64,000 bases of DNA from Bifidobacterium sp. ESL0775 (GTDB lineage Bacteria > Actinomycetota > Actinomycetes > Actinomycetales > Bifidobacteriaceae): assembly GCF_029395475.1 (NCBI RefSeq), contig NZ_CP113917.1, forward strand, positions 744,001 through 808,000, read 5' to 3'. Every line of letters begins with the position of its first letter. The first letter of the stretch is position 1. Positions 1-64,000 of the stretch are shown one piece after another. Under the pieces are notes generated by a model. That model ran no database searches, was not told the DNA's origin, and worked only from the letters and a program-made list of their open reading frames with translations. Both the position numbers and the translations under genes were made by a program.

Positions 1-286
1 CGCCGGTGCGATAGCCCTGTTCGGCGAGGACCATCGTCGCGTCGCGCACGGTTTTGAGCACGTCGTCGAGGTCGCCCTCGATGTTGGTGAACATGGCGTT
101 GGTCTCGTTGGGCAGGCCGGATTCGCGGATGACGTTTACCGCCTGCGCCACGTACTCACTGGCCTCGGAACCGGTGCCTGACGGGGCGATGGCCACTGCG
201 GCGACGGTGTTGATGTAGGGTTTGCCGGTTTCCGGGTCGGTTGGGACGGTCTGTTTTACGGCGTTGCGGTTGGTTGGGTTGCTCAT
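1..286 (-). CDS. MTH1187-family thiamine-binding protein (partial, C-terminus outside window)
   Basis: The reverse strand reads an open frame from ATG at 286 to the window edge, about 95 residues, beginning MSNPTNRNAVKQTVPTDPETG and containing the stretch VAIAPSGTGSEASEYVAQAV. This matches the small YqgV/MTH1187 family (COG0011), which binds thiamine and is thought to deliver it for uptake or salvage. AAGGAAC lies 7 bases before the ATG. A TPP riboswitch on the same strand about 130 bases upstream supports the thiamine role independently. The C-terminal end is cut by the window, so downstream partners such as a transporter cannot be seen. Family assignment is by recalled motif resemblance. 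Confidence 0.8.
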   Translation of the reverse strand, partial: MSNPTNRNAVKQTVPTDPETGKPYINTVAAVAIAPSGTGSEASEYVAQAVNVIRESGLPNETNAMFTNIEGDLDDVLKTVRDATMVLAEQGYRTG

Positions 287-417
287 AGTATGTTCCTTGT
301 TTGTTGTATTGCTTATGATTGTTGAATGGCTATTATGTGGTTATGACCGGCTATGAGAATGGATTGAGGGTCGAATAACCACTTCATGGTAATGAATCAT
401 GACGTATTGTCCATAAA

Positions 418-506
418 TCGCTCCCTACGCTGGTGTTGACCATCAGGTTCAAAGGGTCTGGCGATTTCGCCACTCTCAACCCGCTGCCGGGTTCCCCTGC
501 TTGCAG
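418..506 (-). promoter_or_regulatory. TPP (thiamine pyrophosphate) riboswitch
   Basis: Read on the minus strand this stretch holds the TPP aptamer landmarks in order: a GGGGAACCCG 5' arm, GGGTTGAGAGT (the usual CTGAGA with one change), CCCTTTGAACCTGAT, and ACACCAGCGTAGGGAG at the 3' end. These are the most conserved THI-box segments. It sits about 130 bases before the start codon of the thiamine-binding protein gene, in the same orientation, so it most likely lowers that gene's expression when TPP is plentiful. The expression platform between 287 and 418 was not resolved. Confidence 0.9.
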
Positions 507-643
507 TTGTACGGTAGGTGGCCGCACGGACATACTGACGTATTCGACGAGCCAATTGAAAGTTCGAAATCGTAGAAATACTTTATTCAAGACGCGTTAA
601 TCACGGTACTTTGCGCGGTTGTTCTACATCGGTTCTTTAGGTT

Positions 644-672
644 TTGACAGTTTTTTCGGGTTATGGTATTTT
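644..672 (+). promoter_or_regulatory. Sigma-70-type promoter of the secreted-protein gene
   Basis: TTGACA at 644-649 is a perfect -35 box, followed by 17 bases and TATTTT at 667-672 as a -10 box (4 of 6 matches). The predicted transcription start near 679 falls inside the inverted repeat at 674-704, so a protein bound there would block transcription. Confidence 0.6.
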
Positions 673-673
673 C

Positions 674-704
674 ATTTAAATTCTTCATTCAGAAGAATTT
701 AAAT
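674..704. promoter_or_regulatory. Perfect 13-bp inverted repeat, probable operator or 5' leader hairpin
   Basis: ATTTAAATTCTTC at 674-686 is matched exactly by GAAGAATTTAAAT at 692-704 with a 5-base loop. It lies directly after the -10 box and 6 bases before the ribosome binding site (AGAAGGAG, 711-718). Either a dimeric repressor binds the DNA or the leader RNA folds and masks the start region. No regulator gene is adjacent. Confidence 0.6.
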
Positions 705-724
705 CAGAATAGAAGGAGATGATG

Positions 725-2026
725 ATGAGAGGTTTCAGAGCGCCGAGAAGCGGAATTATTGCGGCTATTGGTTTCGTCGTTGCGTTGGCTATGTGCATGG
801 TATTGGCTATTGCTAGTCCTGAAAAAGCGATGGCAGACACGGCGGGCGATACTGATGTTTTGACGTTGGGTAAGGTTGCAGAGGACACGCTTGCTCCTCC
901 TGTCGTGTCTTCGTCTGAAAGAATAGGTCGGTCGAACGATGTCGCGGCAATCGCAGATGCGGCGGGTAATTACAATCCGAACGATGCAACATCGGCACTG
1001 GATTTGGCTCAAGCGGCTTCTGCCGCAAATATTGTCGATCTGAAAGAGACTGATCAAGTCGGAAAGGGTTCGAAGCAGGCCGAAGCCGAGATTCAGGCTG
1101 GAAAGATTAATGTGGATGGTTCTGGAACATTGACTTCTACTAATTCCTCAGGTGTAGCTGTTTCAATTAAACCAATTGGTGATGGGGACGGTGCCAATTT
1201 GGTGGATGGTTCCGTGGTCAGCAGCGATCAGGGAAACGCAACCAGTACAGTCACTTCAGCCACGGACAAGGGGATTCAAACTGTAGCCATACTTGCCAAC
1301 GAAGATGCTCCTAAGGAAATTCCCTTTTCTTATAGCCTTCCAAAAGGGGCGAAATTCGAGCAGCAAACAGATGGCTCCGTGTATGTGAAAGCTCCGGTCA
1401 CCGCTCAAGTTGCACCACAATCAGAGATTGAGCGTTATGAAAACGCTGTCAAAAGTGTGATTGGCGATTCCACTGACACTGTCCAACTTACTGATGAGCA
1501 GTTTGCTGAGCTGGCTGCAATTCCAGAGGAAAAAACCAAGGCGGTGACAACAGAGCAAATTGTATCTACCATTTCTACACCTTGGGCGGTGGATGCCAAT
1601 GGCATGTCAATTCCCACGCACTATAAGATTTCTGGGAATACCCTTACCCAAGTTGTGGAAAGCAGTACAGATACGGCATTCCCTGTCACTGCAGATCCGA
1701 GTTGGTGGTGGTGGGTGGCTAATGCAGCCAGCTGCGCAATGGGTATTGGCTCGTTTGCGGTAGCCGCGTCTAAAGTCTCCCGTGTTTTATATGTTGCACG
1801 GCATGCGCGACCACAATCGGCCTTGGCTCAACTATTTAATCGATATGGGTGGAATTTGGTCAGTGCCATTTTGTCATTTGTGACGAGTGGGGGGAATCCG
1901 GTAAATATCAATGGTTCACTGAAAGCCGCGGCGAAGGCGGCCTTGCGGAACAGCGGTGCTCTTATCCTTAATGCATTGGGTATAGGAGGATGTTGGAGAA
2001 TATTGTCCTACATTATCTGGAGATAA
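725..2026 (+). CDS. Secreted or membrane-associated hypothetical protein with N-terminal signal peptide
   Basis: A 433-residue protein. Three ATG codons stand in a row at 719, 722 and 725; the last has the best spacing (6 bases) from AGAAGGAG, so it is preferred. The N-terminus (RGFRAPRSG, then a hydrophobic run IIAAIGFVVALAMCMVLAIA, then A-rich AMADTAGD) is a signal peptide. The middle is hydrophilic and A/S/D/T-rich. Near residue 325 the sequence FPVTADPSWWWW begins a different C-terminal part of about 100 residues with two cysteines and two hydrophobic stretches. A similar PVTADP boundary is known to me from other actinobacterial secreted proteins, with no function attached. The gene is AT-richer than glyS and dusB, suggesting acquisition. 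Function unknown. Confidence 0.7.
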   Translation: MRGFRAPRSGIIAAIGFVVALAMCMVLAIASPEKAMADTAGDTDVLTLGKVAEDTLAPPVVSSSERIGRSNDVAAIADAAGNYNPNDATSALDLAQAASAANIVDLKETDQVGKGSKQAEAEIQAGKINVDGSGTLTSTNSSGVAVSIKPIGDGDGANLVDGSVVSSDQGNATSTVTSATDKGIQTVAILANEDAPKEIPFSYSLPKGAKFEQQTDGSVYVKAPVTAQVAPQSEIERYENAVKSVIGDSTDTVQLTDEQFAELAAIPEEKTKAVTTEQIVSTISTPWAVDANGMSIPTHYKISGNTLTQVVESSTDTAFPVTADPSWWWWVANAASCAMGIGSFAVAASKVSRVLYVARHARPQSALAQLFNRYGWNLVSAILSFVTSGGNPVNINGSLKAAAKAALRNSGALILNALGIGGCWRILSYIIWR

Positions 2027-2027
2027 G

Positions 2028-2354
2028 ATGCAGCATTTTATGATTAACGTTGGATGTATTGCATGGCTGATATTCATGGGATTTGCAATGGCCGGTACGA
2101 TTCTGGTTTGGGCATGTCCATTTGATGAATTAACTACGAGATTTGATGGTAAAATGCCTGCTCGGTTAAGTAGAATTGGTTTCTCGCTTTTCCCAATCGC
2201 GTGTGTGCTGACTTGTCCACTGTTGCCTATCATGACGTGGTATCTTAACCTGATTATCCCCACGGTTTTAGCCGTTGTCCTAAGCGTGTGGAATCTGCAT
2301 GTAATCGGGAGACTGGGTAAGCTGAGACTCAACCGGAAAGATACCAGCGTATAA
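2028..2354 (+). CDS. Small membrane protein, hypothetical
   Basis: A 108-residue protein starting one base after the stop of the secreted-protein gene, so the two are surely co-transcribed and probably translationally coupled. It has an N-terminal hydrophobic segment (INVGCIAWLIFMGFAMAGTILVW in part), a polar loop with DELTTRFDGK, and two closely spaced hydrophobic segments (IGFSLFPIACVLTCPLLPIM; LNLIIPTVLAVVLSVW), ending in a basic tail. Three transmembrane helices are likely. Family not recognised. Its pairing with a secreted partner could mean an immunity, anchoring or export role, but nothing in the sequence proves this. Confidence 0.65.
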   Translation: MQHFMINVGCIAWLIFMGFAMAGTILVWACPFDELTTRFDGKMPARLSRIGFSLFPIACVLTCPLLPIMTWYLNLIIPTVLAVVLSVWNLHVIGRLGKLRLNRKDTSV

Positions 2355-2453
2355 GTGGAATAAGGCATAGAGCTGATTTCGTTTTTAGACGTAATTTTCC
2401 AACAGTAATGTTTCGATAATTGAAAACTACGTATAAAGCGAAAGTGTCGAATC

Positions 2454-2503
2454 GGCGGTCATATCTCAATCTAAATAGGTTGTCTGATATGGCCGCCTTT
2501 CCT
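2454..2503 (+). terminator. Rho-independent-like terminator after the membrane protein gene
   Basis: GGCGGTCATATC at 2454-2465 pairs with GATATGGCCGCC at 2486-2497 (one G.U) across a 20-base loop, followed by TTTCC. The rest of the 2355-2683 gap is AT-rich and shows no gene. Confidence 0.5.
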
Positions 2504-2683
2504 CTACTGAATACGGATGTATGTATTAGTTGATATATGGGGTATTAGGGTACAAGATTCGGAAATTTGTTTCTGTCTCTGAGTTTCTAAAAGCTGTCTA
2601 CTGTCACGCTATGTCGATAAAGTAGGCACACGAGTATTGGTTCTTAGAACGGCTGATTAAAGCCGATAAGCGGAAGGTGTGTC

Positions 2684-4204
2684 GTGGCTCAATCCAAACT
2701 AGATGAAGTCGTATCGCTGGCCAAGCGTCGTGGTTTCGTGTTCCCCGCGGGGGAGATCTACGGTGGCACGCGCTCCGCGTGGGATTACGGCCCGCTCGGT
2801 GTCGCGCTCAAGGACAATATCAAGCGCGAATGGTGGCGTTCGATGGTGGTCACCCGCGGTGACGTCGTCGGCGTCGACACCTCTATTATTCTTCCTTCCG
2901 CCGTCTGGGAGGCCTCCGGCCATGTCAAGGTCTTCAACGACCCGCTGATCGAATGCCTCAACTGCCACAAGCGCCAGCGCGCCGACAAGCTCGAGGAATC
3001 CTACGCCGAGAAGCATGGCGACAAGATGCCGGAAGACGGCCTCAAATCGATTGTCTGCCCCGACTGCGGCACCCGCGGCCAGTGGACGGAACCGCGTGAC
3101 TTCAACATGATGCTTCGCACCCACCTCGGGCCGGTGGATGACGAGAACTCGCTGCACTACCTGCGCCCGGAGACCGCGCAGGGCATCTTCGTGGACTTCA
3201 AGAACGTTATGACCTCCTCGCGCTCCAAGCCGCCGTTCGGCATCGCCAACATGGGCAAGTCCTTCCGCAACGAGATTACCCCGGGCAACTTCATCTTCCG
3301 CACCCGCGAGTTCGAGCAGATGGAGATGGAGTTCTTCGTCGAGCCCGGCACTGACGAGGAATGGCACCAGTACTGGATTGACACCCGCACCCGCTGGTAC
3401 ACCGACCTCGGCATCAACCCGGAGAACCTGCGCCATTATGAGCATCCCAAGGAGAAGCTTGCGCACTATTCCAAGCGCACCGTCGACATCGAATACAAGT
3501 TCGGCTTCAAGGGCTCCGACTGGGGCGAGCTCGAAGGCGTGGCCAACCGCACCGATTTCGACCTTTCCGCGCATCAGGAGTATTCCGGCGAGGACCTCAC
3601 CTTCTTCGACCAGGCTAGCGGCAAGAAGTACATTCCTTACGTCATCGAACCGGCCGCAGGCTTGACCCGTTCACTCATGGCCTTCCTCGTGGACGCTTAC
3701 GCAGTCGATGAGGCGCCGAATACCAAGGGCGGCGTCGACCGCCGTACCGTGTTGCGTCTCGACCCGAGGCTTTCGCCGGTCAAGGCCGCCGTCTTCCCGC
3801 TGAGCAAGAAGGCGCCGCTGCAGGGCATCGCCCACGACCTGGCCGCCGAACTGCGTCAGCACGACTGGATGATCGACTACGACGAGACCGGAGCCATCGG
3901 CCGCCGTTACCGTCGTCAGGACGAGATCGGCACCCCGCTTTGCATCACCGTCGATTTCGACACCACCGACGACCACGCAGTCACCATCCGCGAACGCGAC
4001 TCGATGAAGCAGGAGCGCGTCGACCTCGACAACGTGGCCAAGTACATCGCCGACCGCATCGGCGAGAAGCGTGTGCGCTATCCCGAAGGCCCGGCCTCCA
4101 TCGTCGGCACCACCGCAGCCGATGGCGGCGTAGACTTCGCCAAGGAGTCCGGCGTGGACGAATCTGCTCCGGTCAAGGTAGCAGAGGCTGGTGGACTCTA
4201 CTAA
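2684..4204 (+). CDS. glyS: Glycyl-tRNA synthetase (dimeric alpha2 type)
   Basis: A 506-residue class II aminoacyl-tRNA synthetase that charges tRNA-Gly. GTG start at 2684 preceded by CGGAAGG. It opens with [20 protein letters not shown] and the glycine-specific strand [16 protein letters not shown] zinc-type insertion has [10 protein letters not shown] and [10 protein letters not shown]. Motif 2 is [19 protein letters not shown] and motif 3 is [14 protein letters not shown]. The anticodon-binding domain follows from about residue 360. Length and motif order fit the bacterial/eukaryotic single-chain enzyme, not the alpha2beta2 one. It stands alone, separated from dusB by two hairpin repeat elements. 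Confidence 0.95.
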
Positions 4205-4251
4205 GTCGCTTTGGGAAACTAGTCGATAAAACTGTATAAGTTTCAACTGAC

Positions 4252-4350
4252 GTTGTTAGGTGTCGGGATATACAATGTTCGGGACGCTCCTTGGCCGCTC
4301 GGCCGTGTCTTACGCCCGAACATCGCATATCCCGACACCCAACACTCAAC
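4252..4350 (+). repeat. Intergenic hairpin element, copy A
   Basis: A 99-bp near-perfect inverted repeat. The left arm (GGTGTCGGGATAT, ACAATGTTCGGG) pairs with the right arm (CCCGAACATCGCATATCCCGACACC in part), enclosing a central loop with GACGCTCC, GGCCGCTCGGCC and GTCTTACG. The same core recurs at 4434-4527, 5923-6101 and 11170-11260, while the outer arms differ. No transposase and no protein-coding potential. About 10-20 bases after the right arm the plus strand is T-rich (TGTTTGTTTTTGG), so it may also end glyS transcription. Confidence 0.85.
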
Positions 4351-4433
4351 GGAATTCAACTGTTTGTTTTTGGACTCAAAATGGTCATGTACAGATGTTG
4401 GCAATCAAGCAGCAGAGAGTCAGAATGTGTTGA

Positions 4434-4527
4434 GTGCTTGGGGCTGGGGCATGCGATGTCAGACCGTAAAGACTTGGCCTGAGCGGCCCGGAGCGTGTCG
4501 GACATTGTATGCCCCAGCCCCAAGCAC
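4434..4527 (-). repeat. Intergenic hairpin element, copy B (inverted relative to A)
   Basis: GTGCTTGGGGCTGGGGC at 4434-4450 is matched exactly at 4511-4527, and the inner part carries the same core as copy A in reverse orientation. The outer arms are those of copy C rather than of A. Copies A and B face each other across 83 bases between glyS and dusB and fill most of the 375-base gap. Confidence 0.85.
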
Positions 4528-4579
4528 GTCAGTTGAAGTATTGTTTTGACGAATAGTAGATAAATAAAATAGGTGATAC

Positions 4580-5893
4580 GTGAAGGACTTTAAGGAATGG
4601 CTGAGCCGGGTGGATTATTCGGAGGCTCGGCAGCGGTTTGATGACGGTTGGGACGAGGTGCTCAAGGGATTGCCTGGGCTTGATTCCAGTGAGACCAGTG
4701 CGCAGGACGGCGAATACGAAGCCGCTGATGATGGCAAGCCGTTGCCGAAGATCGCGCCAGTCGATTTGGGGCCGCTGCATATCGAGACCCCGGTTGTGCT
4801 TTCTCCGATGGCGGGCGTGGCCAACTGGCCGTTCCGAACGCTGTGCCGTGCATACGGTCCCGATGGGTTATATGTCGCTGAGATGATCACCGCGCGTGCG
4901 CTGGTCGCCCGCAATCCCAAGGCGTTCAGGCTTTGCCGCTTCGCGCCGACGGAGAAAATTCGCTCGCTGCAGCTTTACGGTGTCGACCCGAACATCACCG
5001 CCCAGGCCGCCCAGATGGTGGTCCATGGCAATCTGGCCGATCACGTCGACCTCAACTTTGGCTGCCCGGTGCCCAAGGTCACTCGTCGCGGCGGTGGTTC
5101 CGCGTTGCCATGGAAAACTGACCTCTTCCGCGAGCTTATCCATCGTGTGGTTGAAGTGTGCAGCGATGCCAATATTCCTGTGACCGCAAAGATCCGCGTC
5201 GGTATTGACGTCGATCACACTACATTCCTTGACGCGGCTCGTATCGCCGAAGACGAAGGCTGTGCGGCTGTCACGCTGCATGCGCGCACCACCGCCGAAT
5301 ATTATGGTGGCCATTCCGATTGGAGCCGTATCGCCGAACTCGTGAAAGCCGTCGATATCCCGGTGTTCGGCAATGGTGATATCTGGGGTGCCGAGGACGC
5401 GTTGGAAATGGTGCGTGAGACTGGTTGCGCAGGCGTCGCCATTGGGCGCGGATGCCAGGGCAGGCCATGGATCTTCTCCGATATCAAACACGCCTTCGCC
5501 GGTTCCGACGAACGCTTCAGCCCGACGCTCGGCGGTGTCTTCCAGATCATCATGGCCCATGGCCAGCTGTTACTGCGCTTCTACGATGGCGACGAGACGA
5601 TGGCCGTGCACGACCTGCGCAAGCACATCGCGTGGTATCTCAAGGGCTTCCCGGTCGGTGGCAATACACGTCGCGAGTTCATGGAATCGGAGACGTTGGA
5701 CGATGTCAGAAAAGTGATGGACAAACTCGACCCGTCCATCACGTATCCAGAACGTATTACAGATAAGCCCCGCGGCCGTGTTCGCTACGCGAAAAAGGTC
5801 CACGTCCCTTACGGCTGGTTCGATTCGCGCACCACCACCCATGAAGAGCGCGAGCAGCTTTTCGGTGACGACCCCATGGATGCCAGTTACTGA
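4580..5893 (+). CDS. dusB: tRNA-dihydrouridine synthase (DusB type)
   Basis: A 437-residue flavoenzyme that reduces uridines in the tRNA D-loop using FMN and NADPH. GTG start at 4580 with AGGTGAT just upstream. A roughly 65-residue acidic N-terminal extension precedes the TIM barrel. Signature strands are VVLSPMAGVANWPFRTLCR, the catalytic-cysteine loop LNFGCPVPKVTRRGGGSAL, VTAKIRVGI, LHARTT and GNGDI, and the phosphate-binding AIGRGCQGRPW. The C-terminal helical domain contains HIAWYLKGFPVGG. It is flanked by hairpin elements on both sides (A and B upstream, C downstream), so it is probably a single-gene transcript. Confidence 0.93.
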   Translation: MKDFKEWLSRVDYSEARQRFDDGWDEVLKGLPGLDSSETSAQDGEYEAADDGKPLPKIAPVDLGPLHIETPVVLSPMAGVANWPFRTLCRAYGPDGLYVAEMITARALVARNPKAFRLCRFAPTEKIRSLQLYGVDPNITAQAAQMVVHGNLADHVDLNFGCPVPKVTRRGGGSALPWKTDLFRELIHRVVEVCSDANIPVTAKIRVGIDVDHTTFLDAARIAEDEGCAAVTLHARTTAEYYGGHSDWSRIAELVKAVDIPVFGNGDIWGAEDALEMVRETGCAGVAIGRGCQGRPWIFSDIKHAFAGSDERFSPTLGGVFQIIMAHGQLLLRFYDGDETMAVHDLRKHIAWYLKGFPVGGNTRREFMESETLDDVRKVMDKLDPSITYPERITDKPRGRVRYAKKVHVPYGWFDSRTTTHEEREQLFGDDPMDASY

Positions 5894-5922
5894 TTGATGA
5901 TTAGTAAGAAATAAGTGTGGCG

Positions 5923-6101
5923 GTGCTTGGGGCTGGGATATACAATGTCCGACACGCTCCGGGCTGAGCCGTGAAGCAGGAAGCCCTGTGGGCTTCTTGT
6001 AGGCGAAGTGAGCGCGATGTATTGAGCGCGAAGGTAAAATCTTTGATTTTACACAGGCCGAGTCTTTACGGTCTGACATCGCATATCCCAGCCCCAAGCA
6101 C
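5923..6101 (+). repeat. Intergenic hairpin element, copy C (expanded)
   Basis: GTGCTTGGGGCTGGGATAT at 5923-5941 pairs with the matching right arm ending at 6101. The terminal parts match copies A, B and D, but the centre is about 85 bases longer and contains three further small hairpins: GAAGCCC...GGGCTTC, GCGCG...GCGCG and GTAAAATC...GATTTTAC. Same orientation as copy A. The remaining 155 bases up to ftsZ (6102-6256) are AT-rich and should hold the ftsZ promoter; no clear -35/-10 pair could be assigned. Confidence 0.85.
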
Positions 6102-6256
6102 ATTTATTTTGAATCTGCAAGAAACCTATTGATAAGGTCCGAACAGCAGAAATTGATAAAAATCCAAAAAAGTTGTGGTACACACCGGGAAATAGTCTTA
6201 ATGTAGGCGTGTTCTGCGATAGAGTAATAGGCATAACCGTGAAGTGACAGGAGACT

Positions 6257-7456
6257 ATGGTGAGCGAGATTGCCCCGAATGACAATTTCAACGATAAGAC
6301 GAGCATCAAGGTGGTCGGTGTCGGTGGTGCCGGTGGTAACGCCGTCAATCGAATGATTGCCGAAGGCTTGCAGAACGTTGAATTTGTAGCGATTAATACC
6401 GACGCGAAAGACCTGCTCCGTAGCGACGCGGATGTCAAGATTTCCCTGAGCGATCACTCCAGTAGAGGATTGGGCGCAGGGGCTGACCCCGAAAAGGGCG
6501 CCAAGGCCGCGCAAGACCACCAATCCGACATCGAGGAAGCGCTTAAGGGCGCCGACATGGTCTTCGTCACCTGCGGCGAAGGCGGCGGCACTGGTACCGG
6601 CGCGAGCCCCATCGTCGCGCGTGCGGCTCACCAGCAGGGTGCGCTGACCATCGCCGTGGTCACCCGTCCGTTCGCTTTCGAAGGCCCGCAGCGTGCGGCC
6701 TCCGCGAAGCTCGGCATCGAGAACCTGCGCAAGGAAGTCGATGCGCTGATCGTCATCCCGAACGACCGTCTCCTTGAGCTTTCCGACAAGACCATCGGCA
6801 TCGTCGACGCCTTCAAGACTGCCGACACCGCGCTTCTGGCCGGCGTGCAGGGCATCACCGACCTGATCACGATGAACTCCTACATTCACGTCGACTTCTC
6901 CGATGTCACTGCGATCCTGCGCGGCGCGGGCACGGCGCTGTTCGGCATCGGCTCGGCGCGCGGCGAGGACCGCGCCACCCAGGCCGCCGAAATCGCCATC
7001 AGCTCGCCGCTCCTGGAAGAGAGCATCGAAGGTGCCCATGGCGCGCTCATCAACATCGCCGGCCCGACCGACTTGAAGCTTCAGGAAGCCAGCGACGCCA
7101 CCGAACTGGTGCGCAAGGCCATCCACCCTGAAGCTCAAATCATCTGGGGCCTCGCCTTGGACGACGCTTACGGCGACGAGGTCCGCGTCACCGTCATCGC
7201 GGCAGGATTCGACGCCGAAGGCAAGAAGGACGCCGAGGATTCCGATGATGATGCCGCCAAATCCGCTCCCCATCGCACCGACTCGCCGGCACGCCACTCC
7301 TATCATTCCGACGACGAACCGCTCGTGCGCGAGGTGCCGGATCTGGATACGCCGACCGTGTCGCACACCCCGGAAGACACGAGCTACGACGAGCCCGAGC
7401 AGTCCGCTTCGCCCGATGACCCCGGCGATCTCGACATCCCGGATTTCCTGCGGTAA
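6257..7456 (+). CDS. ftsZ: Cell division protein FtsZ
   Basis: A 399-residue tubulin-like GTPase that assembles the cytokinetic ring. ATG at 6257 has CAGGAGAC upstream. [10 protein letters not shown] is at residues 21-30 and the tubulin signature [10 protein letters not shown] near residue 110. The T7 synergy loop reads HVDFSDV at residues 211-217: both aspartates of the usual NxDxxD are present but the asparagine is histidine. A disordered acidic linker (about 325-385) ends in the conserved C-terminal peptide DLDIPDFLR, the docking site for SepF and other partners. It heads an ftsZ-sepF-yggT-divIVA run and is not in the dcw cluster, which lies 33 kb away in this window. Confidence 0.97.
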
Positions 7457-7480
7457 GCAAGTAGACGAAAGGATTTTTTG

Positions 7481-7966
7481 ATGGCTGGATACATGAAAAA
7501 GGCGATGTCCTATCTGGGCATGACCGATGTCGTCGATGACGATGACGTCGACGCCCAGGACGATGACGAGCCGACGTCCTCCGATTTCGATTCGGACAGC
7601 ACCGTGACGCCGATCACGCAGCACACCACGTCCGCCGCCTCGCAGGATTCCGCGATGACTTCGCGCGCTTCGAAACCGTTCCCCGCAGGTCGTATGAACC
7701 GCATCACCACGATCCACCCGAAGTCATATGAGGACGCCCAGCAGGTCGGCCGCGCCATCCGTGACGGCATTCCCGTGGTCCTGAACCTCACCGACGTCTC
7801 CGAGGCTGTGGCCTACCGCATCGTTGATTTCTCGGCGGGCGTCGTTTTCGGCGTGCGCGGCTCGCTTGAGCGCGTCACCCCGAGGGTCTTTCTGCTGAGC
7901 CCGGCCCAGGTCAACATCAAGGTCGAGAAGTCCCAGTCCGACGAAGCCAGCGACGGCCTGTTCTGA
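7481..7966 (+). CDS. sepF: Cell division protein SepF
   Basis: A 161-residue protein that tethers FtsZ filaments to the membrane. ATG at 7481 is preferred to the TTG one codon earlier because AAAGGA (7468-7473) is 7 bases away. The N-terminal helix AGYMKKAMSYLGM is the amphipathic membrane anchor, followed by an acidic low-complexity linker, and from about residue 75 the DUF552 globular domain (TTIHPKSYEDAQQVGRAIRD, VVLNLTDVSEAVAYRIVDF, GVRGSLERVTPRVFLLSP). It follows ftsZ by 24 bases and is probably co-transcribed. Actinobacteria lack FtsA, which makes SepF the likely main membrane anchor here. Confidence 0.95.
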   Translation: MAGYMKKAMSYLGMTDVVDDDDVDAQDDDEPTSSDFDSDSTVTPITQHTTSAASQDSAMTSRASKPFPAGRMNRITTIHPKSYEDAQQVGRAIRDGIPVVLNLTDVSEAVAYRIVDFSAGVVFGVRGSLERVTPRVFLLSPAQVNIKVEKSQSDEASDGLF

Positions 7967-7972
7967 GGTCCT

Positions 7973-8251
7973 ATGCTCTTTCTGATTCTCTCCATCCTGC
8001 GCTGGCTCCTTGGTCTCTACGGGACGGTGCTCTTCATCAGGGTGCTGATCGACTGGGTGTTCGTGCTCGCGCCACGTTGGCGCCCCGGCCACGTGCTTGG
8101 CTCGATCATCCGTGTCTTTTATATCTTGACCGACCCGCCGCTGCGCTGGCTGCAGCGTTTCATTCCACCCATCAGGCTTGGCAATATGGGCCTGGACGTC
8201 ACGCCGATGATATTGTGGTTCATCATCGCCGTGCTTGAAGTGATTATCTGA
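7973..8251 (+). CDS. yggT: YggT family membrane protein
   Basis: A 92-residue integral membrane protein with two hydrophobic segments (LFLILSILRWLLGLYGTVLF in part; VTPMILWFIIAVLEVII) separated by a loop containing LTDPPLRWLQRFIPPIR, the PF02325 hallmark. It starts 6 bases after the sepF stop with TGAGGT as ribosome binding site. Its fixed place between sepF and divIVA in Gram-positive genomes suggests a role in membrane organisation at division sites; the biochemical role is not known. Confidence 0.9.
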   Translation: MLFLILSILRWLLGLYGTVLFIRVLIDWVFVLAPRWRPGHVLGSIIRVFYILTDPPLRWLQRFIPPIRLGNMGLDVTPMILWFIIAVLEVII

Positions 8252-8345
8252 ATTGGCGGTTTCGCAAGGGTACACTGGGTGGTGTAGCATTTATCCGAAG
8301 AGTCAATATTAGAGGCATTATGCCCAAAGTGAGGTGTAAAAGTTT

Positions 8346-9614
8346 ATGGCACTGTTAACGCCGAAGGATATCAGGGAACATGCCTTCCAAACCGTACGTT
8401 TTAAAGAGGGATACGACGTCGAAGAGGTCGATGATTTCCTCGATCAGGTCACCGAGACCGTAGAGGCTCTCGGCAAGCAGGCGATGGCGAACGGCAACGG
8501 CCAGTCGACCCAGTCGCTGGGACCGGATGTCAGCAAGCTCAATTCGAAGATTTCCGACCTCACCTCGCAGGTGCAGGCGTTGAGCCGCGAGAACCAGACG
8601 CTCAAGACCGCCAGCCAGCAGACCGGCAGCGCCGACGACCAGGCCGCCAAGGTCGCCGCCTCCAAGCTCGCCGAAGCCGAGGAGAGCAACAGGGGCTTGG
8701 CCGAGCAGAACAAGCAGCTCAAGGACCAGGTCGATCGCCTCAACGCGCAGATCGACCAGCTCACCGCCCAGGCCGCGCAGGCCGCGGGCAAGAAGGACGT
8801 CGACAACCAGCTCGCCGCCGTCCAGCACGAGCGCGATGAGTTCCGCAGCGGCAACGAGAAGCTTTCCCGTGAGCTCGAGCAGGCCAAGAAGCAGCTTTCC
8901 AACGCCAGCGAGCAGTCCCGCCAGCTTCAGGACCTTTCCCGCCAGCTGCAGGAATCCAAGCAGCGCGAGAACGAGCTTCGCGCCCAGGTCTCCAAGATTG
9001 AGCCGAGCGCCGAGACCGGCAGCCTGCAGAAGATCGCCGGCGCCGCGGCTGGTGCCGCCAGCGAGCCCGAGCGCGCCACCGCGATGCTCACGCTTGCCAT
9101 GCAGCTGCACGACCAGTACGTCGACAAGGGCAAGGCCAAGGCCAAGGAGATCACCGAAGCCAGCCAGACCAAGTACCAAGAGCTGGTCAACAAGGCCAAC
9201 GATTATTCCAACCGCACCCGCAACGAGTCCGACGAATATGCCAAGCAAGCTCGCGGCAAGGCCGATGATTATTCCAAGCAGGTCCGTTCGGAAGCCGACA
9301 CCTACGCGCAAAAGATCCGTGGCGGCGCCGAGGAATACGAGAAGCAGAAGCACACCGTCGCCGATGCCTACGAGTCCGAAGTGCAGCGCCGTGCCGCCGA
9401 TTACGATCAGAAGACCCGTTCCGCGGCCGATTCCTACGCCAAGGAAGTGCGCGAGAACCTCGCTTCGCAGTCCAAGGTCGCCGAGGCCAACATCCAGAGC
9501 CTCAAGCAGTTCGAGACCGAGTACCGCACTCGCCTGACCGAGTTCTTGGGCCAGCTCGTCTCCCAGGTGAGCGATACGAGCACCTACAACAAGATGGAAG
9601 AATCCAAGGACTGA
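8346..9614 (+). CDS. divIVA: DivIVA/Wag31-type polar growth and division protein
   Basis: A 422-residue coiled-coil protein. The N-terminus MALLTPKDIREHAFQTVRFK, then GYDVEEVDDFLDQV, is the lipid-binding DivIVA domain that recognises negatively curved membrane. A long left-handed coiled coil follows to about residue 225, rich in Q, E and K. From residue 285 to 372 the sequence becomes a strict 11-residue repeat, eight units, with Tyr at 287, 298, 309, 320, 331, 342, 353 and 364 and the pattern DxYxxxxRxxA. In actinobacteria this protein recruits wall synthesis to the poles. AGGTGTAAAAGTTT precedes the ATG, and a 94-base gap separates it from yggT. Confidence 0.95.
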   Translation: MALLTPKDIREHAFQTVRFKEGYDVEEVDDFLDQVTETVEALGKQAMANGNGQSTQSLGPDVSKLNSKISDLTSQVQALSRENQTLKTASQQTGSADDQAAKVAASKLAEAEESNRGLAEQNKQLKDQVDRLNAQIDQLTAQAAQAAGKKDVDNQLAAVQHERDEFRSGNEKLSRELEQAKKQLSNASEQSRQLQDLSRQLQESKQRENELRAQVSKIEPSAETGSLQKIAGAAAGAASEPERATAMLTLAMQLHDQYVDKGKAKAKEITEASQTKYQELVNKANDYSNRTRNESDEYAKQARGKADDYSKQVRSEADTYAQKIRGGAEEYEKQKHTVADAYESEVQRRAADYDQKTRSAADSYAKEVRENLASQSKVAEANIQSLKQFETEYRTRLTEFLGQLVSQVSDTSTYNKMEESKD

Positions 9615-9627
9615 TTCGGCCATCGAT

Positions 9628-10194
9628 ATGAAGAATGTATCACCCAAACGGCCGCGCACTCGTGTGGCCGTTTTCGTTATCGTGGCGGTGGTGGCGCTCC
9701 TGCTTGACCGCCTGACCAAGCTGTGGGCACAGGCCGAGCTGAGTTCACATACCACCGTCGTGGTCATCCCGAAACTGCTGGGGCTGACGTTGGTGCATAA
9801 CCCCGGAGCGTCGCTTGGTATGGGATCGTCGGTGACATGGCTCATCTCCTGCTTGGCGCTGGTGGCGTGCGTGGTCTTGGTGTATCTGGCGTTGACGACG
9901 GTCTCGCTGTGGTGGACCGCGGCGCTGACGCTTGCGTTTGCTGGGGCTTTTGGCAATCTCATCGACCGCGTGATTTTCGCCCATGGGTTCCTCAACGGTT
10001 CCGTGGTCGATTTCCTCAATTACGGCTGGTCCGTCGGCAATGTGGCCGATATCGAGCTTGGCGTGGCGGCGGTGATGATCGTCGTCCTGCTGCTGGCCAG
10101 CGTGCCATTCAGCAAGAAGGACCTCGCCGTGCAAGACGAGCAAGGCGAAACCCGAACCCAAACTCCCCAAGATAAAGGAGCGGACGGCCGATGA
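9628..10194 (+). CDS. lspA: Signal peptidase II (prolipoprotein signal peptidase)
   Basis: A 188-residue aspartic protease of the inner membrane that removes lipoprotein signal peptides after lipidation. Four hydrophobic segments are visible. LspA boxes are present: VHNPGASLGMG, the catalytic-Asp box GAFGNLIDRVIF, and the second Asp box VVDFLNY...NVADIELG. A polar C-terminal tail of about 25 residues follows the last helix. The start at 9628 has no strong ribosome binding site and lies 13 bases after divIVA; the stop overlaps the next ATG. A lipoprotein substrate in this window is the sugar-binding protein at 58104. Confidence 0.93.
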   Translation: MKNVSPKRPRTRVAVFVIVAVVALLLDRLTKLWAQAELSSHTTVVVIPKLLGLTLVHNPGASLGMGSSVTWLISCLALVACVVLVYLALTTVSLWWTAALTLAFAGAFGNLIDRVIFAHGFLNGSVVDFLNYGWSVGNVADIELGVAAVMIVVLLLASVPFSKKDLAVQDEQGETRTQTPQDKGADGR

Positions 10195-11117
10195 GTCGTC
10201 TGGTGCCTGCCCCGGATGCCTTGGTCGGCAAGAGATTCGATGTCGCCGTGGCCAAGATGCTGGGTGTCTCGCGCTCCAAGGCCGTCGAGCTCATCGAGGC
10301 CGGTGAAGTATCTGTATTACAACGGCACGTCTCGAAATCGGGAATCCTCGCCAGCGGCGACACCGTTGAATTCGACATCGTGGAGAAGGACCCGGACCCA
10401 GAGCCGTTGGCCCAAGGCATGGCCGTGGTCTACGAGGACGAGGACGTCGTCGTGGTCGACAAACCGGTTGGTGTGGCGGCCCACGCTTCCGCCGGATGGA
10501 CCGGGCCCACGGTGCTCGGCAGCCTTCTGGCACGCGGCACCCATATCACCTCGCTTGGCGCCCTCGGCAGGCAGGGCATCGTCAGCCGGCTCGACGTCGG
10601 CACCAGCGGATTGATGCTGGTATGCAAATCCGACCTGGCCTACCGCGAGATGCGCCGTCAATTCGCCCATCACGAGGTCGTCAAGATCTACCACGCGCTG
10701 GTGCAAGGCAACCTCACCCACGACAAGGCGACCATCGAGGCGCCCATCGGCCGGGCCAAGGTCTCCGACTTCCGTTTCACCGTCACGCCGTTGGGCAAGA
10801 AGGCCATCACCCATTGGGATGTGCTCGAACGCTTCAGCGAGGCCACGCTGGTGAGCGTCAACCTCGAGACGGGCCGTACCCACCAGATCCGCGTGCATTT
10901 CTCCTCCATCGGCCACCCGCTGGTGGGCGATTCGATGTATGGCGCGAACCCCGTGCTCGCCGAGCGCCTGGGTTTGACCCGCCAATGGTTGCACGCGATA
11001 CGCCTGGAATTCCGCCACCCCCGCACCCACGTCTGGACCACGGTCTCGTCCCGCTATCCCGCCGATTTGGCTCATGCCCTCAACGTCGTGCGCGAGGATA
11101 AGTGCGAAAAAGAGTAG
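10191..11117 (+). CDS. rluD: 23S rRNA pseudouridine synthase, RluA/RluD family
   Basis: A 308-residue enzyme whose ATG overlaps the lspA stop by 4 bases (ATGA). An N-terminal S4 RNA-binding domain (VGKRFDVAVAKMLGVSRSKAVELIEAG) is followed by the catalytic domain with YEDEDVVVVDKPVGVAAHAS, the active-site Asp motif GIVSRLDVGTSGLMLV, ETGRTHQIRVHF and HPLVGDSMYG. These define the RluA family that isomerises uridines in rRNA. The lspA-rluD gene pair is widespread, which favours RluD, but substrate specificity among RluA/C/D cannot be settled by sequence alone. One copy of TGTATTACA lies within it at 10313-10321. Confidence 0.88.
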   Translation: MSRLVPAPDALVGKRFDVAVAKMLGVSRSKAVELIEAGEVSVLQRHVSKSGILASGDTVEFDIVEKDPDPEPLAQGMAVVYEDEDVVVVDKPVGVAAHASAGWTGPTVLGSLLARGTHITSLGALGRQGIVSRLDVGTSGLMLVCKSDLAYREMRRQFAHHEVVKIYHALVQGNLTHDKATIEAPIGRAKVSDFRFTVTPLGKKAITHWDVLERFSEATLVSVNLETGRTHQIRVHFSSIGHPLVGDSMYGANPVLAERLGLTRQWLHAIRLEFRHPRTHVWTTVSSRYPADLAHALNVVREDKCEKE

Positions 11118-11169
11118 ATGAAAAAGGTTACGCCTACAGCTGTTGTTGAATATTGATTAATTTGGTTAA

Positions 11170-11260
11170 GGTCGGAGAGGCGGGCATGCGTTGGCCGGGC
11201 GTAAGACACGGCCGAGCGGCCAAGGAGCGTCCCGGACAATGTATGCCCGACTCTCCGACC
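11170..11260 (-). repeat. Intergenic hairpin element, copy D
   Basis: A 91-bp inverted repeat with outer arms GGTCGGAGAG...CTCTCCGACC unlike those of the other copies. In reverse orientation its centre is identical to copy A over 38 bases (from CGGGACGCTCC through GGCCGCTCGGCC to TTACGCCCG). One base pair in the inner stem has changed on both sides relative to A, B and C. It fills much of the gap between rluD and dnaE. Confidence 0.85.
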
Positions 11261-11333
11261 GTCATGAGTTTAACGAGAAAAGTTAATTAGATATTGGTTG
11301 GACGAGTCTGACCGAGTCGGTATCGTGGAACTT

Positions 11334-14300
11334 ATGGCTGAATCGGGAAACTTTGTTCAATTGCACAATCACACGCACTATTCGTTGCTCGACGGCGCGT
11401 CCAAGATTCCCGACTTGGTCGCCCGCGCCAAAGAGCTTGATATGCCCGCCGTCGGCATCACTGACCACGGCAACATGCACGGTGCTTACGAGATGTGGAG
11501 CACGGCCGTAAACGCCGGTATCAAGCCGATCATCGGCATCGAGGCCTACGTCACCCCTGAGACTTCGAGGACGGACAAGGGTCGTGTGCACTGGGGCACC
11601 GAATCCCAGCGCAGCGATGACGTCTCCGGCGGCGGCTTCATCACCCACATGACCCTCTGGGCCGAAAACGACGAGGGCCTGGTCAACCTGATGAAGGCCT
11701 CGTCCGTGGCCAATCTTGAGGGTCGCGTTGGTAAGTGGCCGCGTATGGATTACGAGGTTCTGGAAAGGTATCACAAAGGCGTCATCGGCACCACTGGATG
11801 CCCGTCAGGCATCGTACAGACTCGGCTTCGCTTGGGCCAATACAAGGAGGCCCTGCGTGCCGCGCACCAGCTGCAGGACATCTTCGGGCGTGACAATTTC
11901 TATGTCGAACTGATGGACCACAATCTCGAAATCGAAAAGCGCGTCTCCGCCGACCTGCTCAAGATCGCCAAAGACCTCGGCGCGCCCATCATCGCCACCA
12001 ACGATTCTCACTACGTTCACGAGGCCGACCAAGGCTCGCAGGACGCGATGCTGTGCATCAACTCCGGCTCGCACTTGGACGACCCGGACCGCTTCAAGTT
12101 CGACGGCTCCGGCTACTACATCAAGTCGGCCGAGGAGATGCGCGCCCTTTTCAAGGACCTGCCCGAGGCCTGCGACAACACGCTCGAGGTGGCCGAGCGT
12201 TGCAACGTGATGTTCGACGACCATGAGGACGGCGCGTTCATGCCGCTCTTCGACTGCCCCGAAGGCTGGGACGAGACCTCGCTCTTCCTGCACGACGTGC
12301 AGCAGGGCCTGGAGCGGCGCTATGAGGACGGCATCCCCGAGGAAGTGCGCAAACAGGCCGATTACGAGTGCGGCGTGATCTGCCAGATGCAGTTCTGCGG
12401 CTACTTCCTCGTGGTCGCTGACTACATCAACTGGGCCAAGGAGCACGGCGTGATGGTCGGCCCCGGACGTGGATCCGCCGCAGGCTCGATGGTGGCCTAC
12501 GCCATGGGCATCACCGAACTCGACCCGCTGAAGCACGGCCTGATCTTCGAACGCTTCCTCAACCCGGAACGCGTCTCCTTGCCTGATATCGATATCGATT
12601 TCGACCCCGAGGGCCGCCAGAAGGTGCTCGACTATGTGGCCGACAAATACGGACACGACAAGGTGGCGCAGTGCGTCATCTACGGCACCATAAAGACCAA
12701 ACAGGCCATCAAGGACTCCGCGCGCATCATGGGCTACGAGTTCTCCGTGGGTGACCGCATCGTCAAGGCCTTGCCGCCGAGCAAGAACGGCAAGGACGCC
12801 AGCCTCAAAGACATGTTCGACCCGACCTCCAAGCGCTACGCCGAGGCGCGCGAGTTCCGTGATTTGTATGACGCCGACCCGGACGCCAAGCGCATCGTGG
12901 AGCAGGCCAAGGGCATCGAGGGCCTGATCCGCCAGACCGGTGTGCACGCCTGCGCCACCATCATGTCGGCCACGCCAATCACCGACACCTCGCCGCTTTT
13001 GGAACGCACCGACGGCACCATCACCACGACCTTCGAATACCATACCTGTGAGACGCTTGGCCTGGTGAAGAACGACTTTTTGGGCCTCTCCAACCTCTCC
13101 GTCATCCGCGACACGTTGAAGAACATCGAGATCAACGGCAAGGAGCCCATCGACTACACCAAGATCCCGCTGGACGACAAGGAGACCTACGAGCTCTTGA
13201 CCCGGGGCGACACCCTCGGCGTCTTCCAGCTCGATAGCGACGGCATGCGCGCGTTGCTCAAAAGCCTCAAGCCCGATAACTTCAACGATATATCCGCGCT
13301 TATCGCGCTCTACCGCCCGGGCCCGATGGATATGGACTCGCACAACAACTACGCCAAGCGCAAGAACGGCCTGCAGAAGATCACCCCGATCAACGATGAG
13401 GTGGCCGAGGCACTCGCGCCGGTGCTTGACGAGACCTACGGCCTCATCGTCTACCAGGAGCAGGTGCAGTCCGCCGCGCGAATACTGGCCGGCTACTCGC
13501 TGGGCCGAGCGGACGTGCTGCGCCGCGCGATGGGCAAGAAGAAGCCCGAGGTGCTGGCCAAGGAGCAGGTCCCGTTCTTCGAGGGCATGAAGGAGCATGG
13601 CTACTCGCAGAAGGCCGCGCAGGACGTCTGGGACATCCTCGTGCCGTTCTCGGGCTACGCGTTCAACAAGGCGCATTCCGCCGCTTACGGCCTCATCTCC
13701 TACTGGACCGCGTACCTGAAGACGCATTACCCCGTCGAGTTCATGGCCGGGTTGCTGCAGAATGAGCGCACCAACAAGGACAAGACCGCGCTCTACCTGG
13801 GTGAGGCGCGGCGCATGGGCATCCAGGTGCTGCCGCCGGATGTCAACGAGTCCCGGCTCGAGTACGCGCCTGTCGGCAACATCATCCGTTTCGGCCTGGG
13901 CGCGATCCGCAACGTCGGCGACAAGGCCGTTGAGGACATCATCAAGGAACGCGAAAGCAAACGCGGCAAGTTCGTCAACTTCATCGACTTCATCCGCCGC
14001 GTCTCGCTGGAGGCGCTCAACAAGCGCAGCGTGGAATCGCTGATCAAGGCCGGCGCCTTCGACTCCATCGACCCGAACCGCCGTGCGCTTTTCCAGATCC
14101 ACGAGTCCGCCATCGATTCCGTCATCAGCCTCAAACGCAAGCAGGCCGAGGGGCAGTTCGACCTCTTCGCCGACATGGACGGCGATGGGGGAGGCGACGA
14201 CGCGATGGGCGACGCGCAGGTCACCGTGCCCGATATCGAGGACTGGGACAAGAAGACCCGGCTCAACTTCGAGCGCCAGATGCTCGGCCTTTACGTCTCC

Positions 14301-14891
14301 GACCACCCGCTTTCCGGCATGACCGCCGTGCTCAACGGCCTGCGCGACATGTCGATCGCGCAGCTGATCAACAGCGCTCCGAACATGGACGAGCGGCGCA
14401 TGGTCACCATCGCCGGGCTCATCACCGCGGTGGACCGGCGCGTCTCCAAGAAGGGCAACCCCTGGGCCATCGTCACCATCGAGGACATGGAAAGCTCCAT
14501 CCAGTGCATGTTCTTCGGCCGTGTCTACGCCGCCGCCGTCGAGCAGATGGCCGTCGACGAGGTGGTGCAGGTCCGCGGCTTCGTCGAGCAACGCGACGAG
14601 ACGGTGAGCCTGCGCGCCACCGAGATGACCGTCCCCAACCTGGAGGCCGAGGACGAGCGCCCGCTGGTTATCACCCTGCCGAAAGCCGCGCTGAACCGGC
14701 CGCATGTCATGAAGCTCGGCCAGGTGCTCACCCACCATCCGGGCATTTGCGAGGTCAAGCTCGCCATCATGGATTCCGACGGCAACGCCAAGGTGCTCAC
14801 CTTCGGCGACAAGTTCCGCATCAAGCGCGACACCTCGCTGTTCGCCGAGATCAAGATCCTGTTTGGGCCGCGCTGCCTGCCTGCGTCGTGA
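11334..14891 (+). CDS. dnaE: DNA polymerase III alpha subunit (DnaE1)
   Basis: The replicative polymerase, 1185 residues from ATG at 11334 (MAESGNFVQLHNHTHYSLLD). An in-frame TTG at 11298 would add 12 residues but the family begins just before the HNHTHYS motif. Order: PHP domain (HNHTHYS, GITDHGNMHG), palm with GPGRGSAAGSMV and the metal-binding LPDIDIDFDPEGRQ, GVHACATIMS, EYHTCETLGLVKNDFLGL, the beta-binding and HhH region near FNKAHSAAYGLI and LEALNKRSVESLIKAGAFD, and an OB fold near residues 1010-1090 (VTIAGLITAVDRRVSKKGNPW). No hairpin terminator was seen after it. It is monocistronic. Confidence 0.97.
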   Translation: MAESGNFVQLHNHTHYSLLDGASKIPDLVARAKELDMPAVGITDHGNMHGAYEMWSTAVNAGIKPIIGIEAYVTPETSRTDKGRVHWGTESQRSDDVSGGGFITHMTLWAENDEGLVNLMKASSVANLEGRVGKWPRMDYEVLERYHKGVIGTTGCPSGIVQTRLRLGQYKEALRAAHQLQDIFGRDNFYVELMDHNLEIEKRVSADLLKIAKDLGAPIIATNDSHYVHEADQGSQDAMLCINSGSHLDDPDRFKFDGSGYYIKSAEEMRALFKDLPEACDNTLEVAERCNVMFDDHEDGAFMPLFDCPEGWDETSLFLHDVQQGLERRYEDGIPEEVRKQADYECGVICQMQFCGYFLVVADYINWAKEHGVMVGPGRGSAAGSMVAYAMGITELDPLKHGLIFERFLNPERVSLPDIDIDFDPEGRQKVLDYVADKYGHDKVAQCVIYGTIKTKQAIKDSARIMGYEFSVGDRIVKALPPSKNGKDASLKDMFDPTSKRYAEAREFRDLYDADPDAKRIVEQAKGIEGLIRQTGVHACATIMSATPITDTSPLLERTDGTITTTFEYHTCETLGLVKNDFLGLSNLSVIRDTLKNIEINGKEPIDYTKIPLDDKETYELLTRGDTLGVFQLDSDGMRALLKSLKPDNFNDISALIALYRPGPMDMDSHNNYAKRKNGLQKITPINDEVAEALAPVLDETYGLIVYQEQVQSAARILAGYSLGRADVLRRAMGKKKPEVLAKEQVPFFEGMKEHGYSQKAAQDVWDILVPFSGYAFNKAHSAAYGLISYWTAYLKTHYPVEFMAGLLQNERTNKDKTALYLGEARRMGIQVLPPDVNESRLEYAPVGNIIRFGLGAIRNVGDKAVEDIIKERESKRGKFVNFIDFIRRVSLEALNKRSVESLIKAGAFDSIDPNRRALFQIHESAIDSVISLKRKQAEGQFDLFADMDGDGGGDDAMGDAQVTVPDIEDWDKKTRLNFERQMLGLYVSDHPLSGMTAVLNGLRDMSIAQLINSAPNMDERRMVTIAGLITAVDRRVSKKGNPWAIVTIEDMESSIQCMFFGRVYAAAVEQMAVDEVVQVRGFVEQRDETVSLRATEMTVPNLEAEDERPLVITLPKAALNRPHVMKLGQVLTHHPGICEVKLAIMDSDGNAKVLTFGDKFRIKRDTSLFAEIKILFGPRCLPAS

Positions 14892-14918
14892 GAGCGTGAC
14901 GCGCACGATCTTGGATAA

Positions 14919-14927
14919 TGTATTACA
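14919..14927. repeat. TGTATTACA palindrome in the dnaE-hisD gap
   Basis: One of seven exact TGTAWTACA words in the window, here in non-coding DNA 28 bases after dnaE. The other exact copies are at 10313, 20313, 24830, 27539, 30576 and 44432. See the findings. Confidence 0.6.
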
Positions 14928-15092
14928 TATTTCTTGGATTGTTGTTTGTCTGGTTTCAGCGCAAGGCGTGATGGCTTGGGAAAAACGATTTTTGGACGGT
15001 TTCGTCTCGCATCGTGAGTGATGGAAGTGACTTATCTCACGATACGAGTGTGAGGGAATACTGGTATCGCCCGTGGCATACGATAGACAAGT

Positions 15093-16490
15093 ATGAGCGA
15101 TAACACCATGAGAATCATTGACCTGCGCGGAAAGCGCCTCACCAGAGCACAGATGCTTGAAGCCATGCCCAGAGCTGAGATGGGCACGAACGAAGCCAGC
15201 AGCGCTGTGCGCCCCATCCTCGACGACGTCAAGGCCCGCGGAGCCGCGGCCCTGCGCGATTTCGAGGAGAAGTTCGACCATATCCGTCCGCACGACCTGC
15301 GCGTGCCTGCCGAGGCGATGCAAAGCGCGCTCAAGGAGCTGGACCCGGAGGTCCGCGCCGCCATCGAGGAATCGGTGCGCCGCATCCGCAAGGTCTGCCA
15401 TTCGCAGGTGCCGAAGGACTTCTACACCGACCTGGCCGAAGGCGCGCGCGTCGCCGAGCGCTGGATTTCCGTCGAGCGCGTCGGCCTGTATGTGCCCGGC
15501 GGCAAGGCGGTCTACCCGACTTCCGTGATCATGAACGCCGTGCCGGCCCAGGTCGCGGGCGTCTCCTCGCTGGCCATCGCCACGCCCCCGAGCGCCGACA
15601 ACAACGGCCTGCCCAACAAGACCATCCTCGCCACCTGCGCTATCCTTGGCGTCGACGAGGTCTACGCGGTCGGCGGGGCACAGGCCGTCGCCATGTTTGC
15701 TTACGGCGCCAATGGTTCCGAGCCGCAGGACGGCGAAGTGCTCTGCGAGCCGGTCGACAAGATTACCGGCCCCGGCAACATCTTCGTGGCCACGGCCAAG
15801 AGCATGGTCTCCGGCATCGTCGGCATCGACGCGGTCGCCGGACCCACCGAGATCGCCATTCTCGCGGATAAGACCGCCAATCCGAGCTGGGTCGCCGCCG
15901 ACCTGATCGGCCAGGCCGAGCACGATGAGCTCGCCGGTTCCGTTCTGATCACCGACAGCGAGGAACTGGCCAAGAAGACCCAGGAAAGCCTTGATAAGCG
16001 TGTGCCGCGCACCATGTCGCACGAGCGTGTCGCCACCTCGCTGACCGGTCGCCAGTCCGGCATCATCCTCACCGACGGGCTCGATCAGTCCATCGACGCC
16101 GCCAACGCCTATGCCGCCGAACACTTGGAGATCCAGACCGAGAACCCGGAAGAGGTCCTGCCGCGCATCAAGAACGCGGGCGCCATCTTCTGCGGCCCGT
16201 ATTCGCCGGTTCCGCTGGGCGACTACATGTCCGGCTCCAACCATGTGCTGCCCACCGGCGGCACCGCCCGCTTCGCCTGTGGTCTTGGCGTGCACACCTT
16301 CATGAAGCCCGTCGAGGTCATCGAATACGACGAGCAGGGCCTGAAGCCGCTGGCATCGCTGATCAACGCCTTCGCCGTCTCCGAGGACCTTCCGGCCCAC
16401 GGCGAGTGCGTCCTGAGCCGCTTCGTCGACGACCCGTATGACAAGGCCACGCTCAAAGAGCAGGAGCGCAAGGCCGGTCTGCGCAAGTAG
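15093..16490 (+). CDS. hisD: Histidinol dehydrogenase
   Basis: A 465-residue zinc enzyme that performs the last two steps of histidine synthesis, histidinol to histidine with two NAD+. It begins MSDNTMRIIDLRGKRLTR. Characteristic segments are RWISVERVGLYVPGGKA, the glycine-rich VDKITGPGNIFVATAK, GPTEIAILAD, LIGQAEHDELAGS with the zinc-binding Gln-His, and AEHLEIQTENPE plus the C-terminal HGECVLSRFV. It opens the histidine region; the terminator at 16510-16560 separates it from hisC, so expression of the two may differ. Confidence 0.96.
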   Translation: MSDNTMRIIDLRGKRLTRAQMLEAMPRAEMGTNEASSAVRPILDDVKARGAAALRDFEEKFDHIRPHDLRVPAEAMQSALKELDPEVRAAIEESVRRIRKVCHSQVPKDFYTDLAEGARVAERWISVERVGLYVPGGKAVYPTSVIMNAVPAQVAGVSSLAIATPPSADNNGLPNKTILATCAILGVDEVYAVGGAQAVAMFAYGANGSEPQDGEVLCEPVDKITGPGNIFVATAKSMVSGIVGIDAVAGPTEIAILADKTANPSWVAADLIGQAEHDELAGSVLITDSEELAKKTQESLDKRVPRTMSHERVATSLTGRQSGIILTDGLDQSIDAANAYAAEHLEIQTENPEEVLPRIKNAGAIFCGPYSPVPLGDYMSGSNHVLPTGGTARFACGLGVHTFMKPVEVIEYDEQGLKPLASLINAFAVSEDLPAHGECVLSRFVDDPYDKATLKEQERKAGLRK

Positions 16491-16509
16491 CGCGCTTGGT
16501 TGAAGTTTT

Positions 16510-16560
16510 AGCGGTTTTGTCGTTCCGGTCTCCGGTTTCGGCAAAACCGCTTTGTTGTTT
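16510..16560 (+). terminator. Rho-independent terminator after hisD
   Basis: AGCGGTTTTG at 16510-16519 and CAAAACCGCT at 16542-16551 are perfectly complementary and are followed by TTTGTTGTTT. Confidence 0.8.
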
Positions 16561-16702
16561 ACTTGTTTTATGGTATGAACGGCAAATTATTTTATTCCAT
16601 GAAACCGTGATTTTCTGGTCGTTAAAGGCTTGAAACCACCAATGATATATATTATTTATATTGTCTACGTATATGTGCCGGAAAGTGAAGAGGAAGATCG
16701 AT

Positions 16703-17866
16703 ATGACCGATACGATTCCACAGGATCTGCCGCTGCGCAACGACCTCATCGGCGAGGTGCCTTACGGGGCGCCGCAGCTCGACGTGCCGGTGTGTCTGAA
16801 CGTCAACGAGAACCCGTACCAGCCTGCGCCGGATGTGGTCAATGAGATCGCCGAGGATGTGCGCAAGATCGCGCCGACGCTGAACCGTTACCCTGATCGC
16901 GAGCACACCAAGCTGCGTCAGGCGTTCTCCGATTACCTTGCGCGTGAGTCCGGCGTCAAGCTCGGCGTCGAACAGTTGTGGGGCGCGAACGGCAGCAACG
17001 AGATCATGCTCCAGCTCTTCCAGGCCTTTGGTGGGCCGGGCCGCAAGGCTCTGGGCGCGGATCCGACTTATTCGATGTATCCCGAATACGCGCGTGACAC
17101 GTTCACGCGTTGGATTACCGTCAAGCGCAATCCTGATTTCTCGCTCAACCTCGAGGCTCTGCTGGAGGGAATACAGCGCGAACAGCCGTCGATCATCCTG
17201 CTGACCAGCCCGAACAACCCGACCGGCACCATCCTGCCGATGGACCAGCTTGAGGCGGTGCTGAAAGCCGCGCAGAACGCCAAGGTCGAGGGCGCGGCAC
17301 AAGGCGTGCATCCCGTGGTCGTGGTGGACGAGGCCTATATCGAATTTCGTACCCCAGGCACGCCGAGCGCGTTGGAACTGTTGGCTAGTTACCCGAACCT
17401 GGCCGTGAGCCGCACCATGAGCAAGGCCTTCGCCTTCGCCGGGGCGCGTGTGGGCTATCTGGCTGCGGCGCAAGGCATTATCGATTGCGTGCGCATCGTG
17501 CGCATGCCCTACCACCTTTCCGCCGTCACCCAAGCCACGGCGCTCGCCGCGTTCAAACACACCAACGAGCAGCTGAGCCAGGTCAAGCACCTGCGCGAGA
17601 CCCGTGAAGCGACCGCCGCATGGTTGAAGACCCAGACTTGGCACGGCAAGCCGTTGCAGGTCGCGGATTCCCAGTCCAACTTCGTCCTCTTTGGCGGCTC
17701 ATTCGAGAATCGGGAACGCGTTTTCGAGGAGCTGTTGAAACGCGGCGTACTGATTCGCGTGGTCGGCCCGGACGGCTGGCTGCGCGTGTGTATGGGCACC
17801 GATGACGAAATGGCCCGTTTCCGCGAGGCGCTGACACAAGTGCTGGCGCAACTCGAAAACGAATAG
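16703..17866 (+). CDS. hisC: Histidinol-phosphate aminotransferase
   Basis: A 387-residue fold-type I PLP enzyme, transferring the amino group from glutamate to imidazole acetol phosphate. ATG at 16703 is chosen because AGAGGAAG lies 7 bases upstream; an upstream ATG at 16661 would add 14 basic residues without such a site. Motifs: LNVNENPYQP, the PLP phosphate site GANGSNEIM, LTSPNNPTGT, VVVDEAYIEF, the Schiff-base lysine in SRTMSKAFAFAGARVGY, and C-terminal LRVCMGTDDEM. It follows hisD beyond a terminator and precedes hisB by 171 bases. Confidence 0.95.
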   Translation: MTDTIPQDLPLRNDLIGEVPYGAPQLDVPVCLNVNENPYQPAPDVVNEIAEDVRKIAPTLNRYPDREHTKLRQAFSDYLARESGVKLGVEQLWGANGSNEIMLQLFQAFGGPGRKALGADPTYSMYPEYARDTFTRWITVKRNPDFSLNLEALLEGIQREQPSIILLTSPNNPTGTILPMDQLEAVLKAAQNAKVEGAAQGVHPVVVVDEAYIEFRTPGTPSALELLASYPNLAVSRTMSKAFAFAGARVGYLAAAQGIIDCVRIVRMPYHLSAVTQATALAAFKHTNEQLSQVKHLRETREATAAWLKTQTWHGKPLQVADSQSNFVLFGGSFENRERVFEELLKRGVLIRVVGPDGWLRVCMGTDDEMARFREALTQVLAQLENE

Positions 17867-18037
17867 CGGCGTCGTAAATTCATAACCTTGGTATGCATTA
17901 TGGTTCTGCCTCAATGCACGCCATTCTGTCCAAGGGCCGTTATGGACGTGAGGTATAAGCGATCTCGCTTGACTTCGCGATGAATTATGATGGTGCTAAA
18001 CGTCGAAATGTGTGTGAATTAGCATAAAGGAGCGGTT

Positions 18038-18640
18038 ATGGCAAGAACGGCGACGATAGTACGCGAGACCAGCGAATCCAAGGTCGAGCTGAGCCTGAAT
18101 CTTGACGGCACCGGCAAAACCGACATCGAGACGACGGTGCCTTTCTACAACCACATGATGACCGCGCTCGGCAAGCATTCGCTGATCGACCTGAAGATCC
18201 GCGCCAGCGGCGACACCGATATCGACGTGCACCACACTGTCGAGGACACGGCCATCGTCTTTGGCGAAGCGCTGAAGCAGGCGTTGGGAGACAAGCGTGG
18301 CATCCGCAGGTTCGCCGACGCCACCGTGCCGCTGGATGAGGCGCTCGCGCGTGCTGTGGTCGACATTTCCGGCCGTCCGTACGCCGTGTGCACTGGGGAG
18401 CCGGAAGGCTTCGAATACGCCATGATTGGCGGGCATTTCACCGGTTCGCTGGTCCGCCATGTCATGGAATCCATTGCCTTCCACGCCGACCTTTGCCTGC
18501 ACATGACCGTGCTCGCCGGGCGCGACCCGCACCATATCGCCGAGGCCGAGTTCAAGGCGCTGGCCCGCGCGTTGCGCTTCGCCGTCGAGCCGGACCCGCG
18601 CATCGCCGGCATCATTCCCAGCACCAAAGGGGCGCTGTGA
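18038..18640 (+). CDS. hisB: Imidazoleglycerol-phosphate dehydratase
   Basis: A 200-residue monofunctional enzyme of the actinobacterial type, lacking the N-terminal phosphatase fused in E. coli. AAAGGAGCGGTT precedes ATG 18038. Manganese-binding motifs are [33 protein letters not shown] and [18 protein letters not shown], with [18 protein letters not shown] near the end. It dehydrates imidazole glycerol phosphate to the acetol phosphate used by HisC. Its stop overlaps the start of the next gene (ATGA), so the two are translationally coupled. Confidence 0.95.
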
Positions 18641-19452
18641 TGAGCGAACATCGTGATGACAATGGAGCAGACCATACCAACGGTTCCGGCAATGCCGATG
18701 ACGAGAACGGCGGCCTGTTCAGCGACGAGGAGCTGGAGGCGGCGCTCGCCGGTTTCGAGAAGGAATTCGCGGACGACCCCGATGGCAAAAACGCGGGGAA
18801 GGACGACGCCGCGGATGGTGACAATCCTGGCAGCCATAGCGCAACCGAGGACGCGGATTCCGGTCAGGGTGTAAGCGGTTCCGGTTTCGGAGCCCATGAC
18901 GCTGGCGGCGATTCCGGGCAATCCGACCGCAAGATCACCGATGAGCTGAACAAGATGGACTTCGACGAGGAGCTTGAGGGACTTATCGGCAACCGTGCCA
19001 AAGTCGCTGTGCTCATCACCCGTCTGATTTCGGCGGATCTGCTCGCCGCTTTTTGCCAGATCGCCGACATTTCGGCCGATTGCGTGGCCGACGAGAACGG
19101 GGCGGTTGCCATCCTCCACAACCTTGACGGCGACGCGCCCGAAGGCGCCGCAAAGGATCTGACAAGCGTGGTCAACGGCATGCCGGCGGTGCTTTCGGTC
19201 AATCGTGCCGACAAGCTCGTCTCCACGCTTTACATGTCCGGCGAGCCGGGCCAGCAGTTCGCGCCGCCGGTGCTTTTCACCACCACGCCCAAATGCGTCG
19301 AGGACCTGATGCTCGGCATTGTCGATGTCGCCGGTCTTGAGGCGCAGGGCGAGCGTGTGGTGAGGACCGCCGATTTCGACCGCAAGAAAGCCATGGACGT
19401 GATCGCCGACCACACGCGTTCGCGCGGACGCGGCAAACCCAACATCGAGTGA
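18640..19452 (+). CDS. Hypothetical protein embedded in the histidine operon
   Basis: A 270-residue protein starting inside the hisB stop codon. The first 105 residues are very acidic and D/N/G/S-rich, hence probably disordered. From about residue 110 a compact domain reads DEELEGLIGNRAKVAVLITR, then LLAAFCQIADISADC, VVNGMPAVLSVNRADKL and TTTPKCVEDLMLGIVDV. No signal peptide or membrane segment. I do not recognise the family and no catalytic motif is evident. Its fixed place between hisB and hisH, with tight coupling to hisB, suggests a link to histidine metabolism or merely shared expression; no function is proposed. Confidence 0.8.
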   Translation: MSEHRDDNGADHTNGSGNADDENGGLFSDEELEAALAGFEKEFADDPDGKNAGKDDAADGDNPGSHSATEDADSGQGVSGSGFGAHDAGGDSGQSDRKITDELNKMDFDEELEGLIGNRAKVAVLITRLISADLLAAFCQIADISADCVADENGAVAILHNLDGDAPEGAAKDLTSVVNGMPAVLSVNRADKLVSTLYMSGEPGQQFAPPVLFTTTPKCVEDLMLGIVDVAGLEAQGERVVRTADFDRKKAMDVIADHTRSRGRGKPNIE

Positions 19453-19524
19453 GTTGTGGTTTAAGGTATGTGACGGCCGAATAGCGGATTCGCTGAATGC
19501 GCTGACGGAAAACGGAGGGGACAA

Positions 19525-20223
19525 ATGACGCAAGTGGTGGTGTTCGATTACGGCTTCGGCAACGTGCGCTCGATGATGCGCGCGCTGGCGCATGTGGGGC
19601 TTGAGCCGACTCTGACCAGCAACCGCAGGCAGGCGCTTGAAGCCGATGGGCTGGTGGTGCCTGGTGTCGGGGCTTTCGCGGCGTGCATGGACGGGCTCAA
19701 GGCCGTCGGCGGCGACCAGATCATCCTCGGGCGGCTTGCGGCGGGGCGTCCGGTGCTTGGGGTGTGCGTCGGCCTGCAGATCATGTTCGCGCAAGGCACG
19801 GAAGGCGGGGCTGCGTCCAAGGGGCTTGGCGTCATCGACGGTAGCGTGGATCTTCTCGACGCGGACGTGGTGCCGCACATGGGCTGGGACACCATCGCGG
19901 CTCCCGACGATTCGGTGATTTTGCGCGGACTTGAGGACGAGCGTTTCTATTTCGTGCATTCCTACGCCTCGATGTCAGCTAATATCCCCGAAAGACCTGT
20001 AATTCCGCCAAATGCGGGCGTATTGGAACCTGACGGCTATCGCGGCCATGCGCAATCCTCCATTGCTGATGTCGAGACGCAAAAGGTGGGTTGGTGCGAT
20101 TACGGCCGCAGCCATTTCGTGGCGACCTATGAGCGCGGCCCGCTTTCGGCCACCCAGTTCCACCCGGAGAAATCGGGGGAGGCGGGCGCCCAGCTGCTCA
20201 AGAACTGGGCCGCGACGCTGTAA
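19525..20223 (+). CDS. hisH: Imidazole glycerol phosphate synthase, glutamine amidotransferase subunit
   Basis: A 232-residue class I glutamine amidotransferase that supplies ammonia to HisF. GGAGGGGACAA precedes the ATG. N-terminal [18 protein letters not shown], the nucleophile elbow [11 protein letters not shown] with the catalytic Cys, and the His-Glu pair in [16 protein letters not shown] complete the triad. [10 protein letters not shown] forms the oxyanion strand. hisF is not in the window. Confidence 0.95.
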
Positions 20224-20312
20224 ATGCCATAGTCGCGAAATCGTAAGTTTGTGTTGCGCGGACATGGCGAATATGCGTGCAACGTGTGGCGTGCGTTTCT
20301 ATTCCGACTATC

Positions 20313-20321
20313 TGTATTACA
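20313..20321. repeat. TGTATTACA palindrome upstream of priA
   Basis: Exact copy of the window's over-represented 9-mer, 48 bases before the priA start in the hisH-priA gap. It could be part of the priA promoter region. Confidence 0.6.
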
Positions 20322-20368
20322 TACTGACCGGTGACTTAAGAATTATTACTTCGTTAAAAGGAGACAAG

Positions 20369-21097
20369 ATGCTGACATTGCTTCCGGCCGTCGACGTCCG
20401 AGGCGGCAAGGCCGTGCGCCTTCGCCAAGGCAAATCCGGTTCCGAGACCGATTACGGCAGCCCGTACGAGGCGGCGCGGACGTGGGCCGACGAAGGCGCG
20501 GACTGGATCCATCTGGTCGACCTCGACGCGGCGTTCGGCACCGGCGACAACCGCTCGAAACTGCGTGAGATCGGTGAGAAACTGGGCGAGAAGGTCCATA
20601 TCGAGATGAGCGGTGGCATCCGCGACGACGCAAGCCTTGAAGCCGTGTTCGAGGCCGGTGCCGCGCGCGTCAACATCGGCACCGCTGCCCTGGAAAATCC
20701 GGAGTGGACGGCCAGGATTATTGAAAAATACGGCGACAAAGTGGCCATCAGCCTCGACGTCAAAGGCCATACGCTGGCCGGTCGCGGCTGGACCAGCAAG
20801 GGCGGCGACCTTTTTGAGACCATGACCATGCTTGACAAGGTTGGCTGCCGACGCTATGTCGTCACCGATGTCGCCCATGACGGCATGATGGACGGGCCGA
20901 ACCTGACGTTGCTGCGTGAGGTCGCCGAGCGCACGCCAGCTAATGTCACTGCTTCTGGCGGGATTTCCAGCCTGGACGACATCCGCGCCGTCTCGAAGCT
21001 CGAAAGCGTCGGAGTGGATGCCGCGATTCTCGGCAAGTCCCTCTATGCCCATGCCTTCACGCTGAGGGAGGCGCTGGAAGTGGTGCGGCCGGAGTAG
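20369..21097 (+). CDS. priA: Phosphoribosyl isomerase, HisA/PriA type
   Basis: A 242-residue (beta/alpha)8 isomerase. ATG 20369 has AAAAGGAGACAAG upstream; longer in-frame starts run through hisH and are unlikely. [18 protein letters not shown] carries the first catalytic Asp, [15 protein letters not shown] the first phosphate region, [24 protein letters not shown], and [16 protein letters not shown] the second catalytic Asp, then [11 protein letters not shown]. Actinobacterial PriA converts both ProFAR (histidine) and phosphoribosylanthranilate (tryptophan). Whether this one is dual depends on the absence of trpF elsewhere, which cannot be seen here. Confidence 0.9.
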
Positions 21098-21304
21098 CGG
21101 CTCGGCGACGATACAGCTATGCATGTGTGCCGGCAAGCCGGGGCGTCAGAGCGATGATATCGGTGTCGAACTGACAGTCGTGCCGTGATTAAGACAGGAC
21201 ACGCGAAAATGTAGCGTAAACAACGTGGCCATCGATACTATAATTTAGCGTCGGATATATGAAGGCCGATGCATGCAACAAGGTTTGCAGAGAAAGGGAG
21301 AACC

Positions 21305-21961
21305 ATGAAGGGTGCGCTTTTTGATTTGGACGGCGTAATCGCCGATACCGCCGTCTACCATTTCCAGGCTTGGCGCAAATTGGTCAAAGACCATTTCGAC
21401 CGCGAGCTTCCCGACGAACTGGAGGAGAAGACCAAAGGCGTCAGCCGTGTCGATTCCCTCAAGGTGATTCTGAACTACCTTGGCGTCACCGTGCCGCAGG
21501 CGCAGTTCGACGCGCTGGCCGCCGAGAAGAACGAGGCCTACCGCGGGCTTCTGGCCGGTCTCACCTCGGCCGACATCCTTCCTGGCATTCCCGAGCTCAT
21601 CAAGCAGATGAAGGAGCACGGGGTGAAGCTCTCGCTGGCTTCGGCGAGCATGAACGGGCCATTCATCCTCGAGAAGCTGGGCCTTTCGGGCACCTTTGAC
21701 GCCATCGCCGACCCGAGCAAGGTTGCCGCAGGCAAGCCCGCCCCTGACATCTTTCTGGAGGCGGCCGCCGAAATCGGTGAAAAGCCGGATGATTGCGTCG
21801 GCCTTGAGGATTCCGTCGCTGGCATCACCGCCATCAACGCGGCCGGTGCGTATTCCGTGGGCGTGGGCAGCCCCGACGAGCTCGGCCATGCCAAACTCTT
21901 GGTGCCGAACACCGCCGCGTTGAAATACGACGAGATCGAAAGTGCGTGGGAACGTCGGTAA
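21305..21961 (+). CDS. pgmB: Beta-phosphoglucomutase-like HAD hydrolase
   Basis: A 218-residue HAD-superfamily protein. ATG 21305 follows GAAAGGGAGAACC. Motif I is FDLDGVIADT with nucleophile Asp7 and acid/base Asp9; the cap has HFQAWRKL; motif II SLASAS; motif III Lys in VAAGKPAPDIFLEAA; motif IV GLEDSVAGI. Cap residues and motif I match beta-phosphoglucomutase, which interconverts beta-glucose 1- and 6-phosphate after maltose or trehalose phosphorolysis. No phosphorylase gene is nearby, so another sugar phosphate is possible. Confidence 0.85.
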   Translation: MKGALFDLDGVIADTAVYHFQAWRKLVKDHFDRELPDELEEKTKGVSRVDSLKVILNYLGVTVPQAQFDALAAEKNEAYRGLLAGLTSADILPGIPELIKQMKEHGVKLSLASASMNGPFILEKLGLSGTFDAIADPSKVAAGKPAPDIFLEAAAEIGEKPDDCVGLEDSVAGITAINAAGAYSVGVGSPDELGHAKLLVPNTAALKYDEIESAWERR

Positions 21962-21974
21962 TTTTGTAGCGGAG

Positions 21975-22050
21975 CCAAAAGGTCGGTCGATAACAAATCG
22001 GAAATGGCGGAATATCAACAAAGCGAAATTGTTATCGACCGACCTTTTGG
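21975..22050. repeat. Perfect 22-bp inverted repeat between pgmB and glnA
   Basis: The arm at 21975-21996 (CCAAAAGGTCGGTCG, then ATAACAA) is matched base for base by the arm at 22029-22050, with a 32-base loop. It lies 13 bases after the pgmB stop and 45 bases before the glnA start. No T-tract follows. It could terminate pgmB, act on glnA, or be a remnant of a mobile hairpin. Confidence 0.75.
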
Positions 22051-22095
22051 TTGGCCAACTGAGGTTTAACTGGAATGTAATAATGCCGTGAGACC

Positions 22096-23442
22096 ATGGT
22101 GCTTATGGATAAACAGCAAGAATTCGCCTTGCGCACCGTCGAGGAACGCGATGTGCGATTTATTCGTTTGTGGTTCACCGACGTGCTGGGGACGCTGAAG
22201 TCCGTGGCCATCGCTCCCGCCGAACTCGAGGACGCCTTTGAGGAGGGCCTTGGCTTCGACGGCTCGGCGATCGAGGGCATGACCCGCGTCTCCGAGGACG
22301 ACATGATCGTGCGTCCGGACCCGTCCACCTTCCAGCTGTTGCCGTGGCGCGATGGCCCGCAAGGCACCGCCCGCATGTTCTGCAACATCCTGACCCCCGA
22401 CGGCGAACCCTCGCTCGGCGATCCGCGCCACGTCCTGGAGCAGGAGCTGCAAAAGGCCAAGGAGAAGGGCTTCACCTTCTACGTCCACCCCGAGATCGAA
22501 TTCTATCTTTTCGAGCAGCAGGACGATTGGGGCAAGCCGCCCACGCCCGTCGACTACGGCACCTATTTCGACCATGTGCCGCGCAGCCCCGGGATGGACT
22601 TCCGCCGCGCCGCCGTCAACATGCTCGAACAGATGGGCATCTCCGTCGAGTACTCGCACCACGAGGTCGGCCCCGGCCAGAACGAGATCGACCTGCGCTA
22701 CGCCGACGCGATGGCGACCAGCGACAACATCATGACCTTCCGCACGGTGGTCAAGGAGATTTCGCTGGAACGCGGCATCCACGCCAGCTTCATGCCCAAG
22801 CCCCTGACCGACGAGGCCGGAAGCGGCATGCACACCCACCTGAGCCTTTTCGAAGGGGATTCCAACGCCTTCTACGAGGCCGGGCAGGAATTCAACATGT
22901 CGCTGATCGCCCGCCAGTTCGCCGCCGGCATCCTCTACCACGCGCGCGAGATCAGCGCGATCACCAACCAGTACGTCAACTCCTACAAGCGCCTGTGGGG
23001 CGGCAACGAGGCCCCGAGCTACGTGTGCTGGGGCCACAACAACCGTTCGGCCCTCTTGCGTATTCCGCAGTACAAGCCCGGCAAGGGCAACTCGGCGCGT
23101 ATGGAATACCGTGCGCTCGACCCGGTGGCCAACCCGTATCTGGCGTTCTCGGTGCTCTTGGCCAGCGGCCTGGACGGCATCGAACAGAAGATGACGCTTG
23201 CCGAGCCCACCAGCGACGCCGTGTGGGACCTCACCGACGCGGAACGCAAGGCCATGGGCATTGAGCCGTTGCCTGAGAGCCTCGACGAGGCGCTCAAAGT
23301 GATGGAGAAGTCCGATTTCGTCGCCGGCGTTCTGGGCGAGCATGTCTTCGAATACTTCCTGCGCAACAAGCGCCAGGAGTGGGACGATTATCGCCGCCAG
23401 GTCACCCGCTACGAGCTGGAGAAGTTCCTGCCGAAGCTCTGA
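22096..23442 (+). CDS. glnA: Glutamine synthetase, GlnA2-like (type I)
   Basis: A 448-residue enzyme making glutamine from glutamate, ammonia and ATP. A second ATG at 22105 (MDKQQEFALRTVEERD) is the alternative start; neither has a strong ribosome binding site. Motifs: WFTDVLGTLKSVAI, GLGFDGSAIEGM, the metal site VHPEIEFYLF, HHEVGPGQNEIDLRY, PLTDEAGSGMHTHLSLF, and NNRSALLRIP. Where adenylylated GS has a tyrosine (NLYDLP) this protein reads DAVWDLTDAER, so control by GlnE adenylylation is not expected. This pattern is that of actinobacterial GlnA2. Confidence 0.93.
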   Translation: MVLMDKQQEFALRTVEERDVRFIRLWFTDVLGTLKSVAIAPAELEDAFEEGLGFDGSAIEGMTRVSEDDMIVRPDPSTFQLLPWRDGPQGTARMFCNILTPDGEPSLGDPRHVLEQELQKAKEKGFTFYVHPEIEFYLFEQQDDWGKPPTPVDYGTYFDHVPRSPGMDFRRAAVNMLEQMGISVEYSHHEVGPGQNEIDLRYADAMATSDNIMTFRTVVKEISLERGIHASFMPKPLTDEAGSGMHTHLSLFEGDSNAFYEAGQEFNMSLIARQFAAGILYHAREISAITNQYVNSYKRLWGGNEAPSYVCWGHNNRSALLRIPQYKPGKGNSARMEYRALDPVANPYLAFSVLLASGLDGIEQKMTLAEPTSDAVWDLTDAERKAMGIEPLPESLDEALKVMEKSDFVAGVLGEHVFEYFLRNKRQEWDDYRRQVTRYELEKFLPKL

Positions 23443-23447
23443 TTGCT

Positions 23448-24362
23448 TTACTTGCGCGGGTCGCCGAACCAGTTGTTGTAGATTAGGGCGAAGTTGCGGT
23501 TGCCGTAGCTGGAGCAGGAGTCGCCCTCGCCGAAGTTCGCCTTGAGCGCGGCGGTGTTGGGCTGGTAGGGCGTGTAGACGTAAAGCAGTGCCGTGGCTTG
23601 GTTGCGGATATAGACCTGGGAGCCGCCGCAGCTTTTGTTCGGATGGTATTGCACGTAGTTGAGCGTGCCGACGTGGTAGCCGTACTGGCTTTCGTGGGCC
23701 TGATAATACTTGAAGCGTTTCGCCGAGCCGTAGACCTGGTTGAAGAAACCGGCGTATTGCGGGTCGCAGTCGGCGTCGTCGGGACAGCTCAGGCCCATGG
23801 CGGCCTTGTATTGGAAGTCGGTTGGATTGGCGGAGCCGATGAGGTGCTGTTCCTTTTGCATTACAGTCAGGAGCACTTTCTCGCTGACGCCGCAGGCCTG
23901 CGAGGATTTGTAGATGATGGCGCTCGCGGACTCGGCTTTGGCGCCTTTGTAGGCCTTGCAGAGGTCATTGGCGGGGATGTCCGTGGTGTCGAAGGTCTTG
24001 ACGGGCAGGCAGTTCGGCGAAGTGCAGTTCGGGCCATGCTTGATGATGAAGGCCTGCACTTCGGCCTGGCTCATGGCGTCCGCGTTGAAGAACTGCGCGT
24101 CGGAGATGATATTGCCGGGGTCGAAATCGTATTTTTGGACCAGCTCTTCCTGCCGTTTCTGCGCGTTGGCCACCTCGATATGCCACTGGACCATGCGCAC
24201 CAGCCCCATCACCAGCGCCATTACGCAGATCACCGCGACGATGCCGCCGAGCACCACCCCGACCTTGGCGGGTACACCGGCCTTGCGCCACTTGCGCTTG
24301 CAGGTCGCGACGAACTTGGATGGGATATGGGAACGGTTGCGGGACTTAGAAGATGAGGTCAC
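23448..24362 (-). CDS. Membrane-anchored secreted hypothetical protein
   Basis: A 304-residue protein converging on glnA with only 5 bases between stops. GTG start at 24362 (no good alternative). A basic cytoplasmic head of about 30 residues precedes one transmembrane helix (VGVVLGGIVAVICVMALVMG), then an extracellular domain of about 240 residues with eight or more cysteines (CTSPNCLPVK, SSQACGVSEKVLLTVMQKEQ, LSCPDDADCDP, KSCGGSQVYIRNQATALLYVYTPYQPN). Homologues are usually labelled hypothetical or hemagglutinin-like; the E in MQKEQ within a helical segment recalls lysozyme-like folds. A cell-wall role is an inference only. Confidence 0.8.
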   Translation of the reverse strand: MTSSSKSRNRSHIPSKFVATCKRKWRKAGVPAKVGVVLGGIVAVICVMALVMGLVRMVQWHIEVANAQKRQEELVQKYDFDPGNIISDAQFFNADAMSQAEVQAFIIKHGPNCTSPNCLPVKTFDTTDIPANDLCKAYKGAKAESASAIIYKSSQACGVSEKVLLTVMQKEQHLIGSANPTDFQYKAAMGLSCPDDADCDPQYAGFFNQVYGSAKRFKYYQAHESQYGYHVGTLNYVQYHPNKSCGGSQVYIRNQATALLYVYTPYQPNTAALKANFGEGDSCSSYGNRNFALIYNNWFGDPRK

Positions 24363-24445
24363 AATGCCAATGCTATCGTCCGCCCCTGAACGTTTTCCCG
24401 CAGAAAAAGTCGGGGCTAGGAAGTTGCCTGCATCATGGTGACGAT

Positions 24446-24474
24446 ATCATGATGACATCATGATGACATCATGA
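24446..24474. repeat. Short tandem repeat, 11-bp unit
   Basis: ATCATGATGAC occurs twice and then partially (ATCATGAC). It overlaps the hrpA stop codon region, so hrpA's last bases and 3' end lie inside it. Confidence 0.6.
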
Positions 24475-27400
24475 CAACAATTTGCGGATGCGCTTGAGGC
24501 TGGTGGGGGACTTGGTGCCCAGCTCCTGCGCCCACAGGGAGACGTAGAACTCCTCGAGCATCCAGCGGGCCTGCTCCACTTGCTTGCCGAATGCCTCGCG
24601 CCGCGGGCCGGCGGGTTCGGCCTTGAGCTTTTCTTGGGCCCTGGTGACCAGGTCTTTGGCCTCGTCGGCCTCCCACGCCCAGCGCACGTCGCGGTTCTTG
24701 TCGGTCTTGGCCTTTTCCAGGCGCATCAGATCGGCGTGCAAGTAGCGTTCGATGTTTGGTAGCGCTTCGGGCGGAGTTTTGCCGATGAATCCGGGATAGA
24801 CGAGCGTGGCGATGTGGTCGCGAACTGATTGTAATACAGCTAGCATTGTCAAGTCGGCCCTGCCTCCGACCGCAGAATCGACGGCCGCGTAGCGCTTGAG
24901 GATGGCGATGACGTCGTGTGCCACGGCGTAGACCGTGTCTTCGAAGGTCTGTGTCACCCCACTTACGGCCTCGGCCAGTGCGGTGTCGTCGGCGAGCTTG
25001 TCGATATGGGGGAGCAGACGCTTGACGGCGGCCAACTCGAGATCGTCGACCAAGAGTTTCGTGGACTTGTAAGGCGCGCTGGCCAGCATTAGCGCCTCGC
25101 TGCCGAGCCAACGCGAGGAGATGCGGTCTTCGGGAAGTTTCAGCTTCTCGTATGCCGCCTGCCAGAGCATTTCGGCGCGGGAGACCGTGGTGGCGCCGGC
25201 CTTGTTCAGAAGGTTCGCCTGCGCGACCACTTTGCCTTGCGACTTGGCCTTGTTGGCTTGGCGCTCCACGGTTTTGCGGGCGCTGGCCTGTGCCTGGCGG
25301 GCGAACTTGCGCTGCAGTTCGACCAATGATTTGCCGGTGCCCAGCACCCGATAACGTTGGGCTTTGCCGTGGCGTTGGGCGCGGAAGGTTGCGTCGTCGA
25401 TGATGGTCGGATTGTCGGCGGTATTGGCTGAATTGTTTTGATTGTTCCGTCCCGCGCCGCCATTGACATTGCCGTTGTTCTTTCCGGAATTTGAACGGGA
25501 ACTGCTGGCGTACTTATTGTAGGAAATTGTGGAGCTGCTGGCATTGGCGGCATCAACGTGGTTGTCCTTGTTTTTGCCATTCCGTTTGCCGCCATGCCGT
25601 CCCTTGCCGGGTGCTGGAGGCAATGGTTCCTCGACGCTGAACGTGACGCGCAGATACGGCGAGAGCTTGTCGAGTTGGTCGTTGTTGAAGTCCTCGGGGT
25701 GGATGGTGGCGTTGACGCTGGTGATGGCGGCGTAGGTGAAGGCGTGCGCGAAATCGGGCCAGCGTGTGGTGCCGGTCGCCTCGTCAACCGGTGGCAGATT
25801 CGGCTTGCCTTCGGCACCCGAGCCGGGGAGGTTGAGGTAGCGTTCGTCGATGGCGGCGCGGATTGTGCGGGCGGTGTCGGGCGCGGGCACGAACTGGACG
25901 CGCAACGACTTCGGCAGCGACTTGATATAGCCCAGAATCAGCTCGTTCAAAAGTCCCGGAACATTCCAAGTAAATTGCTCAGGTGTCAAACGGGACAAGG
26001 CTTTGACGGGGATATGCACCGTCACGCCATCGGCCGGGTCGCTGGGATTGTAGATATAGCTCAGGCGCAGGTCGATGGGGGTGCCGTCGCTGCCGAGCGT
26101 GTGCCACTGGTCGGGATAGTCGCGCAGGTCCACGGATTCGTGCGACTGCAAACGTTCGACTTTGTCGGGGTCGAAGTCGAGCAGATGCGGCTGGGTGTCG
26201 TGGATGGACTTGACCCATTTGCCGAGGTCGGCAACGCTAGTGACGTCCTGCGGAATGACGGTGTTGTAGAAGTCGAAAAGGTCCTCGTCGCTCACCGAAT
26301 CAGAGATCTGGCGGGTGCGGTTGGTGTCGTCCACCGCGTCTTGGAGGATATCACGGTTGGCCTCGACGAAATCGTCGTAGGAGAAGCGCTGCTGGATATC
26401 GCCTTCGACCAAACCCTGACGAATCAGAAAATCGCGAGCTTCGGGAGGATTGATACGGCCCCATTGCACCGGCCGGTCCTGCACGATTGGCAGGCCGTAG
26501 AGCAGGACTTTCGAACTGGCAATGGCGCTGCCGCGTGAACCCGACCAATGCGGCTCGGCGTAGGTGACGCGGGTGAGGCTTCCGGCCAGCGGTTCGGCCC
26601 ACGCCGGGTCGATGGCGGCGGAATAGCGTGCCCACAAGCGGGAGGTTTCGGTCAGGTCAGTCGACATCACCCACGGCGGGGTCGACTTGGCCACCGACGA
26701 GGCGGGGAAGAGTGCGAACCGGGTACCTCGGGCGCCTTGGTATTCGTTCTTCGACTGCTTGGCCGCGCGTTTCATGGCTCGTGCCTTCGCGGCTCCCTTG
26801 AGCCCGGAGAAGTCCGAGGCCTTGGGCTCGCGCACCACCTGCATGCCCATCATCGAAAGCAGGCCGGCGAGCATGGAGGAGTGGATACCCTGTGCGTCCC
26901 ATGAGCAGCACAGGGAGTGTGCCGCCTGCTGGTTCAACGGCAGCGCGAGAATTTCCGGTGCGGGGCGTGAGATCGGGGCGGGCTTGCCGACCTTGAAATG
27001 CATCTGCCGGCACATCTGCCGTAGCTGGGAAACCAAATCGCGCCATTGGCGAAGCCGAATGAAACTGAAATATTCGCTCTTGCAGATCTTGCGTAGCTTG
27101 GCGTTGCCGGTGTGGTTGCCGTCGCTGCCTTCGTCGGGGCCGAAAATGTGGTCCCACATGCTGAGTGCAGTCAGGAAATCGCTGGTCTCGTCGGCGTAGC
27201 GGTTGTGGATACGATCGGCTTCGGCGCGGATTTCGTCGGGCCGTTCGCGCGGGTCCTGAAGGCTGAGGAAAGCGACGATGACCAGCACTGCGGCGAGTGT
27301 GTTGGGCGTGGCCTTTTGCGCGGCCTCGAGAATCATACGACCCAGCCTGATGTCGATGGGAATGCGCGAAAGCTGACGGCCGGTGTGGGTCAGCCGTACC

Positions 27401-28806
27401 TCGCCGTGCTTGCGAGCGATGGCCTTGAGCTCGGTCAGTTCGTTGAAGCCGTCGGAGACGGAACGGGTATCGGGCGGATCGATGAACCCGAAATGGGTCA
27501 CGTCGTCGGCTGTACGCGCGACGCCCACCGAAAGCATGTGTAATACAACAGCTCCAAGTGAGGTGCGCAGGATTTCCGGCTCGGTGAAGCGGGGGCGGGA
27601 CTCGAAGTCTTCCTTGGAATAAAGGCGGATGGCGATGCCGTCGGCGATACGTCCGCAACGGCCGCTTCGCTGATCGGCGCTGGCTTGGCTGATGGCCTCG
27701 ATTGGCAGACGCTGCACCTTGGCGGACTTGGAATAGCGGGAGATACGTGCCTCACCGGGGTCGACCACGTAACGGATGCCAGGCACGGTCAGCGAGGTCT
27801 CGGCCACGTTGGTGGCGATGACGATGCGCTGGTGGGAATGGTGCTCGAAGACGCGGTGCTGTTCCTTGGAGGAAAGGCGGGCGTAGAGCGGCACGATTTC
27901 CAGCGCGTCCGGTCGGCGCATATCGGCGGCTCGGGGGCCGAAATGATGGCGGATTGCATCTTCGTACTCGTGGATGTCGCGCTCTCCGGAAGCGAAAACC
28001 AGGATGTCGCGCGGTCCGCGGTCGTGCGAGGAATGGATGACCAGTTCGGCGCAAGCTCGTGCCACCGCGCGTGGCATGTCCTCGCTGCCAGTGTTGCCTC
28101 TACTGCCATCGTTGTCGCCGGCTCCCGGAATCTCACCATTTTCATCAGGCAGTGACCCATCGGCGAAGCCTGGCACATGACGCATCAGCGCGGGCATGCC
28201 GCCCAGCGGCTCGTAGACGATTTGCACGGGGTAGGTGCGTCCGGAAACTTCGATGACCGGCACTTTCGTATGCAACGCGTCCTCGAAATGCTCCTTGAAT
28301 TTCACCGAATCGATGGTGGCCGAGGTGATGATGAGCTTCAGATCACGGCGCTTTGGAAGCAACGCCGTCAGATAACCGAGCAGGAAGTCGATGTTCAAGC
28401 TGCGTTCGTGCGCCTCGTCGATGATGATGGTGTCGTAGCGTGACAGGCTTGGGTCGTGCTGAATCTGGGCCAGAAGGATGCCGTCGGTGACGATGCGCAG
28501 GCGGGTCTTGGGCGAGCTTTCGTCGGTGAAACGCACCTGATAACCGATTTCCTCGCCAAGCTTAACGTCCATTTCGTCACAGATGCGCTCGGCCACGGTG
28601 CGTGCGGCCAGACGGCGTGGCTGGGTGTGCACGATCTGATGACCATGGGTGCCGCGACCCATTTCCAGAAGCATTTTCGGAATCTGGGTGGTCTTGCCCG
28701 AACCGGTCTGTCCGGAGACGATAACGACCTGTGAATCCCGCACGGCGCGCTGAATCTCGTCGCGCGCGGCGCTGACCGGCAGATCTGATGGATAATGGTA
28801 TTTCAT
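24469..28806 (-). CDS. hrpA: ATP-dependent RNA helicase HrpA (DEAH box)
   Basis: A 1445-residue DEAH-box helicase. ATG 28806 (MKYHYPSDLPVSAARDEI) is preferred; a GTG at 28827 would add seven residues. Motif I SGQTGSGKTTQ, Ia TQPRRLAART, II IIIDEAHERS, III ITSATI, V IATNVAETSLTVPG, VI QRSGRCGRIADG, then winged-helix, HA2 and OB regions, and the long C-terminal DUF3418 part typical of HrpA. A low-complexity N/S/K-rich stretch (about residues 1085-1150) interrupts it. HrpA rescues collided ribosomes in E. coli. Two exact TGTAWTACA words lie inside it (24830-24838, 27539-27547). Confidence 0.95.
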   Translation of the reverse strand: MKYHYPSDLPVSAARDEIQRAVRDSQVVIVSGQTGSGKTTQIPKMLLEMGRGTHGHQIVHTQPRRLAARTVAERICDEMDVKLGEEIGYQVRFTDESSPKTRLRIVTDGILLAQIQHDPSLSRYDTIIIDEAHERSLNIDFLLGYLTALLPKRRDLKLIITSATIDSVKFKEHFEDALHTKVPVIEVSGRTYPVQIVYEPLGGMPALMRHVPGFADGSLPDENGEIPGAGDNDGSRGNTGSEDMPRAVARACAELVIHSSHDRGPRDILVFASGERDIHEYEDAIRHHFGPRAADMRRPDALEIVPLYARLSSKEQHRVFEHHSHQRIVIATNVAETSLTVPGIRYVVDPGEARISRYSKSAKVQRLPIEAISQASADQRSGRCGRIADGIAIRLYSKEDFESRPRFTEPEILRTSLGAVVLHMLSVGVARTADDVTHFGFIDPPDTRSVSDGFNELTELKAIARKHGEVRLTHTGRQLSRIPIDIRLGRMILEAAQKATPNTLAAVLVIVAFLSLQDPRERPDEIRAEADRIHNRYADETSDFLTALSMWDHIFGPDEGSDGNHTGNAKLRKICKSEYFSFIRLRQWRDLVSQLRQMCRQMHFKVGKPAPISRPAPEILALPLNQQAAHSLCCSWDAQGIHSSMLAGLLSMMGMQVVREPKASDFSGLKGAAKARAMKRAAKQSKNEYQGARGTRFALFPASSVAKSTPPWVMSTDLTETSRLWARYSAAIDPAWAEPLAGSLTRVTYAEPHWSGSRGSAIASSKVLLYGLPIVQDRPVQWGRINPPEARDFLIRQGLVEGDIQQRFSYDDFVEANRDILQDAVDDTNRTRQISDSVSDEDLFDFYNTVIPQDVTSVADLGKWVKSIHDTQPHLLDFDPDKVERLQSHESVDLRDYPDQWHTLGSDGTPIDLRLSYIYNPSDPADGVTVHIPVKALSRLTPEQFTWNVPGLLNELILGYIKSLPKSLRVQFVPAPDTARTIRAAIDERYLNLPGSGAEGKPNLPPVDEATGTTRWPDFAHAFTYAAITSVNATIHPEDFNNDQLDKLSPYLRVTFSVEEPLPPAPGKGRHGGKRNGKNKDNHVDAANASSSTISYNKYASSSRSNSGKNNGNVNGGAGRNNQNNSANTADNPTIIDDATFRAQRHGKAQRYRVLGTGKSLVELQRKFARQAQASARKTVERQANKAKSQGKVVAQANLLNKAGATTVSRAEMLWQAAYEKLKLPEDRISSRWLGSEALMLASAPYKSTKLLVDDLELAAVKRLLPHIDKLADDTALAEAVSGVTQTFEDTVYAVAHDVIAILKRYAAVDSAVGGRADLTMLAVLQSVRDHIATLVYPGFIGKTPPEALPNIERYLHADLMRLEKAKTDKNRDVRWAWEADEAKDLVTRAQEKLKAEPAGPRREAFGKQVEQARWMLEEFYVSLWAQELGTKSPTSLKRIRKLLS

Positions 28807-28983
28807 GTGTTTCTCTATTGTACGCACACCCTAAGTTGAGCATTGGAAGAGCGGGCATAACGTCAAGACCGGTGTTGGTGTGCCTGGTCTTGTGCGGGCT
28901 ATTGAGCGCGAATGCGACGGTTCCATTGGCTGAAAGCCGTGGCTCATTGTTGTTTTCTGCGTTCGATCGGTTTTATGTGCTGC

Positions 28984-29625
28984 TCAGCGTCGAACCTCGA
29001 TAACGCGATAGCCCTTGGAACTCGCATATTTCATAACGGAGAAATCGTCGCCGAGTTGGGCGGAAAGCCACTTGATCAGCGAATCGCTGCCAAGGTTCTT
29101 CTGCACGACCAAGTAGGCGTATCCACCGGTTTTAAGCCGTGGAAGCCAAGACATGAGTAACGTATGCAGCTCATCCTTGCCTATGCGGATAGGCGGGTTC
29201 GACCAAATGAGGTCGAAGGTCAAGTCCGCCGGTATGCCAGCGGCTTTTACCGCGTGAATACGTTCGCCGAGCCTAAGTTTTTCCGCATTGGTTTTCGTCA
29301 GTTCCAGCGCACGTTCATTGACGTCAAGCGCCCAGATGTCGGCTTTTGACGATTCCAAGCCCATCGCCAACGCAATGGGCCCCCAACCGCATCCGATGTC
29401 AAGAAAAGTCCCGCTTTCCGGCGCTTCCGGCGCGTGCCGCAGCAATACGGAAGTGCCTAGATCCAGCCGGTGCCCCGAAAACACTCCATTGGAGACCTCA
29501 ACGTCCACATCATGCCCACGCAATGAAACGTGCAGATTCCGCCGCACGTCGCGCGAGGCCGGTTCGGCCGAAAAATACTGTTCCGAATGTGTCCCCTTGC
29601 CGTTATTCTCGCCCATATCGTCCAT
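28984..29625 (-). CDS. RsmC-like class I SAM-dependent methyltransferase
   Basis: A 213-residue methyltransferase. The SAM motif is TFLDIGCGWGPIALAMG, the acidic loop ALDVNERALELTK, and the catalytic motif IWSNPPIRIGKDELHTLL, which marks N2-guanine or N6-adenine methyltransferases of the MTS family. The N-terminal GVFSGHRLDLGTSVLL resembles the single-domain RsmC/RlmG relatives that methylate rRNA guanines. ATG 29625 has only a weak ribosome binding site; ATG 29616 is an alternative. It lies 178 bases upstream of hrpA in the same direction. The exact target base cannot be told. Confidence 0.85.
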   Translation of the reverse strand: MDDMGENNGKGTHSEQYFSAEPASRDVRRNLHVSLRGHDVDVEVSNGVFSGHRLDLGTSVLLRHAPEAPESGTFLDIGCGWGPIALAMGLESSKADIWALDVNERALELTKTNAEKLRLGERIHAVKAAGIPADLTFDLIWSNPPIRIGKDELHTLLMSWLPRLKTGGYAYLVVQKNLGSDSLIKWLSAQLGDDFSVMKYASSKGYRVIEVRR

Positions 29626-29709
29626 TCAATTCATCCCATCACGGCCCGTGGCCAGCGTTGATATCAGGCTATCAATACTATTCCCAGACCGGAACAGAAA
29701 GAATACGAA

Positions 29710-29742
29710 GATGGCCTCCGATTGTTTAAGTCAGAGGCCATC
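29710..29742. terminator. Hairpin between the RsmC-like gene and the small ORF
   Basis: GATGGCCTC and GAGGCCATC pair perfectly around a 15-base loop. It lies upstream of the minus-strand methyltransferase and is followed by CATAAATG rather than a T-run. It may insulate the two divergent units. Confidence 0.45.
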
Positions 29743-29934
29743 CATAAATGAAAGAGGATGCAGTTAGAAACACCCTATCGTCTAAAGAACACGTTCCTAT
29801 AAAAGTCGTTGCGCACCGCCTTGCATATCAGGAACGTCAGCACGTCTTCAGCCGACGTATCTATTGTAACCGATATAATCGGACATGTCGAGAAACCTTC
29901 TCAGCCGAGGGCGGATTGACCGCGCGACAACAGT

Positions 29935-29964
29935 CGTGGCGACGAAGCCACGTTTTTGTGGCTA
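29935..29964 (+). promoter_or_regulatory. Possible transcription attenuator with two competing hairpins
   Basis: CGTGGC (29935-29940) pairs with GCCACG (29947-29952), followed at once by TTTTTG: an intrinsic terminator. The same GCCAC can instead pair with GTGGC just after the T-run (AGCCAC...GTGGCT). The two stems exclude each other. The structure sits 20-50 bases before the small ORF at 29984. Confidence 0.45.
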
Positions 29965-29983
29965 TAGAAGAAAGGTGCGTGAA

Positions 29984-30151
29984 ATGACGCACAAGTTAGA
30001 TGGAGAGCCGCGAAGCGACTCGATTATGAAGTTCCTGATGGTGATGGTCATCGTCTTGTCAGCGAAAGTCGATGCGATGGTGGCCGATGTCATCTGTCTG
30101 GCTCTCGCGAGCTGGTCGATGTGGGAACATCATGTGACGAGCCGCGTGTAA
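29984..30151 (+). CDS. Small hypothetical protein, 55 residues
   Basis: ATG at 29984 is preceded by GAAAGG at a 9-base spacing. The product has a polar basic head (MTHKLDGEPRSDS), a hydrophobic middle (IMKFLMVMVIVLSAKVDAMV, ADVICLALASWSMW) and the tail EHHVTSRV. A single membrane-associated helix is possible, interrupted by K and D. No family recognised. It is followed by a weak CCTCCC/GGGAGG hairpin (30164-30187), and preceded by an attenuator-like structure, so a real small transcript is plausible, but coding status is uncertain. Confidence 0.35.
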   Translation: MTHKLDGEPRSDSIMKFLMVMVIVLSAKVDAMVADVICLALASWSMWEHHVTSRV

Positions 30152-30246
30152 CGGCACACTCAGCCTCCCGCTGTAAAAGGTGGGAGGTCACCTAATCTTG
30201 ATATACCTTAGATACAGAATACCGATTTACTGAAAAGGTTGACTTA

Positions 30247-31731
30247 TTGGATACTGACGACGCGCGTAAGGACGAGCAACACGAGCAGGACGAGGTGTTG
30301 GGGCGGAAGTCTGACATCTTGCAGGAGCACACGGACGGTGCGGCTCCGGGGGCCGAGGAGTGGAGCGAGCGCGAGTCGCGCAACGAGCTCAAGCATGTCA
30401 CTGGGCTTGGCGAGATGCAGGACGAGACGGACGTCGAATACCGCAAGGTTCGCCTCGAACGCGTCGTCTTGGTGGGGGTGTGGTCGAACGTCGACACCAC
30501 CATCGAGCAGGCCGAGGAATCGTTGCGAGAGCTGGCGGCGCTCGCGCACACGGCTGGTGCCGTGGTCTGCGATGGTGTATTACAGCATCGTCTGAAGCCT
30601 GACGCCGCCACCTATGTCGGCCGTGGCAAGGCCAAGGAGATCGCAGGAATCGTCGCTCAATGCGAGGCCGACACCATCATCGTCGACGGCGATCTGGCCC
30701 CGAGCCAACGCCGTGCGCTCGAGGACGCCACCAAGGTCAAGGTGGTCGACCGCACCGCCGTCATCCTCGACATCTTCGCCCAACATGCCACCAGCCGCGA
30801 AGGCAAGGCGCAGGTGGAGCTGGCACAGCTGGAATACATGCTCCCGCGTCTTCGTGGTTGGGGTGGTTCGCTGTCCCGTCAGGCCGGTGGACAGGTCGCT
30901 GGCGTCAACGGCGGCATCGGCTCGCGTGGTCCCGGCGAGACGCAGATTGAGATGGATCGTCGTGTCATCCGCACCCGCATCGCCCGCCTCAAAAAGCAGA
31001 TTCGCGCCATGGCACCGGCGCGTGCAGTCAAGCGCGGTTCCCGCCATCGTTACGGGCTGCCCACCGTCGCCGTGGTCGGCTATACGAACGCCGGCAAATC
31101 CTCGCTGGTCAACCGCCTGACCAATTCCGGCGAACTGGTCGGCAACGCGCTCTTCGCCACCCTCGACACTGCGGTTCGCCGTGCCAAAGCCGCCGACGGA
31201 CGCCTTTACGCCTACGTCGATACGGTGGGTTTCGTGCGCCGTCTACCCACCCAGTTGGTCGAGGCGTTCAAATCCACTCTTGAGGAGATCGGCGAGGCCG
31301 ATGTGATTCTTCACGTGGTCGACGCCTCCACCACCGACCCGTTCGCGCAGATCGAGGCGGTCAACGATGTGCTCGCCGGCATTGACGGCGTTTCGGACAT
31401 CCCGCGCATCCTTGCCTTCAATAAGGCCGACCAGGTCGACCAAGGCACGCTGGATCGTCTGCATAACATCCGTCCCGACGCGCTCATCGTCTCCGCGGCC
31501 GATGAAAGCGGTATGGATGACCTGCGTGCCGCCGTCGAAAAGGCGTTGCCCGTCCCGTCGGTCCATGTCGAGGCGTTGCTGCCGTATACCGACGAGGCCG
31601 GCTCCCTGCTTTCCCGGGTGCGTGAATACGGCAAGGTGGAGAAAGAGGATTATCGCGCCGACGGTGTCGCGTTGCAGGCCGATGTCGACTCGCGTTTGGC
31701 GGCCCAGATGATGGACCAGGCCGTCGACTGA
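30247..31731 (+). CDS. hflX: GTPase HflX, ribosome-associated
   Basis: A 494-residue GTPase that splits stalled 70S ribosomes. TTG start at 30247 (MDTDDARKDEQHEQDEV), with AAAAGG 9 bases upstream; no good ATG exists before residue 58. The acidic N-terminal 65 residues are followed by the HflX-specific domain (VYVGRGKAKEI-like ATYVGRGKAKEIAGIV, ATSREGKAQVELAQLEYMLPR, GPGETQIEMDRR) and the G domain: G1 VGYTNAGKSSLVN, G2 FATLD, G3 DTVGFV, G4 FNKADQVD, G5 SAADESG. Exact TGTATTACA at 30576-30584 encodes V-L-Q using the rare TTA codon. Confidence 0.93.
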   Translation: MDTDDARKDEQHEQDEVLGRKSDILQEHTDGAAPGAEEWSERESRNELKHVTGLGEMQDETDVEYRKVRLERVVLVGVWSNVDTTIEQAEESLRELAALAHTAGAVVCDGVLQHRLKPDAATYVGRGKAKEIAGIVAQCEADTIIVDGDLAPSQRRALEDATKVKVVDRTAVILDIFAQHATSREGKAQVELAQLEYMLPRLRGWGGSLSRQAGGQVAGVNGGIGSRGPGETQIEMDRRVIRTRIARLKKQIRAMAPARAVKRGSRHRYGLPTVAVVGYTNAGKSSLVNRLTNSGELVGNALFATLDTAVRRAKAADGRLYAYVDTVGFVRRLPTQLVEAFKSTLEEIGEADVILHVVDASTTDPFAQIEAVNDVLAGIDGVSDIPRILAFNKADQVDQGTLDRLHNIRPDALIVSAADESGMDDLRAAVEKALPVPSVHVEALLPYTDEAGSLLSRVREYGKVEKEDYRADGVALQADVDSRLAAQMMDQAVD

Positions 31732-33130
<1,399 letters not shown>

Positions 33131-33244
33131 TCGATTGGTGCCTTGCCGTCATCGTTCTCGTTGCGTGTAGATGAATGCGATTTCAAGTATCGAATCGGCA
33201 ATTGATGATTAGCAAATGATGTCAGGTGATTGGCATTTCTGGCT

Positions 33245-33292
33245 GTATGCCGTCTCCGCTCTCGAATGGAGTGGAGACGGCATACTTGTTTT
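33245..33292 (+). terminator. Strong Rho-independent terminator after ldh
   Basis: GTATGCCGTCTCCGCTC pairs over 17 bases (one G.U) with GAGTGGAGACGGCATAC around a 7-base loop, followed by TTGTTTT. The following 186 bases to the carrier gene hold AT-rich TGTGTATAGTATCTAT near 33370, a likely promoter, and nothing else identified. Confidence 0.88.
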
Positions 33293-33481
33293 GGGTGAGT
33301 GTGGAAGACACGATGTCAGCGGGTCGGTGTCCGTTCATCGAGACATGGCTTCTTGGGAAAACATGGATTGTGTATAGTATCTATAACTCACGCCAGAACG
33401 TCTACTTCCGATGTCGCGGTTCAACGATGTGCGCCTAGACGCTTTTACCAGGGGATAGGCGTGTTCGGATGGAAGTGAATG

Positions 33482-34417
33482 ATGCTCAAGACCGTTATAT
33501 TCGCGTTGTTGCCGATTCTCGTCACCATGCTGCTCGGCGCGTTCGCCGCCAAGCGTGGTGATTTCGACAGCACGGACAGCAGCAGGCTCATCAAGTTCGT
33601 GATGAACTACGCCCTGCCCATGCACGTCTTCGGCGGCATCTGGGCCACCAAGCGCAAGCTGATCGTCGAGGACATCCCGCTGGCCCTGTGGATGCTCGGC
33701 GCCATGCTTGTCTCCTATCTGCTGCTCTACTTCATCTATTGGAAGATCGTCAAGAACACGAGCGGGCTTTCCTCGTTGCGCGCCCTTTCGGTGGCCGACC
33801 CCTCGATTCCCTTCATCGGATCGGCGGTGCTGCCGCTCTTCTTCGACGAGACCATCAGCGCCATCGACATCGGCATCGCCAGCCTCATCATCAACGTGAT
33901 TTTGGTGCCGTTCGTCTTCGAGGCGCTCGCCGCGGAGGTCAACAAGGAAGACGGCCCGAAGATCTCGGTCGGCAAGCGCTTGCTGAAAGGGCTCACCAAA
34001 CCCTTGGTGTTGGCGGCGTTCCTTGGCTTTATTCTTTCGATCTGCGGCTGGTCGATGCCCAGCATCCTTGAACCCACATTCACCGTGCTCGGCAAATGCG
34101 CAGGCGGCGTGGCCATGTTCGCCACCGGCATCGTGCTCGCGACCCGCAAGATCTCCTTCAACCCGCAGGTCTGGATCACCGTGGGCCTGAAGAACATCGC
34201 CTACCCGGCCATCATCTGGGTGCTGATGGTCGCCACGGGCATGCCGAGCGTGTTGACGCGCATCGTCGTGATCACCATGGCGATCCCCACCGCCACATTG
34301 CCGACGAACCTGGCCATCGATTACGGCATCCACGAGTCGGAGATGGCATCGACGCAGTTCCTGAGCACCGTGCTCTCGTTTGTCACCCTGAGTTGTGCCA
34401 TGCTGCTGCTTCAGTGA
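33482..34417 (+). CDS. Auxin efflux carrier (AEC) family transporter
   Basis: A 311-residue membrane protein with about ten hydrophobic helices, split five and five. Two ATGs stand together at 33479 and 33482; GGAAG at 33471-33475 favours the second. Typical AEC features are LPILVTMLLGAFAAKRG at the N-terminus, FVMNYALPMHVFGGIW, the half-domain start ALSVADPSIPFIGSAVLPLFF, and the C-terminal half with KCAGGVAMFATGIVLA and ATLPTNLAIDYG. Family members export malate, lactate-like organic acids or auxin. Position after ldh is suggestive of organic acid transport, but the strong terminator between them argues against an operon. Confidence 0.85.
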   Translation: MLKTVIFALLPILVTMLLGAFAAKRGDFDSTDSSRLIKFVMNYALPMHVFGGIWATKRKLIVEDIPLALWMLGAMLVSYLLLYFIYWKIVKNTSGLSSLRALSVADPSIPFIGSAVLPLFFDETISAIDIGIASLIINVILVPFVFEALAAEVNKEDGPKISVGKRLLKGLTKPLVLAAFLGFILSICGWSMPSILEPTFTVLGKCAGGVAMFATGIVLATRKISFNPQVWITVGLKNIAYPAIIWVLMVATGMPSVLTRIVVITMAIPTATLPTNLAIDYGIHESEMASTQFLSTVLSFVTLSCAMLLLQ

Positions 34418-34714
34418 TGGAAAACGTTGGTATTCTAGGATTTTCCTATGTTTCATATCGTATTGGTGAATATGAAAACAATTGTCGGTTTCGGTGTCAA
34501 GAAAACGTGAAGCGAACAATATTGTTTGACCTGTTTTCACTTTGGCTCTGAGCCGTAAAACCCAACTCCCGCATACGTTTTGGCGGGTATAGTGTCCTTC
34601 GTGGAGTGGTGCGTGCGACATGCGCCACACGGGAATATGAACCGCTGGAAGCGCGGACTGGCGAGATGATCGCTCGTCTGTCCGCCACGGCGTTGCAGGC
34701 AGTTGGGAGAAGGC
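34418..34714 (+). other. Intergenic region upstream of the CDF gene
   Basis: It contains TTTCATAT...ATATGAAA (34451-34477), a perfect 12-bp palindrome AACAATATTGTT at 34515-34526 just before TTTGACC, and a CCCGC...GCGGG stem near 34575-34595. The palindrome beside a -35-like box could be a metal-responsive operator, but no known motif was matched. Confidence 0.35.
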
Positions 34715-35671
34715 ATGGGTTCGCAAGCACAGGAATCTGCGACACCAAAGGGAAACGCGAATGGCCAGGGCAAGGCGAAGGAGCATCAGACCAGGCTCAT
34801 GGTGACGTTGGGGCTCACCCTGACGATTTTCGTGGTCGAGGTTGCCGGAGCCGCCATCACCGGCTCATTGGCATTGCTGGTCGATTGCGCCCACATGCTC
34901 ACCGACGTCGCGGTGCTCACCGCCTCCACAATCACGGCGGTGCTGATGCGCAGGAAACCCGACAAGGAGCGGACTTGGGGTTGGGCTCGGCTCGAGCCGA
35001 TCACCGCCGGCTTGGGCGCCTTGATTCTGATGGCCGTGGGCGTCTATGCTTTGGTCGAGGCCGTGCTGCGCTTGGCTGGCGTCTCCGGCGAGGAGGTGCA
35101 GAGCGTGGGCATGCTGCTCGGGTTCGGCATCCTGGGCTTGGTCTTCAACGTCATTTCCGTGCTCGTGCTTTCCGGGCAGCACAAGGACAACATGAACATG
35201 CGCGCTGCGTTCTTGGAGACCATGAACGACGCGCTCGGCTCGTTCACCGTGGTGGTGTCGGCCGTTGTCATCATGACCACTGGCTGGCACGGCTTCGATG
35301 CGGTGGCGGGCGCGGTCATCGCGCTGCTCATTGTGCCCCGTGCGTTTGTGTTGATGAAGAACGCCATCAAGGTCCTGCTCGAGGAGACCCCGGACGGGCT
35401 TGATTTGGATGAGGTTCGCAAGCACATGAAAAGCGTCGACCACGTCATCGATGTCCACGATGTGCACGCCTCGACGGTGGCCACCGGCATGCCGATCCTG
35501 ACGGCGCATGTCGTGGTGGAGCCCGGGCTTTCGATGGCGCAGGGCGCCGATATCCTGCACCAGCTGCACACCTGCCTGACCGACCATTTCTCGGTCTCGA
35601 TTCCCCACACCACCTTCCAGCTCGAGCCGCGGGGCTTCAGCTCGGCGCAAAGCGAGAAAATCCATCGCTGA
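34715..35671 (+). CDS. Cation diffusion facilitator (CDF) family metal exporter
   Basis: A 318-residue antiporter that expels divalent cations, typically zinc. ATG 34715 with GGGAGAAGG upstream; a TTG at 34703 is the alternative. Six hydrophobic helices and a cytosolic C-terminal ferredoxin-like domain (about 225-310, VHDVHASTVATGMPILTAHVVVE). Helix II carries the metal motif DCAHMLTDVAVL (HxxxD). The matching site in helix V reads FLETMNDALGS, where zinc exporters usually have His four residues before the Asp; here it is Glu. That change could broaden or shift metal choice. Followed by a terminator hairpin. Confidence 0.9.
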   Translation: MGSQAQESATPKGNANGQGKAKEHQTRLMVTLGLTLTIFVVEVAGAAITGSLALLVDCAHMLTDVAVLTASTITAVLMRRKPDKERTWGWARLEPITAGLGALILMAVGVYALVEAVLRLAGVSGEEVQSVGMLLGFGILGLVFNVISVLVLSGQHKDNMNMRAAFLETMNDALGSFTVVVSAVVIMTTGWHGFDAVAGAVIALLIVPRAFVLMKNAIKVLLEETPDGLDLDEVRKHMKSVDHVIDVHDVHASTVATGMPILTAHVVVEPGLSMAQGADILHQLHTCLTDHFSVSIPHTTFQLEPRGFSSAQSEKIHR

Positions 35672-35674
35672 ATG

Positions 35675-35731
35675 GGTGTTTTCCGGCGCTTCCCACAGAT
35701 TGATGCTGGAAAACACCTAAAATAAAAGTTT
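35675..35731 (+). terminator. Terminator hairpin after the CDF gene
   Basis: GGTGTTTTCCGGC (35675-35687) pairs with GCTGGAAAACACC (35705-35717), then an A/T-rich tail. Its stem starts 4 bases after the CDF stop. Confidence 0.7.
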
Positions 35732-35790
35732 AAATGCGTCTTTCCCAGCATAATAATCGTGGTTAGTGCTGGGAAAAACGCATTTTGGCC
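35732..35790. terminator. Second hairpin, bidirectional terminator between CDF gene and lexA
   Basis: AAATGCGTCTTTCCCAGCA (35732-35750) pairs with TGCTGGGAAAAACGCATTT (35767-35785) with one mismatch and a 16-base loop. A/T at both ends lets it work on either strand. Its inner stem resembles the inner stem of the first hairpin, as if duplicated. Confidence 0.65.
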
Positions 35791-35851
35791 TTGTATTGTG
35801 GCATTCAGGTTATGTGTTGTATCAGTGCTTATCGGCCTGGATGGATTGGGT

Positions 35852-36574
35852 TCAGATCTTGCGCAACACGGTGACGACCTTGCCCATCACCTTGGCGTAG
35901 GTGCCGTCGATGGGGGAGTAGGACGGGTTGTGCGGCATCAACCACACATGGCCGTGGTCCTTCTGGAAGGTCTTGACCGTGGCCTCGCCATCGAGCAGCG
36001 CCGCCACGATGTCGCCGTTCTCCGCTGTCTCCTGTTCGCGGACCACCACGAAATCGCCGTCGCAGATGGCTGCGTCGATCATCGAGTCGCCATGGACCTC
36101 AAGCATGAAGAGGTTGCCGTTGCCGGTGAGCCGCTCCGGCAGGCGCATCACGTCTTCGACGTGCTGCTCGGCGGTGATGGGCGCGCCCGCGGCGATGCGG
36201 CCGACCAAGGGGATGTCGTGCGATTGCGCGATGGCCTCATCCATCTCCTCATCGGAGGCGAAGGGAAGAATCGTGGAGGTGCCGTCGTCGGCCATGTTGG
36301 GCTCGGCCTCCACCAATTCGATGGCACGGCCCTTGTTGGCGTTCATCCTGATGTAGCCCTTGTCTTCAAGGACCTCGAGCTGGTGCTTGACCGAAGACGG
36401 GCTCTTGAGCCCGGCCGCCTCACCTATTTCACGGAAGGAGGGCGCGAATCCGTAACGGGAGACGTGCCTGCGGACCGCATCTAGGACTTTCTCCTGGCGG
36501 TCCGTCAGCTGCTGCGAAGGCGTAGCCTGGGCGAAGTTGCCATGCGGGTTATGGATAGGTGGGAGGGTGCTCAC
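35852..36574 (-). CDS. lexA: SOS repressor LexA
   Basis: A 240-residue repressor-protease. The GTG at 36574 is chosen because AAAGGAAGC lies just upstream; the frame stays open to 36766 but that part crosses the operator region. A winged-helix domain (QQLTDRQEKVLDAVRRHVSR, FAPSFREIGEAAGLKSPSSVKHQLEVL) is followed by the cleavage site in IPLVGRIAAGAPITAEQ (Ala-Gly), the catalytic Ser in LEVHGDSMIDAAICDGD and the Lys in DGEATVKTF. LexA represses DNA-damage genes until RecA filaments trigger self-cleavage. The divergent region holds LexA boxes, showing autoregulation. Confidence 0.95.
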   Translation of the reverse strand: MSTLPPIHNPHGNFAQATPSQQLTDRQEKVLDAVRRHVSRYGFAPSFREIGEAAGLKSPSSVKHQLEVLEDKGYIRMNANKGRAIELVEAEPNMADDGTSTILPFASDEEMDEAIAQSHDIPLVGRIAAGAPITAEQHVEDVMRLPERLTGNGNLFMLEVHGDSMIDAAICDGDFVVVREQETAENGDIVAALLDGEATVKTFQKDHGHVWLMPHNPSYSPIDGTYAKVMGKVVTVLRKI

Positions 36575-36626
36575 GATGCTTCCTTTCGGCGTTTGACTTA
36601 CAGCATAACCCATTTTCGCCGCAAAA

Positions 36627-36642
36627 TCAAACAGATGTTCGA
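36627..36642. promoter_or_regulatory. LexA box 1 (lexA side)
   Basis: TCAAACAGATGTTCGA matches the actinobacterial SOS box TCGAACNNNNGTTCGA with one change. It is 53 bases upstream of the lexA start. A weaker half-box TCGAACAGGTGTGCCA follows at 36659-36674. Confidence 0.8.
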
Positions 36643-36677
36643 TTTTGACTTGCTTTTTTCGAACAGGTGTGCCAATA

Positions 36678-36709
36678 TAGAACAAACGTTCGTTAGTACA
36701 GATGTTCGA
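36678..36709. promoter_or_regulatory. Two adjacent LexA boxes (LysM gene side)
   Basis: TAGAACAAACGTTCGT (36678-36693) contains a perfect GAAC-N4-GTTC; TAGTACAGATGTTCGA (36694-36709) directly abuts it with one extra change in the left half. The second box ends at the ribosome binding site AAGGAG (36709-36714), so LexA bound here would block the LysM-nrdR transcript. Confidence 0.8.
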
Positions 36710-36722
36710 AGGAGTGCAGAAG

Positions 36723-37052
36723 ATGAGTGGAAAAGCCAATAATGCAAAAGTCCGCAGCGCGGCCAAGCGTCGTCAGATTGCATTTCATCGCTTCGTCGCG
36801 GCGATGGTGCTGGCGGCGGTCGTCTTCTTCGGCTGGCAGATCGCCGCCCCGCATGTGGCGAACTCCGCGCAAGGCGACGTCAACGTCGTCAGCTACACGG
36901 TCCGCCCCGGGGACACCCTGTGGTCGTATGCCAAGAAGATCACCCCGGCCAACAAGAACGTGGGCGACACGGTCAACCAGTTGATCGATTTGAACCAGCT
37001 GGATTCCGCCCAGCTGAAGCCCGGACAGAGGATTGTCGTTCCTGAGCGGTAG
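36723..37052 (+). CDS. LysM-domain, SOS-controlled cell division suppressor/ChiZ-like protein
   Basis: A 109-residue protein with AAGGAG 8 bases before ATG 36723. A basic cytoplasmic head ([17 protein letters not shown]), one transmembrane helix at about 22-42 ([15 protein letters not shown]), and one LysM domain at about 58-107 ([34 protein letters not shown]). The lexA-LysM-nrdR order is that of Mycobacterium Rv2719c (ChiZ) and Corynebacterium divS, SOS-induced proteins that stop septation. LexA boxes directly upstream support the same role. Named by context and architecture; it is shorter than ChiZ. Confidence 0.8.
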
Positions 37053-37087
37053 TGGTCATTTTCGCGCCCTTTGGTTATGGTGTCAGT

Positions 37088-37546
37088 ATGCATTGTCCTT
37101 TTTGCCAGAATAATGACACCAAAGTCGTGGATACGCGTATCAGCGAAGATGGTCATTCCATCCGTCGTCGCCGCGAGTGCCCGGAATGCGGTCGTCGGTT
37201 CACCACAGTGGAGACCACCATGCTTCTGGTCACCAAGCGGTCGGGCAACCTCGAGCCCTTCAATCGGCAGAAGGTCATCGATGGGGTGCGCAAGGCGTGC
37301 CAAGGCAGGCCGATTGAAGAGGACGCGCTGAAGCAACTGGGCCAGCAGGTCGAAGAGGACTTGCGCAGCCAAGGGCTTGCCCAGGTGAAGTCGGAGGATA
37401 TCGGCAAGGCCATCTTGAGGCCGTTGCGCGAGCTTGATGAGGTCGCCTATCTGCGCTTCGCCAGTGTTTATCAGAATTTCAATGGACTCGATGATTTCCA
37501 AACTGCCATCGACAATCTTAAGCGCGACCAGGCCGCGAACAAGTAG
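37088..37546 (+). CDS. nrdR: Transcriptional repressor NrdR
   Basis: A 152-residue repressor of ribonucleotide reductase genes. [20 protein letters not shown] at the start and [12 protein letters not shown] give the four-cysteine zinc ribbon; the ATP-cone follows ([22 protein letters not shown]), then [16 protein letters not shown]. It senses ATP/dATP and binds NrdR boxes. ATG 37088 is preferred over the frame opening at 37052 because the zinc ribbon is always N-terminal. It starts 35 bases after the LysM gene, probably in one SOS-linked transcript. A GAATGCTC...GAGCATTC hairpin (37558-37598) follows. Confidence 0.95.
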
Positions 37547-37731
37547 TTTTGCTTGCTGAATGCTCGGACGTCAAGTCTGATTCCTAATCTGAGCATTCGC
37601 CAACAGATTGTTCCTCGTATGCATGGCGTTGATGAGATTGGTGCTTGCGCAGGATAAGCTCTGGCAGTGTTTTTATGCTTAGTAGTTATGGATCGGTAAT
37701 TCACCTAAGCGTTTGCGATATTTTCCGGCTT

Positions 37732-40062
37732 TTATATGGTCAGCAACTGCCGGTCGGAAGGCGTCTGGACGATGACCAGACGTTGCGTCGGCCGGGTGAT
37801 GGCCACATAAAGGTTCGCGGCACCGGAAAGCCGTGAGAGCGCGTCCTGCGCGATTGTTCCGGGCTCGGCGAGGATCACGGCGTCATATTCCAGTCCCTTG
37901 ATCATCTGTGTATTGCAAACACTCAATGGCGCGTCGCTGAAGTTGTCCTCGGTTTCCTCGACATCGTCGCCTTGGCGGGTTTCGGTGGGGATGCCCATCA
38001 TCGCCGAAGCCTGTTTTGCCCCGACTTTTTCGGTGAGGTGGCGGAAGAGGCTCTGGCGGATCGGCTTGACCAGTTCATCCGGCGCGATCACCGCGACGCG
38101 GCCGGTGCCGTCGGCGGCGATGAATTGTCTGGTCAGCTCAAAAGCCTCACGCTCGATGGTGTCTAAGAGGCCACTGGCGGATTCGTCGTTAGAGCTCACC
38201 CGTCGCACGGAATCGGTCATCGTACGCACGCCTTCGGTGGTGGAGACGTAGAGCCCCTCGTTTTCGGCGAAACGCGTCGCGAGCTGCGAGACCTCCTTGG
38301 GATTGCGGTAGTTGATGGTCAGCTCCTTCAGGTCCCAGCCATCGGCGCCGAAGAGCCGGTTCATGGTCTTCTCCCAGCGATGGGTGCCACCCAACGCCGA
38401 GGTCTGCGCCACATCGCCCACGATGGTGAAGGAACGCGAGGGGCAGCGCCGCATCAGCATGCGCCAATCCATCGCCGTGAGCTCCTGCGCCTCGTCGATG
38501 ACGATGTGGCCGTAGGTCCATTCGCGGTCGGAGCCGGCGCGTTGCGCCACGGCCTCGGCGTCCAAGCCGTTGATGTTGTCCACCAGCATCGAGGAGGAGA
38601 CGATGCCTGAGCCGATGCCGGCCTGGGCCAACGTGTCCTTGGCGAACTGCTCCTCCTCGTCGCGCTTGGCCTTCGCCGCGGCTTGAAGCGCGGTCACTTT
38701 CGGGTCCGGCCCGAGCAGTTCCATGGCCTCGTCAAGAAGCGGGATGTCGGAGACGGTGAGAGGAGAGTGCTTGGGCCTGGTCAGCGCCTTGATGTCGTCG
38801 TCGGAAAGCCAAGGCGCGAAACGTCTCAGCTGCGCGGGCTTGGCGAACATCTGGTCGATGAGCCACGAGGCGTTCATAGGCAGCCAGGCGAGGTTGAGGG
38901 CCTTGCGGATGTCGTCATGCATCTTTAGCTGCATGGCCACATCGGATATCTCCGACTGCTCGGGCGTGTAATCGAGATTGTCGACATACCGGTTGCGCAT
39001 GGCGCTCAGCACGCTGCGCACGAAGGTCTCGCGCGCCTTGTTGTGCGGGGAACGCGTGCGCTTGGCGTCCTCGATCGCCTGCTGGATGTCGCCTCGTAGC
39101 ATGCGCACGTCCATGCCGTTGATGCGCACGGTGGGCAGATGCTTGGGCACGCGTTCGCGCGCCGCGACTGCGTTGGCGATTGCGTTTGCCATGCGCGCCT
39201 CGCCTTTGAGCTTCGCCGCATACGGCTTGTCCATTCCCGCCGCGCTGAAGCCGGGAACCAGGTCGCCGATGGTGCGCGAGACCACGCCGGTCTCGCCCAA
39301 TGACGGCAGCACCTGGTTGATGTAACGCAGGAAAGCGGAACTCGGCCCGATCACCAGCACGCCGGAGCGCTCGAGCCTGCGGCGGTGGGTGTAGAGCAGG
39401 TAGGCGGCGCGGTGCAGCGCCACGGCGGTTTTGCCGGTGCCGGGGCCGCCCTGCACCACGATCGCGCGGTCGAGTGGTGCGCGGATGATGCGGTCCTGCT
39501 CGCCTTGGATGGTGGCCACGATGTCGGTCATCTTGCCGGTGCGCTTGGAGTTGAGTGACGCGATCAGCGCGCCTTCGCCGGTCAGCGTGCCGGCCTGCTG
39601 GGCCTGCCCTACCTGCCCGGAATTGACGTCGAGCACCTCGTCTTCGATGCCGACCACCTTGCGGAAGCTCAACGTGATATGGCGACGCATGACAATGTCG
39701 CCGTGGTGGGAGGGCGTCGCCTCGTAGAACGGCCGTGCCGCCTCGGCGCGCCAGTCGGTCAGTATCGGCTCGTGGTTTTCGCTGGACAATCCCATGCGCC
39801 CGATGTAGCATTTCTCGCCTTTGTCGTTGTCGATGCGGCCGAAGACGAGCCGGTCCTCGACCCCGCGCAGCTGGGTGAGTCTGTCCTCATACATCGTGGC
39901 GAAGGAGTCGCGTTCGGTACGCATGGTGGGGGAGCCGTGGGCGCCGGCGGCACGGACGGTATCGAGGCGCTCGCGTGTCTGGGCTCTTAGGGAATCCAGT
40001 CTTCCGTAAGCGCGATCGACCGCGTGCTGTTCGTCGCCGATTTGTGAGGAGTAGCTCGACAT
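37732..40062 (-). CDS. helD: HelD-like RNA polymerase-associated ATPase (UvrD-like superfamily 1)
   Basis: A 776-residue SF1 ATPase. An N-terminal coiled coil (about 1-60) precedes the 1A domain with Walker A VVQGGPGTGKTAVALHRAAYL, a large HelD-specific insertion (about 280-490), Walker B HIVIDEAQELTAMDWRML, motif III IVGDVAQTS and motif VI VAITRPTQRLVIV. This architecture fits HelD, which removes RNA polymerase stalled on DNA, rather than true DNA helicases. AAAAGGGGAAC precedes the start, and the word CGTAATACA lies between it and ATG. Confidence 0.88.
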   Translation of the reverse strand: MSSYSSQIGDEQHAVDRAYGRLDSLRAQTRERLDTVRAAGAHGSPTMRTERDSFATMYEDRLTQLRGVEDRLVFGRIDNDKGEKCYIGRMGLSSENHEPILTDWRAEAARPFYEATPSHHGDIVMRRHITLSFRKVVGIEDEVLDVNSGQVGQAQQAGTLTGEGALIASLNSKRTGKMTDIVATIQGEQDRIIRAPLDRAIVVQGGPGTGKTAVALHRAAYLLYTHRRRLERSGVLVIGPSSAFLRYINQVLPSLGETGVVSRTIGDLVPGFSAAGMDKPYAAKLKGEARMANAIANAVAARERVPKHLPTVRINGMDVRMLRGDIQQAIEDAKRTRSPHNKARETFVRSVLSAMRNRYVDNLDYTPEQSEISDVAMQLKMHDDIRKALNLAWLPMNASWLIDQMFAKPAQLRRFAPWLSDDDIKALTRPKHSPLTVSDIPLLDEAMELLGPDPKVTALQAAAKAKRDEEEQFAKDTLAQAGIGSGIVSSSMLVDNINGLDAEAVAQRAGSDREWTYGHIVIDEAQELTAMDWRMLMRRCPSRSFTIVGDVAQTSALGGTHRWEKTMNRLFGADGWDLKELTINYRNPKEVSQLATRFAENEGLYVSTTEGVRTMTDSVRRVSSNDESASGLLDTIEREAFELTRQFIAADGTGRVAVIAPDELVKPIRQSLFRHLTEKVGAKQASAMMGIPTETRQGDDVEETEDNFSDAPLSVCNTQMIKGLEYDAVILAEPGTIAQDALSRLSGAANLYVAITRPTQRLVIVQTPSDRQLLTI

Positions 40063-40331
40063 GTATTACGTTCCCCTTTTATACGGATTGTTCTGATTCC
40101 GATTGCGTCTGAAAAACTCGAATTTACAATTCTAGCCCGCGCTCCCTATTTTCGCCGTCCTGATTGTGCTCTTGGGCGATGCTGAAATTCTCAAGGCGAG
40201 ACGGGCTGCGTCAACAAGACGTCAAATTGTCTTTCTAACTCGTCATTGCCTAGTCATTATTGACAGCTAAATGATGAAGAAACGTCGCAATACAGATTTT
40301 TTTCAAGAAAGTGCAAGGTTTTTACGTTTTC

Positions 40332-40366
40332 GTGGGGAAGAATGGGGATTAGTGGGGTAAAGTGGT
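40332..40366 (+). promoter_or_regulatory. MraZ operator: four direct repeats at 10-bp spacing
   Basis: GTGGG (40332), ATGGG (40342), GTGGG (40352) and GTGGT (40362) are each separated by exactly five bases. Direct TGGG repeats at one helical turn are the known MraZ binding pattern. They lie 53-87 bases before mraZ, so MraZ most likely controls its own operon. Confidence 0.8.
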
Positions 40367-40418
40367 GAACTAGTTGGAAGACTTGTAGATTTTCGAGATT
40401 CATGCAAGGGGGTGGCAG

Positions 40419-40988
40419 ATGATCGGACGCAATGAAAACCCAAGCGAAAACGGGGCATTTGCCGCCTCGCCGAACCTTTCGACGCAAGCGATGGACGCCG
40501 GCCAAACACCCCAATCTGATGGCGCCATCCCTGCCATGGCTCAGCCTGAACCGCTGCTGCTCGGCACCTACACCCCGAAAATCGACAAAAAGGGTCGCAT
40601 GGCGTTGCCCGCCAAGATGCGCGCCCAGCTGGGAACGGGCATGGTGATGGCCCGTGGCCAGGAAAAATGCGTCTATCTGCTGCCGCAAACGCAATTCCGT
40701 CGTATAGCGGCGCGAATCCAGCGTGCCTCCATGGGCGACAAGGCGACCAGAAGCTACCTGCGTGTCTTCCTTTCCGGAGCCGTCGAGGGCGAACCGGACA
40801 AGCAGGGTCGCGTGCTGGTGCCCCAGAATTTGCGTAGCTACGCCGGATTGGGCGACGACATCGTGGTCATCGGCGTGGGTACCCGCGCCGAGATCTGGAA
40901 CAAGGAATCGTGGGATGCATATCTCGCGGCCCAGGAGGAAGGCTATTCCGACATAGCCGATGATGTATTGCCGGCGATGGAGTGGTGA
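40419..40988 (+). CDS. mraZ: Transcriptional regulator MraZ
   Basis: A 189-residue regulator of the dcw operon. CAAGGGGGTGGCAG precedes ATG 40419. A disordered N-terminal extension of about 45 residues, absent in E. coli MraZ, leads into two AbrB-like SpoVT units: GTYTPKIDKKGRMALPAKMR and AVEGEPDKQGRVLVPQNLR, each with the conserved DxxGR. It forms a ring and binds direct repeats, which are visible upstream. Its stop overlaps the rsmH start by one base. It is first in a 13-gene cell-wall and division cluster. Confidence 0.95.
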   Translation: MIGRNENPSENGAFAASPNLSTQAMDAGQTPQSDGAIPAMAQPEPLLLGTYTPKIDKKGRMALPAKMRAQLGTGMVMARGQEKCVYLLPQTQFRRIAARIQRASMGDKATRSYLRVFLSGAVEGEPDKQGRVLVPQNLRSYAGLGDDIVVIGVGTRAEIWNKESWDAYLAAQEEGYSDIADDVLPAMEW

Positions 40989-42082
40989 TGGCAGAACTCG
41001 CGAACATTCATCAGCCAGTGCTTTTGCCGGAGTGCGTGGACTTGGTCACCCCGGCGTTGCAACACCCCGATGCCGTTGTCGTCGATTGCACGCTCGGCCT
41101 TGCCGGTCACGCCCTCGCGTTCCTCAAAGCCTCTCCCCAGGCCCGTCTCATCGGCATCGACCGCGACGAAGAGGCCCTGGGCATGGCCGCCGAACGCATG
41201 GAAGAGGCCGGTTTTCAAAACCGGTTCACCCCGGTGCACGCCGCGTTCGATGAATTCAGTGACGTGCTCGACGATCTGAAACTGCGTCGCGTCGACGCGG
41301 CTTTCATGGACCTGGGGCTTTCCAGCCTGCAGATCGACGAGACCGACCGCGGTTTCTCCTACTCGCACGACGCCCCGCTCGACATGCGGATGGACACCAC
41401 CCAAAGCCTCGACGCCGCGCAGATTTTGGCGCAATACTCAGAAGGCGACCTGGTCCGCATTTTCCGTGAATACGGCCAGGAACGGTTCTCCAAGCCCATA
41501 GCCCGTGCCATCGTCCGTCAGCGCGAGACCGAGCCGTTCAAGACCTCACGTCAGCTCGACGAGCTGGTCGATCGCGTCGTGCCTAAATCCCATCGCGCCA
41601 AAGGCAACCCGGCCAAACGCGTCTTCCAGGCGTTGCGCATCGAGGTCAACGGTGAGCTTGACAAGCTCAAGCGCACCTTGCCACAGATCGCCAACCATCT
41701 GGAGCTCGACGGCAGGCTGGTGGTCGAGTCCTACCATTCGCTGGAGGACCGCGCCGTCAAGACGTTCATGGCCCAAGGCCTCACTGTCGACGCTCCGGCA
41801 GATCTGCCGGTGGTTCCCGCCGACGCCCAGCCCTTTTTCAAGGAGCTCACTCGGGGCGCGATCAAGGCCGACGAGGCCGAGATCGCGCGCAATTCGCGTT
41901 CGGCACCGGTGCGTCTGCGTGGCGTCGAACTTTCCCGCGAGCTGCCGCGGCGCTGGCGCAACCGTTTCGAGAAGGACGCCGAAGAGGAACCAGAATCATT
42001 GGAGCACATTCATGGCGGAAACAGGCATGATGTGCATGACAAAAAGCGTAATGAAGACAACCATAAGGAAAGGAGGGCATGA
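40988..42082 (+). CDS. rsmH: 16S rRNA (cytosine1402-N4)-methyltransferase
   Basis: A 364-residue methyltransferase (MraW). ATG 40988 shares a base with the mraZ stop. HQPVLLPECVDL, SAM site VVVDCTLGLAGHALAFL (usually GxGGH), AAFMDLGLSSLQID, RGFSYSHDAPLDMRMD, KPIARAIVRQR, and the late motif VNGELDKLKRTLP, VESYHSLEDRAVKTF. A charged C-terminal tail of about 40 residues, rich in E, H and K, is an extension. It modifies the ribosomal P site; its place in dcw is ancient and not functionally explained. Confidence 0.95.
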   Translation: MAELANIHQPVLLPECVDLVTPALQHPDAVVVDCTLGLAGHALAFLKASPQARLIGIDRDEEALGMAAERMEEAGFQNRFTPVHAAFDEFSDVLDDLKLRRVDAAFMDLGLSSLQIDETDRGFSYSHDAPLDMRMDTTQSLDAAQILAQYSEGDLVRIFREYGQERFSKPIARAIVRQRETEPFKTSRQLDELVDRVVPKSHRAKGNPAKRVFQALRIEVNGELDKLKRTLPQIANHLELDGRLVVESYHSLEDRAVKTFMAQGLTVDAPADLPVVPADAQPFFKELTRGAIKADEAEIARNSRSAPVRLRGVELSRELPRRWRNRFEKDAEEEPESLEHIHGGNRHDVHDKKRNEDNHKERRA

Positions 42083-42597
42083 TGGCAAGCACCGCAGCGG
42101 CAAGATCCGTCCGTTCCCACGTCGCCCCCGCCGGCCGTGAGGACGACAACCACGCGATCTCCTCACGCCCCCGATTCCAGGTCGTCACCGGCGGCAAGGC
42201 AGGCAAGGACAAAGGCCAGGACCGCGCCGCCTTTGGCATCTTCAGCCATATCAAAACGGTTTCGGTGGTGCATATCATCGTCGCCGTCGTCTTCCTTTTC
42301 GCGGCGTTGCTGGGCTCTCTGGCCCTGCGCACGCAAATGGTGCAGAATTCCTTCGAACAGGCGCAGATACAGACGAACATCAGCAAGCTGAACCAGGACG
42401 TCGAGGACGACCAGGCCCAGCTCGACGGCTTGCAGGCCAGCCTGCCCGACCGCGCCCAGAAGATGGGCATGGTGCCCCAGCAGGGCCCGCTTTCCATTGA
42501 TTTGCAAGGCTACCAAGCGCCGAGCCAACCGAACCAGCAAAGTCAACCAACCCAACCGACCAATCCGACGACAAAAACCACAAGCAAGGGCCAGTGA
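42082..42597 (+). CDS. ftsL: FtsL-like cell division protein
   Basis: A 171-residue single-pass protein. AGGAGG at 42071-42076 is 5 bases before ATG 42082; the overlapping ATG at 42079 is too close. A cytoplasmic tail of about 60 residues, one helix (VVHIIVAVVFLFAALLGSLAL), a short coiled coil (SFEQAQIQTNISKLNQDVEDDQAQL in part), the LPDRAQKMGMVPQ motif, and a P/Q/T-rich end. This order fits actinobacterial FtsL, which joins FtsB/FtsQ to activate FtsW-FtsI. Assigned by architecture and place, as FtsL sequences diverge. Confidence 0.8.
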   Translation: MASTAAARSVRSHVAPAGREDDNHAISSRPRFQVVTGGKAGKDKGQDRAAFGIFSHIKTVSVVHIIVAVVFLFAALLGSLALRTQMVQNSFEQAQIQTNISKLNQDVEDDQAQLDGLQASLPDRAQKMGMVPQQGPLSIDLQGYQAPSQPNQQSQPTQPTNPTTKTTSKGQ

Positions 42598-42598
42598 C

Positions 42599-44398
42599 AT
42601 GCGCACACCTGCCGACAACGCCAAAGCCAAGCAATTCGTGTCACGGTGCACCGTCATCGCCACGGTGCTCGCGCTCGTCTTCGTCGTCTGCTTCGGCCAA
42701 TTGGCCAACATCCAGCTGTTGAACGGGCGCTCCATGGCCGAGGCCGCCACCGCGGGCCGCACGCTTAAGGTGCCGGTGCACGCGATGCGTGGCAAGATCC
42801 TCGACGTCAACGGCGCGGTGCTCGTGCAAAGCGTGGAACGCTACACCATCATCGGTGACCCCGAGGCCGCGCAAGCCTACGAGCCGATCTGCAGCAAACA
42901 GGTCACCGACAACTGCACGCAGCCGAAAAGCAAGGGCGGCCAGACGCTCGGCGTGATCGGGGCGGCCCGCGTGGCGAGGATGATCGCCCCGATACTGGGC
43001 ATGGACGCCATGGAGCTCGGCGGCAAGCTCGCGGGCCCCGGACGCTATGTCGTGCTCAAGAAGGATGTGGAGCCGGCGGCAAAACGCAAGCTCGACAAGC
43101 TCGATCTCGGCGGCATCGTCTATGGCGAGCTTTCGCAGAACCGCGTCTATTCCGATGGCGCGCTGTTGGGCGCCTTCCTCGGAGGCGTGGACGCCAAGGT
43201 CAACGGCGCCTCGGGCATGGAGCAGGTCGAGAATAAGGCGCTTTCCGGAACCGACGGCTACAAGATCTACCAGCAGGGCAACAACGGGGTGGAGATCCCC
43301 GGCACGTTGACCGACGCCAAACCGGCGCAGAACGGCAGCGACGTCAAACTGACCATTGACGCTGACGTGGACTGGTTCGTCAAGAAGGTCCTGACCGATG
43401 GCAAGGCGCAATATAAGGCCGATTGGGCCGTTGCCTGCGTGATAGACGCGCAGACCCACCAGGTCATCGCCCTCGACGATTCGGACGACATCCAGGCCGG
43501 CAGCGACCAGGCCAAGCTCAACGTCTCCCGCGCCGTCTCCGAGACCTTCGAGCCCGGCTCGATTGGCAAGACGTTTTCGATGGCGGGCCTGATGCAACAT
43601 GGCATCCACCAGATGGGCGACCGGTTCCAGGTGCCCGACCACTTCACCAAAGACAACCAGCTTTTCCACGATTCCGATCCGCACCCGGTCTCGAACTGGA
43701 CGTTGGCGGGCATCCTCGCGGAGTCTTCGAACGTCGGCATGGTGATGGCCTCCGACAATTACCAGGACCAGGACCGCTACGACATGCTCACCAAGTTCGG
43801 CATCGGGCAGCCCACCGGCCTGAACCTTCCGGGCGAATCGCGCGGCACGCTCACCAATCCCAAGGCTTGGGACAGGCGCACCCGCGACACGATTCTCTTC
43901 GGCCAGGGTTACGCCACCAACGCGTTGCAGCTGACCAACGCCATCGCCACCGTGGCCGACGGCGGCGTGTACCGCAGGCCGTCCATCGTCGCCTCGCGGA
44001 CCGACTCCGACGGCCATGTCATCGCCCAGCCGCAGGACCAGGGCACGCGCATCCTCGACCCGAACGTCGACGCGCAGCTGATGAACGCCATGGAATCCGC
44101 GGCCGACCATTACCAGAACACGGTGGGGATCAACGGCTATCGCATCGCGGGCAAGTCCGGCACGGCGCAGGTGGCTGGGCCTGGTGGCGGCCTCAACGGC
44201 ATCATCGGCGACTGGACGGGCATTCTTCCCGCCGACAACCCGCGTTTCGTGGTCACCGTGGCGATGAAGAACCCGCAGGGCATGTACGGCGGCATCACCA
44301 GCGGCGCGCTGTTCAAGCAAATCGGTGAATTCCTTATGCAGAAGTACGAAGTCCCCGCCTCCGCCCCGCGCAACGGTGCTATTCCTGTGTCATGGTGA
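42599..44398 (+). CDS. ftsI: Septal peptidoglycan transpeptidase FtsI (PBP3, class B)
   Basis: A 599-residue penicillin-binding protein starting 1 base after ftsL. A short cytoplasmic tail, one helix (VIATVLALVFVVCFGQLANI), the PBP dimer/pedestal domain (RTLKVPVHAMRGKILDVNGAVL, then YVVLKKDVEP, YGELSQNRVYSDG), and the transpeptidase domain with nucleophile Ser321 in FEPGSIGKTF (SxxK), ESSNVGM (SxN) and GKSGTAQVAG (Lys519, KSG). No PASTA domain. It cross-links septal wall with FtsW. A pair of Cys residues (ICSKQVTDNC) sits in the pedestal. Confidence 0.95.
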   Translation: MRTPADNAKAKQFVSRCTVIATVLALVFVVCFGQLANIQLLNGRSMAEAATAGRTLKVPVHAMRGKILDVNGAVLVQSVERYTIIGDPEAAQAYEPICSKQVTDNCTQPKSKGGQTLGVIGAARVARMIAPILGMDAMELGGKLAGPGRYVVLKKDVEPAAKRKLDKLDLGGIVYGELSQNRVYSDGALLGAFLGGVDAKVNGASGMEQVENKALSGTDGYKIYQQGNNGVEIPGTLTDAKPAQNGSDVKLTIDADVDWFVKKVLTDGKAQYKADWAVACVIDAQTHQVIALDDSDDIQAGSDQAKLNVSRAVSETFEPGSIGKTFSMAGLMQHGIHQMGDRFQVPDHFTKDNQLFHDSDPHPVSNWTLAGILAESSNVGMVMASDNYQDQDRYDMLTKFGIGQPTGLNLPGESRGTLTNPKAWDRRTRDTILFGQGYATNALQLTNAIATVADGGVYRRPSIVASRTDSDGHVIAQPQDQGTRILDPNVDAQLMNAMESAADHYQNTVGINGYRIAGKSGTAQVAGPGGGLNGIIGDWTGILPADNPRFVVTVAMKNPQGMYGGITSGALFKQIGEFLMQKYEVPASAPRNGAIPVSW

Positions 44399-44431
44399 GG
44401 GCGGTATGCGGCAGAATCAGATGGCGGCGTT

Positions 44432-44440
44432 TGTATTACA
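44432..44440. repeat. TGTATTACA palindrome between ftsI and the MurE-like gene
   Basis: Exact copy of the over-represented 9-mer in a 69-base gap inside the dcw cluster, 28 bases before the next start codon. Confidence 0.6.
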
Positions 44441-44467
44441 CGTCGTCAAGCAGAAGGGCTTGAGGCT

Positions 44468-45355
44468 ATGAGTGCGGTAAGCGAATCGATTTCACGGCGT
44501 GTGACCTTGGGCTACATCGCCAGCCATTACGGATTCGAGCTCGAGCCACGTTTCGCCGATGGCGTCACGGTGACCTCCGTGGCCGACACGCCCGATTCGG
44601 TGCGTCCCGGCGCGTTGTATGTCCTGCGCGACGACGAGGAGCCGTCATGGCTTTCGGTGGCCGTCAGCCGTGGTGCTTACGCCGTGCTTGTGCCGCCTTC
44701 AATGGCGGCTTCGGCGCGATCCGCGGGTGTTCCGGCTTTGCTGGCCACACCCGACAAAGCCACTCTTGGCGCTTTGGCCGCCGACATCGCGGGCACGCCG
44801 GCCAACACGATGGCCGTGTTCGTGGTCTGTGGTGTTGAAGACGATGAGATCCAGGCCGACGTGGTGCGCGTGGCCGATTTCCTGCACATGCTCGGCAATC
44901 CGGTCGGCATCGTCAGCGCCTCCGGTTCGAGTTCCTTGGAACGCGAATTGGACATGTCCTATCCGTTGGGGATCCTCGATATCCAGCACCTGCTCGCTGT
45001 CTGCTCGGAGGACGGGGCTGCGGCGATGGTCATTTCGGCAGACAGCCAGACTTTGCGTCCCGGCGCGCTCGAAGGCGTCAACGTGGATGTGCTGGGAACC
45101 ATCGAACAGCTTGACCGTGGCGGAAGCCAACGGGCGTTCAAGGAGACCCGGCAACGCTACGGTTTTTCGATCGACGAGCAGAAGCGTCTGGTCACCTGCA
45201 CCGAGGAATCCGGGTGGTTGGCCGGCCAGGCCTCGGCCTCCCGCGATCTTCAGAGTCAACGCAGGCTTTCGCTGGCGATTGCGATGGCGATGGACGCCGG
45301 CGTGCGGCGCAGCAATATCCGCAACGCCCTGCGCGTCTCGAAGGAGATGCGGTGA
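44468..45355 (+). CDS. Degenerate MurE-like Mur ligase homologue lacking the ATP-binding loop
   Basis: A 295-residue protein in the murE position of the cluster. Residues 1-110 align with the Mur ligase N-terminal domain (VTVTSVADTPDSVRPGALYVL). Where MurE has GTNGKTTT this protein has VCGVEDDEIQADVVRVADF (about 118-136), then HMLGNPVGIVSASG and LGILDIQHLLAVCSEDGAAAMVISADSQTLRPGALEGVNVDV, which follow the MurE pattern (LDLQxLLAEM, EVSSHALxxGRVDGVRFDV). Lys/Thr of the P-loop, the magnesium Glu and the whole C-terminal domain are gone. It cannot be a working ligase; a scaffolding or regulatory role is inferred. True murE must be elsewhere. Confidence 0.75.
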   Translation: MSAVSESISRRVTLGYIASHYGFELEPRFADGVTVTSVADTPDSVRPGALYVLRDDEEPSWLSVAVSRGAYAVLVPPSMAASARSAGVPALLATPDKATLGALAADIAGTPANTMAVFVVCGVEDDEIQADVVRVADFLHMLGNPVGIVSASGSSSLERELDMSYPLGILDIQHLLAVCSEDGAAAMVISADSQTLRPGALEGVNVDVLGTIEQLDRGGSQRAFKETRQRYGFSIDEQKRLVTCTEESGWLAGQASASRDLQSQRRLSLAIAMAMDAGVRRSNIRNALRVSKEMR

Positions 45356-45484
45356 GGCATTCCTTTTCTGATTTCTTTCTGATTTCTTTCTGATTTTGAT
45401 TTGACTATCGATTATTGATTATTGCTTGAAGGTGTAGTCCTGAGGTTGTGGCCTTGGACAAACGGTGATGAAGGAGCGCATACG

Positions 45485-47149
45485 TTGGATGACAACAAAA
45501 CCGAGGCGCAGGGTGATGCCGGCATGATGATGCCGATGACGGTCGATGAGATCGCCAAGGCCGTCAGCGGACGTTTGGTCGCCGGCCCTTCCGGTGATAC
45601 CTGCGCCGAGCCGGTGGCCACCTCGACGGTGAGCGATTCCCGCCAGATCCGTGTGGGATCGGTATTCGTTGCCATCCCAGGCGAGCGTGTGGACGGCCAT
45701 GATTTCGTCGCCGGTGCCGCAGGCCTTGGGGCGGTGGCGGCCGTGGTCGACCACGTCGTCGATGGCGCGGACGACATCGCGCAGATCGTGGTGGATGACA
45801 CCGTGCAGGCGCTGGGTCGTCTGGCGCGCCATAACATCGTCCGCAGGCGCGAGTTGGGTACGGATTTCTCCGTCATCGGCATCACCGGTTCCGTCGGCAA
45901 GACGACCACCAAGGACCTGTTGCGGTTCCTGATGACGCAGCTCGGCGAGACTGTCGCGCCGGTCGGTTCGTTCAACAACGAGATAGGACTGCCGCTGACG
46001 GCGCTGAAAGTGGGGGAGGGCACCCGGTTCTTCGTCGCGGAGATGGGCGCCAACCATGTCGGTGAGATCGCGGGGCTCACGCGAATCGTGCCTCCCGACC
46101 TGGCCGTGGTCTTGAAGGTGGGTGTCGCGCATCTGGGCGAGTTCGGCTCGGTGGAGCGCATTGCGCAAGCGAAAAGCGAGATCGTGCAAGGCCTGGTGCC
46201 TGGTGGCGTCGCCGTGCTGAACGCCGATGACAAGCGTGTCGCGGCGATGACGAAATTCGCGCCTGGTGAGGTGCTCTGGTTCGGTTTGAACGGTGATGCT
46301 CAGCCGGAAGCCGCGAGAATGAGCGCCCTTGATGTCACCGTCGATGCCTTGGACCGCCCGAGCTTCACCATGGTGGCTCCCAGTGGTGAAAAGGCCCAGG
46401 TCCATCTGGGCATCGGAGGAGCCCACAATGTCATCAATGCCCTCGCCGCGGCCACCGTGGCCTCGTATTTCGGCATGCCGCTTACGGACATCGCCGTGGG
46501 GCTTGGCGAGGTGGAGCACATCAGCCCGCATCGCATGGCCGTCTCGTCCGTGGTTTTGGACGAAGGCGCGGCCCCGTTCACGCTTATCGACGATTCCTTC
46601 AACGCGAACCCCGATTCCATGAGGGCCGGGTTGGATGGACTCGCCCGCTGGGAGGTGCCGGATGGCCCCGAAGGTCAAAAGGCCCAGGATTCCAACGAAA
46701 ACCAGCCAAAGCCATACCGTGTGGCCGTCTTGGGGGCGATGCTCGAGCTTGGGGGCGACGAGCTCAAGCTGCATCGGCAGACCGGCGCCTACGCCGCCTC
46801 GCTGGGCCTTGATGAGATCATCACCGTGGGCAACGAAACCGACCGGCATTTCGACGAGCTGGCGTCGGCTCTGTCGCAAGGGGCCCGTGGTCAGGAAGAT
46901 GAAGACAGGAACGGCGACACTCCCGTTGCTGCCGCCGACGGTTCCGACAAGCCGTCGCGTACCCCCGTCGTGGTGCAATGGGTACATAGTGCCGATCAGG
47001 CCGAGCGCTTGGTCGCCGAAACCGCCCGTCGGCATCAAAACACCGTCGTGCTGCTCAAAGGTTCGCATCTTTCCGGGCTTTCCACCCTGGCGGAACGTTG
47101 GGCGCACGCGCGAAAGCAACAGCGTACAGAAGTGGAGCCGAAACATTGA
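45485..47149 (+). CDS. murF: UDP-MurNAc-tripeptide:D-Ala-D-Ala ligase
   Basis: A 554-residue Mur ligase adding D-Ala-D-Ala to the UDP-MurNAc tripeptide. TTG 45485 is chosen because AAGGAG lies 8 bases upstream; ATG 45524 is an alternative. MTVDEIAKAVSGRL, VSDSRQIRVGSVFVAIPGERVDGHDF, P-loop GITGSVGKTTTKDLLRFL, PVGSFNNEIGLPLTAL, EMGANHVGEIAGLTRIV, and the C-terminal domain with LIDDSFNANPDSMRAGL and AVLGAMLELGGDELKLH. An insertion around residues 395-415 and another near 485 (SQGARGQEDEDRNGDT) are polar. Its stop overlaps the mraY start. Confidence 0.93.
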   Translation: MDDNKTEAQGDAGMMMPMTVDEIAKAVSGRLVAGPSGDTCAEPVATSTVSDSRQIRVGSVFVAIPGERVDGHDFVAGAAGLGAVAAVVDHVVDGADDIAQIVVDDTVQALGRLARHNIVRRRELGTDFSVIGITGSVGKTTTKDLLRFLMTQLGETVAPVGSFNNEIGLPLTALKVGEGTRFFVAEMGANHVGEIAGLTRIVPPDLAVVLKVGVAHLGEFGSVERIAQAKSEIVQGLVPGGVAVLNADDKRVAAMTKFAPGEVLWFGLNGDAQPEAARMSALDVTVDALDRPSFTMVAPSGEKAQVHLGIGGAHNVINALAAATVASYFGMPLTDIAVGLGEVEHISPHRMAVSSVVLDEGAAPFTLIDDSFNANPDSMRAGLDGLARWEVPDGPEGQKAQDSNENQPKPYRVAVLGAMLELGGDELKLHRQTGAYAASLGLDEIITVGNETDRHFDELASALSQGARGQEDEDRNGDTPVAAADGSDKPSRTPVVVQWVHSADQAERLVAETARRHQNTVVLLKGSHLSGLSTLAERWAHARKQQRTEVEPKH

Positions 47150-48249
47150 TTTCCCTCATCATCGGCATCGTCGTCTCCCTGGTGGTCACGATGGTCGGCA
47201 CCCCGGTCATGATCAGGGTGGTGCACCGGTTGCACTATGGCCAGTACATCCGGCAGGACGGCCCGCAATCGCATCTCTTGAAGCGCGGCACGGCCACGAT
47301 GGGTGGTGTGGTCATCATCTTCGCCGTGCTGTTCGGTTGGGGCGCCTCAGCACTCTACCGCGGCTTGACCGGCGGGCAAAGTGTCTCGTGGTCCGCGGTT
47401 TTGGTGCTGTTCGCCATGGTCTCCATGGGGGCCTTGGGCTTCATCGATGATTTCGCCAAAGTGCGCAAGAAGCAGAACACGGGCCTGAGCGTTGGCGGCA
47501 AGTTCTTCGGCCAGTTCGTCTTCGCCACCATCTACGCCGTCCTCGCGTTGCTGATTCCCACCAAATCCGGGTTCCCCTCCGCGCAGGCGGGCATGAGCTT
47601 CATCGAGCACCCGTTCTTCAGCTTCGAGTTCGCGGGCAAGGCCGTTGCCATCGTCATTTTCGTGATCTGGGTCAATTTCCTGATGATCGCGTGGACCAAC
47701 GCCGTCAACCTGACCGACGGGCTCGACGGCCTGGCCACCGGCTCCTCGATGATCTCCTTGGCTGGCTACACCATCATCGCGTTCTGGGAAAGCTACCATG
47801 TCAAGGGCGGCCCCAAACCCGGCTATGCCTACGCCGTCTCCGATCCGCTGGATCTGACCATCATCGCCGCCTGCGCCGCCGTGGCCTGCTTCGGCTTCCT
47901 CTGGTACAATTCCAACCCCGCCACCATCTTCATGGGCGACACCGGCTCGCTGGCCTTGGGTGGGCTTTTCGCCGCGCTTTCCATCGCCACGCACACCGAA
48001 TTCCTCGCCGTGATCATCGGCGGGCTTTACGTCATTGAGGCGATGAGCGACGTCATCCAGGTCGGATGTTTCAAACTCACCCACAAGCGCGTCTTCAAGA
48101 TGGCGCCGATCCACCATCATTTCGAGCTGATGGGGTGGAGCGAGCAGAAGGTCGTCGTGCGTTTCTGGATGATCGAATTCATGTTCGTGCTGATCGGGCT
48201 CATGATCTTCTACACCGATTGGGCCTCGCGCACCGGTCTTCTGGTCTAG
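47146..48249 (+). CDS. mraY: Phospho-N-acetylmuramoyl-pentapeptide transferase
   Basis: A 367-residue membrane enzyme that transfers phospho-MurNAc-pentapeptide to undecaprenyl phosphate, giving lipid I. TTG 47146 overlaps the murF stop (TTGA), with GGAG 8 bases before it; no ATG lies near the true N-terminus. About ten helices. Motifs: YIRQDGPQSHLLKRGTATMGG, FIDDFAKVRKKQNTGL, TNAVNLTDGLDGLATGSS, FLWYNSNPATIFMGDTGSLALGG, and KMAPIHHHFELMGWSEQKVVVRFW. Confidence 0.95.
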   Translation: MISLIIGIVVSLVVTMVGTPVMIRVVHRLHYGQYIRQDGPQSHLLKRGTATMGGVVIIFAVLFGWGASALYRGLTGGQSVSWSAVLVLFAMVSMGALGFIDDFAKVRKKQNTGLSVGGKFFGQFVFATIYAVLALLIPTKSGFPSAQAGMSFIEHPFFSFEFAGKAVAIVIFVIWVNFLMIAWTNAVNLTDGLDGLATGSSMISLAGYTIIAFWESYHVKGGPKPGYAYAVSDPLDLTIIAACAAVACFGFLWYNSNPATIFMGDTGSLALGGLFAALSIATHTEFLAVIIGGLYVIEAMSDVIQVGCFKLTHKRVFKMAPIHHHFELMGWSEQKVVVRFWMIEFMFVLIGLMIFYTDWASRTGLLV

Positions 48250-48303
48250 GCAAGGTTTCGCATTGAACGGTTTCGCGGGCTTACAAGGAAAGGTTGCTGG
48301 CAG

Positions 48304-49806
48304 ATGAAGGCGACGACGGATTCAGGTTTCTCCCATATTCACCGCGGGGACGTCGGCGGCGCCTCGCCACGTTTCGATTTGAGCGGCAAAACCGTGCTGG
48401 TGGCAGGACTCGGGGTTTCGGGCCTTGGCGCCGTCGAAGCGCTTAAAGGCCGCGCCGGCCGCGTGGTGAGCGTCGACGAGAAGAAGCCGGAGGCCGACCT
48501 CGATTCATTCGCCGACATCGATTGGGACGGCGTTGACATCGTGGTCGCCTCACCCGTTTTCAATCCCCGCACGCCGTTCATCCTTGAGGCCCAAAGCCGT
48601 CATGTCCCGGTCATCAGCGAAGTCGAGTTGGCTTGGCTGCTGCGCGTGCCCGCCGAGCATTCCGCCTCGCACAAGCCCGCGCCATGGATTGGCATCACCG
48701 GTACCAACGGCAAGACCTCGACCACGCAAATGGTCTGTGCCATGCTCACCCATTGCGGCATGGACGCCCCGGCCGTCGGCAACATCGGCAAATCCGTCAG
48801 CCTCGCCGCCGTCGACCCGAAGCACGACGCGCTGTGCGTGGAGCTCAGCAGCTTCCAGATGCATTTCACCGATTCGCTTGAGCTTGATTGCGCCGCCATC
48901 ACCAACATCGCCGCCGACCACCTTGACTGGCATGGCGGCATGGCCAACTACGCGGCCGACAAATCCAAGGTCTTCCGCAACGCCCAACGCGTGTTGGTGT
49001 TCAACGCCGATGACGCACGGGTCTCCGACCTCGCCGAGGCCGCGCAGACCGGGCCGGAATGTCGTAAGATCGGATTCACGCTCAACGCCCCACAGCCCGG
49101 CCAGATTGGCGTATCCGACGGCTGGATCGTCGATGCCAGCGGCTTGGCAGGCGCCCCGGCCGGCGAGATGAACGCGTTGGCCAAAGTCACCGAATTCTCC
49201 CACCTTTGCGAGCCGGACGGCACGGTCTACCCGCATCTGCTGGCCGATTCCATCACCGCGCTGGCCTTGGCGATGGGCCTGGGAGCCGACCCCGGCCATT
49301 GCCTCGACGCCCTGCGCTCCTTCGCGCCGGGAGGCCACCGCATCCAGACCGTCGCCACCGCGCACTTGAAGGACGGTGGCACCGTGCGCTTCGTCGATGA
49401 TTCCAAGGCCACCAACGCCCATGCGGCCCACGCCTCCCTGTCCAGCTACAAGCCCAAATCCGTGGTCTGGATTGCGGGCGGACTGGCCAAAGGCGGCCAT
49501 TTCGAGGATCTGGTCGTCAACCAGGCCAAAACCATCAAGGCCGCCGTCATCATCGGCGTCGACCAACAGCCCATGCTCGAAGCCTTCAAAGCCAGCGCTC
49601 CAGACATTCCGCTGACGATTATCGACCCGAACGACAAGGCTAACGTGATGGCCCGTGCCGTCGAAGCCGCCGGTCACTATGCGACGGACGGTGACGTGGT
49701 GCTGATGGCGCCCGCCTGTGCCTCGATGGACCAGTTCGCCTCGTACGCCGACCGCGGCGCGCGGTTCGCTGATGCCGCCCGCCAGTGGGTGCGTGCCCAT
49801 GGCTAG
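48304..49806 (+). CDS. murD: UDP-MurNAc-L-alanine:D-glutamate ligase
   Basis: A 500-residue Mur ligase adding D-Glu to UDP-MurNAc-L-Ala. AAGGAAAGG precedes the [25 protein letters not shown] (Rossmann-like N-domain), [14 protein letters not shown]-loop [41 protein letters not shown], and C-domain [56 protein letters not shown]. All catalytic elements are intact, unlike the MurE-like gene upstream. Stop overlaps the ftsW start by 8 bases. Confidence 0.95.
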
Positions 49807-51202
49807 ACGCGTGTATGACAATGAAAACGGAAAGCGGGCGAAAAAACGAGGTGACTCCGGCATAAGCCGCGTGGGCCTGGTGGGCAAGGCCGTGAAATCA
49901 CGCGTTTCCAAACGGGAGAAAAAAGACAAGGCAAGTGGTGGGAAAGCAAGATCGCGCCTTGACGTTTTCTACAGAAGGGCCTCGCCGTCCTCCTCAGCGT
50001 CGCAGCCCGTGGCGGCCGATTCGTCGGACACCCTCGACATGCCCGACTATACCGGCATCCGCGCGTTGATGAACCCGCTGTGGTGCTACTACGGCTTCCG
50101 GATCGCCGTCGTCGCGCTGACCTGCTTCGGTGTCGTCATGGTGTTCTCGGCCTCATCGGTCACCATGATCGCCGCCAAGCTTTCGCCTTGGAAGCAGGCG
50201 CTGAGTCAAGGATTGTATTGCATCATCGGCCTCGTCGTCTGCCTGGTGGCGATGCGGGTGCGTTCCGAAACCTATCGGAAAATCTCGTTCTGGTTTGTGG
50301 TCTTTTCCATCGCCCTGCAGCTGCTGACGATGACGCCTCTGGGCGTGGAGGTCAATGGTAACAAGGGCTGGGTCGGCATACGCAACGTCTTCACCATGCA
50401 GCCGGCGGAGGTCATGAAGCTGGCGCTGTGCATGTGGATGCCATGGGCCATTTCCGCCGCCGCGAGACACTATAAGGCCGAAGGATTCAAGGCCTATCTG
50501 CCCGCTGTTTTCGTCTTCCTCGCCTGCCTGGGCGCGGTCATGCTCGGCGGCGACCTCGGCACCGCGCTCATCCTGGTGGCGATCGGCGTCACCGCCATGC
50601 TCGTCGGTGGATTCCCCACCAAATGGCTGATTGGCTCGGGTCTGGTCTTGGTGGCGGCGGTCGTCCTGTTCGTCATCACCAGCCCCAACCGCATGTTGAG
50701 GATCACGGCGGCCTACCGCCCCTGCCCGGTTTCGGCACTGCAAGGCGAATGCTACCAGTCCATGCACGCCAAATACGCCATGGCCTCCGGCGGTTTCTTT
50801 GGTGTCGGCATTGGCAACAGCCGCGAGAAATGGAATTACCTGCCCGAGGCGCACAATGATTTCATCTTCGCCATCATCGGCGAGGAGACCGGCTTCATCG
50901 GCGCCGCGGCCGTCATCATCCTTTTCGCCATCCTCGCCTGGTGCATGTTCGCCATCGCCTTGCAGACCCCCGACAAATACGCCTCGCGTGTGCTGATCTG
51001 CATCGCCATCTGGATCGTCGGCCAGGCCTTGGTCAACATCATGGTGGTCATCGGCCTGCTTCCGGTGATGGGCGTGCCGTTGCCGTTCGTCTCGGCCGGA
51101 GGCTCCAGCCTGGTCATGTGCCTCTTCGCGGCAGGCGTGGCCACCAGTATGATGAAGATGCAGCCGCAGATCCAGGCCAATGTCGCGTCATTGAGCGTCT
51201 GA
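49799..51202 (+). CDS. ftsW: Septal peptidoglycan glycosyltransferase FtsW
   Basis: A 467-residue SEDS polymerase. ATG 49799 overlaps the murD end. A basic cytoplasmic tail of about 90 residues ([36 protein letters not shown]), far longer than in E. coli, precedes ten helices. SEDS hallmarks are [84 protein letters not shown] with the catalytic Asp, and [24 protein letters not shown]. It polymerises lipid II with FtsI. Confidence 0.94.
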
Positions 51203-51253
51203 GATCACGCACGCAAGGCGTGCACAAGTTGTAGTGCAAACGAGGAAGAGAAT

Positions 51254-52420
51254 ATGAAGCATATCGTATTGGCCGGAGGCGGTACCGCCGGGCATGTGAA
51301 CCCGTTGCTGAGCGTCGCCGCAGCCATCAAACGCGCGGATTCGCAGGCCGCGGTCAGCGTTATCGGCACCGATGTCGGCCTCGAGAAGGATCTGGTGCCG
51401 CAGGCCGGTTTCGAGCTCGACACCATCGCCAAGGTGCCTTTCCCGCGTCGGCCCAACATGCAGGCGCTGCGTTTCCCGTCCCGTTGGAAGCGCGAGCAGC
51501 GCAAGGTCCGTGAAATCCTCGAGCATCGTCAGGCCGACGTGGTGGTGGGCTTTGGCGGCTACGTCTCCGCTCCCGTTTACACGGTGGCGCATTCCATGGG
51601 ACTTCCCATCGTCATTCACGAGCAGAACGCCCGGGCCGGGATGGCCAACAAGCTTGGCGCCCGCTGGGCCACCTTCATCGGCACCGCCTACGACGACACG
51701 GGTTTGAAGGCCCGCGATGGCGCGGAAATCCGCCGTGTCGGTTTGCCGTTGCGTCCGGTGATGGCGGATCTGTGCGAAAAACTCGAGCGGGACAAGGCTT
51801 CAGCTCGACAAGTCGCCGCCCGCCAGCTGGGCATCGACCCGAAGCGTCTGTTGATGGTGGTCACCGGTGGCTCATTGGGCGCGGTGAGCCTTAACGAGGC
51901 GGTCAGCGACGCCGCGGCGGAGCTTCTGAAAACCACGCAGGTCATCCATCTGACGGGAAGAACGAAAAGCGCGGAGGTGCGTGAGCGTGTCGCCAAAAGC
52001 GCGGGCGAGCAGGTGCTGACCGACCTTGACCCAGCGCATGCCGGCCACGGCGACTACCACGTCGCGGAATATCTGGAGCGCATCGACCTGGCGTTCGCCG
52101 CCGCGGATCTGGTGGTCTGCCGTTCCGGGGCGGGCACCGTCAGCGAACTGGCCGCCATCGGCATGCCCGCGGTCTATGTGCCGCTGCCCATCGGCAACGG
52201 CGAGCAACGCTTTAACGCCCAGCCGGTCGTCCAGGCCGGAGGCGGGCTGATGGTCGCCGACGATGATTTCACGCCGGATTGGGTGCGAGGGCATGTTCCG
52301 GCGCTTCTGGCCGATGCCGAACGCCTTGAGGCCATGGGTCACAAGGCTTACGGCTATGGCATACGCGATGCGGCCGAGACGATGGCCACGGTGGTGCTCG
52401 ATTTGGCGGACGGCCAATAA
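51254..52420 (+). CDS. murG: UDP-GlcNAc:lipid I N-acetylglucosaminyltransferase
   Basis: A 388-residue GT28 enzyme converting lipid I to lipid II at the inner membrane face. GAGGAAGAGAAT precedes the ATG. G-loops [20 protein letters not shown] and [18 protein letters not shown], then [35 protein letters not shown], and the donor site [25 protein letters not shown] with [21 protein letters not shown]. Separated from ftsW by 51 bases. Confidence 0.95.
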
Positions 52421-52428
52421 CATGGCAT

Positions 52429-52437
52429 TGTAATACG
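52429..52437. repeat. TGTAATACG, near-copy of the palindrome, between murG and murC
   Basis: It lies 8 bases after the murG stop in a 215-base gap, the longest within the dcw cluster; the gap otherwise shows no terminator. A second near-copy (TGTATTACG, 52862) lies inside murC. Confidence 0.5.
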
Positions 52438-52635
52438 TCCGTCTGTGCCGATGAACTGGCTTTGGATTCCGTGTTCGGTTTGTCTTTGCTACGCCGCATG
52501 TCATTCGTTGTCTGGCGTGTCAATTGCAAGTAGTCTGCGTGGGTTTGGCGTTCCGGCTTCGTGTGGCCCCGATATCGGGTATAACGGTCATCAAATAGTG
52601 CTTTCATCGCAACGCAAACGTCCAAGGAGCGTATC

Positions 52636-54282
52636 GTGCAGTCATCAACCAGCTCTGAACCCATCGTGCTTGATCCGACGGCGGCCGCGTTCGGCCCGTC
52701 GGACACCGTGGCGTCGCTCGGACACACGCATTTCATCGGCATCGGGGGCGCGGGCATGAGCGTGCTCGCCGAGATGCTCCACGAGGAAGGCGTCGAGGTC
52801 TCGGGCTCCGACCGCGAGGCCAACGCTAAAACGGACCGGTTGACTTCGCTGGGCGTCAAAGTGTATTACGGACAGCGTGCGCAAAACGTCGAAGGCGCGC
52901 GGACCGTCGTCTATTCCAGCGCCATCAAACCCGACAATCCAGAGATCGTGGCGGCCGCAAGAGCTGGAGCTCGTATCGTCCACCGCAGCGACATCCTCGC
53001 GTTGCTGATGGCGAGCAAACGCGCCGTCAGCGTCGCCGGCGCGCATGGCAAGACCACCACCAGCTCGCTGATCGCGCATATCCTCGTCAACGCGGGAGCC
53101 GAGGCCGATAAGAGCAGCCAGGTTGAGGCGAACGGGGAATCCGGGACATCCGCCAAACTGGCCGACCCGAGCTATGCCATCGGCGGGTCGATTCAAGGCC
53201 CTGACGGTGTCGCGATCGACGGAGGCCATGCCGGGCGCGGGGATGTCCTCGTTGCCGAGGCCGACGAATCCGACGGCAGCTTCGAGAAATACCGTCCGCT
53301 CGTCGCGTTGATCACCAACGCCGAGGCCGACCATCTCGACCATTATGGTGACGCCGAGCACTATCAGCGGGCGTTCGTGCAATATGCCGGCCACGCCAAG
53401 GGCCATGTGGTCATGTCCATCGACGACAAGGGGGCACAGGCCATCGTGCGTGCGCTGCCTGCCGAGGTGGCTGCGAAGACCATCTGCTATACCACCAATC
53501 CAACCGATGATATCGCCCAAATCGTCGGCTCAAATAATACGAAAACCGGTAATGCCGGCGGCCCGCAGCTTATCCGTATCCTGTCGGAACAGGAAAGCGC
53601 AGGGGACGGCACGGAACGGTTCACCATCGAATTTCCCGCTGGGTTCGCCGGATATGACAAAGTTCGTCGCGTCCCCGTCAAGCTTGGTATCCCCGGCATT
53701 CACAACGCACGCAACGCAGCCGCCGCGATCATCACCACGACACTGTTGGGCATGGACCCGGCGCTCGCCGCACGCGCGGCCTCCACGTTCAAAGGCGCCT
53801 CGCGTCGCTTCGAGGTCAACGGCGTGGAAAATGGTGTGACGGTGGTCGACGATTACGCCCACCATCCCACCGAGATCGCCGCGTTGCTCGACGCCGCGCG
53901 TCGTCGGTACCCCGATTCCACCATCCGCGTGCTCTTCCAGCCCCACCTCTTCAGCCGCACCAAGTTCTTCACCGATCGTTTCGCCGCGGCGCTGGCCAAG
54001 GCCGATGATGTCGTCATCGCGCCGATCTACCCCGCCCGTGAACGGCAAGAGGATTTCCCTTCCGTCACCTCACAGGTCATCGTGGACGCCGCCCACGGTT
54101 TGGCGCACGAGCCGGTCGAGGGGTGGATCTCGGCTTCGAAGGATCTTCAGGAAGGTGCTGAGACCTTGGTCACCCATACTCAGCCGGGTGACGTCCTCAT
54201 CACCGTAGGGGCAGGAGATGTCACCACGATGGATGACATCATGCTCGCCATGCTCAAGGCCAGAGCGAAAGAGTCGTGCTGA
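52636..54282 (+). CDS. murC: UDP-MurNAc:L-alanine ligase
   Basis: A 548-residue Mur ligase for the first peptide-stem step. GTG 52636 is preceded by CCAAGGAGCGTATC. HFIGIGGAGMSVLAEMLHEEG, GVEVSGSDREAN, YSSAIKPDNPE, P-loop SVAGAHGKTTTSSLIAHIL, EADESDGSFEKYRP, ITNAEADHLDHYGD, GIHNARNAAAAI, VVDDYAHHPTEIAALLDAARR, LFQPHLFSRTKFF, and ITVGAGDVTTMDD. Two modest insertions (about residues 157-178 and 300-320) lengthen it beyond E. coli MurC. Stop overlaps the ftsQ start. Confidence 0.95.
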   Translation: MQSSTSSEPIVLDPTAAAFGPSDTVASLGHTHFIGIGGAGMSVLAEMLHEEGVEVSGSDREANAKTDRLTSLGVKVYYGQRAQNVEGARTVVYSSAIKPDNPEIVAAARAGARIVHRSDILALLMASKRAVSVAGAHGKTTTSSLIAHILVNAGAEADKSSQVEANGESGTSAKLADPSYAIGGSIQGPDGVAIDGGHAGRGDVLVAEADESDGSFEKYRPLVALITNAEADHLDHYGDAEHYQRAFVQYAGHAKGHVVMSIDDKGAQAIVRALPAEVAAKTICYTTNPTDDIAQIVGSNNTKTGNAGGPQLIRILSEQESAGDGTERFTIEFPAGFAGYDKVRRVPVKLGIPGIHNARNAAAAIITTTLLGMDPALAARAASTFKGASRRFEVNGVENGVTVVDDYAHHPTEIAALLDAARRRYPDSTIRVLFQPHLFSRTKFFTDRFAAALAKADDVVIAPIYPARERQEDFPSVTSQVIVDAAHGLAHEPVEGWISASKDLQEGAETLVTHTQPGDVLITVGAGDVTTMDDIMLAMLKARAKESC

Positions 54283-55652
54283 TGGCCGGACGACGCATCG
54301 CCAGCGGTGGCGGCAGGAGTGGCAAGGCAGGCAGGAACAATTCCCGCCGCGCCTCCGCCGGTTCCACCGCGCCAAACGAGGTGGAAGCCGAAGTCAATGA
54401 CTTCGGCGTGCCCACAAGGAAGCATACGGGAGACCACGGCTCCGTCTCCCGGACTTCGGCGTCAGGACGGAGGCGGTCATCGCGTGGTGATGCCGCCAAT
54501 GGTGACTCGCCCCGCCAACCGCGCTCGATAAAGTCGGAATCCACCGGTTCCGGTGACGGGCAACATGGGAAAAATGGCGGGAGAGAACAATCCTCGTCGA
54601 CGCGTTCGGCCTCGTCGTCCGCTGGCGCGTCTTCCAAAACCAAGACGTCGCGCAACGGCAAATCCGTAAGCGTTTCCCGTGCTCGCCGTTCCAAGCGCCG
54701 GTACGGGATAGACGAACCGCTGACGGACGGCGGGAACGCGGATTCCCCAAGATCGGTGCGGTCGGCCCGCTCCGGTGGTGCGGCGACCAAAAGCGCGCCC
54801 GGCGGCTTCGTCGACGCGCGGCGGTTGCAGGACGAGGATCTCATCGGCGAGACGTTGGAGCAGACCACCGGCCCGCTCGGTGTCGCCGCGCGTCCGAAAG
54901 TCATCGATTTCGACGCTCGTCTCAAAGAACGTCGTCGGATCAGCGCTTGGAAGGTGACGACCCGGGTCTTGGTGGCATTGATGATTGTGGCCGCCATCGT
55001 GGCCATGGCCTGGATACTGTTCTTCTCGCCCCTTTTCCGGCTTGACGCGCGTCAGATCGCGGTCTCCGGGGAAAACGAGTGGGTCGGTAAGGCCCAGATC
55101 GTCTCCATCGCCGACAAGCAGGCCGGCAAATCGTTGCTCTTGGTGTCTTCTGGGGACGTCGAGCAGGAGCTCAAAGGCATTCCTGGTGTCTCCCATGCCA
55201 AGGTCGACAAAGTCTATCCTAAAGGACTGAAAGTCAGCATCACAGCGCAGGAGCCAGCAGCGATGCTCAAGACCCCCGATAACAGCGAGACGGCCGTGGA
55301 TGGTTACGGGCGTGTGCTCAACAAGGTCGGTAATGTCTCCGCCCAAGGCATCCCCGTCATCGAGGTGGACGACGTGCAGAACAGCCTGCATGACCGTTCC
55401 GTCCAGCAGGCGCTCAAGGTGCTGAATCTCCTGCCGCATGACATGCGCGCCTCGATCACCAAGGTCACCGCGAAAACGCAGGATTCCATCACCACCGAAC
55501 TCAACGGTGGACAACGGGTCATCGTCTGGGGCGACGCCTCCGACATGAAGCTCAAGAAGGCCGTGGTCGACAAGATCATCAACGACCCCACCAAAATCGG
55601 CGACAAGCACCAGGTCGACGTCTCGGCCCCGCTGCGCCCGATCATCAAGTGA
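54282..55652 (+). CDS. ftsQ: Cell division protein FtsQ/DivIB
   Basis: A 456-residue bitopic protein. ATG 54282 overlaps the murC stop (TGATG) with no ribosome binding site of its own, so translation depends on coupling. An unusually long cytoplasmic part of about 220 residues, rich in S, R, G and T, precedes one helix (VLVALMIVAAIVAMAWILFF, about 228-247), a POTRA domain (FRLDARQIAVSGENEWVGKA, about 250-325) and the beta domain (AAMLKTPDNSETAVDGYGRV, GQRVIVWGDASDMKLKKAVV). It links FtsL/FtsB with the FtsWI synthase. Last gene of the dcw run. Confidence 0.92.
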   Translation: MAGRRIASGGGRSGKAGRNNSRRASAGSTAPNEVEAEVNDFGVPTRKHTGDHGSVSRTSASGRRRSSRGDAANGDSPRQPRSIKSESTGSGDGQHGKNGGREQSSSTRSASSSAGASSKTKTSRNGKSVSVSRARRSKRRYGIDEPLTDGGNADSPRSVRSARSGGAATKSAPGGFVDARRLQDEDLIGETLEQTTGPLGVAARPKVIDFDARLKERRRISAWKVTTRVLVALMIVAAIVAMAWILFFSPLFRLDARQIAVSGENEWVGKAQIVSIADKQAGKSLLLVSSGDVEQELKGIPGVSHAKVDKVYPKGLKVSITAQEPAAMLKTPDNSETAVDGYGRVLNKVGNVSAQGIPVIEVDDVQNSLHDRSVQQALKVLNLLPHDMRASITKVTAKTQDSITTELNGGQRVIVWGDASDMKLKKAVVDKIINDPTKIGDKHQVDVSAPLRPIIK

Positions 55653-55660
55653 TTGGCTTG

Positions 55661-56146
55661 TCAGCGTTTGGCCATGAGCTCATCGGTATCGAAGAGAATG
55701 GTCACCGGGCCGTCATTGGTCAGGCTCACCCGCATGTGCGATCCGAAACGGCCCTCTTTGACGTTGATGCCTTGCGCCCGCAGCGCGTCGTTGAAGTCCA
55801 GCCAGATGTGTTTGGCGTGTTCCGGTTCGCCGGCGTTGATGAAGCTCGGCCGGTTGCCTTTTCGTACATCGCCGAAGAGCGTGAACTGCGAGACCGACAG
55901 TATTTCGCCGCCCACCTGTGCCAGCGAGAGATTCATCTTCCCGTTCTCATCTTCGAAGACGCGCAGCTTGCTGATTTTGCGAGCCAACCAATCGACCTGT
56001 TCCTGCCCGTCCTCGTCGCTGACCCCTGCAAGCAGCACGTACCCGATGCCGATATGCTGTGGCTCGAATGTGGTATCGACCTCGCCACTGACTTCATCGA
56101 CAACGTCGATATCCGCTTTACTGACTTTCTGCAATACGATTCTCAT
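55661..56146 (-). CDS. dtd: D-aminoacyl-tRNA deacylase
   Basis: A 161-residue enzyme that hydrolyses D-aminoacyl-tRNA, protecting translation from D-amino acids used in the wall. MRIVLQKVSKADIDV at the start, catalytic region LSVSQFTLFGDVRKGNRPSF and the chirality-excluding LTNDGPVTILFD (the NxGPxT motif). It converges with ftsQ (8-base gap) and follows ssrA on the same strand beyond that gene's terminator. Confidence 0.95.
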   Translation of the reverse strand: MRIVLQKVSKADIDVVDEVSGEVDTTFEPQHIGIGYVLLAGVSDEDGQEQVDWLARKISKLRVFEDENGKMNLSLAQVGGEILSVSQFTLFGDVRKGNRPSFINAGEPEHAKHIWLDFNDALRAQGINVKEGRFGSHMRVSLTNDGPVTILFDTDELMAKR

Positions 56147-56185
56147 GGCTTCAAGTCTAGCGCGCCCTGATTCGTTTATTGATAA

Positions 56186-56221
56186 CGAAAAACGCCGCCA
56201 AGGATACCCCTGGCGGCGTTT
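56186..56221 (-). terminator. Rho-independent terminator of ssrA
   Basis: On the minus strand AACGCCGCCA and TGGCGGCGTT pair perfectly around a 10-base loop and run into TTTTCG. It lies 7 bases after the tmRNA 3' end and before dtd. Confidence 0.85.
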
Positions 56222-56227
56222 GCAGAG

Positions 56228-56619
56228 TGGAGCTGCGGGGAATTGAACCCCGGTCCGATGGCCGAACCCTCAGTCTTCTACGTGCGTAGGCCGCTGGCCT
56301 TTTGGCAGTTTTTCTGCCCCCATCCGTGTCGCGGACAATGGATGGCGAGCATATCTACAGTTAAAGTCCCTGAGTCACCCTGTGGTTCAATGGCTCAAGC
56401 AAGTCCTCTAATAACGCTCAGCATCTCCCCGAAGACAATGGAGAGTGAACGGAGCAGCAGCTCACTGGTTAATCCTGGCGCGAAGCTCAGGCAGCGAGTG
56501 CGAACTCAGTGCGATTAGATTTAGCACTTGTTGTTTCGTGGAGGTCATCTCGAGTGGACTCCACATTCTCGGCACGCTTCCCTGCGACGAACAGGTCACC
56601 GTCGAAACCGATCAGCCCC
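56228..56619 (-). ncRNA. ssrA: tmRNA (transfer-messenger RNA)
   Basis: The minus strand begins GGGGCTGATCGGTTTCGACGG and ends with the T-arm and acceptor GGGGTTCAATTCCCCGCAGCTCCA; GGGGCTG and CAGCTCC form the acceptor stem. CCA is not encoded. The tag frame (56525 down to 56487) reads GCT AAA TCT AAT CGC ACT GAG TTC and continues to a TGA, giving AKSNRTEFALAA. tmRNA with SmpB rescues ribosomes stalled on broken mRNA and tags the product for degradation. The tag is the bifidobacterial one. Confidence 0.97.
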
Positions 56620-57007
56620 TTTTTGAATTTTCAAACCCCGATTTGCACCGGACTTATCAGTATATCCCGTTTCGAGGACCGTGGCCTGGTTCTATGTCCT
56701 GAGAGCAGAAATGCGGTGCTTCGGATTCGGGTGATTTGCGAGCCGCAGGAAGGCGTCGGTGACTTGTCGTGCAGAATTTGACGCCCGGGAGAAGGAAAAG
56801 CAAAATATTGCTGGTGATTTTGACTTGGTTGTCGAGCCGACGATACGACGAAGAATTACACGGAATAGCCTAAGGGTAGAGTATTGATTTGAGATGCGCC
56901 GGATGCTTGGGGTGAGCCAATCGAAGGCCTCAAAAGTCCGGAAAGCAGTATTGAAGGTCTTTGATAATGGTAGACCAAGGATATTTTCGCAAAACGAGGA
57001 GACGGCA

Positions 57008-57916
57008 ATGACACAGGACGATAGCGATGCGATGAATCGGTCCGTGAGGACAATGGGAAGTGATGAGGCCGGCGAACAGATTGACATGCCACTGCGTCGG
57101 GCGCATAACGGTTTCACCCTGCCGGCCATTGGTTTCGGGACTGGCGGGCTCAATGGTTTCGCTGGCGTTGAGGGCATCAAATCCGCGCTGAGCGTGGGTT
57201 ATCGGCTTTTGGACACGGCGTTCAATTACGAGAACGAGGGCACGGTTGGGCGCGCCATTCGTGAATCCGAGGTGCCCAGGGAAGAGATCATCGTCACTTC
57301 CAAGCTTCCGGGCCGTCACCACGCTTATGACGAGGCCCGGATATGCATCGAGGAAAGCGTCAATCGGATGGGACTGGATTATATCGACCTGTATCTCATC
57401 CATTGGCCCAATCCCTCGCAAGGCCAGTATGTCGAGGCCTGGCGTGCTTTGGTGGACGCTCAGCGGCAGGGCATCGTCAAGCAGATCGGCGTCAGCAATT
57501 TCCTGCCCGGCCATATCGACATGCTGGAGCGCGTCACCGGGGTCACGCCGGTTGTCAACCAGATCGAGCGTCACCCTTATTATCAGCAAGCTGAACAGAT
57601 GGCCTACGACCAGGAGCATGGCATTATCACCGAGGCGTGGTGCCCGTTGGGCCGGGCCAACCGGATGCTTGAGGATAAGGACATCGTCGCCATCGCGCGC
57701 AAGCATGCGGTGACACCGGGGGAGGTCATCCTGCGTTGGCACATGCTCACCGGCGATGTGGCCATCCCGAAATCCGCCTCGCTGGAGCGCCAGCGGACGA
57801 ATCTTGCGGTCTCGCGCATCAAACTCGACGAGCTGGACATGGCCCGGCTCAAGGCGTTGGACAATCCGTTGGGCAGCATGTTCGGCTTCGATCCTCGTTT
57901 CCATGAAGAGGATTGA
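57008..57916 (+). CDS. Aldo-keto reductase
   Basis: A 302-residue NADPH-dependent reductase. GAGGAGACGGCA precedes ATG 57008; earlier in-frame ATGs (56894) lack a ribosome binding site. The barrel shows GFTLPAIGFGTGGLNGF, catalytic Asp and Tyr in LLDTAFNYENEGTVGRAI, Lys in IIVTSKLPGRHH, His in DLYLIHWPNPS, then GVSNFLPGHIDML and the cofactor site VAIPKSASLERQRTNLAV. It resembles 2,5-diketo-gluconate reductase-type AKR5 enzymes. Substrate unknown; it precedes a sugar-import locus but with its own promoter-sized gap between. Confidence 0.9.
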   Translation: MTQDDSDAMNRSVRTMGSDEAGEQIDMPLRRAHNGFTLPAIGFGTGGLNGFAGVEGIKSALSVGYRLLDTAFNYENEGTVGRAIRESEVPREEIIVTSKLPGRHHAYDEARICIEESVNRMGLDYIDLYLIHWPNPSQGQYVEAWRALVDAQRQGIVKQIGVSNFLPGHIDMLERVTGVTPVVNQIERHPYYQQAEQMAYDQEHGIITEAWCPLGRANRMLEDKDIVAIARKHAVTPGEVILRWHMLTGDVAIPKSASLERQRTNLAVSRIKLDELDMARLKALDNPLGSMFGFDPRFHEED

Positions 57917-58000
57917 TATTTATTTAGGATTTGCTTTTTTAAGTGTATGTGTAATCAGATAATTCTTTGATAAAGTTATAGTTAAAAAGTTTATTTCTGC

Positions 58001-58029
58001 TTGACAATCTTATTTCAATATGATTTAAT
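58001..58029 (+). promoter_or_regulatory. Promoter of the mannoside ABC operon
   Basis: TTGACA at 58001-58006, 17 bases, TTTAAT at 58024-58029, within an AT-rich stretch. A small palindrome CCGCA-GGCCT-TGCGG (58044-58058) lies just after the expected start and may be an operator or leader hairpin. Confidence 0.65.
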
Positions 58030-58103
58030 AAATATGTCAGTTTCCGCAGGCCTTGCGGTGTAGCTAGGGGAAGCGGATGCCAACAACATTGTAAAGGAGC
58101 AAT

Positions 58104-59471
58104 ATGAAGAGCAGAGTGAAAAAGTACGTTGCGGTTGCCGCTGCGGTTCTGGCCTCGTCCATGGTCTTTGCGGGCTGTGGCTCCAGTTCTTCTTCTTCGG
58201 AAAGCAAGACCATCAAGGTCTTTTATCAGAAGACTGACACGTTCAAGTCGTTTGATTTGATAGCGAAGCCCACGAAGGCGGCGTTCGAGAAGGCCCATCC
58301 TAATGTGAAGGTCGAGTTGCAGCCGGTTTCCGCACAGGAATCCGACTACAAGACCAAACTCGCCTTGGCTGAGCGTTCTCCGGAAACAGCTCCGGATGTT
58401 ATCTATCAGGATTCCGATAGCATTCAGGCAGATGCCGATGCCGGCTATCTCGCCAATCTCAATAAATATGTGAACAAGTGGGCGGACTGGAGGCAGTATC
58501 TGCCTACGGCCAAGCAGATCGGGCAAGGTAAGAATGGCTATTATGGCGTGCCGCTGAACACCGACACCCGAGTCATCTGGTACAACAAGACGATTTTCGC
58601 AAAGGCTGGCATCTCAATGCCGTGGCAGCCTAAGACTTGGGATGACGTGACGGCTGCCGCTCAGAAGATTCACGACAACGTTCCCGGTGTCATTCCGCTG
58701 AACATGTACGCAGGCACCCCTCGAGGTGAGGGAACCTCTATGCAGAGCTTCTATGAGCTTCTTTTCGGAACCAAGCAGAAGAATGACGCGTTGCGCGTCC
58801 AGAAGACCGGCAAGTGGGTTATCGGTTCGCAAGGTTTCAAGGATTCGCTAAAGTTCCTGAAGAATCTTTATGACAAGAAGTATGCGCCCGCGCCTTCCGA
58901 GGAACTTGATTCCAACATCACTAACAAGGTGAGCACCCAGTGGATGCCACAGGGCAAGCTTGGCATGATGGTCGACGGCAGCTGGATGCCACAAAATTGG
59001 GTTAAGGGTGGCCCTGCCGAATGGCCTGATTATACCAAGACTCTCGATGTCGCGTTCTTCCCGACCCAGAACGGCCAGGGTCCCCACTACGTCAGCGCTT
59101 CTGGTGGCTGGAACGTGTCCATCGGCGCCAAGTCTAAGAACCAGGATCTTGCCTTCGAGTACATCAAGATGCTCAACACCAAGGAAAACAATGTGAAGTT
59201 CCTGCTTTCCTGCGCCAACACCGCGGTTCGTAAGGATGTCGCCGCCGATCCCCGTTATAAGGCGATCACACCTTTCACCCCGAAGCTGACTGAAGCTGTC
59301 AAGTATACGCACTTCCGTCCGTCGGTGACCGAATACACCAAGGTTTCCGCCGAAATTCAGAAGGCCACCGAGAAAGTCATCACCGGCACGTCTGTCGATG
59401 AGGCGGCTCAAGGCTACGACCAGGCGGTCCAGGACATCGTCGGCCAGGGCAATTACGTCAAGAAGGATTGA
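58104..59471 (+). CDS. Sugar ABC transporter substrate-binding lipoprotein
   Basis: A 455-residue cluster B binding protein. GTAAAGGAGCAAT precedes the ATG. The signal peptide ends in the lipobox VFAGC with Cys25, so it is lipid-anchored on the membrane, followed by a serine linker. The fold shows IKVFYQKTDTFKSFDLIAKP, VIYQDSDSIQADADAGYLAN, GYYGVPLNTDTRVIWYNKTIF, WQPKTWDDVTAAAQKI, MVDGSWMPQNW and SGGWNVSIGAKSKNQDLAFEYIKML, typical of oligosaccharide binders. Next to two permeases and an alpha-mannosidase, its ligand is probably a mannose-containing glycan. The ATPase is not in the window; a shared MsiK-type ATPase is usual in this group. Confidence 0.92.
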   Translation: MKSRVKKYVAVAAAVLASSMVFAGCGSSSSSSESKTIKVFYQKTDTFKSFDLIAKPTKAAFEKAHPNVKVELQPVSAQESDYKTKLALAERSPETAPDVIYQDSDSIQADADAGYLANLNKYVNKWADWRQYLPTAKQIGQGKNGYYGVPLNTDTRVIWYNKTIFAKAGISMPWQPKTWDDVTAAAQKIHDNVPGVIPLNMYAGTPRGEGTSMQSFYELLFGTKQKNDALRVQKTGKWVIGSQGFKDSLKFLKNLYDKKYAPAPSEELDSNITNKVSTQWMPQGKLGMMVDGSWMPQNWVKGGPAEWPDYTKTLDVAFFPTQNGQGPHYVSASGGWNVSIGAKSKNQDLAFEYIKMLNTKENNVKFLLSCANTAVRKDVAADPRYKAITPFTPKLTEAVKYTHFRPSVTEYTKVSAEIQKATEKVITGTSVDEAAQGYDQAVQDIVGQGNYVKKD

Positions 59472-59568
59472 GACGTGAGCCTATGAAGTAACAAGCTGGT
59501 TGCGGGGCAAGAGAGGACACTCATCGACGCCGTGCAATCAGCTTTCGCAAACTTCGGGAAGGATTGTT

Positions 59569-60447
59569 ATGAAGGTGTTTGCAAAACGGTATTGGCCCGT
59601 GCTGCCTGGTCTTATATTGATGGTGGCATTCATGTTGGGGCCGATTCTATGGGCTTTTTATGGATCCTTGACCAATGTCGCCTTGACGGGTCCAAAGGCC
59701 ACGAATCCAGACTTTGTGGGGATGAAGAACTACGCGCGTCTGTTCACAGACCATGATTTTCCAAAATCGATCTGGCTGACGATAGTCTTCGTGGTGGTGA
59801 GTGCCATTATCGCCCAGAATTTCTTGGGGTTGGGATTGGCCATTCTTCTGCAACGCAGCAACCGCATCATCGGAAGGTTCGTCTCCGCCGCGGTAATGAC
59901 GGCGTGGGTCGTTCCTGAGTTGGTTTCCGCATTCGCGTGCTACGCGTTCTTCTCGAAGAACGGTACATTGAACCAGATTCTTCAGATGCTTGGATTACAT
60001 GGCGTTGAATGGCTTTATCTGATGCCTATGTTCTCCGTGATACTGGCAAATATATGGAGAGGAACCGCGTTCTCAATGATGAATTATCAGGCGGCCATAG
60101 GCGAGGTCGACAGCTCGTTGACTGAAGCGGCCGTTGTCGATGGCGCCAATGGCTGGCAGGTTTTCATCCATGTGACGATGCCTGTCATTAAACAGACCGT
60201 ATTGACCAATTTGATGCTGATCACCTTGCAGACCATGGCGTCCTTCACGCTCATCTTCGTGATGACCGCTGGAGGTCCAGGCACGAACAGCACCACATTG
60301 CCTGTGTTGGCTTACAAAGAAGCCTTCAAGTTCGGTGATATCGGCTATGGCTGCGCGATAGCTGTGGTCATGCTCATCATCGGCGGCATTTTCGGTGTCA
60401 TATATGTCCGCGGCCTTCGAGACGAGAAGGGAGTCACCAATGAGTGA
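59569..60447 (+). CDS. Sugar ABC transporter permease (MalF type)
   Basis: A 292-residue permease with six helices. GGGAAGGATTGTT precedes ATG 59569. PVLPGLILMVAFMLGPILWA starts the first helix; the ATPase-coupling EAA loop reads EVDSSLTEAAVVDGANGWQVFIHVTMP. LAYKEAFKFGDIGYGCAIAVVM is the usual C-terminal pattern. It overlaps the next gene by 8 bases and follows the binding protein by 97 bases. Confidence 0.92.
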   Translation: MKVFAKRYWPVLPGLILMVAFMLGPILWAFYGSLTNVALTGPKATNPDFVGMKNYARLFTDHDFPKSIWLTIVFVVVSAIIAQNFLGLGLAILLQRSNRIIGRFVSAAVMTAWVVPELVSAFACYAFFSKNGTLNQILQMLGLHGVEWLYLMPMFSVILANIWRGTAFSMMNYQAAIGEVDSSLTEAAVVDGANGWQVFIHVTMPVIKQTVLTNLMLITLQTMASFTLIFVMTAGGPGTNSTTLPVLAYKEAFKFGDIGYGCAIAVVMLIIGGIFGVIYVRGLRDEKGVTNE

Positions 60448-61351
60448 AGCGACAATGACGGCAACGTCTTCCGGCAAAACCAAAGACGAAAAGAAGACGA
60501 AGGGCAACCAGCATTTCACCACTCCGACCTCACCGAGGCATGGTGCTTCGGCCTTCTTTGCCTACTTGGCAATGGGTGTGGTGTTCGTGGTGTTCCTGCT
60601 CCCGATGCTGTGGGTCTTTTTGGCGGCGTTCGATTCGGACGCGTCTTTTGAGACCAAAATGCCCACGCACTGGACTTTGCACAATTTCAGTTCGATTCTC
60701 AATATGGACACAACGTTCAGACCATTGTGGAACAGCGTGATCCTTGCGGGCATTTCCACGCTCATCGTCATCATCTGTTCGGTGTTGACCGCGTATCCCA
60801 TGTCCCGCTACCAGTCGAAGTTTAACAAGCCTTTCATGTATACGGTGCTGTTCGGCACCTGCCTGCCGATCACCTGCTTGATGGTGCCTGTCTACGCCTT
60901 GTTCGTTTCCTTCCACATGATCGATTCGATGATCGGCACGATCTGCTTCCTGGCCGCCTCCTCATTGCCCATGGCGATTTGGATGACCAAGAACTATATG
61001 GATGCGGTGCCCTTGGAACTTGAGGAAGCGGCGTGGGTTGATGGTGCCGGAAGAATGAAGACGCTGCGCACGGTGGTCGTGCCTCTTATGAAACCCGGGC
61101 TTGCGGCGGTGAGCATTTATGTGCTCATGCATACTTGGGGTAACTTCTTCGTTCCATACATTCTTCTGATTTCTCCGAGCAAGCAGCCTGCGTCGGTGAG
61201 TATCTACACCTTCTTCGGCCAGAACGGAATGATTGCTTATGGGCAGCTGGCGGCATACTCGCTGCTGTATTCGATCCCCGTGGTCGTCATGTATATCATC
61301 TCCAACCATGTCCTCGGTACATATTCGTTGGCTGGTGGTGTCAAGGGGTAG
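60440..61351 (+). CDS. Sugar ABC transporter permease (MalG type)
   Basis: A 303-residue permease. ATG 60440 lies within the end of the preceding permease gene; GGGAG is 6 bases upstream. A polar tail of about 35 residues precedes six helices (VVFVVFLLPMLWVFLAAF first). The EAA loop is PLELEEAAWVDGAGRMKTLRTVVVPLMKPG. The segment CSVLTAYPMSRYQSKFNKPF is typical of MalG-like subunits. Forms the heterodimeric channel with the upstream permease. Confidence 0.92.
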   Translation: MSEATMTATSSGKTKDEKKTKGNQHFTTPTSPRHGASAFFAYLAMGVVFVVFLLPMLWVFLAAFDSDASFETKMPTHWTLHNFSSILNMDTTFRPLWNSVILAGISTLIVIICSVLTAYPMSRYQSKFNKPFMYTVLFGTCLPITCLMVPVYALFVSFHMIDSMIGTICFLAASSLPMAIWMTKNYMDAVPLELEEAAWVDGAGRMKTLRTVVVPLMKPGLAAVSIYVLMHTWGNFFVPYILLISPSKQPASVSIYTFFGQNGMIAYGQLAAYSLLYSIPVVVMYIISNHVLGTYSLAGGVKG

Positions 61352-61365
61352 CGAAAACAAAATGG

Positions 61366-61392
61366 GTGCGTCGCCGATGCGATGCGGCGCAC
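61366..61392 (+). other. Intergenic hairpin between permease and mannosidase genes
   Basis: GTGCGTCGC (61366-61374) pairs with GCGGCGCAC (61384-61392) with one G.U and a 9-base loop. No T-run follows. It may stabilise the upstream mRNA or set differential expression of transporter and enzyme. Confidence 0.5.
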
Positions 61393-61442
61393 TCTTGGAG
61401 AGAAATGCGACCTTTAATGTTCATCACAAGGAGTATTGAGCC

Positions 61443-64000
61443 GTGACAACAACAACCGAAAATGAGAAAACAATGCAGCGTGCCGAGCGCGTGTTGCGAG
61501 AATACCTGCCGGATGCCTTGTATCGTAATACAGAGCCTGTCTCGATCGAGGCGTGGAAAGTTGGGGGCGAGCCCGTTGATTTCAAAACCGCGAAGGCGGC
61601 GACATATCAGCCCTTCAATATAGGGGATACTTGGGGGGCTCCTTGGGACACATGGTGGATTCATGTTTCCGGTACCGTTCCCGCCTCATGGGTCGATGAA
61701 GGCACCCAGCCCGAACTCGTCGTTGATTTGGGCAAAATCGGCCGGGGACCCGGGTTCCAGGCAGAAGGTCTGGTACGTGATGCCGATGGTACGGTGATCA
61801 AGGCGGTCGAGCCATACAACGATCGCGTGCCTCTGCCCGCTCCGGGGCAATCCTTCGAGTTCTACATCGAGGCTGCGGCCAATCCGCAGATTGGCCAGGG
61901 GGGGCGTCATACTCCTACTGAGATGGGCAATGAGGGCGTGCAGGATGGACCGGAACTTTACCGTCTTATGCGTCTGGAAATGGGCCAGCTTGATCTTGAG
62001 GTATGGAATCTCATTCAGGAGTTGCAGGTTCTTTGCGGCTTGAGCAATGAGCTTGATTCGACACGCACTCGTCATGCTGAGATCATGGCAGCCATTTCCG
62101 ACAGCCTTGATGCCATAGACATCGCGGATGTCAAGGATAGCGCCAAAGACGCACGCAAGGCTTTGGTAGACGTGCTTGCCTCGCCGGCGGTCAATGATGG
62201 GCATACGGTCTATGCCATCGGGCACGCCCATATCGATTCGGCATGGCTATGGCCGTTACGCGAGACGAAGCGCAAAGTGGCCCGCACTTTCAGCAACGCA
62301 GTGGAGCTGGGAGACGAGGATCCAGACTATATCTTTGCGGCTTCCTCGGCCCAACAATACCAATGGCTGAAGCAGAACTACCCGGGCGTGTTCAAGGAAG
62401 TGCAACGCAAGGTGCGTGAGGGCCAGTTCATTCCTGTTGGCGGTATGTGGGTGGAAAGCGACGCCATGCTCACCGGAGGGGAATCGTTGGTTCGTCAGTT
62501 CGTGCAGGGCATGAAATTCTTCAATGAGAACACCGGAGGGGCCGCTCCTATTGTGTGGCTACCTGACAGCTTCGGCTATTCCGGGGCGTTCCCGCAGATT
62601 GCCCGGCTTGCCGGTATCCAATACTTCCTGACGCAGAAGATTTCGTGGAACGACACCAACGTCTTTCCCCACCACTCCTTCTTGTGGCAGGGGATTGATG
62701 GCACGGAGATCTTTACCCATTTCCCGCCTTCCGATACATACAACGCCCATATCAGCCCAGCCGAAGTCGCCCTTTCCGAACGACAGTATTCCGAGAAGGG
62801 CAATGGCGGCAAATCAAGCCTTATGCTCTTTGGGTGGGGTGATGGCGGCGGCGGCCCTACCCGTGAGATGATGGCTGCGGCAAGGTTGCAGAGCAACCTC
62901 GAGGGATCTCCGAAGGTCAAGGTGGCTTCCCCGATCGAGTTCTTCGACAACGCGTCTTCCGAGATACGTGAGATGCCGCGATGGAACGGTGAGCTTTATC
63001 TGGAAAAGCACCGCGGAACCGGTACTTCCGAATCCAACACGAAACAGGGCAATCGGCGTTGTGAGGCCCTGTTGCGTGAGGCCGAGATGTGGGCGACCTA
63101 TGCTACGGTGGAAACAGGAGTGGCCTATCCATATGACAAGTTACAGGATATCTGGCAGAAGGTCCTGCTTTACCAGTTCCATGACATTCTTCCAGGTTCC
63201 GCTATCGCGTGGGTCTATGCCGAGGTGGAGCGCTCGCAGCGTCAGCTCATCAGTGAGTTGAACGATATCATTCATGAAGCGATCGTGTCGTTGTGCGGCG
63301 AAGGAAATCTGGAGCTGAAGGCGAATGCCGGTCCGTTACCTCAAGAGGGTATCGCCTCCACTGCCATTGATGAACCCCATTTGGATGGACGGATAAGCGT
63401 TCATGGGGAGATTAATGGCATCGTTTTGGAAAATGACGCTGTTTCCTACACGCTTGACGAGCAGGGACGCATCATCTCGGCGTTCGATAAGCGTGCTGGC
63501 CGAGAAACCATAGATAGTGAGCTGCCAGGCAACGATCTGCAGCTTTTCGGCGATGCCCCATCACATTACGATGCATGGGACATCGAGAAGTCCTACCAGC
63601 GTATGCGTGTTGAGCGGGCCAGAAAGGTATCCTCCTGTCGCATTGTGGAGCAAAGCGTTGAAGTGAGCGGAACAATCGGTTCTTCCGGCTATTCGCAGAA
63701 GCTCGCATTGGACAACGACACCAATATGCTGCGTATTCACACTCATGTTGATTGGCGGGAAAGCGATAAGCTGCTCAAGCAAGCATTCCCGGTGAATCTT
63801 TATGCCAAACAGGCCTCCTGCGAGATTCAGTATGGCCATCTTGACAGGCCTATCATCAAAAACACTTCATGGGACGAAGCGAAATTCGAAAGCTCCGCGC
63901 AACGTTGGGTCCATGTGGCTGATGGTGATTTCGGTGTCAGCGTGGCCAATGCATCCAGCTATGCCTATGATTTCGAGCAGGTGCGTCTGTCTAATGGACG
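61443..64000 (+). CDS. Alpha-mannosidase, GH38 (partial, C-terminus outside window)
   Basis: An open frame of 852 codons from GTG 61443 (AAGGAG 9 bases upstream) to the window end. An N-terminal beta domain (about 1-250, with WGAPWDTWWIHVSGTVP) precedes the catalytic barrel: zinc ligands in AIGHAHIDSAWLWPLRETKR (His261, His263, Asp265), nucleophile Asp375 in VWLPDSFGYSGAFPQ, LFGWGDGGGGPTREMM, and YLEKHRGTGTSESNTKQGNRR, FHDILPGSAI. It hydrolyses alpha-mannosides and probably acts in the cytoplasm, since no signal peptide is present, on glycans brought in by the adjacent transporter. Host N-glycan use is the likely setting in bifidobacteria. Confidence 0.93.
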   Translation, partial: MTTTTENEKTMQRAERVLREYLPDALYRNTEPVSIEAWKVGGEPVDFKTAKAATYQPFNIGDTWGAPWDTWWIHVSGTVPASWVDEGTQPELVVDLGKIGRGPGFQAEGLVRDADGTVIKAVEPYNDRVPLPAPGQSFEFYIEAAANPQIGQGGRHTPTEMGNEGVQDGPELYRLMRLEMGQLDLEVWNLIQELQVLCGLSNELDSTRTRHAEIMAAISDSLDAIDIADVKDSAKDARKALVDVLASPAVNDGHTVYAIGHAHIDSAWLWPLRETKRKVARTFSNAVELGDEDPDYIFAASSAQQYQWLKQNYPGVFKEVQRKVREGQFIPVGGMWVESDAMLTGGESLVRQFVQGMKFFNENTGGAAPIVWLPDSFGYSGAFPQIARLAGIQYFLTQKISWNDTNVFPHHSFLWQGIDGTEIFTHFPPSDTYNAHISPAEVALSERQYSEKGNGGKSSLMLFGWGDGGGGPTREMMAAARLQSNLEGSPKVKVASPIEFFDNASSEIREMPRWNGELYLEKHRGTGTSESNTKQGNRRCEALLREAEMWATYATVETGVAYPYDKLQDIWQKVLLYQFHDILPGSAIAWVYAEVERSQRQLISELNDIIHEAIVSLCGEGNLELKANAGPLPQEGIASTAIDEPHLDGRISVHGEINGIVLENDAVSYTLDEQGRIISAFDKRAGRETIDSELPGNDLQLFGDAPSHYDAWDIEKSYQRMRVERARKVSSCRIVEQSVEVSGTIGSSGYSQKLALDNDTNMLRIHTHVDWRESDKLLKQAFPVNLYAKQASCEIQYGHLDRPIIKNTSWDEAKFESSAQRWVHVADGDFGVSVANASSYAYDFEQVRLSNG

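Follow-up and report, generated by a model that had tools for sequence, protein, structure and literature searches.

The 64-kb stretch of the Bifidobacterium sp. ESL0775 chromosome analyzed here (the window) carries four intergenic hairpin elements, copies A to D, all of which were confirmed at the places where they had been predicted, with a covariance model recovering A, B and D. Gene names in this work (glyS, dusB, ftsZ, rluD, dnaE, smc, tal, phosphoglycerate mutase and helicase) were read from translations, not from database annotations. The elements and their parts are as follows:

4248 to 4350, + strand: copy A, with a type 1 tip; hairpin at 4253-4344, flanked by TGACG (4248-4252) and CTCAAC (4345-4350)
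4284 to 4314, + strand: tip of copy A, 31 nt, conserved, running ACGCTCC...TTACG; the commonest tip in the collected set
4429 to 4531, - strand: copy B, with a type 2 tip, convergent partner of copy A; covariance-model match at 4435-4527, flanks GTTGAG (4429-4434) and CGTCA (4527-4531)
5923 to 6101, + strand: copy C, a long form with type 2 tip ends and an extra module within the tip
About 5961 to 6056, + strand: extra (H1-like) module of copy C, GAGCCGTGAAGC-hairpin-GTAGGCGAAGTGAGC...GAGCGCGAAGG plus a second hairpin; limits approximate, inferred by comparison with the short forms
11170 to 11261, - strand: copy D, a single element with a type 1 tip, located between dnaE and an rluD-like gene

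The common core of these copies is not a chance resemblance, as a half-core pattern matched four times in the window compared to 0.05 matches expected from shuffles. The claim that the arms differ between copies and yet pair with their own partners also held, with 93.5% of cells paired in 18 short copies versus 74.5% after shuffling, and the exchange of a neighboring A-T for a T-A pair on both arms of copy D was confirmed. The folding z-score of copy A was -8. The tip of copy C comprises 117 nt, approximately 85 nt more than the 32 nt of the short type 2 form. A nearly identical outer arm (GTGCTTGGGGCTGGG) is common to copies B and C, a likeness absent from the original prediction.

The family is real and far larger than these four copies. 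The search of this genome and of other bifidobacteria with the covariance model, which had been proposed as a check, yielded 29 distinct places in the 2.25-Mb genome, which together with two long forms makes at least 31 copies, and matches in at least 71 of 112 Bifidobacterium genomes, its own included, the latter figure being a lower bound with 38 candidates scored per genome. A sample of 295 more distant genomes of the phylum, with 14 candidates scored per genome, contained no member, and one type 1 tip pattern had no matches in viral contigs. No description of the family was found in the literature searched, which lay mostly outside subscription journals and did not extend to supplements; in particular, the string "bifidobacter" is absent from the main texts of PMC3733652, PMC12306157, PMC6006769 and PMC2267715.

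Each element consists of a stem of about 30 bp, conserved in its inner and hypervariable in its outer part, capped by a conserved tip of about 31 nt (29-32 nt, or 106-117 nt in long forms). The exact 31-nt tip of copy A was present in 31 copies, with 31 different outer arms. The stems covaried strongly: 22 of 31 stem pairs had changed on both sides among 18 copies, and at least 281 compensated replacements were counted at orthologous sites, compared to 21 when the partner was slid by one position. Covariation was therefore confirmed with many more copies, and the outcome that was to count against the original prediction, its loss as copies were added, did not occur. The two A.C mismatches of the inner stem, predicted to be kept, are indeed present in all four copies of the window but are not fixed in the family, where they were found in 97 and 70 of 178 distinct elements, all but one of the remaining cells at both positions being Watson-Crick. 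On the opposite strand these mismatches read as G.T, and it was this strand that gave the more stable fold (DNA parameters) for 150 of 166 short copies; on the strand originally read, G.T pairs occupied 38 of 5236 cells. Outside the stem, the flank boxes TGACG and CTCAAC were followed by little conservation further out, as seen in a 49-element subset chosen by those very boxes. Because its stem frame is displaced by one position, tip type 4 escapes the element scanner and is not part of the type counts.

With regard to placement, 126 of 128 groups were located behind a gene's 3' end, with flanking genes in tandem or convergent, at a median distance of 34 nt after the stop codon; gene calls were based on simple ORF and GC3 heuristics, and 14 of 142 groups, which had no flanking calls, were left out. 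Intergenic placement was also observed in the own genome, where 28 of the 31 copies were examined. Neighboring copies were convergent in 44 of 45 pairs of the collected set, within which orthologous pairs are not independent, with one pair in "++" arrangement; in the own genome, the proportion was 10 of 10. Tips were of the same type in 14 of 44 pairs compared to about 17 expected, which indicates no preference for same-type pairing. Of the 128 groups, 86 were single elements. Among singles between tandem genes, 36 had the same direction as transcription and 31 the opposite one, and not the constant orientation to the transcribed gene expected of a cis-acting RNA. The T-rich tract that marks an intrinsic terminator followed the stem in 9 (top strand) and 3 (bottom strand) of the 187 elements collected.

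Orthologous sites were then compared, with presence, absence and hairpins judged by eye except for elements marked by the model or the scanner. Three relatives, G091, G086 and, more distantly related, G025, lacked the element at the phosphoglycerate-mutase site, which was filled in the other genomes; the three empty relatives showed no hairpin, and the filled state is probably derived there. At tal, plain hairpins occupied the position of the element in four relatives (G089, G090, G091 and G092), and their base in G091 and G089, TAGAACCC, equaled the arm base of the element in the own genome (G000); these plain hairpins may be deletion products. At the helicase site, an intact terminator-like hairpin was present upstream of the element, beside it, and G091 and G082 carried plain hairpins at smc that did not match the element arms.

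Tip types were mixed at 17 of 24 site clusters. In 74 pairs of elements at the same site with different tips, arm positions t23-28 were 62% identical compared to 43% with shuffled site labels (0 of 1000 shuffles), while the site effect at t17-22 was weak (48% versus 43%; 19 of 1000). The innermost 3 bp, by contrast, followed the tip type, with 89% identity between different sites of the same type and 56% at the same site between different types. The outermost arm hence follows the site and the tip does not. These statistics cover clusters 1-24, which hold 88 of the 187 elements, cluster 0 (73 elements) having been dropped as an artefactual merge; the clusters were defined by the similarity of flanks and not by gene trees.

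A search for mobilizing enzymes found no Y1 transposase (PF01797) in G000 or in its close relatives G082-G093; 7 of 112 genomes were positive, and 5 of 14 control genomes gave matches. No reverse transcriptase (PF00078) was detected in G000 either, and 8 of 112 genomes carried one, including two of the twelve close relatives. Both were consequently rejected as an enzyme encoded in the own genome. No clear target-site duplication was seen by eye.

Among known repeats, the CGTC-tagged REPs described in PMC3733652 are short intergenic palindromes whose stems have 8-9 bp and whose loops have 4-5 nt, with CGTC as a terminal tag. Most of them form inverted dimers, several families include hetero dimers, and no dedicated transposase is known. 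The Bifidobacterium elements are alike in being short intergenic palindromes with inverted pairing and mixed dimers and without a known dedicated transposase, but differ in their stems of about 30 bp and tips of 29-32 nt (or 106-117 nt). Of 187 elements, 59 had CGTC at the bottom-strand 3' foot, and 1 (top) and 0 (bottom) had it at the 5' foot, so that neither stem, loop nor terminal tag makes them CGTC REPs. They resemble GTAG REPs, BIMEs and REPINs in interspersion, inverted pairs and an imperfect palindrome with strand asymmetry, and differ from the REPs and REPINs associated with a RAYT (Y1) in the variable stem, the conserved tip and the lack of a Y1 transposase in G000. GTAG occupied the top-strand 5' foot in 22 and the bottom-strand 5' foot in 19 of the 187 elements, which does not make them GTAG REPs; GTGG did so in 43 (top) and 28 (bottom), although the counted stretch overlaps G-rich arms. 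In the broad sense the family is REP/BIME-like, as one genome holds many short palindromic copies between genes and these often pair in a fixed inverted orientation.

MITEs and ERIC-like intergenic elements are non-autonomous and vary in presence between species. The Bifidobacterium family is likewise non-autonomous and present or absent by species, and the filled and empty phosphoglycerate-mutase sites are those of a MITE-like mobile element; however, no connection with a known IS was observed, no clear target duplication was seen, and outer arms vary among copies with the same core. Integron attC sites have conserved outer boxes and a variable tip. The present elements share with attC the folded bottom strand, a variable paired part and conserved boxes, with the arrangement reversed, the tip being conserved and the outer part variable.

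Several explanations, not all mutually exclusive, were weighed. That ordinary intrinsic terminators look alike by chance is next to impossible: their position just behind stop codons would fit, but an identical tip in 31 copies with different arms, the excess of core matches, the few T tracts and the convergent pairing do not, and the idea of unrelated terminators was refuted by copy number and shared tip. A structured RNA under selection, which would act within 3' UTRs and bind a protein or another RNA through its tip, is improbable. Strong covariation, the z-score of copy A, the deeply conserved tip, the position behind genes and the recurrent A.C cells, which are wobble pairs on the opposite strand, are what such an RNA would show; the random orientation of singles, which disfavors a strand-specific regulatory RNA, is not, nor are pairs holding one element of each orientation or the rarity of wobble in the outer arms (49 of 2805 cells even on the better strand). 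Furthermore, no credible Rfam family was found at the copies: over the window only tmRNA and TPP reached the gathering score, and at a relaxed threshold four microRNA models and one sRNA model matched between 4200 and 6200, all far below theirs. Hence, of the predicted selected RNA or single-stranded DNA structure, the covariation stands and the RNA part is disfavored; the structure may be one of single-stranded or cruciform DNA.

A site for a chromosome-organizing protein, by analogy with the BIMEs bound by gyrase or IHF, would make the convergent pair with its conserved tip a putative binding unit, and would agree with the near-absolute convergent pairing, the fixed tip on free arms and the intergenic placement. 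We judge it equally improbable in view of the 86 of 128 groups that are single, the modest copy number and the presence that varies between close species. The tip could also be a mobile cassette inserting in the loops of ordinary terminator hairpins, whose stems would be the arms, as the original prediction had offered in proposing a core inserted into pre-existing terminator stems. The arm base shared at tal, the other plain hairpins there and an outermost arm that follows the site argue for it, but the empty phosphoglycerate-mutase sites have no hairpin, the helicase-site hairpin is intact beside the element, the smc hairpins are unlike the arms, T-rich tracts are rare and the tal hairpins may be deletion products. 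This reading is unlikely, if somewhat less so than the preceding two; as a general rule, terminator-loop insertion is contradicted at the phosphoglycerate-mutase and helicase sites and supported at tal.

We therefore consider it probable that these elements form a REP/BIME-like family of non-autonomous palindromic DNA repeats that extends across the genus. Its copies are scattered over positions behind the 3' ends of genes, many of them in convergent pairs, and an orthologous site can be filled in one genome and empty in another. The stem is kept palindromic while compensated replacements alter its outer sequence, and at one and the same site species differ in the type of the tip of about 31 nt together with about 3 bp. 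Such repeats would spread as DNA hairpins, formed on the lagging strand or as cruciforms, and be moved by an enzyme encoded elsewhere. Hairpin-templated correction, i.e., template switching between arms, may keep the stems palindromic, as may selection favoring perfect hairpins, or both may act, and tips might pass between copies by a like template switch or by recombination. Elements would be tolerated behind genes because promoter insertions are selected against, and any effect on the host could be that of two-way 3'-end hairpins blocking exonucleases and helping termination. On the other side, the strand bias and the conserved tip might reflect a function instead of mere spread, and the proposal is not favored by the missing Y1 and reverse transcriptase in G000, by the absence of a clear target-site duplication to the eye or by the weak site effect at t17-22.

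A related scheme, which we regard as possible though unlikely, is a mobile hairpin with exchangeable tips, in which a putative dedicated enzyme would recognize the folded strand and swap or copy the tip of about 37 nt and the nested H1 module, while the site-resident stem would stay and be continually re-palindromized. If true, cassettes would here be handled at the tips of DNA hairpins and not at duplex ends.

The mobilizing enzyme, if one exists, is neither of the Y1 nor of the reverse transcriptase type in G000. The repeats could serve as strain markers and may affect the 3' ends of glyS, smc, tal and other genes. Since copies at orthologous sites, among the 187 collected, show compensated stem changes and different tips, the family represents a natural experiment on how long palindromes persist and remain almost perfect in a bacterial chromosome.

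All four intergenic hairpins of the original prediction, together with their common core, were recovered in the window, where a half-core pattern gave four matches against 0.05 expected. Copy A folded at -51.4 kcal/mol (z -8.0), while copy C is a long form carrying an additional module within its tip, which resembles a separate repeat, here named H1. The features considered were as follows:

405-508 (-), TPP riboswitch (Rfam)
4253-4344 (+), copy A, short hairpin
4435-4527 (-), copy B, short hairpin
5923-6101 (+), copy C, long form
5961-6056 (approximate extent), H1-like module inserted in copy C (H1 also at loci L221-L250), with the layout GCCGTTAAGC-hairpin-GTAGGCGAAGTGAGC...GCGAAGG
11170-11261 (-), copy D, short hairpin
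56225-56619 (-), tmRNA (Rfam)

Pattern search detected many further copies in the strain's own genome. The originally suggested covariance-model search of this genome and other bifidobacteria was productive, with at least 31 copies in the former: the model, built on an alignment of 18 short copies, returned 48 rows, which reduce to 29 distinct places once 19 hits to the opposite strand of these places are removed, and two long forms (copy C and one at 2044321) brought the total to 31. In the genus, at least 71 of 112 genomes, this one included, had a match. In a sample of 296 genomes of the phylum, only the strain's own genome was matched; since the first other rows listed belong to the same order, this sample seems to have included no other Bifidobacterium. 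Among named genomes, the type 1 tip pattern occurred in nine stretches from four organisms, in every case Bifidobacterium (ESL0682, ESL0763, ESL0784 and the MAG B-bin1). The ESL strains are bee-gut isolates, and the closeness of our strain to them (DusB 97% with the relative G091) suggests the same origin for it.

Each element consists of about 28 paired positions (t, numbered along the arm) followed inward by a tip, 29-32 nt long, whose frame is ACGCTCC..GGCC-GCTC-GGCC..GTCTTTACG. Four types of tip, numbered 1-4, were recognized. The most frequent tip sequence was shared by 31 copies with 31 different outer arms (t17-28), whose pairwise identity was 42% with 90% Watson-Crick pairing, compared with 82% identity in the inner stem. 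The predicted covariation of the outer arms was confirmed in the 18 short copies, with both-sided change in 22 of 31 pairs and 93.5% of cells paired versus 74.5% after shuffling and at most 43.7% after sliding. At orthologous sites, at least 281 compensated replacements were counted, alongside 121 non-Watson-Crick pair types, versus 21 and 898 in the slid control.

The two A.C mismatches of the inner stem, originally noted as kept in all four copies, proved common but not fixed in the wider family: they occupied the two positions concerned in 97 and 70 of 178 distinct elements, and all remaining cells there but one were Watson-Crick pairs. On the strand originally read, the 4984 cells included 252 A.C and 32 G.T; these A.C cells are G.T or G.U on the opposite strand, which folded more stably in 150 (DNA parameters) and 157 (RNA parameters) of 166 short copies. 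In the outer arms alone the bias was mild (49 A.C versus 30 G.T), related copies being non-independent.

With regard to genomic context, none of 28 own-genome copies examined lay in a divergent gap. The 128 usable groups from this genome and its relatives (86 singles, 42 pairs or clusters) comprised 107 tandem, 19 convergent and two divergent gaps, at a median of 34 nt from the upstream stop. Singles in tandem gaps ran with transcription in 36 cases and against it in 31, and neighbours at most 500 nt apart were arranged '+-' in 44 of 45 cases and '++' in the other. A T-rich tract followed the stem in 9 (top strand) and 3 (bottom strand) of 187 elements. At one convergent pair (L005, own genome 1115563-1115964), the spacer held a further inverted repeat, GCGAATAGCTGCCGCA...TGCGGCAGCTATTCGC; at L101:2842-3016, the tip pointed the opposite way to the TGACG/CTCAAC flanks of its element, as though flipped.

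Gaps adjoining five genes were compared among close relatives, with hairpin presence judged by eye, and strains without the element were found, as the original prediction had proposed to seek. At the phosphoglycerate mutase site, G091, G086 and G025 were empty, with no hairpin, and G088 had a different sequence without the element; in G092 (L312, 3' side) half an element ran directly into native DNA, the two sharing the 9-mer CCGACACGC at their junction, likely a deletion scar via a short repeat, and the remaining eight genomes shown, ours included, carried elements. In the glyS-dusB and dusB-ftsZ gaps, element number varied (none, one, two or more) and near-identical arms bore differing tip types; for example, the arm that bears a type 1 tip in the window, GGTGTCGGGATATACAATG, has one of type 4 in G091 and G089. 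At the smc site, arm CGTGGGGTCTTGGGATAT had a type 3 tip in our strain but one of type 2 in G085, and in G089 the long type 2 form sat on a closely similar arm; elements with other arms were present in G093 and G088, G091 and G082 had plain hairpins that matched none of these arms, and the remaining relatives shown had no element. Types 1, 3 and 4 occurred among the nine element-bearing genomes at the tal site (3' end, L251-L265). Plain hairpins in G089-G092 there resembled the element-bearing ones by arm base (G089 and G091) or by a GGAT tip motif, and could reflect either insertion or an excision scar; that of G025 was unrelated. At the helicase site, an intact terminator-like hairpin lay upstream of the element in our strain, G083 and G089; G087 and G092 also had the element, but with too short a stretch shown to judge the presence of such a hairpin.

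Once a merged cluster of 73 elements had been set aside, 24 site clusters with 88 elements remained, of which 17 contained two or more tip types. In 74 same-site pairs with different tips, identity exceeded that obtained when site labels were shuffled 1000 times, at t23-28 (62% versus 43%; 0 of 1000), t17-22 (48% versus 43%; 19 of 1000) and t3-8 (79% versus 65%; 0 of 1000). The three innermost pairs tracked tip type, with an identity of 89% for the same type at different sites, 56% for different types at the same site and 36% when both differed, which puts the exchanged segment at approximately the tip and the adjoining 3 bp.

The H1 pattern matched 69 of the 112 genomes (64 matches in G111 alone), with no control matches among the rows listed. 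Its hairpin is variable and self-paired, and it lies within element tips (once inverted, in G076) or elsewhere, at some places adjoining duplicated terminator-like hairpins (30 loci, by eye).

No account of this family was found in the papers searched. The elements behave like REP/BIME repeats but differ by tag, stem length or enzyme from the GTAG REP and from the CGTC REP (PMC3733652). A Y1 transposase and a reverse transcriptase were each ruled out as the mobilizing enzyme for our strain's genome. The elements are interspersed, polymorphic in presence and convergently paired; their stems change by compensation, and related stems bear different tips. Spread would occur at the DNA level through an enzyme acting in trans, and the palindrome may be maintained by template switching or by selection.
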